Source: a virus. Taken from it: DNA of 42,526 bases. The position numbers and the translations under genes were made by a program. This document shows, piece after piece, positions 1 to 42,526 of this stretch; the first letter of the stretch is position 1, and the number at the start of each line of letters is the position of its first letter. The stretch spans positions 1-42,526 of IMG/VR virus record IMGVR_UViG_3300009164_000144. The stretch is one strand, 5' to 3'. The notes beneath the pieces were generated by a model that saw nothing but the letters and a program-made list of their open reading frames with translations, had not been told where the DNA came from and ran no database searches.

Positions 1-321
1 AATTTTCTTTGGACCAAATCCCTGTCTATCTTCCAAGACAGCAATGTGCTGACGGTTCTCCATGATAGCATCACGGTTCTTTTGGATTTCTTTTTCAAGA
101 TCTTGACGCAGTTTCTCACGTGCCAATTCAGCACCGCTGTTACTTGCTTGTTTATTGTCCGTAGTAACAACCAAACTAACTTTCTGATTTAAAATTGTCA
201 CCTCATGTTGGATAGCACTTAACGATGAAATTAAATATCCAACTGATCCAACTAATAAAGGTAATAGAGCAAACAATAGTTTCTCTACAAATGCACCTTT
301 TTCTTTGTTTTCTTCTGCCAT
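1..321 (-). CDS. Membrane-anchored coiled-coil protein (partial, C-terminus cut by window edge)
   Basis: The reading frame starts at an ATG at 321 (MAEENKEKGAF) and stays open through base 1, so only the first 107 residues are present. One hydrophobic segment (about residues 15-35, LLFALLPLLVGSVGYLI) is followed by a charged, heptad-like stretch rich in Glu, Lys, Arg and Gln, giving a short tail, one membrane anchor and a coiled coil. The layout resembles the protein at 32418-33059, though I see no clear sequence identity. It lies directly downstream of the endolysin, so it could belong to the lysis cassette (for example a holin-like protein), but nothing in the sequence proves that. Function unknown. 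Confidence 0.65.
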   Translation of the reverse strand, partial: MAEENKEKGAFVEKLLFALLPLLVGSVGYLISSLSAIQHEVTILNQKVSLVVTTDNKQASNSGAELAREKLRQDLEKEIQKNRDAIMENRQHIAVLEDRQGFGPKKI

Positions 322-343
322 TTTTCGCTCCTTAGTACTTTTA

Positions 344-967
344 TTAAGCACCTAGAACATGTAGTGCATGTTCGTAGTGTTTGATACGATCTTCTAAACC
401 AATGTAACCACCATTGATTTTTCGGGTCATTGTTTTAATATCGCCGGCGTCGGCCTGTACATTTAAATTATTGCTTTCCCAGAACCAGCAGGCACTTTGT
501 ACAGCACCTTCAAATGTGGCTAAAAATTCTGGAATATCTTCTACAGGTGTTTCTATACTTTCTGCAAACCGGGTATAGTTATCCTTGCCAGTGAGCTGAA
601 TTAATCCACGACCGCAATACTTGTAGCCATCACCACTATGCTCGTCGCCATTGCCCATACGATTAGCATAGACTCGATTGGCAATCATTTCTTGCTTGCC
701 TGCATATGCATTGGCTAAATCGTCACTGGGAAAATACTTAGGAAATACCTTACGTAAGGTTACAGCACGATAGTTTAAGTTTTCTTTTAAAAATACAAAC
801 CCGCCACTTTCATGAGCGCATTGTGCAAGGAATGCTGCTACTCTGTTTGGGGTATTAATATCGTAATCCGGAAGGGCTAATTCTAGTGCATGATACCAAT
901 GGTCAAGATAGGGATTTTTTGGAAGTAATTGAGATAGTTGTTCAATTGATAAAATAAAATCTGACAT
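344..967 (-). CDS. Endolysin, glycoside hydrolase family 19 (chitinase/muramidase-like)
   Basis: A 207-residue soluble protein of the GH19 lysozyme type used by many phages to cut peptidoglycan glycan strands. Residues 50-57 read CAHESGGF, with the expected catalytic Glu at 53; KENLNY follows with the second conserved Glu at 62; and GRGLIQLTGKDNY at 119-131 is the hallmark substrate-cleft motif. The length is normal for a single-domain phage GH19 endolysin. There is no signal peptide, so it needs a holin or another membrane lesion to reach the wall. A strong AAGGAG site lies a few bases before the ATG, inside the end of the upstream 38-residue gene. It sits immediately downstream of that membrane microprotein and the spanin pair, forming a lysis cassette. 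Confidence 0.93.
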   Translation of the reverse strand: MSDFILSIEQLSQLLPKNPYLDHWYHALELALPDYDINTPNRVAAFLAQCAHESGGFVFLKENLNYRAVTLRKVFPKYFPSDDLANAYAGKQEMIANRVYANRMGNGDEHSGDGYKYCGRGLIQLTGKDNYTRFAESIETPVEDIPEFLATFEGAVQSACWFWESNNLNVQADAGDIKTMTRKINGGYIGLEDRIKHYEHALHVLGA

Positions 968-970
968 GAT

Positions 971-1087
971 TTACTCCTTACGAAATATAGCTAAAACTTT
1001 AGCCTGTATATTTTTAGCAAATTCGGGTTGTGGAAAATTCCACCCTACAAATGCACCTAGTGCTAACCAAAACAATGTTTCTAACAT
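971..1087 (-). CDS. 38-residue membrane microprotein in the lysis cassette
   Basis: A short gene between the o-spanin and the endolysin: ATG at 1087, TAA at 971-973, preceded by a good AAGGAG ribosome-binding site about 6 nt upstream. The protein begins MLETLFWLALGAFVGW, a single hydrophobic helix, and ends with a basic tail (QAKVLAIFRKE). The stop codon lies four bases before the endolysin ATG, and the ribosome-binding site of the endolysin is inside this gene, so the two are probably translationally coupled. The position and single helix would fit a pinholin-like or lysis-regulating peptide, but similar short proteins also occur outside lysis cassettes in T4-like phages of aquatic bacteria. 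Role unproven. Confidence 0.7.
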   Translation of the reverse strand: MLETLFWLALGAFVGWNFPQPEFAKNIQAKVLAIFRKE

Positions 1088-1088
1088 A

Positions 1089-1370
1089 TTAATCTCCTTG
1101 TACTTCTTCAAATATTTTCTTCTGTGCCTGGTACCATTCTATCCATGCATCACTTTTTACAGCACATTCATAATATGTTGTATAATTTAATGTAACAGTT
1201 TTTGTAAAATCAATAATACTAACTGAATCACCTTCTATAGTTTTTAACTGCGGACATTTTTCCATTATTAATATAGGAGCGTCGGGAAATCTAACAGTAA
1301 CTGGTACGGTAGTACTACATCCTGCAATTAATAAAATAGATGCAATGGCAAGTAATTTAATTAATTTCAT
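1089..1370 (-). CDS. Outer-membrane spanin lipoprotein (o-spanin, Rz1-like)
   Basis: A 93-residue lipoprotein precursor. The N-terminus MKLIKLLAIASILLIAGC has a basic start, a hydrophobic core and a lipobox ending at Cys18; Ser/Thr at the next positions favour outer-membrane sorting. The mature part contains two further cysteines. In two-component spanins the o-spanin is anchored to the outer membrane and pairs with the inner-membrane i-spanin to fuse the membranes in the last step of Gram-negative lysis. Its ATG overlaps the TGA of the i-spanin gene by four bases (ATGA), typical of spanin pairs, and it lies just before the endolysin. It is somewhat larger than the classical lambda Rz1. The assignment rests on the lipobox plus context. 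Confidence 0.8.
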   Translation of the reverse strand: MKLIKLLAIASILLIAGCSTTVPVTVRFPDAPILIMEKCPQLKTIEGDSVSIIDFTKTVTLNYTTYYECAVKSDAWIEWYQAQKKIFEEVQGD

Positions 1371-1828
1371 TTATTAGCCTCGATGGGTTGATTTAATGCT
1401 GCTGCATTGTGTGTATTAACAATAATTTGCGGAATAGGGCAATTTTCTACAAACTTGATAACTTCTCGATCTTTAACTACTTCACGATCAACATAGTTGA
1501 TAATATCGTCACCGCGTGTTCTAACCAGTTCAAGTTTCTTAACAGTTTTAGTTACAATTTGAACATTGGTTTCTTGGCTTTTTGCTTCAGCTTCTGCAAC
1601 CTTGACCTGCATTTCTGCCACACGGGCTTCCCATGCTGCTTGATTACTCATTGCACCTTCAAACCATACGCCTGTTACAATTAGTAATATTGCTCCAACT
1701 TGTATAGGCAATCGGTAAGTACTAATAACTGGTATGAATTTTAATACAAGACTAGCAAGTAATCCTAATACACCTGCTAACAGTATGGCATGGAATATCC
1801 AATCGGGTAAAAAATTCATTAGCCACAT
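1367..1828 (-). CDS. Inner-membrane spanin (i-spanin, Rz-like)
   Basis: A 153-residue protein with two hydrophobic helices near the N-terminus (about residues 12-33 and 42-60), followed by a long heptad-rich periplasmic segment (roughly 65-130, ARVAEMQVKVAEAEAKSQE) and a short C-terminal tail with one cysteine (FVENCPIP). A membrane anchor plus a periplasmic coiled coil is the i-spanin plan; classical Rz has one helix, so the second is a variation. The start ATG overlaps the stop of the upstream gene (TAATG) and the stop overlaps the o-spanin start (ATGA). Transcription and translation are therefore coupled through the cassette. Confidence 0.75.
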   Translation of the reverse strand: MWLMNFLPDWIFHAILLAGVLGLLASLVLKFIPVISTYRLPIQVGAILLIVTGVWFEGAMSNQAAWEARVAEMQVKVAEAEAKSQETNVQIVTKTVKKLELVRTRGDDIINYVDREVVKDREVIKFVENCPIPQIIVNTHNAAALNQPIEANK

Positions 1829-2442
1829 TATCTAATTCCTGCTGCTATTCTTAAACTCTCTGTAAAATCATTTTTAGGTGCTTCTGTATTAACGTTAATA
1901 CCAGCAGCGGTTTTCAATTGATCTATGGAGTTTTGTTTTTGTTTGTTCTTAGCTCTATATTGGGCCGGTGTGTTTGGGATAGCCAAATCCAATGATTCCT
2001 GATCGATAGCAATTGGAGTTTTTAAATTAGAGTATTCCAATTGCCATGAATCCATTTTATTTCCGGTTAACTGCTCTAAGTCTCGGAACATTTTCATTAA
2101 GTTTTCTGGCACATCCGGTGTGCGTTCCATCTCAACAAATACTAGATACGATCCATCAAATAGTTCACCAGAACTAACATCGGCATCTGCTACCCATTCG
2201 TATCCTTTTTCAATAAAATTAACAAGATCGACAGCTGGTTGTTTACTTTGTAGTTGGAACGTTATAACTACAATTTCGTCGTCTGTTCCCATTTTACTTT
2301 TGTATTCGTCGATAGTCACGCGAGTAGAAACCAAACGATCAAGATCGCCGTGTTCGAGCCCTTCTTCTAAGGGCTTATTAAATGTTTGGTTGTGAAAATG
2401 TATTTTGTTCATTTGGTAATCCGCTTTGATCTTTGTAAACAT
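1828..2442 (-). CDS. Conserved phage protein of unknown function
   Basis: A 204-residue acidic soluble protein with no signal peptide or membrane segment. The middle (about 60-115) has alternating hydrophobic residues suggesting a beta-rich fold; the C-terminal third is Lys/Gln/Asn-rich and contains a short duplicated phrase (LKTAAGINV and LRIAAGIR), the second copy at the very end. The duplicated tail may be a protein-binding or virion-incorporation signal, but that is a guess. The start is uncertain: the ATG at 2442 overlaps the upstream gene by 65 bases, and an internal ATG at 2412 (MNKIHFHNQ) would shorten the overlap to 35. It overlaps the i-spanin start at its 3' end. I do not recognise the family. 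Confidence 0.75.
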   Translation of the reverse strand: MFTKIKADYQMNKIHFHNQTFNKPLEEGLEHGDLDRLVSTRVTIDEYKSKMGTDDEIVVITFQLQSKQPAVDLVNFIEKGYEWVADADVSSGELFDGSYLVFVEMERTPDVPENLMKMFRDLEQLTGNKMDSWQLEYSNLKTPIAIDQESLDLAIPNTPAQYRAKNKQKQNSIDQLKTAAGINVNTEAPKNDFTESLRIAAGIR

Positions 2443-2926
2443 CGTCCTCTAGTCCAACTTCGTATGCTTGTTCAATGTCCTCAATGTCAATTGTTTCTGA
2501 TTCTAATTCGAGACTGCCTTGATGTATATCATGCATTAATTGTTTAGGCATAGTAATAGTTACTAGCCAAATTTGTTTTTTTGCTAATTTTGGAACTTTT
2601 GTACCCGATTTGAAATCCGACGGGTCGTCAACATGTACAGAATATGCTAAAGATTCTTCTTGGTATGTGACGTTGCACTTATAATCAAGCAACCTCTCGC
2701 CGCCGCGTGGATCGGGCATTAAATTATAAGGCCACATAAATGTGCAAGTAACGAAATATTTTTCGTAAATAGGACCCTCGACTAGTTCGCCTTTGTTCCA
2801 ATTTTTAAATACATAAGTGTCAAGTTCATCTAATACACGTTCAAAATCCATAAGACTTTCTAACGCACTGTTGGTCATATAGATATTTTTTGTATTTGCA
2901 ATAACATCTTTAATGTGTTTGGCCAT
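2378..2926 (-). CDS. Conserved phage protein of unknown function
   Basis: A 182-residue acidic protein, soluble, with several tryptophans and an Asp/Glu-rich C-terminal third (ESETIDIEDIEQAYEVGLED). The N-terminus is helical (MAKHIKDVIANTKNIYMTNSA) and the centre beta-rich. The start is supported by an AAGGGCGGA site six bases before the ATG. An AATAAATAA late-promoter-like motif lies 19 nt upstream, which suggests a late (virion or assembly) gene. Its 3' end overlaps the next gene by 35-65 bases depending on which start that gene uses, so the two are co-expressed and may act together. No catalytic motif is visible, and I do not recognise the family. Confidence 0.8.
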   Translation of the reverse strand: MAKHIKDVIANTKNIYMTNSALESLMDFERVLDELDTYVFKNWNKGELVEGPIYEKYFVTCTFMWPYNLMPDPRGGERLLDYKCNVTYQEESLAYSVHVDDPSDFKSGTKVPKLAKKQIWLVTITMPKQLMHDIHQGSLELESETIDIEDIEQAYEVGLEDDVYKDQSGLPNEQNTFSQPNI

Positions 2927-2944
2927 ATCCGCCCTTGTTTAAAT

Positions 2945-2951
2945 TATTTAT
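2945..2951 (-). promoter_or_regulatory. Late-promoter-like motif (ATAAATA)
   Basis: On the - strand the sequence reads AATAAATAATT, matching the NATAAATAN late-promoter consensus of T4-like phages, 19 nt before the start at 2926. One of a series of such motifs with similar spacing in this window. Confidence 0.55.
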
Positions 2952-3074
2952 TACTTTTTCAAGTATACTATATTTACCAAACTGTGCAGGCTTGAGCTAG
3001 TGTTTGAGTACAGCTTAATACTTAGTCCTAATAAAAAAATGTAATCTACTAGTAAAACCCGCAGGCAGATAGCC

Positions 3075-3081
3075 TTAAATA
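3075..3081 (+). promoter_or_regulatory. Variant late-promoter-like motif (TTAAATA) before phoH
   Basis: CTTAAATATTT lies 23 nt before the phoH start codon, the same spacing seen for the ATAAATA motifs elsewhere in the window, but with one mismatch to the consensus. A strong AGGAGG ribosome-binding site follows. The 2952-3074 stretch upstream also holds possible sigma-70 boxes (TTGAGT with a poor -10), so early expression cannot be excluded. Confidence 0.35.
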
Positions 3082-3103
3082 TTTTTGTGCGCAGGAGGCA
3101 CAG

Positions 3104-3898
3104 ATGAATCAAAATCAAAATCTATTAAATTTCAGGAGAATCCATTTGTCATCATCAGCTAAACGTAAACAACCTAGCCGCTCGTCCCGTAATCAATATA
3201 AAGAAGTAGATAATAATGTAGTAGGAATCAACGATTTTAGTCGCAGCAAACGTCAAGTTACATTACTACCAAAAACACTCAAACAGGAAGAATACATCGA
3301 TTTACTAATAAACCCAAAGAAACTTATAATTTTTGCCACAGGCCCTGCAGGCACTGGCAAAACAATGTTGGCTGTAATGGCCGCAATCAAAGCCTACAAA
3401 GAAGGTCAAATTAATAAAATTATTATAACCAGACCTGCCGTGGGTGTAGATGATGAGCAGCACGGATTCCTTCCGGGGGATCTTAATGCTAAAATGGAGC
3501 CCTGGACTCGCCCAATTATGGACGTCATAGGCGAATACTATTCAACCCGTGAAATCGCAGATATGCTAGCTAACCAAACCATAGAGATCTCTCCCCTAGC
3601 ATATATGAGAGGCAGAAACTTTAAGCGTAGTTGGATCATCTTTGATGAATCTCAAAACGCCACACTTAACCAGATGAAGATGGTTCTTACTCGCCTCAGC
3701 GAAGGGTCTAAATTAGTAGTCACCGGTGACTTACATCAAATGGATAGAAAATTTGAAGCAGACAATGGCCTAAGAGATTTTATTGACCGACTAGAAAAAT
3801 CTGGTAGTTCGGCAATTGCCAATGTTAACTTTTCTCGACGAGATGTACAACGGCATCCTGTTGTTGCGGAGGTACTAAAATTATACGGAGAAAATTAA
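3104..3898 (+). CDS. phoH: PhoH-like P-loop ATPase
   Basis: A 264-residue cytoplasmic P-loop NTPase of the PhoH family, very common in T4-like phages of aquatic bacteria. GPAGTGKT at 80-87 is the Walker A motif; WIIFDESQN around 177-185 is the Walker B region; LVVTGDLHQMD is the conserved sensor motif; and the C-terminal FSRRDVQRHP carries the expected arginines. The first 50 residues are basic and low in complexity. The start is fixed by an AGGAGG site six bases before the ATG. It is one of only two rightward genes here and converges on the 3925-4485 gene across a shared terminator. Despite the name, regulation by phosphate is not general in phages, and its molecular role (probably RNA-linked) is unsettled. 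Confidence 0.95.
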   Translation: MNQNQNLLNFRRIHLSSSAKRKQPSRSSRNQYKEVDNNVVGINDFSRSKRQVTLLPKTLKQEEYIDLLINPKKLIIFATGPAGTGKTMLAVMAAIKAYKEGQINKIIITRPAVGVDDEQHGFLPGDLNAKMEPWTRPIMDVIGEYYSTREIADMLANQTIEISPLAYMRGRNFKRSWIIFDESQNATLNQMKMVLTRLSEGSKLVVTGDLHQMDRKFEADNGLRDFIDRLEKSGSSAIANVNFSRRDVQRHPVVAEVLKLYGEN

Positions 3899-3902
3899 TA
3901 AC

Positions 3903-3931
3903 AAAATAAATGGGCCTAGCCCATTTATTTT
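3903..3931. terminator. Bidirectional intrinsic terminator between convergent genes
   Basis: A perfect 13-bp inverted repeat (AAAATAAATGGGC / GCCCATTTATTTT) with a 3-nt loop, flanked by A-rich and T-rich ends so that it works on both strands. It lies directly after the phoH stop and overlaps the stop codon of the convergent leftward gene. Confidence 0.85.
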
Positions 3932-4485
3932 ATGTTCAAGTGTTTAAAATACTCGTAATGTTTTTCTAACGTCCATGTCGTTGGATCTATAGCGGTCCCA
4001 TCATGTGTTTGATACTTTGCATCAAACACATTGGTATAACGTTCAAACGGCAACCACATGTTAGGAGTCTTACTAGACCAACCTGCATCTTTGAGCATTG
4101 CATGTTTAGCACGACTTAATCTTACTGTGGGCGCATTTAATGCTTGCTCGATGGTGATTGCACTAGCCAGCAGCAAATCACGAATACGACTTGCTGGTAT
4201 CAGGTGTTCAAAGTCGCACTCGTCGTCGGCGTCAACTTCATGATAATGTGCTTTCATGCCGTCCCGTTGTTCAATGCAGTATTCATGATATCTACGTAGG
4301 TAGTATTCAATGTCTTTACGAATTTCTTGTAGCCATTGCTGGTCATTTTTAACAGACTGATATTCAATTAACAATTTTTCAATTTGTATTAAACATCGTT
4401 TAGCAAGTGTCCTATAGGTATCGGGGCTACGTTTAGTTTTACCATACACTGGTGCCGTAAAAGCCTCGAGCAAATCTTTAATCAT
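3925..4485 (-). CDS. Phage protein of unknown function, possible HNH-like motif
   Basis: Starting at the ATG at 4485 (MIKDLLEAF) the protein has 186 residues; a GAGG site lies about 6 nt upstream, and a longer frame from 4518 lacks a good site and overlaps the previous gene more. The protein is charged and soluble, with a helical N-terminal half rich in Tyr/Arg and a central DDECDFEHLIPASRIRDL. FEHLIPASR faintly resembles the first half of an HNH-nuclease motif (H followed by P and a helix), but a complete HNH finger is not evident. It is the last gene of a three-gene overlapping operon with a ParB-like protein, ending in the bidirectional terminator. Function unassigned. Confidence 0.75.
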   Translation of the reverse strand: MIKDLLEAFTAPVYGKTKRSPDTYRTLAKRCLIQIEKLLIEYQSVKNDQQWLQEIRKDIEYYLRRYHEYCIEQRDGMKAHYHEVDADDECDFEHLIPASRIRDLLLASAITIEQALNAPTVRLSRAKHAMLKDAGWSSKTPNMWLPFERYTNVFDAKYQTHDGTAIDPTTWTLEKHYEYFKHLNIK

Positions 4486-5023
4486 TGGTATCCTCAAATA
4501 AATTGTTCCATAAATCAACGCTTACAAATGCCTTGCCGTCAATATATGCTTCGTCTTTAATATTACCAATTGGCTTGTATCCAAATTGATCAACGTGTTC
4601 TTTTATTAGCTTTCTTTCAAGTTGCTTAACATGCCATTTTTTATCTGACGCATTGGGACTTTGAATTTCAGTTTGATCCATGATAATAATTTTCATACCG
4701 TTACGATTTAAATGATTACCTGTCTGTGCAAAATATTCAGCATCAATATCAATCATATCTTTACCACTAGACCCGTGCAGTCTAATACCCCATCCGTCTA
4801 GGTTACCAGCCTGCCGATAAATTCTCTCTCCGGAATCCGAAGTAGTATTAGATGGAATGCTCAGTCCATATTTAATAACAATGCCGTTGAATATAAATGC
4901 ATAGACATAATCAGAAATTTTTAAAGATTTCATAGCCTTTAAAATTTCTGAATAATGCCGCATTTCACCAAGGTCGAACTCCCATGTAGGGCACGGGTCC
5001 CCGGTTATATATTTTACGCTCAT
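4478..5023 (-). CDS. Phage protein, possibly GIY-YIG nuclease-like
   Basis: A 181-residue soluble protein. Around residues 40-70 it reads VYAFIFNGIVIKYGLS followed at some distance by GERIYRQ, which resembles the order of elements in GIY-YIG nuclease domains (a Tyr-containing first strand, an IK-x-G-x-S strand, then an Arg on the next helix). The canonical GIY and YIG triplets are not intact, so this is a weak structural guess. The ATG overlaps the TGA or TAA region of the ParB-like gene by four bases, and its end overlaps the next gene by eight, so all three are translationally coupled. If the guess holds, the operon would pair a DNA-binding ParB-like protein with nuclease-like partners. Confidence 0.75.
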   Translation of the reverse strand: MSVKYITGDPCPTWEFDLGEMRHYSEILKAMKSLKISDYVYAFIFNGIVIKYGLSIPSNTTSDSGERIYRQAGNLDGWGIRLHGSSGKDMIDIDAEYFAQTGNHLNRNGMKIIIMDQTEIQSPNASDKKWHVKQLERKLIKEHVDQFGYKPIGNIKDEAYIDGKAFVSVDLWNNLFEDTND

Positions 5024-6081
5024 ACTATTTCCTGATTTAATTGTGGGATTAAGCCGTCTGCAATGTTATCTTCAATGATACCCATAGTAGAACCTGCACC
5101 ATGATATGGAAGATTAATAGTGCCACCTGCCAGCAAATAAATTTCACGCAAAAAATTACTCATTGCTTCAGGAGCACTCCAGCTGGCACCCGGACGAACA
5201 TGTGCCCATTGTATTTTGGCTTTGGAGTGAATTGTTCCTGAACTGTTGAATACTGTCTTTACAATTTTTAATACTTCTTTCATCCAGCCTGCAGGCATTG
5301 CAGTAGTTTCTACCCTTGCTAACTTATGCAATTCCAACAGACCAATGTAGACACCCTGATCAATTTCCTCACCAATTGGAAATACTTCTTTAATGGTACT
5401 AAGTATTTCTAACAATACTTTACCGCTGTCATCAACCTCAATACCTTTTTGGGCATACTTAAAGTGACTAAAATAATAATCGTTGTCTCCACGAAGATTA
5501 TCACTATTGCGTGACCCTTTGTCTTGTAAGTCAATTCTGGCAGAGTCAAATTGATCTTGCATTATTTTAGCACGAACTACTTTAACATCTCGACTACCGT
5601 TTTTATAACGTACCAATGCATTACGATGCAAGTCGCCAGGTGTCAGACGCTTAACACCAGTGTCATTAAGCATTTCAAATGCATAGCTGGCAAAATTAGG
5701 ATCGTCTGTTTCTACCACAGCACATGGAATTTCTGTGAATCCTAAAATGCCAGCTGCAATAGTACGATGTTGTGCATCATACAAATATGTATTCGGCTTA
5801 CCAATAAAGCGACATGCAGACCCAGGCGAACAAATACGCGGATCCCACTTACGCATGATATTGATAATATGCTTGTGAATAACATCACGTTGTACTTCAT
5901 AGTCAATCCAAAGATCTTCAATCTTTAACATTGCGCTAATGGGGAATTTATGTGATAAAGCCTGGGCACGAGCTTGCCAGGCATTAATATCTTTTTGTGT
6001 TACACCGTAGTGTGCTTTGAGTTGGTTTTCGACTTCGGCGATAACGTCGGTCAGTTTACGTGTGAGGCGTTTTGCAGCCAT
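5020..6081 (-). CDS. ParB-like (ParB/sulfiredoxin fold) DNA-associated protein
   Basis: Read from the ATG at 6081 (MAAKRLTRKL), which has an AAGGAGC site at ideal distance, the protein has 353 residues. A longer frame to 6168 has no such site and would run over the probable transcription start. The recognisable core is IEDLWIDYEVQRDV followed by YLYDAQHRTIAAGILGF and IPCAVVETDD, matching the ParB-like nuclease-domain pattern (a positioning strand, then D-x-QHR-x-x-A and a strand with V/I and D). Such proteins bind DNA or nucleotides, and some nick DNA or act in DNA-modification systems. The C-terminal two thirds is not recognised. It is the first gene of an early operon behind a consensus promoter at 6177-6205. 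Confidence 0.8.
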   Translation of the reverse strand: MAAKRLTRKLTDVIAEVENQLKAHYGVTQKDINAWQARAQALSHKFPISAMLKIEDLWIDYEVQRDVIHKHIINIMRKWDPRICSPGSACRFIGKPNTYLYDAQHRTIAAGILGFTEIPCAVVETDDPNFASYAFEMLNDTGVKRLTPGDLHRNALVRYKNGSRDVKVVRAKIMQDQFDSARIDLQDKGSRNSDNLRGDNDYYFSHFKYAQKGIEVDDSGKVLLEILSTIKEVFPIGEEIDQGVYIGLLELHKLARVETTAMPAGWMKEVLKIVKTVFNSSGTIHSKAKIQWAHVRPGASWSAPEAMSNFLREIYLLAGGTINLPYHGAGSTMGIIEDNIADGLIPQLNQEIV

Positions 6082-6176
6082 ATATGCTCCTTGGGTTAAA
6101 TCGGAGCACCATGCTCCTACCGCTACTTGAACAAATGACGCACTATGCACCCTACGTTCTCCTAGCAAGTTCTTCT

Positions 6177-6205
6177 ATTATAAGGCAAAAACTGCCTATT
6201 GTCAA
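6177..6205 (-). promoter_or_regulatory. Perfect consensus sigma-70 promoter with inverted repeat in the spacer
   Basis: On the - strand: TTGACA (6200-6205), a 17-nt spacer, and TATAAT (6177-6182), an exact match to the housekeeping promoter. The spacer contains AGGCA and TGCCT in inverted orientation (6183-6187 and 6193-6197), a possible operator. Transcription would start near 6170 and drive the 6081-3925 operon. Confidence 0.85.
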
Positions 6206-6223
6206 CCTCTTTTTGAGGTTTTT

Positions 6224-6811
6224 TTACGGGATAAACGTAACAATATTGTATATTTCCCGCCAGTTTTTAACGGTTGTATACTGAGCACTAGGTTTGTCCA
6301 TGTTATGCCCGTGTTCCATTAATATACTAGATAATCCCATTGAATTACCCGTTATAGCATTGTCAATTTTATCCTCAATCCACCAAAGTTTTGAACCTTT
6401 ATAAGGTGCAAGAGCTTGATCCTTGTCTGCACCTGTGTCTAAGAAAACAAATTTCTCAAATGCAGTCTTACCAAATAATTTGCGTAAGTTCATTTTACGT
6501 AGTTCTTGGGCATTTTTATCTGCACTCAAACTAGTAATACAATGAAACACATAACCATGTTCTTCATGCAGACGTTTAACATAGTACATACTATCTCTAA
6601 GTGCTGGCAAGAATCCAATGGCAGCACTTTCGTTGAACATTTTAATTAATTTCTTACTTTGTTCAACATCAATGCCATATCGTTTGCCTATGCAGTATTT
6701 CAAATTGCCACCTTCTTGTTTGGCAAATCCGTGTTGCTGCATCCAAATATCAAATGCGTATTCCCAGTCTAACAATACTCCATCTGCATCAGTAAGTATA
6801 ATTTTTTCCAT
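6224..6811 (-). CDS. HAD-superfamily phosphatase, 5'(3')-nucleotidase-like
   Basis: The ATG at 6811 overlaps the upstream stop (TAATG) and gives 195 residues starting MEKIILTDADGVLLDW. DADGVLLDW contains the catalytic DxD of HAD phosphohydrolases (first Asp nucleophile, second Asp general acid). The phrase CITSLSAD is motif II (conserved Thr/Ser), Lys residues around KLFGKTAFEKFVF may supply motif III, and WWIEDKIDNA is motif IV with the metal-binding acidic pair. Size and motif spacing fit phage nucleotidases or deoxynucleotidases that recycle nucleotides, though substrate cannot be read from the sequence. The frame could be extended upstream to 6838, but the overlap and the protein fold favour 6811. 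Confidence 0.8.
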   Translation of the reverse strand: MEKIILTDADGVLLDWEYAFDIWMQQHGFAKQEGGNLKYCIGKRYGIDVEQSKKLIKMFNESAAIGFLPALRDSMYYVKRLHEEHGYVFHCITSLSADKNAQELRKMNLRKLFGKTAFEKFVFLDTGADKDQALAPYKGSKLWWIEDKIDNAITGNSMGLSSILMEHGHNMDKPSAQYTTVKNWREIYNIVTFIP

Positions 6812-7059
6812 TATCGTCCCTGGTTGCGTAATATCCAAGCTCTGATTGTTTCAATGTTATTTTCAAGTCGCCGATTTTTCATTTCTAAATATTCTAATCG
6901 TTGACGCATAACAGACATCTCTGCAGACACCGATTCAACTGATTGTTTAGTGTCTTTGAGTTCTTTAACTTGACCTAATAGCGTCGGAGGTGGTGGCGCA
7001 TTGGGATCTCTTACCCTGGTCTTTTTTTGCCGATATAATTTATTAAGCAGCGGGTTCAT
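6811..7059 (-). CDS. Small coiled-coil phage protein
   Basis: An 82-residue basic protein. The N-terminal 30 residues are basic and proline-rich (RQKKTRVRDPNAPPPP); residues 32-75 form a continuous heptad-type helix (VKELKDTKQSVESVSAEMSV and onward), and it ends in RNQGR. The form suggests an oligomerising adaptor or scaffold. Its start lies inside the end of the upstream gene (17-base overlap) and its stop overlaps the start of the HAD gene (TAATG), so all three are coupled. No enzymatic motif; function unknown. Confidence 0.75.
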   Translation of the reverse strand: MNPLLNKLYRQKKTRVRDPNAPPPPTLLGQVKELKDTKQSVESVSAEMSVMRQRLEYLEMKNRRLENNIETIRAWILRNQGR

Positions 7060-7510
7060 AGTGTTCGTTGGTACTAATTGATCCAGATATTACTGCTGAA
7101 ATTTCAGCATTTTCTATAGCAGGTGTTTCAACTAATATTTCGTCTGCACCAATATCTACTACATGAGTAACGTCGCTGGGTTTGCTTAAAAACCTAGTCA
7201 TATACTCTGGATCTAATTGATCCATAATATCTTTTGTATACTTGGGATAGCCAGACATGAAATATGCAAACATTGTATCAAAATTACTATCTGGTTCCCA
7301 TGCATTTCTGACTACTATTTTATTTCCAAGATCCAAGATAATCTTAGCGGTTGTTTTGTCGGATGTTTTTAAGTTCCTAACAACAGCCACTTGTTCGTCG
7401 TATTGTACAGCATTTTGTTCTTTCATCCAGCCCTTGTCCTGTGTTCTAACACTTTTAGATTTGGGACGAATATAGTAATATGCTACCAAGTATATAGTTT
7501 GTTTTTTCAT
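7043..7510 (-). CDS. Conserved phage protein of unknown function
   Basis: A 155-residue soluble protein starting MKKQTIYLVAYYYIRPKSK. The N-terminal 80 residues alternate hydrophobic and polar positions (IYLVAYYYI, AVVRNL, AKIILDL, KIVVRNAW), suggesting a small beta-sheet domain; the C-terminus is acidic and low in complexity. It begins four bases after the clamp-loader stop, with an AGGTAAA site upstream. In T4 the small clamp-loader subunit gp62 follows gp44, but I see no gp62 similarity here, so that label is not used. Confidence 0.75.
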   Translation of the reverse strand: MKKQTIYLVAYYYIRPKSKSVRTQDKGWMKEQNAVQYDEQVAVVRNLKTSDKTTAKIILDLGNKIVVRNAWEPDSNFDTMFAYFMSGYPKYTKDIMDQLDPEYMTRFLSKPSDVTHVVDIGADEILVETPAIENAEISAVISGSISTNEHYEPAA

Positions 7511-7514
7511 TTGT

Positions 7515-8450
7515 TTACCTATTTAGTGAAATGAGTTCTGTTAATGTTGCACTTAAATTAATTTCTGCATCTGCGCAACTGTTGTGATTAACCAATCCTC
7601 TACGGATAATTAAAATAGCTTCATCTTTACCTTCTTCTGTGTCACTCCAAAGATCAAGATTATCGTAAGTCCATCGAAATACTTCTTCCATTTCTTCTGG
7701 CCTTGCTTGGCTACATATCAATTCTCGTGCCTGCCTAAACTTGCCCATTTTAAATAAATTAACTGCATCTAATCTAAAATCATTAGCAGCAGATCCGATT
7801 TCTTTTGGCTCGTTTAATTTTCCGCTTACGCTATTTGTCTGCACTAAGTTCAAACATTTACGTAGATCTGGATATGTAGCTTTTACATAGCTATCTAATG
7901 TGTCTAGGTCAAAGTCGATATTTTCTTCCATTAGCACCATAGCAGCTCTTGCGGTGAATTCTGTTTGATCTGTTTTCTCAATATGAATTTCATGACATCT
8001 GCTATGCAATGGCGGAATAATTTTGTTTGGATAATTACACGTTAAAATAAATCTAACATTCTCACTGTAATCTTCCATCAGATTACGCATTGCCGGTTGT
8101 ACACTTTCTTTATTTAAATAGTCTGCTTCATCAATTAATACTATCTTAAATGTACCAAATGGCATAGTTTGACAAAAGCCTTCTAGCTTGTCGCGCAACC
8201 AATCAATCTTACGACCTTCCTTACTACCATTGACCATTAATACATCAATATCCTCAACTCCTAGTTGATTAATTAGTATTTTGGCCAATGTAGTTTTACC
8301 AGTGCCTGCTGGACCGTGCAATAGTAAATGCGGAATGGATTTATCTTTAATCCAAAATTCAACTTGTTCCTGTACGGATGGGTCTGTAAATACGTATCCG
8401 TCTACATTCGTAGGACGATATTTCTCTACCCAAAGTTGTGTAACTGACAT
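7515..8450 (-). CDS. 44: Clamp-loader ATPase subunit (T4 gp44 / RFC small-subunit type)
   Basis: Read from the ATG at 8450 (MSVTQLWVEKYRP), preceded by AAAGG, the protein has 311 residues. It is the AAA+ ATPase that loads the sliding clamp onto primed DNA. LWVEKYRPTNVDGYV is the conserved N-terminal RFC box; GPAGTGKT at 46-53 is Walker A; IDEAD at 106-110 is Walker B; LTCNY is sensor 1; and HSRCHEI contains the SRC trans-acting arginine motif at 150-152. The collar region follows. Length matches T4 gp44 (about 319). A longer frame to 8489 would run into the promoter at 8480-8508 and is rejected. It heads a leftward operon behind that promoter. Confidence 0.93.
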   Translation of the reverse strand: MSVTQLWVEKYRPTNVDGYVFTDPSVQEQVEFWIKDKSIPHLLLHGPAGTGKTTLAKILINQLGVEDIDVLMVNGSKEGRKIDWLRDKLEGFCQTMPFGTFKIVLIDEADYLNKESVQPAMRNLMEDYSENVRFILTCNYPNKIIPPLHSRCHEIHIEKTDQTEFTARAAMVLMEENIDFDLDTLDSYVKATYPDLRKCLNLVQTNSVSGKLNEPKEIGSAANDFRLDAVNLFKMGKFRQARELICSQARPEEMEEVFRWTYDNLDLWSDTEEGKDEAILIIRRGLVNHNSCADAEINLSATLTELISLNR

Positions 8451-8467
8451 GTGTGTGCCTTTAAAAA

Positions 8468-8508
8468 GTGTTATTACTAATAATAACACAAGGTTGTGTG
8501 AAAGTCAA
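8468..8508 (-). promoter_or_regulatory. Sigma-70 promoter with overlapping palindromes
   Basis: On the - strand: TTGACT (8503-8508), 17 nt, TATTAT (8480-8485). The spacer holds ACACAA-CC-TTGTGT, and the -10 and start region lie within a second palindrome with 9-nt arms GTGTTATTA / TAATAACAC (8468-8489). Either could be an operator. It would drive the clamp-loader gene. The -35 lies inside the 3' end of the GroES-like gene. Confidence 0.75.
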
Positions 8509-8885
8509 CGGTCTCTGGCAACTTCGTTGGCATGAATAGCAGTACTCATAGTGTCATCGTACTGTTCTTCATCGGACAATAGTAACATGTCATTTGGATC
8601 AATACGCCTGATAGTATGTTTACCGGTTTCGTCTTCAATTTCGACTCCCCGGGTCCATCTACCATGTGAAATTAAAACCCATTGACCTACATCAACATCT
8701 TTTTGCTCAGGGCCTACTGCATAGACTCTAGCCCAACGGGGACGTATACCGTGTGTTTTACCGTTGTCGCTAGGAATAAAAATCCCAGAATTGGTTAGAC
8801 GTTCTTTAAAATTCATATCCGCAACCAGAATTGAATTTCCAATTGGGGTAATTTTTTTAACTTTATGTATCAGTGGGATTCCCAT
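8505..8885 (-). CDS. GroES/gp31-like co-chaperonin
   Basis: A 126-residue protein with the Cpn10 plan: KKITPIGNSILVADMNFKER at the N-terminus is the first barrel strand, SGIFIPSDNGKTHGIRPRWA covers the mobile-loop region, ARVYAVGPEQKDVDVGQWV matches the conserved G-x-V-xx-VG and V-xx-GDxV section, and HTIRRIDPNDMLLL is the last barrel strand. In T4-like phages such proteins replace host GroES so that GroEL can fold the large capsid protein. Length is slightly above GroES (97) and close to T4 gp31 (111). The ribosome-binding site is weak (GGAAA). It follows the 8890-9213 gene by four bases. Confidence 0.82.
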   Translation of the reverse strand: MGIPLIHKVKKITPIGNSILVADMNFKERLTNSGIFIPSDNGKTHGIRPRWARVYAVGPEQKDVDVGQWVLISHGRWTRGVEIEDETGKHTIRRIDPNDMLLLSDEEQYDDTMSTAIHANEVARDR

Positions 8886-8889
8886 TTTA

Positions 8890-9213
8890 TTAATTTCCGT
8901 CGTTAACTATCGAGTCTGCTAAACTTCCTCTTAGAGATCCTGCTCTAACTGCTGGTGCCACCGGCGCCTGTTGTATTAAGATGCTTTCGTCTGCGGTTAG
9001 TTCGTTTTCAGCAACAGCCACAGTGGGTGTATTCAATTGATAATAATCATTCATAATTTGATTACGTGATCGAATAACTTCGCCCCCTGGCCCTAACTCG
9101 TCTCCCCTAGCATTAACTTTCATATTGCCAACTGCAATAGTATCTTCGTTGCTTAGTCTCAGTTTGTCGATGTCAATTGATCGTCCAAGTGCTGATCGGT
9201 GTGTATTTGCCAT
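8890..9213 (-). CDS. Conserved T4-like phage protein of unknown function
   Basis: A 107-residue protein with no signal peptide. The central part, LRLSNEDTIAVGNMKVNARG followed by DELGPGGEVIRSRNQIMNDYY, is of a type I have seen repeatedly in T4-like phages of aquatic bacteria, usually beside the co-chaperonin gene, but no function is established to my knowledge. The C-terminal half is Ala/Val-rich and probably unfolded (APVAPAVRAGSLRGSLADS). AAGGATTAAATT precedes the ATG. It lies between the DnaE-like fragment and the GroES-like gene in one leftward operon. Confidence 0.8.
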   Translation of the reverse strand: MANTHRSALGRSIDIDKLRLSNEDTIAVGNMKVNARGDELGPGGEVIRSRNQIMNDYYQLNTPTVAVAENELTADESILIQQAPVAPAVRAGSLRGSLADSIVNDGN

Positions 9214-9216
9214 AAT

Positions 9217-9732
9217 TTAATCCTTTAAAAATTCCTCAATGGGTAAATCGTAGTAAAGCGAATTAATTTTATGTACTCCTAATAGGTATAATACATAGCT
9301 GGCCACGCTACTACCTCTGCCAACTCCCCATACTATGTTATTCTTTCTCATAGTGTCTACTAGATATTTAAGATAACACAGCAACGGAAACATTTTTTTC
9401 TCTTGAAACAACAATAATTCTTGCCCTACACGTTGCAAGTCTTCATCCGATTTACATAATTCAAGTATATGTTTAGCAATATCAATGTTTTTATATTCAT
9501 CTGGCATAAACCAGGATTCTTGATTTTGTTGATCAAATTCTTCTAACGAAATATCAGAAACAACATATTGTTGTAGCTTTGGAAAATTAACATGAGTTTC
9601 ATCTACACTTTTATTATAAAGTTGTGGATTATCTATTAGGAAATTCCCCAAATCTAAATCTGGTTTGTCGTATAATAAACTGAACAAGTTTTGTTCAGTT
9701 AAATGCCGCTGCCCGAATTGATCGTAATTCAT
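9217..9732 (-). CDS. DnaE-like (DNA polymerase III alpha) domain fragment
   Basis: A 171-residue protein whose last 40 residues read VWGVGRGSSVASYVLYLLGV followed by HKINSLYYDLPIEEFL. This matches the segment of bacterial DnaE/PolC polymerases with GxGRGSxxGSLVxYxLxIT...IDPLxYxLxFERF, which contacts the incoming nucleotide's phosphates. The preceding helical region also has the DnaE flavour. The catalytic Asp motif that follows in DnaE (PDIDxDF) is absent because the protein stops just before it, so it cannot be a full polymerase. It may be a structural or regulatory relic, or a protein that acts with another factor. ATG overlaps the upstream stop (TAATG). Homology is inferred from the motif only. 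Confidence 0.7.
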   Translation of the reverse strand: MNYDQFGQRHLTEQNLFSLLYDKPDLDLGNFLIDNPQLYNKSVDETHVNFPKLQQYVVSDISLEEFDQQNQESWFMPDEYKNIDIAKHILELCKSDEDLQRVGQELLLFQEKKMFPLLCYLKYLVDTMRKNNIVWGVGRGSSVASYVLYLLGVHKINSLYYDLPIEEFLKD

Positions 9733-9965
9733 TAGTTAATATCAATTATATTTTTAAAATTAGCATTCTTATTTGCATCATCAAATATTTTCTGCTGACG
9801 TTTGATAATTTCTTGTTGATAGTCATCCATTATCATTGACAGTTGATTTATTAAATTGTAGTCTCCCATCCTCTGAACTTGTAGCCGTCTTTTAACAAGA
9901 CTGTTATATTTTTCAGTGAGTTCCTCTATTTTAAGATTAGATAAATCTGGTAATAATGGATGCAT
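9732..9965 (-). CDS. Small helical phage protein
   Basis: Read from the ATG at 9965 (MHPLLPDLSNLK) it has 77 residues; a TTG five codons earlier is a less likely start. The sequence is almost wholly helical (IEELTEKYNSLVKRRLQVQR), ending with a basic/Asn-rich tail, and resembles short helical proteins found near the same genes in T4-like aquatic phages. GAGAG upstream is a modest ribosome-binding site. Overlaps the next gene by one base (TAATG). Function unknown. Confidence 0.75.
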   Translation of the reverse strand: MHPLLPDLSNLKIEELTEKYNSLVKRRLQVQRMGDYNLINQLSMIMDDYQQEIIKRQQKIFDDANKNANFKNIIDIN

Positions 9966-9976
9966 AATAAATTCTC

Positions 9977-10165
9977 TCAACTAAAATCTTTGAACATTTC
10001 TTTTCTTCCTGGCTCGCCCAAAGTAATATCAAATAAATCTTTGGTACGTTGTAGCATAACACATGCTAGCATTAACATTTCGTTTTTATCATCTGTTAAC
10101 TGTATAGAAGAATCGATCAATATCATTAATTCTGCCATGCGATCTTTAGTGGGGTTAATGCTCAT
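9977..10165 (-). CDS. Small phage protein of unknown function
   Basis: A 62-residue helical, acidic protein (MSINPTKDRMAELMILIDSS). Its ATG overlaps the MazG stop (TAATG) and its stop lies 10 bases before the next ATG, so it is part of the MazG operon. No domain recognised. Confidence 0.7.
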   Translation of the reverse strand: MSINPTKDRMAELMILIDSSIQLTDDKNEMLMLACVMLQRTKDLFDITLGEPGRKEMFKDFS

Positions 10166-10605
10166 TATAGATCGCCATCTTGCCGATTTTCGCTATAAAA
10201 AGGATCAAATTTTCCCCCGGGGTAGCGAGACTCTAGCTTACGTACATTTTCAGCAATAACATCATTTGGATCTAAGTTTAATGCTCTGCAAGCATTAACC
10301 CAATACCACATGATATCTCCTAGTTCACGTTTCATATGAAAAAGTGATTCGTCATTGAATGCTTTTCCTTGGAAAAATATCTTCTTTGGAATTTCAATAA
10401 ATTCTCCGCTTTCAGCAGCAAGCCCTAAACATGCTGTAAACAACAACGGGACATTGACATCGGGGCCGTGTTTCATTTCTCCATCTATCAATTCATAATT
10501 GGCGTCAATACGGTCGCATGTGTCCATAAATGTAGTTAAGTCATTACTAGGCATACTAGTAACTTCTTCTACAAACTTTTGATATTTGTTTAAATCAATC
10601 TGCAT
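10165..10605 (-). CDS. mazG: MazG-like nucleotide pyrophosphohydrolase
   Basis: Read from the ATG at 10605 (MQIDLNKYQKF), preceded by AGGAG five bases upstream; a GTG two codons earlier is possible. The 146-residue protein has the all-alpha NTP-PPase core: LGLAAESGEFIEIPKKIFFQ supplies the ExxE metal site, and MKRELGDIMWYWVNACRAL the second ExxD metal site. KLESRYPGGKFD is the usual MazG tail. Such enzymes hydrolyse (d)NTPs, or possibly ppGpp-linked pools, to monophosphates; phage copies are often explained as resetting host nucleotide or starvation state. It opens a leftward operon behind the promoter at 10625-10653. Confidence 0.88.
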   Translation of the reverse strand: MQIDLNKYQKFVEEVTSMPSNDLTTFMDTCDRIDANYELIDGEMKHGPDVNVPLLFTACLGLAAESGEFIEIPKKIFFQGKAFNDESLFHMKRELGDIMWYWVNACRALNLDPNDVIAENVRKLESRYPGGKFDPFYSENRQDGDL

Positions 10606-10624
10606 TAACACTCCTGTTTTAATG

Positions 10625-10653
10625 ATTGTATACTATACATTAATAAAGGTCAA
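10625..10653 (-). promoter_or_regulatory. Sigma-70 promoter before mazG
   Basis: On the - strand: TTGACC (10648-10653), 17 nt, TACAAT (10625-10630). The -35 lies two bases past the end of the giant collagen-like gene, so mazG has its own early-type promoter in the 49-nt gap. The spacer includes GTATAGTATAC-like symmetry. Confidence 0.7.
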
Positions 10654-10654
10654 C

Positions 10655-13600
10655 TTATAAGGCAAGGATGGCATTTTTAAAGGCTGTAAAATTTGCCGAC
10701 GACGATGCAATGCTCTTTAAACTTGCAACTGTTATTGAACCGTTGTTAATTCTCGACGAACTCGACGATATTACTTTTTCACCGTTTGTTATTACACTAC
10801 CTAACAATACCTTTGAAAATCCATTGGCTATAATATCTGCCCCTGTTGTTATAAGTATGTTCTGGCGGTCGCCACCTACTAGTTCTGCATAAATGTAAGT
10901 AGTTGCATTTGCTGGTACAGCTACTATTGTGTCGGGTACCTTGGCATAATACCCACCAATGAATAACGGATATGATTTTAAATAAACTGATAATCCAACT
11001 GTGGGTTCTGACGATATGTTCATATCGTATCTTCCTGAACCGTCGGCAAACCATTCATCCTCGTTATGCATAGCACCGGTTACAACATTCTTAGATGAAC
11101 TAATCAATACACTAGTATGGGCCTCAGTTCCAATCATGCAATAGTAACCAAACGTAGTACTAAATCCAAAACTACAACCATACCATGGACTTATACTAGA
11201 GTAAGTGGTAGGAACGGTGCGAGTAAATTTGTTCCAATCGTATGTAGTCATAGTGTTTGAACTAATATTAAATTCTAGTATCTTAAAGAAAGCACCGCCG
11301 GGAACATATATTTCAATGTAATGTAGGAATCTACCATTAGCGGTTAAACAAGCCGTGCCGTTATTAACACTCCAGGAATTAGCAGTATCCCCGCGTTGAC
11401 CATTGGCATAGTCGTTTTCTGTAGTTACAAATGGTCCGTATATATCATTCCAGCCGCCGCTGCTGTAGTGCGCAATATAAAATTGATGTGCGGGCCCAGA
11501 TACAACCGCCCAGAATTTTTTATCCCCATCTAATCCGTTATATACAGTGTTTCCGGCTAATACAACATTGGTTACACTACCAATTGTAGTTGGAATTGCA
11601 GGAATAGTAAATCCAGTAGAAGTGTAAACTCTAACGCCATTCAAGACAGTTATAATATACAGCAATCGGCCAGGAGTGGCACTATATGCCAACGGAGTTC
11701 CTTGTATAGATGTAATACCATAACTATTGGTGTCATTTGATATTACTGCACTAGGATCCTCGACCCCACTGGTTATTGGATTTATTTTAATAGTGTCATT
11801 ACTAGAATACGCGGTTGCAAAAACTCCTTGTGAGAAGTTTGCCGAGATAGATTTACTACCATACGTTACGCTGTCTCCGGTAAACAATATGTTATTGCCA
11901 ATGATATGCCCGTAGGATGCTGTAACACTCTTACTCCAGGCACTGGCGTCGGGAATTCCTACACTTTTACTATAGGTCGCTGTTGCACCATTGCCAATGG
12001 TTTGTGAAAATGTGTATGGGAAAGAATAGATTTGAAATCCTCTGGTATCCCAAGTACCAACTATAGAAAGATTAACTGTTCTGGCATATTCGTCTGTGAG
12101 TACACTTGGTCCTTGTCCGGCAGTGCCAAATCCTTCGCCCATACCACCTGTTGGTGTTTCCCAAGTAGTATCTGGCAGTTTATGATATCGATATCCAGAC
12201 GCTTTAAGTGGTATTAAATTGTTCGGAGAGTCGGATCCGCTAATTAACCAAGTTTTAGGAATTCTCCATAATATGGTAGTACCAAAACCTTGTCCAATGC
12301 CGCCGCCATTTTGTTGGTATACATAATAACCAACAGCTTTCATTATAAACTTTTCAGTGAATTTATTCCAAGTAAATGCAAATGCAGATCCCCAGGGATT
12401 GTATCCAAACGGTAATGTGTTATCTGCTACAGTTTTACCGCTACTAGTCTGATCGATGTTAGTAACCTCGGCATTATCAAATAACTGATGCGATCTGAGT
12501 AAATTCAATGTGTTATCATAAACAGATAACAAAATTGACGTGCTGCTCATTGTTGTGCATAATATTCTATCACCACCAATATCTTGTAACAAGAATATAT
12601 TATTTACACCACTAGTGATTGAAGTTACATCTTTGTAAAGCGTCCACGTATTAGACTTGTTGTTACCATTGGTAAGAGCTATCACATTTCGTGTTACGCT
12701 AGTGACCGAATCCTTTAAACCTAAGTATGCAAAATTTGTTCCGATGTTGTATATTCGTTGAATATATTCATTGCTAGTTGTAAAAGTCACTGCAATAGGT
12801 TCTGTGTCATAAACAAATTCGTCTACTGCTGTGAATCTATAAGCTCTAAATGGTCTAACCAGACCGGTCGGGGTATCAGCATGAAAATATACTACTTGAA
12901 ATCCTTGACTGTCTGTCAGATAAAATGCATAACTGCCTTGAGCACCTAAGCTAAATTTAAAGTCTGAATATAAAGGAACAAAATTTTCTTCCCCTACTCC
13001 TGCCGAAGGCGGCAAGTTTAAATAAGTGCTAGCATCTACGTACTGTTTCATAGCAACGTTGCCAGCAATTCGTTCGTTTCTTTCAAAAGAGTCACCGGCA
13101 ACACGGGATTGAGTTTCGGCAGCTAGTCGGGCTAAAATTACAGTATTACCAGTTAAGCGGTCGGCAGCTTCTGCTGCTACAACATCACCAATATGTGATA
13201 ATATTGTAGCTTGTCTGGTAGGAGTATAATATTTGTTAGTAACTCCTTCGGTTAATTCGTCGCTGGTATTTGCCGCCAATGACGTATTAATATAGGGTTG
13301 ATTATTTGACGAAAACTTAAACGCACTTGCATATACAGTGCCATTGACATCCAATCCGGGTCGCGGACGTTGAACATTCACACCTACGCCGCCTGCTTCG
13401 GGAGTAACAAAATTTATACTATCCTCGGCTGGGCCAAACCCCTCATTGCTAACACCTAATTCTAAAACAGTTTTCTCTCCATCGTATGCATGGTACCTAA
13501 TATAGGCTGTGTCGCCTGCTCCGCCACCTGGATTATTAGGAAATTTAATACCATTAACAGAAGTATTGCCCGAGCTAGGAGTTATCAATGAATTATCTAC

Positions 13601-15622
13601 TAGAATTCTTTTCCATGAACTCCAATTTGCCACATCACCAGTGTTGTCGTTTACTCTAAAAAATATTTTATCTGGTTCGCCCTCTTCTGCATTCCAGTTC
13701 ATTGCCAATTGTGCTGCGGTATCATGCAAATTATCATGTACCGATATTCCCATATAATATGGTCCAGGGAAGTCTGTTGAGCTATGTGCTTGGAATCCTA
13801 ATATATTAGGAGATGGGAATGTTCTTGGTCCAGGGCTTTTAGCACCAACATTAAAATTATACCAACCGCCCATTCCATCTGCACCTGTTGCCCCCGACAA
13901 TCCCGTTGCGCCAATTGGACCGGTTGATCCTTTTGAACCTGTTGCTCCTGTTGCTCCAGCAAATGCAACTATACCGCTTTCGCCTCGTGGGCCGGTTGCT
14001 CCGATTATTCCACCATTGTATATCCATGCAGCCATGGTGGTTGCGCCACCGCCTTCACCTTGTTTAACCTCGAATCCTAGTACGTCTCCGCTTGCAAATA
14101 CTACACTTAAACCTATTACAACAGCACGAGGCGTAGCCGCTAACGCTATAGAAACTTCAGCCCCAGTTGGCTCACCATTTTTAGTAACTTGTATAACAGT
14201 ATCATCGGTATATGGAGTTAAAGCATCTAATGTAATTGCAGACAAAGTACAATATTCAAGAATTGTAATCCCCGGGCCAACACCATCGCTGCCGTAACCA
14301 AAGGTAGCGCCAGGAAATATACTACCAGTATGTTGGCCTACTAATACAATCCTACCGCCGCCTGGGCCGGCAGCACCAGTTGGTCCAGGGGCGCCAGTCG
14401 GTCCTACTGAACTCATGCCAGTAGCACCAACCGGACCCTCGGGTCCGGGAATTCCTTGTATACCTGTGGCGCCAGTAGAGCCCAATGGTCCGGTTTCGCC
14501 AATATATCCTCTAAAGCCGCTAGCACCAGTGGCACCAATGCCGGCAAATCTACCATCAATACCAGTTGCACCTCTTGCCCCAGTGGGACCGGTGGCCCCG
14601 ACGTCACCTGTTCGTGCAAATGTTATTATAACATTTTCAAGATTGCTAAATGATTGAATACCGCTAACTTTTCCGCAAGTTACTGCAAAATATAATTCAC
14701 GTTCGCTTATACTTTCGATAGTAAAAATTGCCGAAGTACTAGGATCTAAACTATCACTGATTCTAAAATGCCCTTTAATAGGATTAGTACTGTCGTCGAT
14801 AGTTCTTAAAAATCCAGCCACAGCAACATTGTTAATATCAATTTTACTAACAAACATTGTATTAACTGCACCCAGATCTGGACTATTCAGAGATACTTTG
14901 CCATCACCGGGGTATGTATCTCCGTAAATTGTTCTATACTTGTATTGTAATGTTATGCCACCAAACTGCCCAGCAGGCCCTTGTGCGCCAGTTGCACCTC
15001 TTGGCCCTGCACCGGTTGCACCGGTTGCTCCTTTACCGCTGCCTCCACTGCCTCCCAAATTGGCAAAATCAATTAACCAATAAGTATTACCATTGTCGGC
15101 TGATGCAAATTCTACTAGAAAATCACCAGTATCGGGAAACATTAGTTGGTTGTTGACTACTTGTTGATTGCCTTTTATTCCGTATGCCATTTTAATTGGC
15201 AATTGAACTCTATGAGACGAATTTGCAACAGAAAACCAAATCACCACGCTACCATATTGCCCAGTTGGTGGAAATCCAGTGAAATCCAATTCTATGTTAT
15301 TTACTACTGTTATTTTTTGTACAGATCCGTCAGTATAAACTACACCAACTGTTCCTTGTCTGAGACCTAAATCTTTAAATGTATAGCTGGGCGATTTTAA
15401 TTGTGGTCTTGTTACTAGTGTGTAATTGAAATCGTTTGTTACTACTTCATTTCCAATTGGGCCTAATACTACAGCTCTATTTTGTAATGAATTAATTTCA
15501 AGTTTAGCATTTCCTAATGCTACTTTGATATTAGAAAAGTTATCTCTAAAACCTTGACTGTCGTTATTCTGCCCAGCGATTGGGAAAAGTTCGTTAATCC
15601 TGCTTGTGTTGATGTTGCTCAT
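10655..15622 (-). CDS. Giant collagen-like virion/fibre protein with knob-like domain
   Basis: A 1655-residue protein. The N-terminus (SRINELFPIAGQNNDSQGFR) is of a kind found in large virion proteins of T4-like aquatic phages. Three collagen-type Gly-X-Y blocks (about residues 195-220, 340-425 and 540-585, e.g. [20 protein letters not shown]) alternate with beta-rich domains. After the third block, GWYNFNVGAKSPGPRTFPSP and ISVHDNLHDTAAQLA with SSWKRILVD resemble a pyocin-knob-type fibre domain. The long C-terminal half (about 860-1655) is Ser/Thr/Gly/Tyr-rich beta sequence, probably a repeat or propeller-like receptor-binding region. It is best read as a tail or capsid fibre. No catalytic motif seen. 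It ends the leftward structural block. Confidence 0.88.
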   Translation of the reverse strand: MSNINTSRINELFPIAGQNNDSQGFRDNFSNIKVALGNAKLEINSLQNRAVVLGPIGNEVVTNDFNYTLVTRPQLKSPSYTFKDLGLRQGTVGVVYTDGSVQKITVVNNIELDFTGFPPTGQYGSVVIWFSVANSSHRVQLPIKMAYGIKGNQQVVNNQLMFPDTGDFLVEFASADNGNTYWLIDFANLGGSGGSGKGATGATGAGPRGATGAQGPAGQFGGITLQYKYRTIYGDTYPGDGKVSLNSPDLGAVNTMFVSKIDINNVAVAGFLRTIDDSTNPIKGHFRISDSLDPSTSAIFTIESISERELYFAVTCGKVSGIQSFSNLENVIITFARTGDVGATGPTGARGATGIDGRFAGIGATGASGFRGYIGETGPLGSTGATGIQGIPGPEGPVGATGMSSVGPTGAPGPTGAAGPGGGRIVLVGQHTGSIFPGATFGYGSDGVGPGITILEYCTLSAITLDALTPYTDDTVIQVTKNGEPTGAEVSIALAATPRAVVIGLSVVFASGDVLGFEVKQGEGGGATTMAAWIYNGGIIGATGPRGESGIVAFAGATGATGSKGSTGPIGATGLSGATGADGMGGWYNFNVGAKSPGPRTFPSPNILGFQAHSSTDFPGPYYMGISVHDNLHDTAAQLAMNWNAEEGEPDKIFFRVNDNTGDVANWSSWKRILVDNSLITPSSGNTSVNGIKFPNNPGGGAGDTAYIRYHAYDGEKTVLELGVSNEGFGPAEDSINFVTPEAGGVGVNVQRPRPGLDVNGTVYASAFKFSSNNQPYINTSLAANTSDELTEGVTNKYYTPTRQATILSHIGDVVAAEAADRLTGNTVILARLAAETQSRVAGDSFERNERIAGNVAMKQYVDASTYLNLPPSAGVGEENFVPLYSDFKFSLGAQGSYAFYLTDSQGFQVVYFHADTPTGLVRPFRAYRFTAVDEFVYDTEPIAVTFTTSNEYIQRIYNIGTNFAYLGLKDSVTSVTRNVIALTNGNNKSNTWTLYKDVTSITSGVNNIFLLQDIGGDRILCTTMSSTSILLSVYDNTLNLLRSHQLFDNAEVTNIDQTSSGKTVADNTLPFGYNPWGSAFAFTWNKFTEKFIMKAVGYYVYQQNGGGIGQGFGTTILWRIPKTWLISGSDSPNNLIPLKASGYRYHKLPDTTWETPTGGMGEGFGTAGQGPSVLTDEYARTVNLSIVGTWDTRGFQIYSFPYTFSQTIGNGATATYSKSVGIPDASAWSKSVTASYGHIIGNNILFTGDSVTYGSKSISANFSQGVFATAYSSNDTIKINPITSGVEDPSAVISNDTNSYGITSIQGTPLAYSATPGRLLYIITVLNGVRVYTSTGFTIPAIPTTIGSVTNVVLAGNTVYNGLDGDKKFWAVVSGPAHQFYIAHYSSGGWNDIYGPFVTTENDYANGQRGDTANSWSVNNGTACLTANGRFLHYIEIYVPGGAFFKILEFNISSNTMTTYDWNKFTRTVPTTYSSISPWYGCSFGFSTTFGYYCMIGTEAHTSVLISSSKNVVTGAMHNEDEWFADGSGRYDMNISSEPTVGLSVYLKSYPLFIGGYYAKVPDTIVAVPANATTYIYAELVGGDRQNILITTGADIIANGFSKVLLGSVITNGEKVISSSSSRINNGSITVASLKSIASSSANFTAFKNAILAL

Positions 15623-15623
15623 A

Positions 15624-17627
15624 TTAATTAAATGCTCCAGTTTTAGGGAATTTCAGATACTTATTACCAATTTCCGAAACCCGACTACCCAATGAATAGT
15701 CTAAATTATCACCAAATTTGGTTGTTCCGTTTTCGAATAATGTAAAATCGTCGTCGAATGAAGTGGGTTCGGAAATAGCAAATCCATCTGCTACGTTAAT
15801 AAATGTACTTGCTAAGTTCTGATCTAATTCGTAACGATCAAATTCAAATTTAAAATTATTAAAATCAACACCCAATTGTTTTAATTTAAATGCAATTTGA
15901 GCGCTGCCGCCGGGTATGGTATATGCTAATACTATACCAGATATTAATCCCAATGGTGAAAAGAATTGACCTGGTTTGTCGGGGATTGGTTGTGGGCTAG
16001 TCATCCACCTAGGCAAAATTCCACGGTTGTAATATCCAACTGTTGATTTAATTCTATTTCTCATATTTACTAAACTAGTACTCTCAATGGTATAATTTAT
16101 AGTTCCATTTTTTTGATAAAAGTTTTTTATGTAAGGGCGCAAGTCAATTGTATCCGGTGCCGCTACTTCGGTGGTAATATTACGATCGAATCGACTTCCT
16201 TTATCAATGATTGGCAAGTATACTACTTCATAAAGTATATTTAATTGTTCGTCGTGCGCTATAGCAGTTTTTACATTACCAATTAATAAAGATTTGTTAG
16301 AATGATTTTTTTCTAACATAGCGGTATAATCTGCTATATCTGTGTACTTTACACCTGGCGCAAATAAAAATCTCAGATCGCTACTTTTACCAAACCATTC
16401 GTCAATTGCTCTGTATATTAGTTTTGGTGGAAATAGTCTTGGATCATTTAATATACTATTTAAATTAAGTCTTTCTTCTACTTTTGGAAATGCACGTATC
16501 CAGATATTAGTATATGGCTTATCGTGAAATCTTGTAACATGCCAATTAAATGTTTGTTCGGCATACGTGAAATAATTGTCAGTTACAGCTCTAATAGTAA
16601 ATTCATAGTAATCATTGATTGGCACAGTCGAAGGGTCATCTTGATAACATCTAAAACTGGTTCTTCCTAATAATAAACCGGTTGAAGACAATGCTACACC
16701 CTGCGGCATCGAATTAGTATATCCTGGTTTCAGACTATAATATAATTTTGAACGATCGCTGGTTGTTGCTACAATTGATAATTCACTTACTGCACCATTT
16801 ATAATATCGGGTAGTTGAGGTGGAGTAACCCACTCTATATAATTGTTGTCGGAGATTGTGAAAAATATATAATAGGTATCCGGATTGAATTGTAGATAGG
16901 TACTATTTGTTTCAAACCATGTATCTTCTGACGATATCCGTTTGTAAATTAATCTTGCAGTTACAGATAATAATATTGGACCAGTGTCGGCTGAAAAATT
17001 AAGTACAAATTGATAATCAAATTCGCCGCCATCTACTGGTGCTGACAATATGTCGGTGATCCAGGTATTCCAACTTGGTTGAGATAAATTTCCCGATAAG
17101 GGGGAACCCGGTTTTAAAAATTCTTCTCTGGCTAAGGGTTTCGCTAGGGAATTATTTTTAATAGTATTGCCAACTATTGATCCATTGGGATATACTACTA
17201 CATTAGGCGGAAGTTCACCGCCACCTAATCGCCAATACACAGTATTGTCTGCAATAAAATCACCGCGATTAATTATATATTCAAATTGATTATTAAAAAA
17301 TCTAACACGGTTTTGTCTAGGATCCGACGGGATATAAGATGAAAAATATAAAACTGATAGACTAAATTCTTTATCAGCAGTCTCGCCAGATTCGCTTGTT
17401 GCTCTTACTATAAATGTATTAATAAAAATAGGAGTATTTGGAGTTGGATGTAATACAGTTCCGCTACCTTGCAACATTCCGGCTGCTGTAAGTTGAATAT
17501 TTGGATACTGGCCACCTACTAGGGCATAGGAAACAGCATTTACAGCCGTGAGATACCTGACAAAAAAGTCAGATAATAAGACAGATCCCAGATTAGAATC
17601 TACGCCAGACCAATCAGGTACACTCAT
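15624..17627 (-). CDS. Large beta-rich virion structural protein
   Basis: A 667-residue protein starting MSVPDWSGVDSNLGSVLLSD. It is rich in Tyr, Asn, Pro and Thr and made of successive putative immunoglobulin- or cadherin-like modules; phrases such as LPPNVVVYPNGSIVGNT and MPQGVALSSTGLLLGRTSF match the putative-Ig (He_PIG) pattern of 'predicted beginning, then G-x-I/L-x-G'. Comparable proteins occur beside collagen-like fibres in T4-like aquatic phages and are virion structural. The stop is one base before the giant collagen-like gene's start. The start lies after a 37-nt hairpin that contains a late-promoter motif. Exact location in the particle unknown. Confidence 0.82.
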   Translation of the reverse strand: MSVPDWSGVDSNLGSVLLSDFFVRYLTAVNAVSYALVGGQYPNIQLTAAGMLQGSGTVLHPTPNTPIFINTFIVRATSESGETADKEFSLSVLYFSSYIPSDPRQNRVRFFNNQFEYIINRGDFIADNTVYWRLGGGELPPNVVVYPNGSIVGNTIKNNSLAKPLAREEFLKPGSPLSGNLSQPSWNTWITDILSAPVDGGEFDYQFVLNFSADTGPILLSVTARLIYKRISSEDTWFETNSTYLQFNPDTYYIFFTISDNNYIEWVTPPQLPDIINGAVSELSIVATTSDRSKLYYSLKPGYTNSMPQGVALSSTGLLLGRTSFRCYQDDPSTVPINDYYEFTIRAVTDNYFTYAEQTFNWHVTRFHDKPYTNIWIRAFPKVEERLNLNSILNDPRLFPPKLIYRAIDEWFGKSSDLRFLFAPGVKYTDIADYTAMLEKNHSNKSLLIGNVKTAIAHDEQLNILYEVVYLPIIDKGSRFDRNITTEVAAPDTIDLRPYIKNFYQKNGTINYTIESTSLVNMRNRIKSTVGYYNRGILPRWMTSPQPIPDKPGQFFSPLGLISGIVLAYTIPGGSAQIAFKLKQLGVDFNNFKFEFDRYELDQNLASTFINVADGFAISEPTSFDDDFTLFENGTTKFGDNLDYSLGSRVSEIGNKYLKFPKTGAFN

Positions 17628-17630
17628 TTA

Positions 17631-17667
17631 AAATTGTTCCATACATACTATATTTATGGAACAATTT
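17631..17667 (-). promoter_or_regulatory. Late promoter inside a perfect hairpin
   Basis: A 13-nt perfect inverted repeat (AAATTGTTCCATA / TATGGAACAATTT; arms 17631-17643 and 17655-17667, 11-nt loop) encloses ATAAATA (17651-17657 on the - strand), 24 nt before the start at 17627. In the leftward transcript the 3' arm carries the only GGA-like ribosome-binding site, so the fold could control translation. The same layout recurs at 30626-30660. Confidence 0.6.
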
Positions 17668-17681
17668 ATAACCAACTATTA

Positions 17682-18071
17682 TCAGCGACGCATCCTTGCA
17701 ATATCTTCTGCGTCTTGCTGCCGAAATACCGGGACAGCATTGCTCTTATGCAATTGTCCTATTCCTAACATTTCAGTTCCAGTATACATCTGAGTGGGTT
17801 TAAGAATAGCTACGCCGCCGCTATCTCTACTGGGAATATGTTTTGTATTTGTACGTCCAATTGGCGTTTCAAGTTTATACACTAACGGTTCTGCTGCCAT
17901 TGCCCGTTTACGCTTCTTTTCTTCTTGCTCAACACCCCAACGTTGTTGCAATTGTTTCCAATCGTCAGCTAATTCTCTAGCTCGTTTTGCTTCGGTTGCA
18001 TTACGAAATTTAACTTTACCTTTTTTCTTGCCACTGGTACTAAGCCACGGGCCTTCTAAATGCATGGTCAT
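17682..18071 (-). CDS. Conserved basic phage protein of unknown function
   Basis: A 129-residue very basic protein: MHLEGPWLSTSGKKKGKVKF, then a Lys/Arg/Glu-rich helix (NATEAKRARELADDWKQLQQ), and a C-terminal HKSNAVPVFRQQDAEDIARM with a terminal RR. This three-part pattern (a short GPW start, a basic coiled helix, a GIGxxHKSNxVPxF ending) is widespread in phages, but I know of no assigned function. Two ATGs (18071 and 18065) are close together; neither has an obvious ribosome-binding site. It has a good sigma-70 promoter of its own at 18099-18127. Confidence 0.8.
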   Translation of the reverse strand: MTMHLEGPWLSTSGKKKGKVKFRNATEAKRARELADDWKQLQQRWGVEQEEKKRKRAMAAEPLVYKLETPIGRTNTKHIPSRDSGGVAILKPTQMYTGTEMLGIGQLHKSNAVPVFRQQDAEDIARMRR

Positions 18072-18095
18072 AAGAAATAGTTGTTAGTTAAAAAT

Positions 18096-18127
18096 GCTAT
18101 TTTAGCAGAAAAATAGCCCTGTGTCAA
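18096..18127 (-). promoter_or_regulatory. Sigma-70 promoter with inverted repeat over the -10
   Basis: On the - strand: TTGACA (18122-18127), 17 nt, TAAAAT (18099-18104). An 8-nt inverted repeat GCTATTTT / AAAATAGC (18096-18103 and 18110-18117) spans the spacer and -10. It drives the 17682-18071 gene. Confidence 0.75.
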
Positions 18128-18132
18128 CCGTT

Positions 18133-18783
18133 TTAGGTTTCGTACATTAATTTATTGGTGAATTTTAGCAATAATTTATGATGGGATCCGTTGTGCCAAT
18201 TTGGACCCATGCGCTTATAGCTGTCATACCAAAACTTTTCACTTTCCGGGTGACATCCTATTAATCCTAAATTATTTTGGATAATTGCCATTGGTTCTCC
18301 ATTTAAATATGTTGCTACAGTTTCAAATCTTTTTGGATTGCCTAAAAAAGTGCAACCATCATTAAAGAACATTTTTTCGTTACGATTATTCCATGTAACA
18401 GGCATAGCTTTAGTATGCGGGCGACGAGTACATGCTGTGGGTCTTTTATAGTATTGTACTGCATCTACACCTTCTAATAGATTAAAATAGTGGGATCCAG
18501 CCCAATAAGCGCCCATACATATACCCAAGTATTTCCCCCCGTTGCTTACAAAGTTAGCAATAGGATCGCCATTGATTCTAAGTAGATAATCGTAACTATC
18601 AGAGTTTCCAAACCCCCCGGGAAATGCCAACATATCCACATTATCAAAAAATCCTTTTTCTAGTTCGTGTTTGGTAAAAATTTTAAAGTTATAGTGGGAT
18701 TTAAGTGCAGCGATAATACCATTTCCACTTTGTATGGAACACATGGGTTGATGAATAAACAACGCTATAGTGGGTTTTACCAT
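18133..18783 (-). CDS. Class I glutamine-amidotransferase-like protein (BPL_N / DJ-1/PfpI type)
   Basis: Read from the ATG at 18783 (MVKPTIALFIHQP), which has AAGGTG upstream, it has 216 residues; a GTG start three codons earlier is less likely. FVSNGGKYLGICMGAYWAGS contains the nucleophile elbow with Cys, and GLIGCHPESEKFWYD near the C-terminus supplies the His and Glu of the triad. FPGGFGNSDSYDYLL is the oxyanion-hole loop. The overall order matches the biotin-protein-ligase N-terminal-like family of GATase1 proteins, which usually lack a known substrate. In a phage it might modify a host metabolite or protein; no partner enzyme is seen nearby. A late-type motif lies 24 nt upstream. Confidence 0.78.
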   Translation of the reverse strand: MVKPTIALFIHQPMCSIQSGNGIIAALKSHYNFKIFTKHELEKGFFDNVDMLAFPGGFGNSDSYDYLLRINGDPIANFVSNGGKYLGICMGAYWAGSHYFNLLEGVDAVQYYKRPTACTRRPHTKAMPVTWNNRNEKMFFNDGCTFLGNPKRFETVATYLNGEPMAIIQNNLGLIGCHPESEKFWYDSYKRMGPNWHNGSHHKLLLKFTNKLMYET

Positions 18784-18806
18784 TGAAATCACCTTTTTGA
18801 TATTAT

Positions 18807-18813
18807 TATTTAT
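18807..18813 (-). promoter_or_regulatory. Late-promoter-like motif (ATAAATA)
   Basis: - strand GAATAAATAATA, 24 nt before the start at 18783, matching NATAAATAN and the spacing of the other copies. Confidence 0.6.
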
Positions 18814-18822
18814 TCAATGGGA

Positions 18823-18840
18823 AAGGGTCTTACGACCCTT
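18823..18840 (-). terminator. Hairpin, possible terminator of the 18921-19256 gene
   Basis: A 7-bp stem AAGGGTC / GACCCTT with a 4-nt loop about 80 nt after the exported-protein gene. The following bases (TCCC) are not a strong U-tract, so termination is only likely. Confidence 0.45.
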
Positions 18841-18920
18841 AACTCTGGTTACGGGATCCAGAATCCACCCAATCTTGTGGCCGGTTAAATGTATTTAAAC
18901 TTAAAATCATTACAATACCA

Positions 18921-19256
18921 TTACAATGACAATTTCTTTTTATTATAATTTAATACTTTAGATTTTTCTCCGACACCCAATATACAAGCTGTCTCCTTGT
19001 CAAATTGTATAATAGACCAAGTTCCAGTTTCCTGATTTATTAACAGTCCAAATTTGGTTTTTTCGTCCTCTCCGGACCACGCCGGTAATTCTTGATATTC
19101 TCCGTTTATTAAGTCGTCAAATATTTTTTTAGTTTTATCACACATCACCGGTTTTTTAAGTTCAAACGCTGTTGATGCAGTATCAACATATGCAGATTGC
19201 GCCAGTGCTATAGCAATAACAAATGCTAGTGTGGCAAAGATGATTATTTTTTTCAT
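18921..19256 (-). CDS. Small exported (periplasmic) protein
   Basis: A 111-residue precursor. MKKIIIFATLAFVIAIALAQ is a textbook Sec signal peptide with likely cleavage after ALA or QSA near residue 19-22. The mature part has two Cys (in PVMCDKTKKIFDDLI and KETACILGVGEK), which could form a disulfide, and a FGLLINQETGTWSIIQF beta stretch. Proteins with this Cys-strand-Cys plan are common in T4-like aquatic phages. Export suggests a role in the periplasm, such as superinfection exclusion or lysis timing, but this is unproven. It follows the 19260 gene by three bases. Confidence 0.78.
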   Translation of the reverse strand: MKKIIIFATLAFVIAIALAQSAYVDTASTAFELKKPVMCDKTKKIFDDLINGEYQELPAWSGEDEKTKFGLLINQETGTWSIIQFDKETACILGVGEKSKVLNYNKKKLSL

Positions 19257-19259
19257 AGT

Positions 19260-19799
19260 TTAACTTAAAAAAGGACGTACCCCGTATAAATCTGCTACTG
19301 CTTCTCTATTAGTTCTTACCATATATTCCTGTGCCCAATCCCAGGCACTTTGACGATCGGGCGCAGTAAATGTAATTATTAATTGGTCACTGGATCTTTT
19401 GTATATTTCCCATTCTTGGGAATTATCATTATACTGCTGATCTTGACTTGCGTCAACTGTATCCCAACCCAATAATCCATTGTTTGGAGTAACATCCATT
19501 CCTAGCCCTTTTAATGGGGATAAAACCGGAACCACTTCGATTTCATTATGGTAATTATTTCTTTCGGCCCAACTCCGTGCAATTTTATTTGCATCGTCTT
19601 GTACATTTCCTATCCCACTAAATCTATACAGTTCTCTACCACTGGAGTCTATCACAGACCATGCACCACTGAATGCACCCATACGTTGATAATTATTGCC
19701 ATTTCTAGTAAATAATCTATTTAGATTGTTTTTAATTCTATTAGATTTACCAAAGAATTTGTCATTGTCAGATTCGGCAATAATTTCGTTAGCTCGCAT
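19260..19799 (-). CDS. Phage protein of unknown function
   Basis: A 179-residue soluble protein starting MRANEIIAESDNDKFFGKSN. A central GAFSGAWSVIDSSGRELYRF and a later WEIYKRSSDQLIITFTAPDR each look like a beta-hairpin plus helix module, perhaps a tandem repeat of one small domain (each ends in a helix with Ala/Trp, ANKIARSWAERN and AWDWAQEYM). The N-terminal MRANEI is typical of prohead-protease-associated or DNA-metabolism proteins of T4-like phages, but I cannot assign a role. The gene follows the subtilase stop by one base. Confidence 0.75.
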   Translation of the reverse strand: MRANEIIAESDNDKFFGKSNRIKNNLNRLFTRNGNNYQRMGAFSGAWSVIDSSGRELYRFSGIGNVQDDANKIARSWAERNNYHNEIEVVPVLSPLKGLGMDVTPNNGLLGWDTVDASQDQQYNDNSQEWEIYKRSSDQLIITFTAPDRQSAWDWAQEYMVRTNREAVADLYGVRPFLS

Positions 19800-19800
19800 T

Positions 19801-22437
19801 TTATACTCTTACATATTTCTTTGGTCTAGGATATACTCTTCCACTTCCACTTTCGTTATCAATTCTGATCCAATAGTTTTTCTTAGGATATACCATACCA
19901 GTCACTGGTCTTTCGTAAGGCATAAACAAATATCTATTATTTGCACCTTGCAAGTGATGTTGATTTGACACCCAAGTCGGACTGGTACCAACAGTTGGGC
20001 TAAACATTTGACCAGTCTTACTGTGATAAGTTATATACTTTAATGCCTTTGCTGGGCTCATTCTTGGATATCTTTGTAACACACAAGCCAATACTCCTGT
20101 CACCTGTGGCGCGGCCATACTAGTACCTATATTTTTTCCAATGAAATAACTGTTAGACCGTGCATCTACTGAAGTACCATTCCCTCCGCCGCCGATGTCT
20201 GACACTGAACTAATAATCCAGGTGCCCGGAGCAAACACATCAAGTCTAGGGCCTGTATTACTATAATAGGCTTTACGTTCCGTTCTATTTGCATCAACTG
20301 CTCCAACACAAATTGCTCCCAAGGACGCACCCGGTGCACACCCTCGGTTATAATTTAATTCAATTGCATATTGATTTAAATATCTAAAGTAGTAAACATT
20401 ATTATAATCTAATCCACCAACCTTGTCGATATATTGACTTTCATTTCCGGCAGCGCCAACAACAATTATACCATCAGCAATCGCTTGCTGTACATCCGCA
20501 GTCTCGTCGGACCATAATATAGGTATGGTTGCTGTACCTGAATTAGCATATATACCTAAATTTGTTAATTGTGTTTGAGATAACGGTGTATCTGCTGTCC
20601 AGACACCAATCTTGCTTCCTCTGCGAGTTCCTTCAATGATAGGCCCTACCCCGCCGGTGGCGCTGGGGCTATGTGTTAAAGAGCTGCCATAACTACAATT
20701 ACATATAGTAGGATTACGAAGTCCGGTAGCCGGATTTATTGGTTTAGAGTTATGAAATGCCCTGATGTAGTCCCATATAATTAATGAATCAATTGTACCC
20801 GACACCGGATCAATTTGATAAATGTTAGCATCGACAGCCCACCCTTGGCTATTACCTGCTACGGATCCTGCTGTATGTGCGCCGTGATTGGCATTACTTG
20901 CATCGGCTGCTTTTGCATACGAGTAAGATCCTGTCAATAAAGTAGCACTGTCGTCATCTAAACTTGCTGCAATAGTATTTAATTGGTGCCAATCAAATTG
21001 AACACATCTAGAACCGCCGGTACCATCACGAACACGAGCAAACTCTGGGTGATTCGGAACTCCGGACATACCGTCTACTATAATAACATCAACGTGTTGC
21101 CCAGTGGGTTCTATCCTGACTGGTTTTATGTCACTAGCAGGTGGCGGCGGCGGATAATATGGTGGAGTAGGTGGCGGCGCAGGGCCAGGTGGCGGTGCCG
21201 GAGGATAATATGGTGGTGGTGCCGGTGGTGGAGCAGGCGGTGTGCCATTATCACCAAATGGGCCAGGGGTAACTGTAATTAACGTTACATTGTTGTGATT
21301 AGTAATAGTACTAGATATTCCCGATACATCTGCAATTGCTTCTTTAATCAGTAATACTGTACCAGTAATAGTATTCAATGGACTAGTTGGTACAGTAAAA
21401 TTGCTGGTATATACTGGCGCAGATCTGGTGACTCTTACATTAGTTATCTGCCCTTTAAAAGGATCTTCGCTTAAAAAGTCACTACCGCCAATCATAAATG
21501 GCAATGGGGTTTGTATATAATTTACTCCTGTTACGTTTTTTCTTAATACTGACACACCATTTAAATAAATGTCTAACGAATTTCCATTTCTAACCGCTGC
21601 AACATGATACCATTGAGCGTTAACAATGTTCTCGGGTATTTGATATATGTCGGGACTGGAAATATTCCACTCTGTGCCGTTTGATGACGATGCTACTAGT
21701 AATTTTCCCGACTGTGTTCCTATACTAATTGGGGCATATTGACCTACGTTTGTAGGGCTGCCATTGGTGGCTCTTAGTCCTATAATCTGAGCATACGAGG
21801 TTCTTGTTACTGTTTGTCTAAACCAACATTCCATACACCAGTTGCTTGTACCTAGTGCGACATTCATCGATGGAGATACACACTTTAACCATTGGTTAGC
21901 AGTCCCAGCAAAAGATAGTGCCGATATAAATGACGAACTAATTCTGTTACCTGGATTTGTAACTGATGTAGTATTAGCAATGCTGTAAGCACCTGTGTTT
22001 ACTAATCCTCCTGTTGCATTATCGTCACCCCAATTTGATATTTGTGTTCCTAATGTACACCTTAATAACGCCCAGTTTGTAGATAAACTATCGATTGCTG
22101 TAGGGTAACCGCGTTTATCATAATTAGATCCAGAATTGGTTACTCCTGTTAGTATCCGTGTTAACTTTTTACTTTGACGGATTAAATTTGCCGGATTAAC
22201 TGCCACGACCCTAGGGTCCGATCTTAACAAATTAATTTCTTCTACTGTTAACATATAATGAGTATTTACGCTCATAGGTCTGCGCATATACACTGGAACT
22301 TGCCTATCAGGAATATACAAATCGCCGCCAGGCGTTTCCATATCATCATAGAATGACTCTAATAGTTCCATTGATTTCAATGTAACTACACACTCCATTA
22401 ATTCAATTGATATAGGATCAGTTGACAGCATTTCCAT
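19801..22437 (-). CDS. LamG-subtilisin fusion: S8 serine protease with lectin-like domain
   Basis: An 878-residue protein. Residues 1-100 are a lead-in; about 150-360 form a laminin-G/concanavalin-like sandwich (WCMECWFRQTV, WYHVAAVRNGNSLDIYLNG); about 398-436 is a long proline-rich hinge; and about 450-820 is a subtilisin domain. The triad is complete: Asp455 in VIIVDGMSG, His518 in NHGAHTAG, Ser773 in GTSMAAPQVTG, with the oxyanion Asn in VGAAGNES. There is no signal peptide. It lies among fibre genes, so it is probably virion-associated, where it might cleave surface proteins during adsorption or mature its neighbours. An AGC-rich GGAGC site precedes the ATG by eight bases. Confidence 0.88.
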   Translation of the reverse strand: MEMLSTDPISIELMECVVTLKSMELLESFYDDMETPGGDLYIPDRQVPVYMRRPMSVNTHYMLTVEEINLLRSDPRVVAVNPANLIRQSKKLTRILTGVTNSGSNYDKRGYPTAIDSLSTNWALLRCTLGTQISNWGDDNATGGLVNTGAYSIANTTSVTNPGNRISSSFISALSFAGTANQWLKCVSPSMNVALGTSNWCMECWFRQTVTRTSYAQIIGLRATNGSPTNVGQYAPISIGTQSGKLLVASSSNGTEWNISSPDIYQIPENIVNAQWYHVAAVRNGNSLDIYLNGVSVLRKNVTGVNYIQTPLPFMIGGSDFLSEDPFKGQITNVRVTRSAPVYTSNFTVPTSPLNTITGTVLLIKEAIADVSGISSTITNHNNVTLITVTPGPFGDNGTPPAPPPAPPPYYPPAPPPGPAPPPTPPYYPPPPPASDIKPVRIEPTGQHVDVIIVDGMSGVPNHPEFARVRDGTGGSRCVQFDWHQLNTIAASLDDDSATLLTGSYSYAKAADASNANHGAHTAGSVAGNSQGWAVDANIYQIDPVSGTIDSLIIWDYIRAFHNSKPINPATGLRNPTICNCSYGSSLTHSPSATGGVGPIIEGTRRGSKIGVWTADTPLSQTQLTNLGIYANSGTATIPILWSDETADVQQAIADGIIVVGAAGNESQYIDKVGGLDYNNVYYFRYLNQYAIELNYNRGCAPGASLGAICVGAVDANRTERKAYYSNTGPRLDVFAPGTWIISSVSDIGGGGNGTSVDARSNSYFIGKNIGTSMAAPQVTGVLACVLQRYPRMSPAKALKYITYHSKTGQMFSPTVGTSPTWVSNQHHLQGANNRYLFMPYERPVTGMVYPKKNYWIRIDNESGSGRVYPRPKKYVRV

Positions 22438-22438
22438 A

Positions 22439-23683
22439 TTATTGCTCCGTTTTAACTAGTGTTAGTGTAACAGTAACATTAGCAGTTTGTCCACTTAAAT
22501 TAGTTAACGATACTGGTATTATGTTGGTTACAGGACTTTCGTCGTTATATCCTAAAACTGCCGGGCTTAGTACAACAGTTTGAGATCCTGTGGTAATAAC
22601 CTCTAATATTACGCCAGCGTCTGACAAGGGATCAGATGTCATACCTCTGGCAGAGTCGGCCGTCCTGGCTGCTACGTTTGTGTAGAGTCTAACCCATGCT
22701 GCTGCACTTACATTTATTTTATATAAATTATATCCTTTAAATCCATTTATATTAAATGTAGTTGTTGCGTTATTCAAAACGCTTGGACTAGTAGTAGTAA
22801 TACTTGTTCTTGATACTAATCCCGACGGACCAGTTTCTCCAGTTGCTCCAGTACCACCCGGCCCTGTTGGACCAGTTGGTCCGGTTGCACCTGCACCAGT
22901 TGCACCCGCTGGACCTGTTGCACCAGTATCGCCCATTGCTCCAGTTTCTCCAGTTGCTCCAGTTGCTCCGCCCGGATCTCCGGTGTCGCCAATCGGACCA
23001 GTCGGACCAGTTGCTCCTGAACCTGTTGCACCAATGGGACCTGTTGCTCCGGTGGCCCCAGTAGTACCAGTTAATCCAGTTGCTCCTGAACCTGTTGCAC
23101 CAATGGGACCTGTTGCTCCGTTGTTACCTGTTACACCTGTACTACCTGTTAATCCGGTAGCGCCTATCCCTGTAGCACCTGTTGCTCCGGTCTCACCTGC
23201 ACCAGTTGCACCAGTTGCGCCACCGGGAGATCCAGTGGCACCTTTAAGACCAGTAGCACCAACAAGGCCGGCTGGCCCAACGGCTCCAGTTGCACCTTTT
23301 GGACCAACTGCACCCGGAGTTCCTGCATCGCCTGTGAGTCCTGCTGGGCCGGCCGGCCCGGTTAGTCCAGTTAAGCCTCTTATACCAGTAGCACCCATCG
23401 CGCCAGCTGGCCCGGTTAGTCCAGCTGTTCCAGCATTTCCTCTGCTGCCTACATATCCCAATGTTCCGGCTAATCCAGCATTTCCTCTGCTGCCTACATA
23501 TCCGATGCTGCCTACATAGCCAGCTGTTCCAGCATTTCCTCTGCTGCCTACATATCCAGAATTACTAATAGTAATTCTGGCAGTGTTAGTTCCTGTTCCA
23601 ATATATGGTTTTGTTATAGCAACGCCGTTACCATAAAACTCCACAAACGTTACATCAGGGTAGCCAATTATTTGAATGGACAT
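22439..23683 (-). CDS. Collagen-like fibre protein
   Basis: A 414-residue protein: a 45-residue non-collagenous head ([20 protein letters not shown]), a Gly-X-Y stretch of about 245 residues, and a 110-residue C-terminal beta domain ([20 protein letters not shown] onward) likely to trimerise or bind. The first collagen part is built from repeats of [10 protein letters not shown], a unit also present in the 27081-30623 protein; the rest is GATG/GPTG-rich. Without hydroxyproline, such repeats are stabilised by Thr and charged residues. It lies next to the subtilase, which could be its processing enzyme or co-assembled partner. AAGGA precedes the start. Confidence 0.88.
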
Positions 23684-23698
23684 AATATTTTTCCTTTA

Positions 23699-23705
23699 TA
23701 TTTAT
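23699..23705 (-). promoter_or_regulatory. Late-promoter-like motif (ATAAATA)
   Basis: - strand GAATAAATATAAAGG, 16 nt before the start at 23683. The short spacing would put the transcript start on the ribosome-binding site, so its activity for this gene is doubtful. Confidence 0.4.
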
Positions 23706-24232
23706 TCGTTATTAGCTGATCTTAATGGATACAGCGGCCATGATACTTCTTTGGTCGGAGTCATTGGATCATAAGTTTTAGTCATATCTCTGAGTTGCTG
23801 TCTATAATTTAATACATCTTTGATTTGATCAGATGTTAATGATTTTGGCATTCCTAATATAGATTCTTCGTTGTGACGTAAAACAACCCAATCGCAGCCA
23901 GATAATCTACTATCTCTTTCCATTTCCATAGTAATTACAAATTCTGTTTTTTTAGATCTAATCTTAGCTGCTTCGGCTAGTGCGGTTAAATTATTTTTAA
24001 GCCAGGCTATCTCAATTGATGATTCGCCATTTTCGTTTAGTCCACCTGGCCGTTCAATATGAAATATATTTCGGTCTGGTTCAAAACTTAATATTCTTAC
24101 TGTTTCTTCAAAAGGAAAGTTTGTAGAAGTTATAAAATCGTCCGAATTGTCCCAATAGCCATGATTCTTTTTAATTTTAATACTAAAATTTTGGTTGTAG
24201 AAATCCATGCTTATATATGTATAATCCATCAT
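23702..24232 (-). CDS. Tail-fibre assembly chaperone-like protein
   Basis: A 176-residue protein whose last 75 residues follow the phage tail-assembly-chaperone pattern: RDSRLSGCDWVVLRHNEE (R-x-x-L-x-x-x-DW), then LTSDQIKDVLNYRQQLRDMT (the YRQxLRD helix) and VSWPLYPLRS at the end (xWPxxP). In other phages this tail domain sits in small proteins that help fold or trimerise tail-fibre tips. The N-terminal 100 residues are beta-rich and not recognised. It lies between two fibre genes, consistent with that job. Residues from MEMERDSRL are encoded by a 29-bp stretch that recurs almost exactly in the unrelated gene at 41720-42064. Confidence 0.75.
   Translation of the reverse strand: MMDYTYISMDFYNQNFSIKIKKNHGYWDNSDDFITSTNFPFEETVRILSFEPDRNIFHIERPGGLNENGESSIEIAWLKNNLTALAEAAKIRSKKTEFVITMEMERDSRLSGCDWVVLRHNEESILGMPKSLTSDQIKDVLNYRQQLRDMTKTYDPMTPTKEVSWPLYPLRSANNE
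23903..23931. repeat. 29-bp dispersed repeat, copy 1
   Basis: Twenty-nine bases identical, except for one, to 41878-41906 (24 consecutive bases identical). Both copies are in the same reading frame and strand and encode MEMERDSRL. Confidence 0.85.
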
Positions 24233-24253
24233 TTAATGTTTCCTTTATTGTAT

Positions 24254-25498
24254 TTAATATCCAGCACCATATTTTGCACCGCCGCCATTGAGTTTGCCTT
24301 TATATTGTATGAATGCAAATTTATATGTTGCTGGGTGAAAAGACCGTACACTACCGGTTAATGTGTGAGTATGATTCCAATCAAATTGAGAATGTCTTGC
24401 GCTTGCAAAACCGGGTCCACCACTCTGTCCAAGATTGTGATCATGTCCCGATCCACCAACTCCTACATATGGATCACCAGCAAATCTTGGAGCTGTTATT
24501 CCTGCCCCACTTGCTGCACTAATATTAATTTGTAAATATGAATTTGCCGTTTGTGGTACCATCCACCCATTCCCACCCGAAAACCCTATTACATTTTCAC
24601 CAACGTTTATAGTTCCATTTGTCCCATCACATAGATACCAATCTGTTGGCAGTTTCAGTATATCTCCGATGTACATTACTACAGTGTCTATAGGAGTCAA
24701 TCTTGCTTGAAGTACTTTCCATGCATTTAACAGCATTGCACCCTGGTATGGAAACTTTGTCGGACTACCAATTGAACTTTGGGTATGCGTGGCACCAACT
24801 AAATGCTTATGGTTGCCTGCATACGCATAATTATACCCAACTCCGGTGGTAGCGCGGTCATACCCACCTACTCCAGAGTGGGTGTGTCCACTTCCAACTT
24901 CGCCAGTTGCAGTATTTAACATTTGTACCTGGTTTCCTTGTACTGCTGCAACATTTCCACGATATGCTCCGACTATATAAGTTCCGGTGCTACCAAAACT
25001 TACTAATCCTTCGTCACTTGTTTCTTTAAATAACAATGCTCCTTCTGGCAATCTTTTAATTCTTCTACTGGCTCTAATATAGGTAACGTTCTGAGTATTC
25101 ATTGATATTTTTGGTAACTGAGATTGTTCTAAACCAAACCCAACATTATGTGTATGACTACCACCAATGCCATCTAATATAACGGCATTTTGTCCTTTTT
25201 GTTGTGAATAGGTAGCATCAGTTAAAAAAGTGATATCGCCGCTATGCTCACCTGCGTTACCGGTTGCATAGTCTAAAGTAACTTGGTTTCGTATTTCAAG
25301 AGTGGTTTTACCTATTTGTGATGCAGTGGTAGTAGATGCAAGATAATATCCGTTAGCATCGGCATATTGTGTCCAACCTATATTTGCCAAGGTAGCAGCA
25401 TTGCCTAAAAATGGAACAACTACATCTTTGGGTATAATAACCTGAGAAGGAACATTACCTGTCCTATAATGATATGCTTGACTAGTTTGAAACGGCAT
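24254..25498 (-). CDS. Short-tail-fibre/collar-like receptor-binding protein (gp12-like)
   Basis: A 414-residue protein. It contains five HxH-type motifs (SHTHN, GHTHS, NHKHL, GHDHN, NHTHT) of the sort that bind metal at the trimer axis of T4 gp12 and related fibre tips, and the collar-domain phrase IGDILKLPTDWYLCDGTNGT ('P-x-GW-x-x-CDG-x-NGT'). Gly, Thr and Asn are abundant in between. It is therefore a tail-tip or baseplate fibre that probably touches the host surface. The C-terminus ends in YKGKLNGGGAKYGAGY, a glycine-rich tail. It is followed by the chaperone-like gene, consistent with a fibre-plus-chaperone pair. Confidence 0.85.
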   Translation of the reverse strand: MPFQTSQAYHYRTGNVPSQVIIPKDVVVPFLGNAATLANIGWTQYADANGYYLASTTTASQIGKTTLEIRNQVTLDYATGNAGEHSGDITFLTDATYSQQKGQNAVILDGIGGSHTHNVGFGLEQSQLPKISMNTQNVTYIRASRRIKRLPEGALLFKETSDEGLVSFGSTGTYIVGAYRGNVAAVQGNQVQMLNTATGEVGSGHTHSGVGGYDRATTGVGYNYAYAGNHKHLVGATHTQSSIGSPTKFPYQGAMLLNAWKVLQARLTPIDTVVMYIGDILKLPTDWYLCDGTNGTINVGENVIGFSGGNGWMVPQTANSYLQINISAASGAGITAPRFAGDPYVGVGGSGHDHNLGQSGGPGFASARHSQFDWNHTHTLTGSVRSFHPATYKFAFIQYKGKLNGGGAKYGAGY

Positions 25499-25501
25499 GT
25501 T

Positions 25502-26464
25502 TTATGCTTCAATTCCATATGTGGCGCATTGACCCGTTACTACCCAAATTTCAGGGTTGGGTGCGCCACCAAGTTGCAAACAGCAAAAAGTAAATACGTC
25601 TAATCTATTAGCATCACCAACTGGCACTGTGCTATTTAACCATCTAACCTGATGTGATGTTGTACCTATTTTTATATTAGGAGTAATAGTATGCGGACTT
25701 GAATTTTGTTGAACTGTTAAAACAAATACAATACTCTGACCAAATCCAGTTCCTAGTGCTGCATCCAATGGTGGCAACGACATAAATTTTGGAGTTAGGT
25801 CCCCCGATAACCCGTTTATGTAATAGTTGGTAAAAGTGGTATCATATGTAAACGTATATTCGCCACCGATATTTGTATGTTTTTTTGTTAGTTCTGAATA
25901 AGTCCAAAATCCTGTATCACCGGTGGCCCCAGTTGCTCCACCTGGATCGCCAGTGGGTCCAAGCGGACCAGTGTCGCCGGTGGGTCCTGTGGCTCCCATT
26001 TCACCTTGCGGTCCACCTGTTCCGGTGGCGCCCTGCTTAGAAGCAAATCCTGGTAATCCTGTGGCTCCTCTTGGGCCAAGTGCGCCAGTCCTAGTAGGTC
26101 CGGTGGCGCCTGTTAGTCCAGTGGCTCCTTGCACTCCAGTAGCACCTACTGGGCCAATTGGGCCAGTAGATCCCTGCCTGCCACTTTCTCCGGTTGCCCC
26201 GGGCAATCCGACATCGCCAGCATAACCAGTGGCTCCTTGCGGACCGTGTGGTCCAGTTGCACCTATTTGTACATTATTATTAATAGTTCTACCAACAAAT
26301 GCAGCAGAATTGTTAAACCAGTATACTCCATCTATGGTATAGATTCTTCTGGCTATTAAGCTACCGTCAATAGCAGCGCCACCTGCAACTACTAATGCGC
26401 CGGTGGTAGTACTTTGTGTTGGTTGTGTATTACTAGTTACAATTCGATCCGTATATATAGGCAT
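25502..26464 (-). CDS. Collagen-like fibre protein
   Basis: A 320-residue protein with a head of about 70 residues ([20 protein letters not shown]), a Gly-X-Y stretch of about 115 residues ([19 protein letters not shown] and on), and a 130-residue C-terminal globular domain ([20 protein letters not shown]). The head, which includes [22 protein letters not shown], resembles modules that begin bacterial and phage surface fibres of the 'TxxGALxVxGGxGI' kind. The downstream gp12-like gene starts four bases after its stop, so the two are expressed together. Confidence 0.87.
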
Positions 26465-26480
26465 CTTTTTCTCTCCAATT

Positions 26481-26493
26481 TATTTATATTTAT
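26481..26493 (-). promoter_or_regulatory. Tandem late-promoter-like motifs (two ATAAATA)
   Basis: - strand GATAAATATAAATAAATT: two overlapping ATAAATA boxes, 17 and 23 nt before the start at 26464. GGAGAG follows as the ribosome-binding site. Confidence 0.6.
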
Positions 26494-26496
26494 CGG

Positions 26497-27080
26497 TTAT
26501 GCGATATTGGTATCCAACCAACCAACTCCGTTAAATACGTTGTAAGTTAATCTGGCTAATCCAGTTCCGTTACTTGATCCCGATTGGGTAACCAACGTTA
26601 TGCGTTTTGTTGTTGATGTTATTGCTTTTGATTGTGCAGCAGTGGGATTAGTCCAACCATATCCCGATTTCACTAAGGCGCCACCTTTGTATAAAACTAA
26701 AGCTAATGCAACAGGTTGCACACCAATTGATCCATACCAAAAACATCTGAAATCTATAATTAAGGTATTACTAGTAGATCCGTATGTATTTTTAAACAAT
26801 GCCACATCGATTGCCACCGATTCTAGCCCGGTTCCGGTGTTATCACCTCCCCATATCAATACTCCCCCTGAGTTTCCGGATCTCGCCCAACCTATATAAT
26901 CTGTCATTATTGCAGGACTTGTTATTTTTGTTCTTGTATCTAAATCTCTACCGTCGGTAAATGTATAAGTTGCAACCAACCACTCAGACGTATATACAAT
27001 AGGAGTAATTCCGGGACCAGTAGGAATTGATGCAATTCCGGCGGCCCCGTTCCATAAAGCATGATGATGCATTTTAGGCA

Positions 27081-27081
<1 letters not shown>
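26497..27081 (-). CDS. Virion-associated beta-sandwich-like protein
   Basis: A 194-residue Gly/Thr/Ser-rich protein without membrane segments, starting MPKMHHHALWNGAAGIASIP. The sequence alternates beta strands (WLVATYTFTDGRDLDTRT, TLIIDFRCFWYGSIG, RITLVTQSGSSNGTG), pointing to a jelly-roll or sandwich fold such as a fibre tip or lectin-like cap. The ATG overlaps the stop of the big collagen-like gene by one base (TAATG), so it may be the C-terminal partner or cap for that fibre. The exact family is not recognised. Confidence 0.75.
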
Positions 27082-30623
<3,542 letters not shown>

Positions 30624-30625
30624 AA

Positions 30626-30660
30626 TAAGATCCTCAATATTGTTATATTTATGGATCTTA
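30626..30660 (-). promoter_or_regulatory. Late promoter inside an inverted repeat
   Basis: Arms TAAGATCC (30626-30633) and GGATCTTA (30653-30660) enclose ATAAATA at 30646-30652 (- strand), 23 nt before the start at 30623. The downstream arm contains part of the GAGG ribosome-binding site. The layout parallels 17631-17667; in both the box is preceded by TCC (TCCATAAATATA). Confidence 0.6.
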
Positions 30661-30694
30661 GCATATAGGTTAAATCAACCTATAATAAAAATTA

Positions 30695-30901
30695 TTACTT
30701 TTCGGGCAAATACATCTTTTTACTGCATATTTTGCACTCTTGCCACTTCTCTAATTGCCCATTTACTGTGGCATGTTTGGGTGCAAGTTCTTCGTGCGGG
30801 CATTGAGCAAGTAATTCTACCACTTCTTTGTGATATTTGTTAGCCAATTTAACTTTACGAGAAATATCTCGTTTGAGTTTTTTGTATTCGGGGGTGGTCA
30901 T
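30695..30901 (-). CDS. Small zinc-ribbon-like phage protein
   Basis: A 68-residue basic protein: a helical N-terminus (MTTPEYKKLKRDISRKVKLA), then CPHEEL and, at the C-terminus, KWQECKICSKKMYL. The C-x-H and C-x-x-C groups could bind one zinc. Its ATG overlaps the upstream stop by four bases (ATGA). Similar small proteins occur in T4-like aquatic phages. Function unknown. Confidence 0.72.
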   Translation of the reverse strand: MTTPEYKKLKRDISRKVKLANKYHKEVVELLAQCPHEELAPKHATVNGQLEKWQECKICSKKMYLPEK

Positions 30902-31137
30902 ACTATACGGCCGGTGACTTGATAAATCAAATTATCTAAAATCTGTTGGTAATCTTTACCGTTTCGGCGAAGCATCCAAATTTGTTCTACTAGTTCTTTA
31001 CTATCATATGGCCCTGGGCCGGTGCGCGAAGATAATGCTCCACGATCTTCTAATTCTTCAAGTAAATCTTCAGTATCAAAATCTGTCAGATCAACTTCTA
31101 CTTCAACTTCTGTATATACACTTTTATATTTGCTCAT
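30898..31137 (-). CDS. Small acidic phage protein
   Basis: A 79-residue protein with an acidic N-terminal half (VEVEVDLTDFDTEDLLEELE) and a C-terminal helix (YQQILDNLIYQVTGRIV). It overlaps its neighbours by four bases on each side (ATGA), so three small genes at 30695-31301 form one coupled operon. The sequence type is familiar from T4-like aquatic phages, without a known role. Confidence 0.72.
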   Translation of the reverse strand: MSKYKSVYTEVEVEVDLTDFDTEDLLEELEDRGALSSRTGPGPYDSKELVEQIWMLRRNGKDYQQILDNLIYQVTGRIV

Positions 31138-31301
31138 ATTGAATCTTCTTTCTTATTAAAAACTCTGTCAATGGCTTGATCAATCCATCCTGTAAAAGCT
31201 ATGACCCAGGCTGATACTTCGTGATCATTCCAATGTACATAAATCATAAATCCACACAATAAAGTGAGCATAATTGAAACATATTTGAATATTTTATACA
31301 T
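31134..31301 (-). CDS. Small single-pass membrane protein
   Basis: Read from the ATG at 31301 (MYKIFKYVSIMLTLLCGFMI), 55 residues; AGGATG lies upstream, while a TTG six codons earlier would be unusual. One membrane helix (about 5-24) is followed by a polar tail with WVIAFTGWIDQAIDRVF, a possible amphipathic helix. First gene of the operon behind the strong promoter at 31326-31354. Function unknown. Confidence 0.7.
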   Translation of the reverse strand: MYKIFKYVSIMLTLLCGFMIYVHWNDHEVSAWVIAFTGWIDQAIDRVFNKKEDSI

Positions 31302-31325
31302 GTTGATACATCCTATCAAATTATA

Positions 31326-31354
31326 ATTATAGACTAAAACTAAGATAAAGTCAA
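31326..31354 (-). promoter_or_regulatory. Near-consensus sigma-70 promoter
   Basis: On the - strand: TTGACT (31349-31354), 17 nt, TATAAT (31326-31331). It begins where the porin terminator ends, so the small-gene operon has its own early-type promoter. Confidence 0.82.
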
Positions 31355-31357
31355 AAG

Positions 31358-31381
31358 AAAAGGTAACCTAAGTTACCTTTT
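31358..31381 (-). terminator. Intrinsic terminator of the porin gene
   Basis: A 10-bp perfect stem AAAAGGTAAC / GTTACCTTTT with a 4-nt loop, followed on the - strand by CTTTTGA. It is 23 nt past the porin stop codon. Confidence 0.8.
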
Positions 31382-31403
31382 TTGATAGATCAATCTACTC
31401 GGA

Positions 31404-32285
31404 TCAGAAATTGTGTTCCATTCCTAAACCAAATTTGGTTGTTGTAGATGCTGTATCTTCCTTGACATAACGAGCATGAATCATAGTACGCTTGCTTAGG
31501 TTATAAGTAGCACCCAGGTCATAAGCCTTAGCACCAGATTTTTCACCATAGCTAGCAAGAGCCACAAATGAACCTACTGGATGACTAACACCAATTGTTT
31601 TACCAGTTGATGTTACGCCTACAACTTTGTCATCTGAGTATAAACCAAATACGGTAGTACCTGTTTTAGCAATGCTATATCTTGCACCAGCAATGGTTGT
31701 GGTGCTTGTCGTACCGTTATCAAAATATGCTACAGTAGCAGCCATTGAACCGCGAATGAATTCAATACTACCTGCTTGTGCATTAGTAACACCTGCTGCT
31801 TCGCTGTTGCTATTTTGATAGTTAACAGACAAACCAGGCATGACTGTTGCAGAAACAAACAGTGCATTTTGTAAACGTGAACCTTGAGCAGTATGGATAG
31901 TAGTTACACTAGAGCCATATACATTAGCCATTGCGTCATAGTTATCAAGTGTACGTGCAATAGCATGTTTATCACGGCCAAGACTAACTGAACCCATGGC
32001 ATTTGATACACCTACTAGAGCAGTTCTATCACCTAGTGTAGTTGCTGCTGGAGCATCTGTGCCAATACCAGTTTCGATTGTAAAGTTAGCAGATAGTCCG
32101 CCACTTAGTGCTTCAGTGCCTTTGAATCCCAAACGGCTTGAATCGTTGGTTAATGCTGTCACTGCGTCTGCAGATCCGACTTTAGTTGATTCTTCGTAGA
32201 CCCGTAGTTTACCGTAAACGGTGACCTGTGCGGATGCTACAACTGATGCAGCGGCTATCATTGCCGCAATTGCGATTTTCTTCAT
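31404..32285 (-). CDS. Gram-negative porin (Burkholderiales type), phage-borne
   Basis: Read from the ATG at 32285 (MKKIAIAAMIAAASVVASAQ), with AAAAGGA upstream, it has 293 residues: a Sec signal peptide cleaved after ASA, then QVTVYGKLRVYEES, the standard first strand of betaproteobacterial trimeric porins. SSRLGFKGTEALSGGLSANF and VGVSNAMGSVSLGRDKHAI are the family's signature strands, and it ends MEHNF with the C-terminal Phe needed for Bam-dependent insertion. It is shorter than typical cellular porins (340-390 residues), probably through shortened loops. It is framed by its own promoter-like boxes and a terminator, flanked by phage genes. Likely acquired from a Burkholderiales-like host. 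Confidence 0.88.
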   Translation of the reverse strand: MKKIAIAAMIAAASVVASAQVTVYGKLRVYEESTKVGSADAVTALTNDSSRLGFKGTEALSGGLSANFTIETGIGTDAPAATTLGDRTALVGVSNAMGSVSLGRDKHAIARTLDNYDAMANVYGSSVTTIHTAQGSRLQNALFVSATVMPGLSVNYQNSNSEAAGVTNAQAGSIEFIRGSMAATVAYFDNGTTSTTTIAGARYSIAKTGTTVFGLYSDDKVVGVTSTGKTIGVSHPVGSFVALASYGEKSGAKAYDLGATYNLSKRTMIHARYVKEDTASTTTKFGLGMEHNF

Positions 32286-32308
32286 ATTTAATTTCCTTTT
32301 GTTAATCA

Positions 32309-32326
32309 ATCTTGCGGATGCAAGAT
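32309..32326 (-). promoter_or_regulatory. Leader hairpin in the porin 5' region
   Basis: ATCTTGC and GCAAGAT form a 7-bp stem with a GGAT loop, 24 nt before the porin start. It may be a transcript-stabilising or regulatory stem; no known riboswitch fold is recognised. Confidence 0.4.
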
Positions 32327-32335
32327 CTTAAGCAC

Positions 32336-32364
32336 ATTTTACTGTACTAGTAGTATTTAAGCAA
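32336..32364 (-). promoter_or_regulatory. Candidate sigma-70 promoter of the porin gene
   Basis: On the - strand: TTGCTT (32359-32364), 17 nt, TAAAAT (32336-32341) in the 132-nt gap between the porin and the upstream gene. Matches are moderate in AT-rich DNA, so this is tentative. Confidence 0.4.
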
Positions 32365-32417
32365 ATAATAGTTTTCCAAAAGAAAATATTTGATACTTTT
32401 GGTATTATATATAGCTT

Positions 32418-33059
32418 TTACTTGTTAGCCAATGGATTATCGATGGCTTTTTGGATTTTAGTGTCAAGTTCTTTCTTCAAAGTTTCCACATCTTTGGTAA
32501 CTTCTTTCTTCAACGCCTGTGTTTCTGCACTGACTTCTCTACGTGCCAAGGCCATTTCAGCACGAACAGCATTGGCCTCTGCACGGGCTTTGTCCAAATC
32601 TTCTCTAACACCTTTACGCATTTCACGCATTTCCCCTTCGGAATCACGCTGCGCTGCTTTAACAAAACGTTCAACTTGCTCAGTGACTGATTCGTTTCTA
32701 CGTAGGTCACTCTTTAGGTCATTCTTAATATCACGGGTGTATCCATTTGCCTCTGTAACTGAATCTTCGGCTTTTTTAATCTTTTGATCAAGTATGGATA
32801 TACGTTTATCAAACTCAGTTAAGTCTGGTGCTGAATATTCAGATATCTTTTTCTTCATGCCCACGTAGTCTTTATAAACTTCAAAGGCTCCATACAGTCC
32901 ACCCAGTAATGATGATACCAATGTAAACGCTACCATTAGTTTAGCAGGAGTAAATTCATATCCACCAATACTGATTACTGTATCTTTACTGGCATATTGT
33001 TTTACTGCCGCTTCTGCTTCATCAATCTTGGCATTGACGTCTTTAATTTCTTCTGTCAT
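32418..33059 (-). CDS. Membrane-anchored coiled-coil protein
   Basis: Read from the ATG at 33059 (MTEEIKDVNAKIDEAEAAVK), with AAAGGAAAA upstream, it has 213 residues. An N-terminal 25-residue helix is followed by one membrane segment (about 35-55, LMVAFTLVSSLLGGLYGAFE) and then a very long coiled coil (about 70-205) rich in Lys, Glu, Arg and Ala (KAEDSVTEANGYTRDIKNDL). It resembles membrane/coiled-coil proteins found in many T4-like phages of aquatic bacteria, whose role is unknown. The gene start lies just after the stop of the large exported protein and the gene precedes the porin. Confidence 0.75.
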   Translation of the reverse strand: MTEEIKDVNAKIDEAEAAVKQYASKDTVISIGGYEFTPAKLMVAFTLVSSLLGGLYGAFEVYKDYVGMKKKISEYSAPDLTEFDKRISILDQKIKKAEDSVTEANGYTRDIKNDLKSDLRRNESVTEQVERFVKAAQRDSEGEMREMRKGVREDLDKARAEANAVRAEMALARREVSAETQALKKEVTKDVETLKKELDTKIQKAIDNPLANK

Positions 33060-33060
33060 T

Positions 33061-35370
33061 TTATTTTCCTTTGTATTGTTGATCCACCATCTCTTGGTGT
33101 AACCTATCACTGCTTAATGATCGCAACGCACGAGCGTTATCGATTGTTTTTTGATTTCCGTATATGTCCTTTGGTGCATAAAATGTACCATCTTTCATTA
33201 CTGTTATTGAATACACATCAAAGCCTCGAGGTTGTGTGGCTATTGATGCAATATCTACTCCGCCTGCTAATTCATTTGGCTGCACATTCCGCTTAACTGT
33301 TTCGGTTTGTTGTTCGGTTTGTGCTGTTTCTATATTAGCACGAGTTTCTACTATTTCTGTAATAGATGTACCACGAGACATTGTACTAGTCGCAGGCATT
33401 ACAGGCATGTCAATATCTAATGATCTACTTTCTATTTTAGAAAATTGTACTGGTGCTGTTTCTGCAACTGGTTGTTGTATGGATAACAAGGAACTCAACT
33501 GTTGTTCGTTATATGTAGTACTTTTATTTGCTGAATATGCAGCAGCCATTGAAAATACCGAAGTAGCATTTATCATTGGTTGATATATCTGTTCAACTGG
33601 TGTTGTACTAGCAACCAAATTTGAAGATTGCACCGATATAGCCATTAAACTTTGCAATGAAGTTGTAGTAGGACCTTGTAACTGTATTGCTGTCACTTGC
33701 TGAGGTGTTGCAATAGAAGTTTGAGATGATTGCATAGTACGATCTTGTGTTGCTTGGCCGCTGGCAGCACTCATTGTGTTCAGCACATCCACTGTGGCCA
33801 TTGCTTGTTCTTGTGCATTAGCTGCCGAAGTTGCCGCCACTTGCTGTGCGTTCTGTACCGCTGCTGCTTGTGTAGCTCGATCTGCTGCTTGTATTTGCCC
33901 AATCAAACTCATAATTAAACTCATGTTAGGCGTTGACTTATTTGATTGTTGCTGCTGAGCACCAGCACTTGCTACTGGTGGTGCAGATGCTTGTGATTGT
34001 TGTGCTATAGCTTGTACATCTTTCAATGTTTGCGGAATATTATCTGGGGCAGTAATTGCTCCAGTTGCAGATAATTGAGCACCACCTACATTAGTAACAG
34101 GTGCGCTGGCTGTACTGGACTCTTGTTGGGAAACAGATGCTGGGCCTACTACACTTGATGTAGTAGCACTGCTCTTACTCAGACTAGCAGCAAATGCAGC
34201 ACCATATCCAGTGCAACTAGAACTATATAACGGATCTTTTGCACAAGGATCGGCAGTATAAATTATATTAGACCAAAAATTCCCAACCGACGATCCCTCA
34301 CCAGATGATGCTCCTGACAGTCTAGCGGTACCCAATGCTACTTGATTTAAACTTGATGGTAACAGGTATTTGTCTGTTACTATTCCGCTAGTACCTTCGG
34401 CTGTATAGTTATAAACTCGTTGGTTTAATATACGATTATTATTGTCGGTCACTGATGCGGTTACCCGCGCCATGGCAGGTATATCCATATACCAACTACA
34501 TGAGCCGTCGCTATTTGTAGCAGTACATCCAGACCAACTTTGACCAACATTATAGCTGAAGCCAAAATTAAATCCATGCACTGTGGCACCTATCCCCGCG
34601 TTAGTTAACGCAGTATTAATTGCAACTGCTTGATTATACGAGTTAGTAAAACCGTTTGACGGTAATAAATTATTAGTGGTAGTAACATTATTAAACCCTG
34701 CACATGTAGGTGCATATGCCGGATTTGTAATGCATGGATCAATGCGATATTTTAAACTAAAACTAACATTGTAAATTTCAGGACCGTAATTGCCAGCCCA
34801 AAAATTGTTGTCCTTACCAATAAAACCCACTTGGGCATTGCTATAGTTTGTGGCAGCAATTGGGCTAGCAAATATTTCACTAAAGTTAAATTGAGTCCAA
34901 TTGTATTTTCTATTAGTTTGGCTAGTGTAATCATAGTTTGCTGCTAGTCCACCTGCGGCATCATAAAATTTAACATAAGCACTCAAATAGTCCTGTCTGC
35001 CATCATCCCAACCATTGCCGTTCTTAGCCATAAAGCCAAAGTTGAATCCGCTGAGTTGCACACCTGTGCCGCCAGCGGCCAGTGCTCGATTTATATTAAT
35101 AATTTGATTTAAGTCGGTTTGACCGTAACTGAAATTGATATTGCCGCCATCTCTGATGCTAGGTCTAGGGCCACAATTACCGGGCTGACCAGCCTGAAAG
35201 CACAGTTGGTTGACATAGACACCGTTATTCCAGGTGCTGGTTGTATCCGTGGCACCAGTACCGGTATTAATTAAATTACCGGTAGTTGGATCTACTGTTT
35301 GACTATTAGAAGAACTTAAAGACAAAAGCACCAAGCAAAGCGCCGATGCCCAATTTCTGATACGTATCAT
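33061..35370 (-). CDS. Large exported protein with tandem beta domains and Ala/Gln-rich tail
   Basis: A 769-residue precursor with a signal peptide (MIRIRNWASALCLVLLSLSS) and probable cleavage before QTVDPTTGNL. Residues about 75-370 contain two copies of a domain: LNQIININRALAAGGTGVQL with GFNFGFMAKNGNGWDDGRQD, then YNQAVAINTALTNAGIGATV with GFNFGFSYNVGQSWSGC. Cys pairs suggest disulfides. Residues about 380-600 are Ala/Gln/Ser-rich coiled or disordered sequence; the rest is mixed. Export plus repeated beta domains suggests a surface or periplasmic adhesin-like protein. Its start overlaps the end of the next upstream gene by 65 bases, and GAGG precedes the ATG. Family not recognised. Confidence 0.8.
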   Translation of the reverse strand: MIRIRNWASALCLVLLSLSSSNSQTVDPTTGNLINTGTGATDTTSTWNNGVYVNQLCFQAGQPGNCGPRPSIRDGGNINFSYGQTDLNQIININRALAAGGTGVQLSGFNFGFMAKNGNGWDDGRQDYLSAYVKFYDAAGGLAANYDYTSQTNRKYNWTQFNFSEIFASPIAATNYSNAQVGFIGKDNNFWAGNYGPEIYNVSFSLKYRIDPCITNPAYAPTCAGFNNVTTTNNLLPSNGFTNSYNQAVAINTALTNAGIGATVHGFNFGFSYNVGQSWSGCTATNSDGSCSWYMDIPAMARVTASVTDNNNRILNQRVYNYTAEGTSGIVTDKYLLPSSLNQVALGTARLSGASSGEGSSVGNFWSNIIYTADPCAKDPLYSSSCTGYGAAFAASLSKSSATTSSVVGPASVSQQESSTASAPVTNVGGAQLSATGAITAPDNIPQTLKDVQAIAQQSQASAPPVASAGAQQQQSNKSTPNMSLIMSLIGQIQAADRATQAAAVQNAQQVAATSAANAQEQAMATVDVLNTMSAASGQATQDRTMQSSQTSIATPQQVTAIQLQGPTTTSLQSLMAISVQSSNLVASTTPVEQIYQPMINATSVFSMAAAYSANKSTTYNEQQLSSLLSIQQPVAETAPVQFSKIESRSLDIDMPVMPATSTMSRGTSITEIVETRANIETAQTEQQTETVKRNVQPNELAGGVDIASIATQPRGFDVYSITVMKDGTFYAPKDIYGNQKTIDNARALRSLSSDRLHQEMVDQQYKGK

Positions 35371-36595
35371 CTATTTTTACCTCATCTGTTTTCGGAATTT
35401 GATCTTTGTTTTCGTTCCATGCTGTACGAGCTGCTTCACCAATTTTACCATCATACGGGCAAGGTGTTCCTGCTGCTAACATAGCATCAAAAACTCTACG
35501 GTCTTGGCACATGGTAGCAACTGCTGCAACCTTCATACCCATATCGTATAATGTTTTGCTTAGTTTCAATCGTTCGCAATTCATATCACGAACTGTTCCA
35601 CCACTGCTAACACCAAATATTTGAGTTTGCACACTTCCGCTAGTACCTGTACTACATAGGTCGGCATTACCGCCCGACATCATTGTTGGTGCAACTGCTG
35701 TCGGGGGAGGTTGAATAACACGTTGGGTAATTGTTGTTTCGTTGATATTTCTGTTGGTCATGTCACCTGTATTAACATTGTTGTTTTGATTAACATTGTT
35801 ATTTTTGTTTTCACTGGTACTTGTATTGGTATTTTTATTGTCACTAGTGGATGCATTGTTATTATTATTGGTCATTGTGCCAGTATTAACATTGTTATTA
35901 TTATTGGTCATTGTGCCAGTATTAACATTGTTATTAGTGTTCACATTAGTAGCGGTACTAGTATTTGAATTAACATTATTGTTATTGTTGGTCATTGTAC
36001 CGCTGTTTATGTTGTTATTGGTGTTTACATTAGTAGCACTACTAGTATTAGAATTTTGATTAATGTTAGTCATTGTACCACTATTAACATTATTGTTATT
36101 ATTAGTGTTAACATTAGTAGCAGTACTAGTATTAATATTACGGTTTGTCATATCTCCGGTATTAACATTGTTGTTTGTATTAACATTGGTACTAGAATTT
36201 GTATTCTGATTGATGTTAGTCATTGAACCGGAATTGATGTTGTTATTAGTATACGTCATCGAACCACTATTAACATTGTTGTTATTATTAGTCATTGTAC
36301 CGTTGTTGGTATTCTGATTAATATTAGTCATTGTACCGTTGTTGGTATTATTGTTATTATTAGTGTTAACACTTGTACTACCAACGGTAGTTTGATTGAT
36401 ATTAGTTATGGTACCACTGTTGACATTATTTGTATTGACTGTGCTAGTACTATTAGAAGTACTGTTGGTATCGACCAGCGTAGTCGAACCATAGCCGCCG
36501 GTTAGGCTAGTACTTTGGTTAATCGGTGTTGTTTGCGCAATTACTGTAATGGTAAAAATTAACGCAACTATCCCCGTGAGGATTTTTCTAATCAT
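35306..36595 (-). CDS. Exported Asn/Thr-repeat protein
   Basis: A 429-residue precursor: signal peptide MIRKILTGIVALIFTITVIAQ, then about 270 residues of Asn/Thr/Ser/Gly repeats (units such as NVNTGTMTNNNNN and NINSGSMTNINQN), then a 125-residue C-terminal domain with four Cys (NADLCSTG, VRDMNCERLKL, VATMCQDR, GTPCPYDG) and a last hydrophobic segment (LGIGALLGAFVFKFF). The N/T repeats resemble the regular beta-solenoid or curlin-like repeats in spirit, but no curlin consensus is present. It could form a filament or beta-solenoid anchored at the C-terminus. AGGAG precedes the start. Its reading frame overlaps the next gene, and both precursors begin MIR, hinting at a duplicated signal region. 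Confidence 0.8.
   Translation of the reverse strand: MIRKILTGIVALIFTITVIAQTTPINQSTSLTGGYGSTTLVDTNSTSNSTSTVNTNNVNSGTITNINQTTVGSTSVNTNNNNNTNNGTMTNINQNTNNGTMTNNNNNVNSGSMTYTNNNINSGSMTNINQNTNSSTNVNTNNNVNTGDMTNRNINTSTATNVNTNNNNNVNSGTMTNINQNSNTSSATNVNTNNNINSGTMTNNNNNVNSNTSTATNVNTNNNVNTGTMTNNNNNVNTGTMTNNNNNASTSDNKNTNTSTSENKNNNVNQNNNVNTGDMTNRNINETTITQRVIQPPPTAVAPTMMSGGNADLCSTGTSGSVQTQIFGVSSGGTVRDMNCERLKLSKTLYDMGMKVAAVATMCQDRRVFDAMLAAGTPCPYDGKIGEAARTAWNENKDQIPKTDEVKIDDTYQKLGIGALLGAFVFKFF
35855..35926 (-). repeat. Exact 36-bp tandem repeat within the Asn/Thr-repeat gene
   Basis: Two identical head-to-tail copies (35855-35890 and 35891-35926), each encoding 12 residues. Near-copies of the same unit fill most of 35750-36430, so the repeat number can probably change by slippage or recombination. 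Confidence 0.8.
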
Positions 36596-36620
36596 TATAT
36601 AACTCCTATGCTAGTAACCG

Positions 36621-36627
36621 TATTTAA
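36621..36627 (-). promoter_or_regulatory. Variant late-promoter-like motif (TTAAATA)
   Basis: - strand GATTAAATACGG, 26 nt before the start at 36595. One mismatch to ATAAATA. Confidence 0.35.
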
Positions 36628-36658
36628 TCAAAAACGGGTTAAAAGTATAGTAGGTATA

Positions 36659-37252
36659 TTAATCTATTAGAAAACCTTTTTTTAGATAGTCTGGGGAAGA
36701 AATAAAACGCAGAGTGTCTGTTTCTTCAACAGCCATATCTTCCCAAACGGGTATAGCTATGCTGTTATTGTAGACAAAATCTGGGTTACCTCTCAGGTGA
36801 ACTTCGATTATTTTGTTGCCAATAAATTCAATGTTGGCATGCTCAAATTTACGTAGCACTGACACTTCCAATGGTATATGATTCAGGTCGCTGACCTTTA
36901 CCCATTTAGAAAAACGATACAAAGGATCATCAGCTTCTCTGAAACCTTCGACTGCTAGCACAGGCACGCCGTAATTATAATCTACACTTATGTGTCTGCC
37001 TGCAAAAATTTCACACCAAAAGTACCCTGCTGGCAGATGATCTGTTGAGTCTTGTATATAACGAACACTGGCACCTATTCCCATTCCTTTAAGATTACTA
37101 ATAGGTCTAACAATATAGTTGCCGGGCGTGGACACAGGAATGCCAGCTGGGCCACACTTATAACCCAATTTCCGAGATAGAATTAATTTATCAAATAGCC
37201 AAAGGTCGTTAACTTCTGCGGCAACCCAAGCCTGTTCATCTGTTGTTATCAT
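36659..37252 (-). CDS. Conserved phage protein, possibly ATP-grasp-like
   Basis: A 197-residue soluble protein. DLWLFDKLILSRKLGYKCGP and YIVRPISNLKGMGIGASVRY resemble the start of an ATP-grasp nucleotide-binding region (a strand with R/K-P followed by a Gly-rich loop), and IEFIGNKIIEVHLRGNPDFV resembles its E-x-H/N-x-R-x-x-P-D-F metal/acceptor section. Proteins with this signature recur in T4-like aquatic phages, but no activity is known. The ATG has no visible ribosome-binding site; an ATAAATA box ends six bases upstream, so the mRNA might be leaderless. Confidence 0.72.
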   Translation of the reverse strand: MITTDEQAWVAAEVNDLWLFDKLILSRKLGYKCGPAGIPVSTPGNYIVRPISNLKGMGIGASVRYIQDSTDHLPAGYFWCEIFAGRHISVDYNYGVPVLAVEGFREADDPLYRFSKWVKVSDLNHIPLEVSVLRKFEHANIEFIGNKIIEVHLRGNPDFVYNNSIAIPVWEDMAVEETDTLRFISSPDYLKKGFLID

Positions 37253-37257
37253 AAAAA

Positions 37258-37264
37258 TATTTAT
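37258..37264 (-). promoter_or_regulatory. Late-promoter-like motif abutting a start codon
   Basis: - strand ACATAAATATTT, ending six bases before the ATG at 37252. With T4-like geometry (start site 6-7 nt after the box) the transcript would begin on or near the ATG itself. Confidence 0.45.
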
Positions 37265-37271
37265 GTCATAA

Positions 37272-37297
37272 AGAAAGGTAGCCTAAACTACCTTTCT
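37272..37297 (-). terminator. Hairpin terminator after the Ala/Val-rich gene
   Basis: A 10-bp stem AGAAAGGTAG / CTACCTTTCT with a 6-nt loop, 44 nt past the stop at 37341. The U-tract is short (TTATG) so efficiency is uncertain. Confidence 0.65.
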
Positions 37298-37340
37298 CGT
37301 TACTTGAACAATTTATTGAATATTTGCCGGAATCCGGAAA

Positions 37341-37997
37341 TTACTTTCCCAATAGTGTATCAACTTTGGCTTCGGCAGCATCTAAACGTGCTTCGATTGC
37401 ATCCAATGCTGGATCTGCTGGGGTAGCAACTGCCTCAACAATTTGTTGTTGTACTTCAGGAGCAACTGTTTCAACACCAGTGGCAGTAGCAATAACTTCA
37501 GCAACTGCGTCGGCAACTTGTTGTGCTACTTCTGGTGCTGGTGCTGGCATGTCAGCAACTGCTTCCATGATAGCGGCTGTAATTGCAACTGGATCTGTTA
37601 CAACTTCTGGCTCTGCGGTAACAACTGCCTGAACTGCGGCTGAAACGATATCAGCAACTTCTTCATGAGCAAGTGGCTCTGCTTCTGCTTGTGCTTGAAC
37701 AACGTCAGCAACAATGTCGGCGGCTGCTGGTACTTCGGCGCTTGGAGAAAGTGCAACTACTTCTGCAACTGCTTCTTCAATGCTTTCAATTGCTTGTGCT
37801 ACTGCTGCAACAATAGCGTCAACGTGTTCTTGAGTTTTTACTGCGATTAATTGATCAACTTGAACTTCAACAATGGATAATCTTGCATCTAATTCGTCAA
37901 TGCTTGTGGCACTGTCGGTGTTAACTTCTGTACCAGTTAGTGTTGCTAACTTGGCTTCTACGGCTACTAATCTTGCGGCTAGGTCTTCTAATCTCAT
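37341..37997 (-). CDS. Ala/Val/Glu-rich low-complexity coiled-coil protein
   Basis: Read from the ATG at 37997 (MRLEDLAARLVAVEAKLATL), with AGGAG upstream, it has 218 residues; the frame extends further but lacks a site. The composition is extreme: Ala, Val, Glu, Asp and Pro dominate and aromatics are nearly absent. The N- and C-termini are near-mirror heptads (LAARLVAVEAKLATL and LDAIEARLDAAEAKVDTLLG), so the ends may pair in a coiled coil with an Ala/Val/Pro-rich central rod (VAEVVALSPSAEVPAAADIV). It could be a spacer or scaffolding protein. A strong leader hairpin precedes it. No family recognised. Confidence 0.72.
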   Translation of the reverse strand: MRLEDLAARLVAVEAKLATLTGTEVNTDSATSIDELDARLSIVEVQVDQLIAVKTQEHVDAIVAAVAQAIESIEEAVAEVVALSPSAEVPAAADIVADVVQAQAEAEPLAHEEVADIVSAAVQAVVTAEPEVVTDPVAITAAIMEAVADMPAPAPEVAQQVADAVAEVIATATGVETVAPEVQQQIVEAVATPADPALDAIEARLDAAEAKVDTLLGK

Positions 37998-38018
37998 AAT
38001 GTGCTCCTGATATTTTGA

Positions 38019-38037
38019 GTGTGTGCATCGCACACAC
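38019..38037 (-). promoter_or_regulatory. Leader hairpin with 8-bp GC-containing stem
   Basis: GTGTGTGC / GCACACAC with a 3-nt loop, 22 nt before the start at 37997, upstream of its ribosome-binding site. May protect the mRNA 5' end. Confidence 0.5.
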
Positions 38038-38077
38038 GTATTTACAGATATAATCATTACACAAGTATTACACTTAG

Positions 38078-38105
38078 AATATTAATGTTTAAATGCATTA
38101 ATATT
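38078..38105. promoter_or_regulatory. 10-nt perfect inverted repeat between divergent genes
   Basis: Arms AATATTAATG (38078-38087) and CATTAATATT (38096-38105), 8-nt spacer, central in the 171-nt divergent region between 37997 and 38169. A plausible operator; AT-rich, so chance is possible. Confidence 0.4.
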
Positions 38106-38143
38106 AAAATTGTGTTACAACCTTAGAAAAATATTTTTAACTA

Positions 38144-38150
38144 ATAAATA
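38144..38150 (+). promoter_or_regulatory. Late-promoter-like motif (ATAAATA), plus strand
   Basis: CTAATAAATACC ends 19 nt before the ATG at 38169; AAGGA follows as ribosome-binding site. It places the rightward membrane-protein gene under the phage late programme. Confidence 0.55.
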
Positions 38151-38168
38151 CCACACAAGGAACACTAT

Positions 38169-38777
38169 ATGTCTATACTGGAAACACTGCGTCAACAGCG
38201 ATGGGACGATCATCGCTACTATCACCATAGTCGTATTAATCAATTCTTACACTTAATCAGTGCTCTATCATTTATAGTAGCCTACATTTATTTGTTTATA
38301 GATCCTGTTGTGAGTGCTTATATAGCATGGTTAATTTCCATGACTACACGTCAAGCAGGTCATTTCTTTTTTGAACCCAAAGATTACGACACTTATAATC
38401 AGGCTACACAAGATCATAAAGAAGCCATTAAAATTGGATATAATCTTAAACGAAAAAGAGTATTGATTGCTTGTTGGTTAGCAGTTCCGTTGCTAGCATA
38501 TTTTGATGCAGCATTGTTTAACTTTGTCATGCCAGATGCTGCGCCGGACACATTATTAGATAGAATTGGTTGGGGATGGTTATGGTTAGGACTGGCCGCT
38601 GTTGTGTTTCGTATGATACAACTTACTGCTATACAAAGTCGCCGTGTCGCATTGGTATGGTGTATTAAGATATTAACAGATCCATTCCACGATGCAATTA
38701 TATATCGCAAGAGTCCTATATATTTAATGCAGGGACAATTGATTGATCCTGATCTAAGACAAGACTACGAAGATTAG
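38169..38777 (+). CDS. Polytopic membrane protein, possibly host-derived
   Basis: A 202-residue protein with about four hydrophobic segments (roughly 30-50, 53-60, 97-115 and 132-152). The N-terminal third carries clustered histidines and asparagine (RYYHHSRINQFLHL) and then RQAGHFFFEPKDYDTYNQAT. The H...N...H and GH-FFE arrangement faintly recalls Mpo1-like (DUF962) dioxygenases and other His-box membrane enzymes of lipid metabolism, but I cannot assign it. The text reads like a cellular membrane protein rather than a typical phage one. It ends tail-to-tail with the agt gene (4-base overlap), next to lipid-remodelling genes, so a membrane-lipid role would make sense. Confidence 0.82.
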   Translation: MSILETLRQQRWDDHRYYHHSRINQFLHLISALSFIVAYIYLFIDPVVSAYIAWLISMTTRQAGHFFFEPKDYDTYNQATQDHKEAIKIGYNLKRKRVLIACWLAVPLLAYFDAALFNFVMPDAAPDTLLDRIGWGWLWLGLAAVVFRMIQLTAIQSRRVALVWCIKILTDPFHDAIIYRKSPIYLMQGQLIDPDLRQDYED

Positions 38778-39778
38778 AGTGGGGTAAGATTGTCTCGGAA
38801 TATATTCCAGGCATTATCCCAACTCCAACGTTGGCTACCTTGTAGTACTACGTCTCTGTTCAATCCCAAACAGCGATGCACAGCAGTGGCAAGGTCTTGG
38901 TCCGTGAATCCAGTAACACCCTGATCAACTACATCCAATGGACCTTGAACTGGGTAAGCAGCAACTGGTGTGCCGCATGCCATAGCTTCAATCATTACAA
39001 TGCCGAATGTTTCCCACTTGCTAGGGAACACAAAGACATCGGCCATCGCATAATATTTTGCTAATTCTTTACCAGTTTTAAATCCTACAAACTCTACATC
39101 AGGATATAACTTTTCTAATCTAGCACGGTCAGGTCCATCACCTACTAGTATTTTAGTAGCGTTAGGATAATCTAAACTACAAAAAACATCTAAGTTCTTT
39201 TCTGGACTTACTCTACAAACGCAAAGTAGTATTGGACCATTAACTACAGTATCGGTTCTATAACTAGGATTGAATATATCTCTATCAACACCGCGTGTCC
39301 ATGATTTGATATCTCCCCAGAATCCGTTATCTTTAAGTTCTTTGACCATACTATCAGTAGTGGTCAATACACGACCACTATGTTTATGAAACCAACGAAC
39401 GTACTTCCAAGTAATAGATTCAGGAATACCTAAAACGTTTTTCAACCCCTCAGGAAATTTAGTATGGTAAGCAGTATTGTACCTACGATGGTGCCGGTCA
39501 AGATAAAATCTAGCGTACAGACCAAGAGGACCTTCTGTGGCGATATGTATATAATCCGGAGCCACCTTCCTAATCTTTTTCCCAATTTGCCAGGGAGCCG
39601 AAATTTTAATCTCACGGTAGCCTGGGCAACTAACATGTAAGAACTCCAGGGGAGTAAGGAATACAACATTATAACCGTCCAGAATCGCACGTGCCTGAAT
39701 ATTCTTATACGTAGTGACAACGCCATTTATTTGCTCCGGTAAATTATCAGTAATGATTAAGATTGTTTTTTTGTACAT
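38774..39778 (-). CDS. agt: Diacylglycerol glycosyltransferase Agt-like (GT4), phosphate-starvation lipid remodelling
   Basis: A 334-residue GT-B glycosyltransferase. It begins KKTILIITDNLPEQINGVVT (the N-terminal fold with NGVV at 18-21). HIATEGPLGLYARFY and YHTKFPEG are the acceptor-side motifs, CRVSPEKNLDVF (188-199) is the linker motif, and FPSKWETFGIVMIEAMACG carries the donor-site E-x7-E pair at Glu256 and Glu264. The whole pattern matches Agt of alphaproteobacteria, which makes mono-glucosyl or glucuronosyl diacylglycerol when phosphate is scarce. Neighbour plcP supplies diacylglycerol. Sugar donor cannot be read. Start has AGAAGG five bases upstream. Not a usual phage gene; likely taken from a bacterium. 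Confidence 0.83.
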   Translation of the reverse strand: MYKKTILIITDNLPEQINGVVTTYKNIQARAILDGYNVVFLTPLEFLHVSCPGYREIKISAPWQIGKKIRKVAPDYIHIATEGPLGLYARFYLDRHHRRYNTAYHTKFPEGLKNVLGIPESITWKYVRWFHKHSGRVLTTTDSMVKELKDNGFWGDIKSWTRGVDRDIFNPSYRTDTVVNGPILLCVCRVSPEKNLDVFCSLDYPNATKILVGDGPDRARLEKLYPDVEFVGFKTGKELAKYYAMADVFVFPSKWETFGIVMIEAMACGTPVAAYPVQGPLDVVDQGVTGFTDQDLATAVHRCLGLNRDVVLQGSQRWSWDNAWNIFRDNLTPL

Positions 39779-39909
39779 ACACCTTCTACTTTAAAATTTT
39801 TAAACTTTAATTCAAACTTCATTGATCCTAGGGCTACCTCGCAACTTATTTTATCTTTAAATTCAAGCTCTATCCTACCCGGTTGATCAGCGGGATTGTT
39901 TATGTGCAT
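39757..39909 (-). CDS. Possible 50-residue gene bridging plcP and agt
   Basis: An ATG at 39909 opens a 50-codon frame ending in TAA at 39757-39759. It overlaps the plcP end by 23 bases and the agt start by 22, filling the 108-nt gap exactly as coupled phage genes do. The peptide (MHINNPADQPGRIELEFKDK, then CEVALGSMKFELKFKNFKVE) alternates hydrophobic and charged residues like a small beta protein. No ribosome-binding site is evident and no family is recognised; it could be chance. Confidence 0.4.
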   Translation of the reverse strand: MHINNPADQPGRIELEFKDKISCEVALGSMKFELKFKNFKVEGVCTKKQS

Positions 39910-40681
39910 GGCTATTAGTATTAGAGTCCACATTATCGTTTTCCTGTGTCCAAGTTATTATTTCCCACTTACCATCGTGATGTTCTACTAGTGCTGTACA
40001 ACTTTCAACCCAGTCACCATCATTCATATAAGTGATGCCATCTATTTCTTTAATCTCAGCATGATGTATATGCCCGCATATTACGCCATCATACCCTCTC
40101 TTCTTACAGTAGTTAGCAAGATTATGTTCAAAGTGAAAAATAAAATCGACAGCTTTTTTAACGCGATGTTTTAAATATTGACTCAGACTAAAATAACCAA
40201 AACCTAATTTATGTCTTACCCAGTTAAATCTGGTATTCCAAATTAAAATAATATCATAGGCAGTGTCACCTAAGAATGCTATCCATGGAGCCAAGCGGGT
40301 TATCCCATCAAACATATCCCCATGCACTACAAGATAGTGTTTGCCATCAGCACCTATATGTTCTATTTGATTGTGTATCTCAACGAGTCCAAAACTGAAC
40401 CCATATGGTATCATCGGGCGCAAGAATTCGTCATGATTTCCTGCAATATAAACGACACGAGTACCACGTTTAGCATGACCGAGAACACGACGGACCACAT
40501 TAGTGTGGCTCTGTTTCCATCTCCATTTGTTTTGTTGGATTCTCCAGGCATCAATTATGTCTCCTACAAGGTATAAAGTGTCGCTGGAATTGTGCTTGAG
40601 AAAATTATTGAGTTGATCTGCCTTAGAATCCCTGGTACCGAGGTGAACATCGCTGACGAAGATAGATCGGTATGTCTTCAT
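39887..40681 (-). CDS. plcP: PlcP-like phospholipase C (metallophosphatase), phosphate-starvation lipid remodelling
   Basis: A 264-residue calcineurin-like metallophosphoesterase related to LpxH-type UDP-diacylglucosamine hydrolases. Metal ligands are intact: SDVHLGTRDS (Asp11, His13), VGDIIDAW (Asp41), AGNHDEFLRP (Asn82, His83), VVHGDMFD (His120) and ICGHIHHAEI (His204, His206). The C-terminal MNDGDWVESCTALVEHHDGK is the signature of the PlcP group, which removes the headgroup from phosphatidylcholine, -ethanolamine or -glycerol under phosphate starvation, leaving diacylglycerol. LpxH proper lacks that section. It is the first gene of the plcP-agt pair; a Pho-box-like element lies 33-50 nt upstream. 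Ribosome-binding site weak (GGTAA or TTGG). Confidence 0.83.
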   Translation of the reverse strand: MKTYRSIFVSDVHLGTRDSKADQLNNFLKHNSSDTLYLVGDIIDAWRIQQNKWRWKQSHTNVVRRVLGHAKRGTRVVYIAGNHDEFLRPMIPYGFSFGLVEIHNQIEHIGADGKHYLVVHGDMFDGITRLAPWIAFLGDTAYDIILIWNTRFNWVRHKLGFGYFSLSQYLKHRVKKAVDFIFHFEHNLANYCKKRGYDGVICGHIHHAEIKEIDGITYMNDGDWVESCTALVEHHDGKWEIITWTQENDNVDSNTNSHAHKQSR

Positions 40682-40713
40682 ACCAATATTTACCCGTCTA
40701 ATTAATTTTAAAT

Positions 40714-40731
40714 ATTACACTTATGTTACAT
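40714..40731 (-). promoter_or_regulatory. Pho-box-like direct repeat upstream of plcP
   Basis: On the - strand: ATGTAAC-ATAA-GTGTAAT, two 7-nt repeats separated by 4 nt, which is the PhoB-box geometry (consensus CTGTCAT-N4-CTGTCAT; TGT and the following A are kept in both). -10-like TAATTA follows after 9 nt. The match is imperfect and the DNA is AT-rich. Confidence 0.4.
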
Positions 40732-40732
40732 A

Positions 40733-40755
40733 AGAAGAAACCCGCCGAAGCGGGT
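40733..40755 (-). terminator. Intrinsic terminator after the tmRNA
   Basis: A CCCGC / GCGGG stem closed by a stable TTCG tetraloop on the - strand, followed by TTTCTTCTT. It ends the tmRNA transcript, directly before the plcP promoter region. Confidence 0.85.
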
Positions 40756-40759
40756 CCTT

Positions 40760-41046
40760 GCTATTTTTGGTGACAAGGTATAACTACCTCGGGTCTAGCA
40801 ATCAAGCGGCTAGTAAAACTGCTGAGTCATTAGCGGCTTGACGTCCAAAACGGAAGTTTTTGCCCATAGTAACTTTTACAGTACCTGTTGTATTTGCGTT
40901 TGCATTTACGGATTTTGCGTCTGCAACCAAGCTTCGTCTTTCTATGCTATGAGCATAGCGACTAAAGTTACCTTAGTCCTGCGGCTTCTGCATTGCCGAG
41001 CTGTCCACTCATTTACTTGTTGCTCTGTCGAAACCAGGGCAGGCCC
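40760..41046 (-). ncRNA. ssrA: Permuted tmRNA, coding (mRNA-like) piece
   Basis: The 5' half of a tmRNA, encoded downstream of its own 3' half. It begins at 41046 with GGGCCTG, which pairs fully (one G-U) with the 3' acceptor strand CAGGTCC at 41210-41216. It then has CCCTGGTTTCGACAGAG, matching the conserved CTGGATTCGAC of the tmRNA 5' end. Downstream are hairpin/pseudoknot-like segments (GACTAAGG / CTTTAGTC and CTATGC / GCATAG), a tag reading frame ending in LAA before TGA (40802-40804), and a final helix. A segment ATAGCAA at about 40761-40767 can pair with TTGCTGT in the acceptor piece, as expected for two-piece tmRNA. The 3' end is approximate. Confidence 0.85.
40802..40903 (-). other. 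tmRNA proteolysis-tag reading frame
   Basis: From GCA at 40903 (context GTAAAT-GCAAACG, like the E. coli GCAAACG resume codon) 33 codons run to TGA at 40802-40804. The tag would start ANANTTGTVKV, contain NFRFGRQAANDS, and end AVLLAA. The last ten codons alone (40805-40834, ANDSAVLLAA) mimic the classical 10-residue AND...LAA tag, so the resume codon could also be there. Confidence 0.6.
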
Positions 41047-41059
41047 ATCAAAAAGAAAC

Positions 41060-41194
41060 TTACCATTTACCAATTGGACAATGTGCAAATGGTATTAAAG
41101 TTTTAGCCGGCATGTAACATCCGCACTTGTTGCAAACTTTTCGATCAGTATCAAAATGCTCACATACTATACAAATTGTGTACTTGTCGTTCAT
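41060..41194 (-). CDS. 44-residue Cys-rich protein inside the tmRNA intervening segment
   Basis: A complete gene between the two tmRNA pieces: AAAAAGGA starts right after the acceptor CCA, the ATG is at 41194, and TAA (41060-41062) ends 13 nt before the coding piece. The protein MNDKYTICIVCEHF, then VCNKCGCYMPAKTLI, ending FAHCPIGKW, has six Cys and two His arranged as C-x2-C ... C-x2-C-x-C ... C, a likely zinc ribbon. The C-terminal CP-x-x-KW ending occurs in small Cys-rich proteins of T4-like phages; function unknown. To be translated it must be read from the tmRNA precursor or from the excised spacer. Confidence 0.82.
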   Translation of the reverse strand: MNDKYTICIVCEHFDTDRKVCNKCGCYMPAKTLIPFAHCPIGKW

Positions 41195-41205
41195 GAATTC
41201 CTTTT

Positions 41206-41285
41206 TGGTGGACCTGGCGGGAGTCGAACCCGCGTCCAGAACACTTTTCTCTTTGCTTCATACAGCAATAACTTTTATTTATCTC
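41206..41285 (-). ncRNA. ssrA: Permuted tmRNA, acceptor piece (3' half)
   Basis: On the - strand this ends ...GTTCTGGACGCGGG, the T-arm GCGGGTTCGACTCCCGC (41217-41233), CAGGTCC (41210-41216), discriminator A and CCA (41206-41208). It matches the 3' end of E. coli tmRNA (GTTCGGACGCGGGTTC, CTCCCGCCAG, CCACCA) almost base for base. Upstream, TTGCTGT can pair with the coding piece. Because the 5' half lies downstream rather than upstream, the gene is circularly permuted, as in alphaproteobacteria, some betaproteobacteria and cyanobacteria. The 5' boundary is estimated; the preceding gene's stop codon is at 41290. Confidence 0.9.
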
Positions 41286-41289
41286 CAAA

Positions 41290-41526
41290 TCAATGTCTCA
41301 CAGCAAACATACTGCTGATCATTGCTCTTACTAAAACTAAATCACTTTCACATGTAACTTCTATAGGTTCATCAAGATCTTCATCATCTTCCCATGCTTC
41401 CTTTGGAAACTGTAAAAAAGTAAAGATAGTTCTAAAGGTCACAGTCCTGCCTTGCGTGTAAGCCAACTCTATCACATCCACTATAGAATTCACCACCTGC
41501 TGTGTCTTGAAATCTAGCGGAGTCAT
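41290..41526 (-). CDS. Small acidic phage protein of unknown function
   Basis: A 78-residue soluble protein starting MTPLDFKTQQVVNSIVDVIE. A helical first half is followed by an acidic segment (EAWEDDEDLDEPIEVTC) and a C-terminal helix (LVLVRAMISSMFAVRH). The stop lies about 5 nt before the estimated 5' end of the tmRNA acceptor piece, so tmRNA is probably transcribed with this gene. Weak ribosome-binding site. No family recognised. Confidence 0.7.
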   Translation of the reverse strand: MTPLDFKTQQVVNSIVDVIELAYTQGRTVTFRTIFTFLQFPKEAWEDDEDLDEPIEVTCESDLVLVRAMISSMFAVRH

Positions 41527-41531
41527 GGTAG

Positions 41532-41723
41532 TTAATTAAATGTCATGTGCCCGGTTGCATACAGCACAGCCATCACAGGACCTGCAATATGCTCGCCAAT
41601 CTCATACAGTGCCCACACAGTCAAGGCCACTGCCCACCACGGATTTGATTCTGCTTTTTGTCCTAACCACATGAAAAACTTGCCATGTGCTTGACCAATT
41701 TTATTTGCTAATCGGACTATCAT
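41532..41723 (-). CDS. Small membrane protein
   Basis: Read from the ATG at 41723 (MIVRLANKIGQAHGKFFMWL), which overlaps the upstream TGA by four bases (ATGA), it has 63 residues. A basic amphipathic N-terminus is followed by one or two short hydrophobic helices (WWAVALTVWALYEIGEHIAG, VMAVLYATGH). It is of a size and type common in T4-like aquatic phages; function unknown. Confidence 0.72.
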   Translation of the reverse strand: MIVRLANKIGQAHGKFFMWLGQKAESNPWWAVALTVWALYEIGEHIAGPVMAVLYATGHMTFN

Positions 41724-42064
41724 TGTGTTTGATAGCAACTACGCTCACGATAAATTGAACCATCGGCTACTTGGATTTCTTTCCATTCAGAGCATACAGT
41801 CTGACGACTAACAAGACTTCGATCTATGTAAATGGTTTGCGGCCGCACATACATCGGTTGTGGTCGCACATACCCAAATAACCTACTATCTCTTTCCATT
41901 TCCATAACTGTTTGTGGTCGTATATATACTGGTTGCGCTTCACGTGCAATGATTGCACCTGCAATACCACCAATGATCAACGGCCCAACCCAATCGTTTC
42001 GCCCTTGCGCAAAAGACAATGTTACCACACTTGCCAAAATTGTTGCAATTACTAATTTTTTCAT
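41720..42064 (-). CDS. Exported Gly-zipper / RPQ-repeat protein
   Basis: Read from the ATG at 42064 (MKKLVIATILASVVTLSFAQ), with GGAGATTCC upstream, it has 114 residues: a Sec signal peptide cleaved after SFA, a short glycine-zipper helix (GPLIIGGIAGAIIA), then VYIRPQT / YVRPQPMYVRPQTIYI repeats and a C-terminal Cys pair (VCSEWKEIQ and RERSCYQTQ). The RPQ repeats are interrupted by MEMERDSRLFG, encoded by a 29-bp stretch shared with the tail-assembly gene at 23702-24232. A canonical TATAAATA late promoter lies 23 nt upstream. Probably a periplasmic or outer-membrane protein; role unknown. Confidence 0.78.
   Translation of the reverse strand: MKKLVIATILASVVTLSFAQGRNDWVGPLIIGGIAGAIIAREAQPVYIRPQTVMEMERDSRLFGYVRPQPMYVRPQTIYIDRSLVSRQTVCSEWKEIQVADGSIYRERSCYQTQ
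41878..41906. repeat. 29-bp dispersed repeat, copy 2
   Basis: Differs from 23903-23931 at a single base. It sits between RPQ repeats in the exported protein gene and looks inserted there. Confidence 0.85.
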
Positions 42065-42086
42065 TGGAATCTCCAAGTTAATAAAG

Positions 42087-42094
42087 TATTTATA
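42087..42094 (-). promoter_or_regulatory. Canonical T4 late promoter (TATAAATA)
   Basis: - strand TATAAATACTTT, an exact match to the T4 late consensus, 23 nt before the start at 42064. It is inside the gap before the next gene's end (42097). Confidence 0.72.
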
Positions 42095-42096
42095 AA

Positions 42097-42526
42097 TTAA
42101 GTCCACAAACTATCACGAGCCTTAATCAATCGGATCATCATGTCGGTATCTTCTTTTTCGTAGGCTCGTTCAATCTTGTCTAATAGTTTCATAGCCTTGC
42201 TACTTGCATTTCTACTAGCAGCGTCTTTCTCAGAAATCCCAATCCACCGATTACCATGTTTGATACGTAACATTTCACAGTAAGCAGTCCAGCCACTGGC
42301 ATCATGTGGATCTGGGCGATTTGGATATACAGTGGTCCACCATAGATACAGTTCTTTGATTTCTTTAGCACGTAATGCTTGACCAGTAGGCTTGCCGTAG
42401 TTGGGATCAGTTTCTTCCACTCCCCAGTCTGTTCCCATTGTTAAGGTCATTGCCCAGTCAAGATGATCAAGACCTGCTTGGGGACAACGCCATGTGCGCC
42501 AGCGGAACCAACCACTTGCCCAAAAT
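42097..42526 (-). CDS. Conserved T4-like phage protein (partial, N-terminus cut by window edge)
   Basis: The frame is open from the right window edge, so the true start lies outside; an internal ATG at 42450 is probably not the start. The visible part begins FWASGWFRWRTWRCPQAGLD and continues HLDWAMTLTM, then KEIKELYLWWTTVYPNRPDP and GWTAYCEMLRIKHGNRWIG, ending with a charged helix (DKIERAYEKEDTDMMIRLIK). PQAGLDHLxWAMxL and the Trp-rich KELYxWW segments are typical of a family found widely in T4-like aquatic phages. No function assigned. Confidence 0.78.
   Translation of the reverse strand, partial: FWASGWFRWRTWRCPQAGLDHLDWAMTLTMGTDWGVEETDPNYGKPTGQALRAKEIKELYLWWTTVYPNRPDPHDASGWTAYCEMLRIKHGNRWIGISEKDAASRNASSKAMKLLDKIERAYEKEDTDMMIRLIKARDSLWT

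Follow-up and report, generated by a model that had tools for sequence, protein, structure and literature searches.

A conserved porin lineage with trimmed surface loops carried by large phages

A porin gene present on a viral contig was found to be real, conserved and phage adapted, a finding larger than that first stated: genes of this type are carried by about 99 viral contigs in all and form a porin lineage that has, so far, been found only in phages. The window, i.e., the whole stretch of 42,526 nucleotides that was analysed (positions 1 to 42,526 of IMG/VR virus record IMGVR_UViG_3300009164_000144), contains T4-like genes (clamp loader, PhoH and tail-fibre assembly), among which are several collagen-like tail fibres. 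The reading that we favour, with a little better than an even chance, is that the gene encodes an anion-uptake porin of the Omp32/PorB kind that is made late, has become adapted to phages and results from an old betaproteobacterial acquisition. Features of the window are given in Table 1.

Table 1. Features of the window, with positions counted from its first letter
Feature	Position	Strand	Remark
Collagen-like tail fibre, downstream of porin	27081..30623	-	
Terminator-like hairpin after porin	31358..31381	-	
Porin CDS, 293 aa, Porin_4/Omp32-like, 16 strands	31404..32285	-	ATG at 32285
R137 codon	31875..31877	-	aligned with Omp32 R133
Constriction loop L3, residues 107-136	31878..31967	-	AlphaFold2 secondary structure; clade-1 variability below strands
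R87 codon	32025..32027	-	aligned with Omp32 R75
R51 codon	32133..32135	-	aligned with Omp32 R38
Signal peptide, residues 1-19	32229..32285	-	sequence reading; low-confidence helix in model
Porin leader element	32308..32327	-	z -3.6 for leader segment
T4-late-promoter-like motif TTAAATACTA	32351..32360	-	loose match to TATAAATA
Mpo1-like membrane protein	38169..38777	+	Pfam match below cut-off
GT4 glycosyltransferase (agt-like)	38774..39778	-	88% identical to L005 copy near porin and plcP
PlcP-like metallophosphoesterase	39887..40681	-	88% identical to copy in L004 porin-pstS-plcP cassette

Identity, spread and descent of the porin

The first-pass annotation had described a Burkholderiales-type porin, with a signal peptide and a terminal Phe, on a phage. 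Pfam matched the window protein to Porin_4 (PF13609) with E=7.8e-27 and 95.3 bits against a cut-off of 27, covering positions 2-305 of the 310 in the profile, and this match, the presence of the gene on ~99 viral contigs and the tree described below all agree with that description. Direct reading of the sequence revealed both a signal peptide (MKKIAIAAMIAAASVVASA, followed by Q) and a final Phe, the latter residue being present in 9/9 rows of a first alignment and 35/35 rows of a wider one. As regards the OprP/OprO family of phosphate-specific porins, Pfam reported Porin_4 alone, although a family not listed could still match. The NCBIfam equivalog for PorB gave 47 bits with the window porin against a cut-off of 480.

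An independent contig of 34.9 kb (L002; relatives are designated by L numbers) encoded a porin with 99% identity followed by the same genes. A profile scan found 83 viral contigs with the porin (80 listed), and another 19, including contigs of 352 and 524 kb, came from a scan based on clade-2 rows; hence, the concern that the gene might occur in a single misassembled contig was not borne out. The phage porins were uniform, with 289 to 307 aa, an MKK start and a C-terminal Phe (one member was cut short), and were surrounded by genes that we take, mainly from sequence motifs, to encode ribonucleotide reductase, glutaredoxin, PAAR, MoxR/VWA and tail-fibre proteins. PHROGs contained no family for the window porin and a tblastn search of 50,697 catalogued phages detected no relative of it, while a clade-2 porin had one partial match among catalogued phages. 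This absence from PHROGs and from catalogued phages indicates that the family has so far been overlooked by annotation.

In a tree built from 35 phage rows and 52 cellular ones, a branch with an SH-aLRT support of 100 had the phage rows on one side; the cellular rows were the nearest found, such that a sister in unsampled bacteria is possible. Phylogeny had been proposed as a means of naming the host lineage; the tree yielded a separate phage branch but left the host genus unnamed. With a profile of the 35 phage porins, phage members scored 375 to 413 bits and the best cellular porin, from a search of 401 genomes in the family to which Limnohabitans belongs, scored 122.6 bits. Searches of 399 genomes of the order and 369 of the class with the phage-porin profile, which were performed without an internal positive control but with a profile that does detect phage records, gave no cellular match at 1e-36. 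A cellular sister group was sought; a first genome scan produced no candidate and a wider scan produced only porins of ~26 to 33% full-length identity. A mixed profile of phage and cellular rows was dropped, these rows being too diverse for scanning.

All of the nearest cellular porins were from Burkholderiales or other Betaproteobacteria. A betaproteobacterial tmRNA match in the window overlapped a match to Rfam RF04321 but was weaker and below its cut-off. Several relatives had a permuted tmRNA close to the porin, ANDELFALAA being one of the tags, and ANDELYSLAA was among the tags of permuted tmRNAs on related porin-bearing contigs. The tmRNA evidence and the affinities of the porin make a betaproteobacterial host likely, and the carriers of this gene are large, T4-like phages, probably of Betaproteobacteria. 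The RF04321 match itself (88 bits; window positions 40802-41267, minus strand) is a permuted two-piece tmRNA located beside the plcP-like gene; in L006, a permuted tmRNA is present ~100 bp upstream of the porin. A separate observation was made in a 352-kb contig (L051:3464-3538), where ARAGORN detected a tRNA-Pyl with a cta anticodon, a candidate amber suppressor, beside a permuted tmRNA.

Predicted barrel, eyelet and surface loops

An AlphaFold2 model of the monomer, for which 86 porins of phages and cells were aligned, had a pLDDT of 90.8 and a pTM of 0.85. As expected for a porin of this type, the barrel consisted of 16 strands when residues 42-47 and 51-59 were counted as one bulged strand, and L3 (30 residues, with two short helices) folded inward. 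Foldseek and VIA-align both identified Omp32 of Delftia (Comamonas) acidovorans (PDB 1e54/2fgq) as the top solved fold (Z of 30.6; 1.8 A over 270 residues), followed by BpsOmp38 of Burkholderia pseudomallei (VIA Z of about 29) and Neisseria PorB (PDB 4aui and 3a2s; Z of about 28.6). Omp32 and BpsOmp38 share the 16-strand barrel, the inward L3, the C-terminal Phe and an arginine cluster with the window porin, which differs in having about 25% identity, short extracellular loops and a phage location; it is also ~57 residues shorter than Omp32 and has an Asp in place of Omp32 K74. PorB, the best PDB match by sequence profile (E=2.6e-17), shares the Porin_4 fold but is cellular and has longer surface loops.

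Three arginines of the window porin, R51, R87 and R137, align with the Omp32 cluster. All three were retained in 14/14 clade-1 porins, while in clade 2 R87 was present in 20/21 and R137 in 21/21 members and R51 was replaced by Asn in 10/21. The net charge of clade-1 porins was about neutral, and selectivity would, therefore, rest on the eyelet alone. A modelling paper on porins describes a basic cluster together with a strand-3 glutamate as the usual anion pathway (PMC3723809), and E71 of the window porin is probably this glutamate. The anion selectivity mentioned in the first-pass annotation is thus backed by homology, and the window porin would be expected to prefer anions and to assemble as a trimer.

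The same annotation had put the protein at about 50 to 90 residues shorter than its cellular relatives. This estimate held in comparison to Omp32 and BpsOmp38 (330 to 343 ordered residues versus 274 here) but was overstated for the nearest cellular relatives, for which the median barrel length was 316.5 residues, with a minimum of 284, compared to a median of 274.5 for the phage porins. Alignment located the shortening in surface loops L5 to L8, which had at most about half as many residues as their cellular counterparts: L4 to L8 had 10, 4, 2, 3 and 6 residues in phages and 13, 9, 4, 10 and 15.5 in cells. Periplasmic turns were equal, and L3 and L2 were of similar size (L3, 30 residues in phages versus 33 in cells; L2, 16 versus 15).

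Variability was also distributed differently. In clade 1, L2 and L3 varied less than the strands (entropy of 0.86 for L3 versus 1.03 for strands), whereas in cellular porins L3 and L4 to L8 varied most (2.93 for L3 versus 2.06 for strands). Values of dN/dS among phage porins ranged from 0.07 to 0.27 (14 pairs), indicative of purifying selection. In combination with the constraint on L2 and L3 in clade 1, these values indicate that selection acts on the pore and not on the surface. Short loops at the surface would suit receptor hiding or a block of superinfection, and would suit plain economy too.

Expression signals and gene neighbourhood

The leader of the porin gene, i.e., the stretch from the start of the CDS up to position 32364, was inspected for expression signals. 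The motif TATAAATA, given for a T4 late promoter (PMC3014915), was present in exact form upstream of the porin in 9/78 loci. A looser form, [ACT]TAAATA[CT]T, was detected upstream in 42/78 loci (17/35 when nonredundant) compared to 1.06% of random stretches, and for a slightly longer motif just upstream of genes 40/54 matches preceded the porin and the others preceded tail-fibre-like genes. This enrichment is consistent with the earlier supposition of late expression, and we infer that the porin is probably made late in infection. Some porin leaders had a TTGAC-TATAAT-like spacing instead; upstream of the window porin, a sigma-70-like site was no better than chance. A leader hairpin (energy of ≤ -3) was predicted in 34/35 nonredundant members with a mean z of -1.7, the sequence differing between members and the place being similar. 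No Pho box stood out upstream of the porin, the best matches being like those from stretches drawn at random from these loci.

Porin and phosphate genes are linked in some of the lineages. The porin was followed by pstS with gaps of 84 to 114 bp in L004, L009, L015-L018 and L045-L047, and by plcP in L006, L044, L052, L071 and L081; in L004, L009 and L045-L047, porin, pstS, plcP and a glycosyltransferase gene succeed one another on a single strand. The PstS of these cassettes matched an NCBIfam equivalog (E=7.8e-129). The name PlcP is our assumption, drawn from family resemblance, library names being LpxH-like and below cut-off. An Mpo1-like protein was encoded near the porin or plcP in L005 and L044-L047, as well as in the window. 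Among 81 sources searched, 15 had PlcP and 13 had PstS. Large porin contigs carried pstS in 8/26 cases, adjacent to the porin in five (three lineages) and ~20 kb away in three, although the 18/26 without pstS may be fragments. The porin was within 5 kb of plcP in only 5/80 phage plcP loci, and plcP as a strict partner of the porin was rejected, plcP being far commoner than the porin in phages. The phosphate link is, therefore, not general, as pstS is present in only 8/26 large contigs and most plcP loci lack the porin. Hence, the phosphate theme proposed for the window porin and plcP-agt stood in part: relatives have pstS and/or plcP and a glycosyltransferase gene directly after the porin, but no Pho box was found and plcP-agt in the window itself lies ~6.5 kb from the porin.

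Several further observations concern these neighbours. The pair of PlcP-like and glycosyltransferase genes is widespread in IMG/VR phage contigs, with at least 598 plcP stretches; a GT2 was present in 69/80 plcP loci (L192-L271), and the pair also occurs at L004:10085-11543. Pelagibacter phage Mosig encodes a PlcP-like protein with 46% identity. Both porin and plcP are carried by a single viral contig of 524,565 bases (IMGVR_UViG_3300027749_002876; L285 and L252). A small cytochrome c gene (L009:7564-7872) lies just upstream of a porin-pstS-plcP cassette. Other phages had different transport genes. In clade 2, L073 (3358-5913) encodes an SDF-type Na:dicarboxylate symporter, together with an Asp/Glu racemase, just upstream of the porin, and both are also encoded near it in L059-L063.

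Proposed role in infection

According to the favoured reading, the gene would have been acquired from a betaproteobacterium long ago and would have evolved within phages since. It would be transcribed by the phage, from a late-type promoter in many members, and the Sec signal peptide and terminal Phe suggest that host Sec and BAM machinery would export the product. The resulting trimeric outer-membrane porin would act as an extra small-solute pore for the infected cell. Its basic eyelet would favour small anions, above all phosphate and, in other phages, probably dicarboxylates, and it would keep phosphate and other small anions entering the dying cell, to the presumed benefit of the phage. 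As the pore alone would be needed, the surface loops could be trimmed. In several relatives, phosphate would pass from the porin in the outer membrane to PstS for periplasmic capture, while PlcP and the glycosyltransferase would release phosphate from phospholipids, glycolipids being substituted. The broader proposal, to which we assign slightly less than an even chance, is that large lytic phages own a loop-trimmed anion-porin lineage, installed late, which forms with PstS, PlcP and the glycosyltransferase a phage-encoded phosphate route that starts at the outer membrane and reaches the phospholipid store.

An unspecific phage pore, replacing general permeability after synthesis of host porins stops, would give phosphate no special place. 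The absence of pstS from most porin contigs and the widely varying gene contexts would suit such a pore, as would contigs of up to 524 kb, for which long infections are plausible; retention of the arginine cluster and the fact that adjoining transport genes, where present, serve anions make it unlikely. Lambdoid phage porins (Lc/NmpC) interfere with adsorption, and a porin with surface loops too short for binding might similarly flood the outer membrane and dilute host porins used by other phages as receptors, thereby masking receptors or excluding superinfection. The cutting of L5 to L8 with retention of L3 and the periplasmic turns is in keeping with this, as are the tail-fibre genes that the window and several clade-2 contigs have near the porin. 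The short loops of clade 1 were, however, barely more variable than the strands (entropy of 1.11 versus 1.03), and hence lacked the signature of an arms race, the PstS and symporter neighbours suggest uptake, and a late porin would postdate most superinfection, so that we regard this explanation, too, as rather improbable. Disturbance of the outer membrane by the porin, which would aid lysis or trigger a late envelope response, would fit the late-type promoter motif but is very unlikely given the conserved eyelet, the strong purifying selection on the pore and the lack of a recurrent, recognised lysis gene near the porin, the cell-wall hydrolase gene adjoining it in L003 being confined to one member. 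Burkholderiales porins are frequent in genomes, but the idea that a cellular fragment was misjoined to phage contigs, or that the gene is a passenger acquired recently, is already refuted by the spread over ~99 contigs, the single phage-only branch, the neighbourhood repeated in an independent assembly and the bit-score gap to cellular porins.

Most of the known phage auxiliary genes for nutrient uptake work in the periplasm or in the cytoplasm. Cyanophage pstS encodes a phage-borne phosphate-binding protein under host PhoB control, and differs from the porins described here, upstream of which no Pho box was found. Uncultured phage porins A0A6J5L4P1 and A0A6J5LP82 (each 17% identical to the window porin) and A0A8S5S2G8 (11% identical) have similar porin-type barrel folds and are without a described clade or context. 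In the literature covered, which excluded preprints and most subscription journals, the only precedent for a phage-encoded porin was viral ompL, which adjoins glnK-amtB in marine viral contigs and was traced to Flavobacteriales and ammonium (PMC8115048). This likewise is a porin gene beside a nutrient-uptake gene on a viral contig, the porin substrate being unstated there, whereas the window lineage points to betaproteobacterial porins and phosphate. A phage-specific outer-membrane pore, if true, would mean that large phages remodel the first barrier of the host too, and the trimming of loops around a conserved eyelet provides a natural test case for the minimal transport needs of a porin.

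Follow-up and report, generated by a model that had tools for sequence, protein, structure and literature searches.

A phage circularly permuted tmRNA gene with a complete protein gene in its intervening segment: one transcript that appears to serve as both rescue RNA and messenger

Can one transcript serve both as a ribosome-rescue RNA and as a messenger? The question is raised by a locus on the minus strand of a virus record of 42,526 bases (the window, by which we mean this whole stretch of DNA), where a first-pass annotation had described a circularly permuted phage tmRNA gene with a complete gene inside its intervening segment (IVS). We confirm this architecture, which recurs in many relatives. 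The Rfam model of permuted tmRNAs, RF04321, scored above its gathering score in the window, matching positions 41267-40802 of the minus strand (88 bits vs. a gathering score of 47; E 1e-15). ARAGORN likewise reports a permuted tmRNA at 40711-41298, minus strand, with the tag ANANTTGTVKVTMGKNFRFGRQAANDSAVLLAA. In transcript order, the 3′ piece is followed by a 159-nt IVS and then by the 5′ piece, which starts with GGGCCTG (41046) and runs on to TGGTTTCGAC. The features of the locus, all on the minus strand, are:

41206..41275 (5′ limit approximate), minus: 3′ (acceptor) piece, encoded first, with the T-arm, CAGGTCC and the ACCA end at 41206 (RF04321, motif, ARAGORN)
41047..41205, minus: IVS, 159 nt, from the CCA to the mature 5′ end (RF04321 alignment, parser)
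41198..41205, minus: 5′ strand of the predicted IVS end-stem, AAAAGGAA, which includes the Shine-Dalgarno (SD) sequence AAGGA, 41203-41199 (precursor fold, covariation in 92 non-redundant IVSs)
41051..41058, minus: 3′ strand of the predicted IVS end-stem, followed by UGAU (41050-41047) facing ACCA (precursor fold, covariation)
41060..41194, minus: nested gene, 44 codons, Cys-rich, PHROG 13558 (DUF6171-like), with its TAA ending at 41060 (ORF, PHROG and Pfam matches)
40760..41046 (3′ limit approximate), minus: 5′ (mRNA-like) piece, GGGCCTG... (ARAGORN, RF04321)
40802..40903, minus: tag frame, 33 aa ending AANDSAVLLAA, with stop (ARAGORN)
40738..40757, minus: terminator-like hairpin with a T-rich tail, 3′ of the tmRNA (site count vs. 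shuffles)

The motif made up of the T-arm, CAGGTCC and ACCA (41237-41206) occurs once in the window and never in shuffled sequences. The acceptor strands GGGCCUG and CAGGUCC form 7/7 pairs with one G-U, exactly as had been claimed from the sequence. RF01850, the model for beta-type permuted tmRNAs, stayed below its gathering threshold in the window, leaving RF04321 as the only model listed there. No intron family in Rfam matched the window, where the T-arm is uninterrupted. The precursor around the IVS folds with a z of -3.78. Promoter-like sites were not in excess (1 in 1 kb vs. 2.1 expected), and two terminator-like sites were found, one per strand at the same hairpin, where shuffles predict 0.6. 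The AVLLAA end of the tag is a proteolysis-type tail. This AANDS..LLAA end follows a long extension; a similar frame was seen by eye in locus L095, and tags of 23-31 aa are present in L011, L015, L028, L058, L082 and L137.

The nested ORF (41194-41060, minus strand) encodes 44 aa from ATG to TAA, with AAGGA ending 4 nt upstream of the ATG. Its length is weak evidence for a gene, since the frame remains open in 5.9% of mononucleotide shuffles of the window IVS (0.0585). Its product matches PHROG 13558 with an E of 9.8e-13 and PF19668 (DUF6171) with 18.5 bits, under the curated cutoff of 27, and these were the only Pfam and PHROG matches at E 0.1. When the protein is aligned with 33 of the 80 fetched relatives, none of its six Cys residues varies; L280, one of the relatives viewed but not included, has an insertion between the Cys. 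The pattern read from the relatives, CxxC-x8or9-CxxCxC-x12-CPxxKW, is present in the window protein. AlphaFold models the protein with a pLDDT of 88, and a Foldseek search with this structure gave no PDB match. By tblastn, the family was found in 68 phage records, where most matches coincide with annotated hypothetical proteins. None of the 80 nearest relatives (of 544 encoding one) was placed within an IVS by our parser, so that selection on the window ORF as a coding frame in its present location rests on the intact family motif, not on dN/dS. In Xanthomonas phage X1 and Stenotrophomonas phage Mendera, a family member lies about 0.5 kb and 1.1 kb, respectively, upstream of a permuted tmRNA that carries no SD-led gene in its IVS, which suggests that the nested gene was captured from the tmRNA neighbourhood. 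Around the relatives of another window protein (80 of them, up to 10 kb on each side), a single permuted tmRNA was found, L393, with a 61-nt IVS and no convincing ORF. Elsewhere in the window (33061-36595, minus strand) lies a tandem of genes for a 429-aa protein (PHROG 20531) and a 769-aa protein; a homologue of the former (62% over 117 aa) sits beside the permuted tmRNA of locus L231, where it is followed by a large protein with patchy similarity only to the 769-aa protein.

We scanned viral contigs with four patterns, each demanding a T-arm and TGGTTTCGAC 124-247 nt apart. The scans returned 62, 86, 21 and 24 stretches (193 in all, 192 distinct loci), and a parser demanding at least 6/7 acceptor pairs and an encoded CCA accepted 43, 75, 12 and 17 of these, or 147 permuted tmRNAs. 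An ORF fills the IVS in 92 of the 147, ruling out that the window ORF is a unique accident. Together with the window, L231 and six cultured-phage records, the full set comprises 155 loci and 115 distinct IVSs, 67 coding and 48 other. This split is partly manual: 77 of the 115 passed the automatic ORF rule, and ten of these were then dropped by eye for want of an SD or for a weak start (L004, L006, L007, L013, L017, L056, L078, L079, L107 and L133). L162, with a distant ATG and a frame resembling that of family F3, was kept in the other class, while L200 was given a TTG start for start and stop positions only, its frame being short in the shuffle and family analyses. ARAGORN called a permuted tmRNA in 25/27 coding and 18/18 other loci, plus L162 (46 of the 155 loci were given to it). 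RF04321 matched 20/20 loci with a coding IVS (20 of 94 coding contigs) and 15/15 further loci (14 other, one coding), with RF01850 above its cutoff in 13 of the first 20. The annotation had also proposed looking for related contigs with the same split and ORF, and for conservation of the frame. The split was found in numbers, but with the window's own protein in none of the 80 cases above; conservation is seen as purifying selection on same-site frames in most of the testable families of other phages.

The 67 coding IVSs, including those of the window and L231, fall into 38 ORF families with no detectable mutual similarity (BLASTP E < 1e-3, single linkage). Mononucleotide shuffling of the interiors predicts that 2.98 of the 38 families would stay open, a guide rather than an unbiased test because the set was chosen for open frames. 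In 13 of the 15 families with at least two members, dN/dS was 0.07-0.44, several of these values resting on few substitutions. The ratio was 0.92 in family F5 and undefined by saturation in F3 (pS 0.96, pN 0.08, two of three members used). Over the 15 families, the pooled pN/pS was 0.345, and 128, 114 and 237 substitutions fell at codon positions 1, 2 and 3, respectively. By these substitution patterns, the IVS ORFs are genes. Searches of PHROGs and of Pfam with ten IVS proteins each (eleven families in all) gave nothing better than E 0.001 and no match named as a nuclease; the F14 protein had no match at E 0.1 among phage records, and no phage record covered 80% of the L191 tmRNA region. A self-splicing intron or homing element was rejected, as the window and the 35 loci scanned gave no Rfam intron match at gathering score, and the matches of the eleven IVS ORF families were weaker than E 0.001. 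The IVSs of L080, L116, L147 and L162 differ in their leaders but all encode an F3-type protein (motif YYT..EW.R, by eye), the start in L162 lying far from the CCA.

What would connect these genes to the tmRNA around them is a helix. Nucleotides 1-8 of the IVS can pair with the 8 nt just ahead of its final four, and the resulting helix continues the acceptor stem in register by 8 bp. Among non-redundant IVSs, 343/360 helix cells are paired in 45 coding and 333/376 in 47 other sequences; the combined 676/736 compares with a mean of 430 and a maximum of 469 for shuffled partners. Sliding the partner by 1 to 3 positions lowers the counts to at most 244 of 360 and 200 of 376, respectively. By this measure, the IVS end helix covaries. 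In coding IVSs, its 5′ strand tends to be an SD site: an SD-like 4-mer occurs in the first 9 nt of 32/45 coding vs. 1/47 other non-redundant IVSs, although the comparison is to some extent circular, some of the ten IVSs having been dropped for want of an SD. At helix positions 4-5, G-U replaces a Watson-Crick pair in 31/85 coding vs. 6/84 other pairs (p 4e-6, uncorrected for kinship), as would be the case if the match to 16S rRNA fixed the G's and left the partner side free to drift. The IVS of L171 ends in UGGU rather than UGAU.

The starts and stops of the ORFs are also regularly placed. The start is ATG in 63/67 coding IVSs and lies 7-20 nt past the CCA. At the level of families, the stop falls 1 nt before the mature 5′ end in 17/38, directly before the closing strand (-12/-13) in 10/38 and at -7 in one. 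In the remaining 10/38, the frame has no stop inside the IVS and runs beyond it; in nine of these ten, a codon boundary coincides exactly with the expected cleavage site. The third frame is used by 1/38 families.

The best explanation, which we consider likely, is that the nested gene is expressed from the pre-tmRNA itself, with its SD sequence embedded in the closing stem. One precursor RNA would thus yield two products. RNA polymerase would make the 3′ acceptor piece first, followed by the SD site and the small ORF, and ribosomes could load and translate the ORF as long as neither the closing IVS strand nor the 5′ piece has been made. Once transcription reached the IVS 3′ strand and GGGCCUG, the acceptor stem would form together with its 8-bp extension and hide the SD. 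The closed stem would offer its ends to tRNA-processing enzymes, which, by analogy with known permuted tmRNAs, would cut between U and GGG and trim to the CCA, leaving a two-piece tmRNA. Because closure would both hide the SD and present the ends for processing, the helix would be dual-purpose, a closing stem and an off-switch for the ORF. Translation during transcription is favoured by the SD being hidden in the complete helix but exposed while the ORF is being transcribed; taken alone, this timing is a more tentative proposal, falling slightly short of an even chance. The mean unpaired probability of the SD is 0.039 in the precursor and 0.148 in the excised IVS (66 of 67 coding IVSs, L200 being left out and 5/66 having only an A-run in place of an SD), compared to 0.55 for 161 ordinary SD-led genes of the same contigs. 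Equilibrium folding thus leaves the SD nearly always paired, which could equally mean that the ORF is hardly translated.

The content of the IVS can change while the tmRNA stays the same. Loci L139 and L193 are identical at 75/75 bases of their 3′ pieces and 209/210 of their 5′ pieces, with unlike IVSs, one of 122 nt without a spanning ORF and the other of 209 nt with a 61-aa gene. Their flanks align with 98.5% and 95.2% identity, then with 90.8% farther downstream, and similarity first breaks off at the IVS. Among 17 pairs whose flanks are homologous on either side, 11 have had the IVS replaced, the pairs other than L139/L193 being 67-76% identical and some loci appearing in several pairs. 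That near-identical tmRNAs carry different IVSs suggests that the IVS behaves as an exchangeable cargo site; such exchange between related phages is shown at the sequence level, as are the permuted tmRNA, the nested frames, the selection on them in relatives and the covarying SD helix. Mapped onto a tree of 110 tmRNA bodies, the label (coding or other) changes at least 23 times vs. a shuffled mean of 35.5, indicating that IVS class is partly inherited, and 10 of the 23 changes are forced by well-supported branches (quick search, long branches flagged). The tmRNA body nearest to that of the window, L095, has a different IVS without a spanning ORF.

These exchanges bear on a second reading, in which the IVS is a site for parasitic or neutral cargo: whatever its sequence, an insert of about 30 to 220 nt would be tolerated provided that it preserves the end-stem, and the genes would be kept for their own products with no regulatory tie to the tmRNA. 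Both the replacement of IVSs between related phages and the accumulation at one site of 38 mutually dissimilar ORF families and many dissimilar gene-less IVSs agree with it. The SD within the helix, the G-U excess, the narrow range of start positions and the abutting stops look too uniform for such cargo, although packing alone could explain them. We hold this reading to be possible, though we lean against it; it overlaps with expression from the pre-tmRNA, as does the release of the IVS considered below.

The IVSs without an SD-led spanning gene (55/147; e.g. L010, L012, L035, L072, L089, L094, L098, L104, L139 and L156) are mostly dissimilar to one another, 46 sequences forming 38 nucleotide clusters. 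Rfam gave nothing beyond tmRNA and separate tRNAs in 15 loci, 14 of them without a gene. These IVSs may be unknown structured RNAs; simple folding lends the idea no support (mean z -0.48), and in the group of L089, L094, L104 and L156 there are 6 pairs with changes on both sides. T-arm-like motifs in the IVSs of L107 (GTGGGTTCGAATCCCAC), L010 and L110 suggest tRNA-like inserts, and sequences resembling tRNA genes were seen by eye in those of L158 and L174. In L017 and L051, two tandem T-arm/acceptor pieces precede a single 5′ piece, so that part of the tmRNA looks duplicated.

If the IVS were instead excised by RNase P and a 3′ nuclease, much as the annotation had envisaged with RNase P/Z, the freed linear RNA could be the messenger, and processing would switch translation on, the helix being no longer held by the acceptor stem. 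Consistent with this, excision raises the unpaired probability of the SD above its precursor value in 64/66 cases, and a stop inside the IVS survives the cut, lying 1 nt before the 3′ end in the 17 families mentioned above. The gain in accessibility is small, from 0.039 to 0.148 and far under the 0.55 of ordinary genes, and an SD that is mostly paired even after excision makes simple release a weaker account than translation before stem closure. Moreover, ten families would lose their stop on cutting, and the excised IVS of 23S rRNA is described as rapidly degraded in Coxiella (PMC4990558). We consider release unlikely. That the ORFs are spurious and the IVS merely a structured non-coding spacer is highly improbable and already contradicted: the 37% of scan IVSs without such an ORF do imply that the site needs none, and the interiors of coding IVSs show more structure than do ordinary coding segments (mean z -1.64, n=67, vs. 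-0.54, n=254; p 2e-11, rows not independent), but 13/15 families are under purifying selection, SD and start occupy fixed places, and the window ORF is homologous to a phage family found elsewhere outside tmRNA genes.

A broader version of expression from the pre-tmRNA would make it a general expression device of phages, an exchangeable cargo loop on the acceptor stem whose protein is produced only during the seconds that separate synthesis of the SD from that of the closing strand. No more than a few copies of the cargo protein would then accompany each tmRNA. In the ten stopless families, maturation would convert the message into a non-stop mRNA, a substrate of the same tmRNA, giving a self-limiting feedback. 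We find this extension rather doubtful on present sequence data. A possible parallel for these ten families is arfA of E. coli, a small ORF that RNA cleavage renders non-stop and thereby places under tmRNA control (PMC3985003, PMC10107115). There, a separate gene is cut by RNase III in a coding hairpin, whereas here the putative cut would be tmRNA maturation itself.

Two other known systems place a protein gene within the gene of a stable RNA. According to PMC4990558, the 23S rRNA IVSs of Coxiella and Leptospira are excised spacers of a stable RNA with complementary ends and an S23p ORF inside; they are cut by RNase III and carry one protein family, and in Coxiella excision removes the SD and the ORF is thought to be unexpressed and decaying. 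In contrast, the phage tmRNA IVSs hold 38 families with the SD inside the predicted spacer and frames under selection. Some group I introns of tmRNA genes contain homing endonuclease genes and so also put a protein gene in an interrupted tmRNA gene, but these are self-splicing and lie in the T-loop (PMC11915505). The same source describes the spacer of a two-piece tmRNA as sequence that the mature RNA lacks, and mentions one IVS containing a tRNA-Ala gene and one a repetitive element. Among the titles and abstracts searched, we recognized no protein gene in a tmRNA IVS, a result that does not establish its absence from print.

The phage loci share their gene order, acceptor pairing, CCA and tag frame with beta-type permuted tmRNAs (RF04321, RF01850). 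Among 120 genomes from the order of a Comamonadaceae bacterium, three scored above the beta-tmRNA cutoff, and the two that parsed have gene-less IVSs of 24 and 30 nt, compared to 101-223 nt with a conserved frame for the coding phage loop. The 30-nt IVS, of the Burkholderiales tmRNA L332, has ends of the same kind, AAAG...CTTTTGAT, and many of the phage IVSs also end in CTTTTGAT, from which we infer that phages probably expanded a short bacterial hairpin into the present loop. That the coding arrangement is a bacterial feature was rejected: in bacterial genome contigs, searched for one IVS length range with exact motifs, only one of 42 stretches, L231, passed as a permuted tmRNA. Its contig has phage genes, among them one for an endolysin, as well as a gene whose product shares 62% identity over 117 aa with a window protein, and is probably a misbinned phage. 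In the seven cultured phages that parsed (L002-L007 and L324), no SD-led ORF was seen by eye, L004, L006 and L007 having passed the automatic rule before being dropped; L323 could not be parsed. Two-piece tmRNAs are also known from marine cultured phages (PMC9004378), which lie outside this set.

In the window phage and in dozens of other uncultured phages, one transcript thus appears to be both rescue RNA and messenger. If so, dozens of small phage genes would reside within RNA genes, where annotation may not look. It would also offer a testable answer to the question of why phages carry permuted tmRNAs, which may be vehicles for small proteins in addition to rescuing ribosomes. The shared helix would provide a clean system in which to study the competition among translation, RNA folding and tRNA-type processing.
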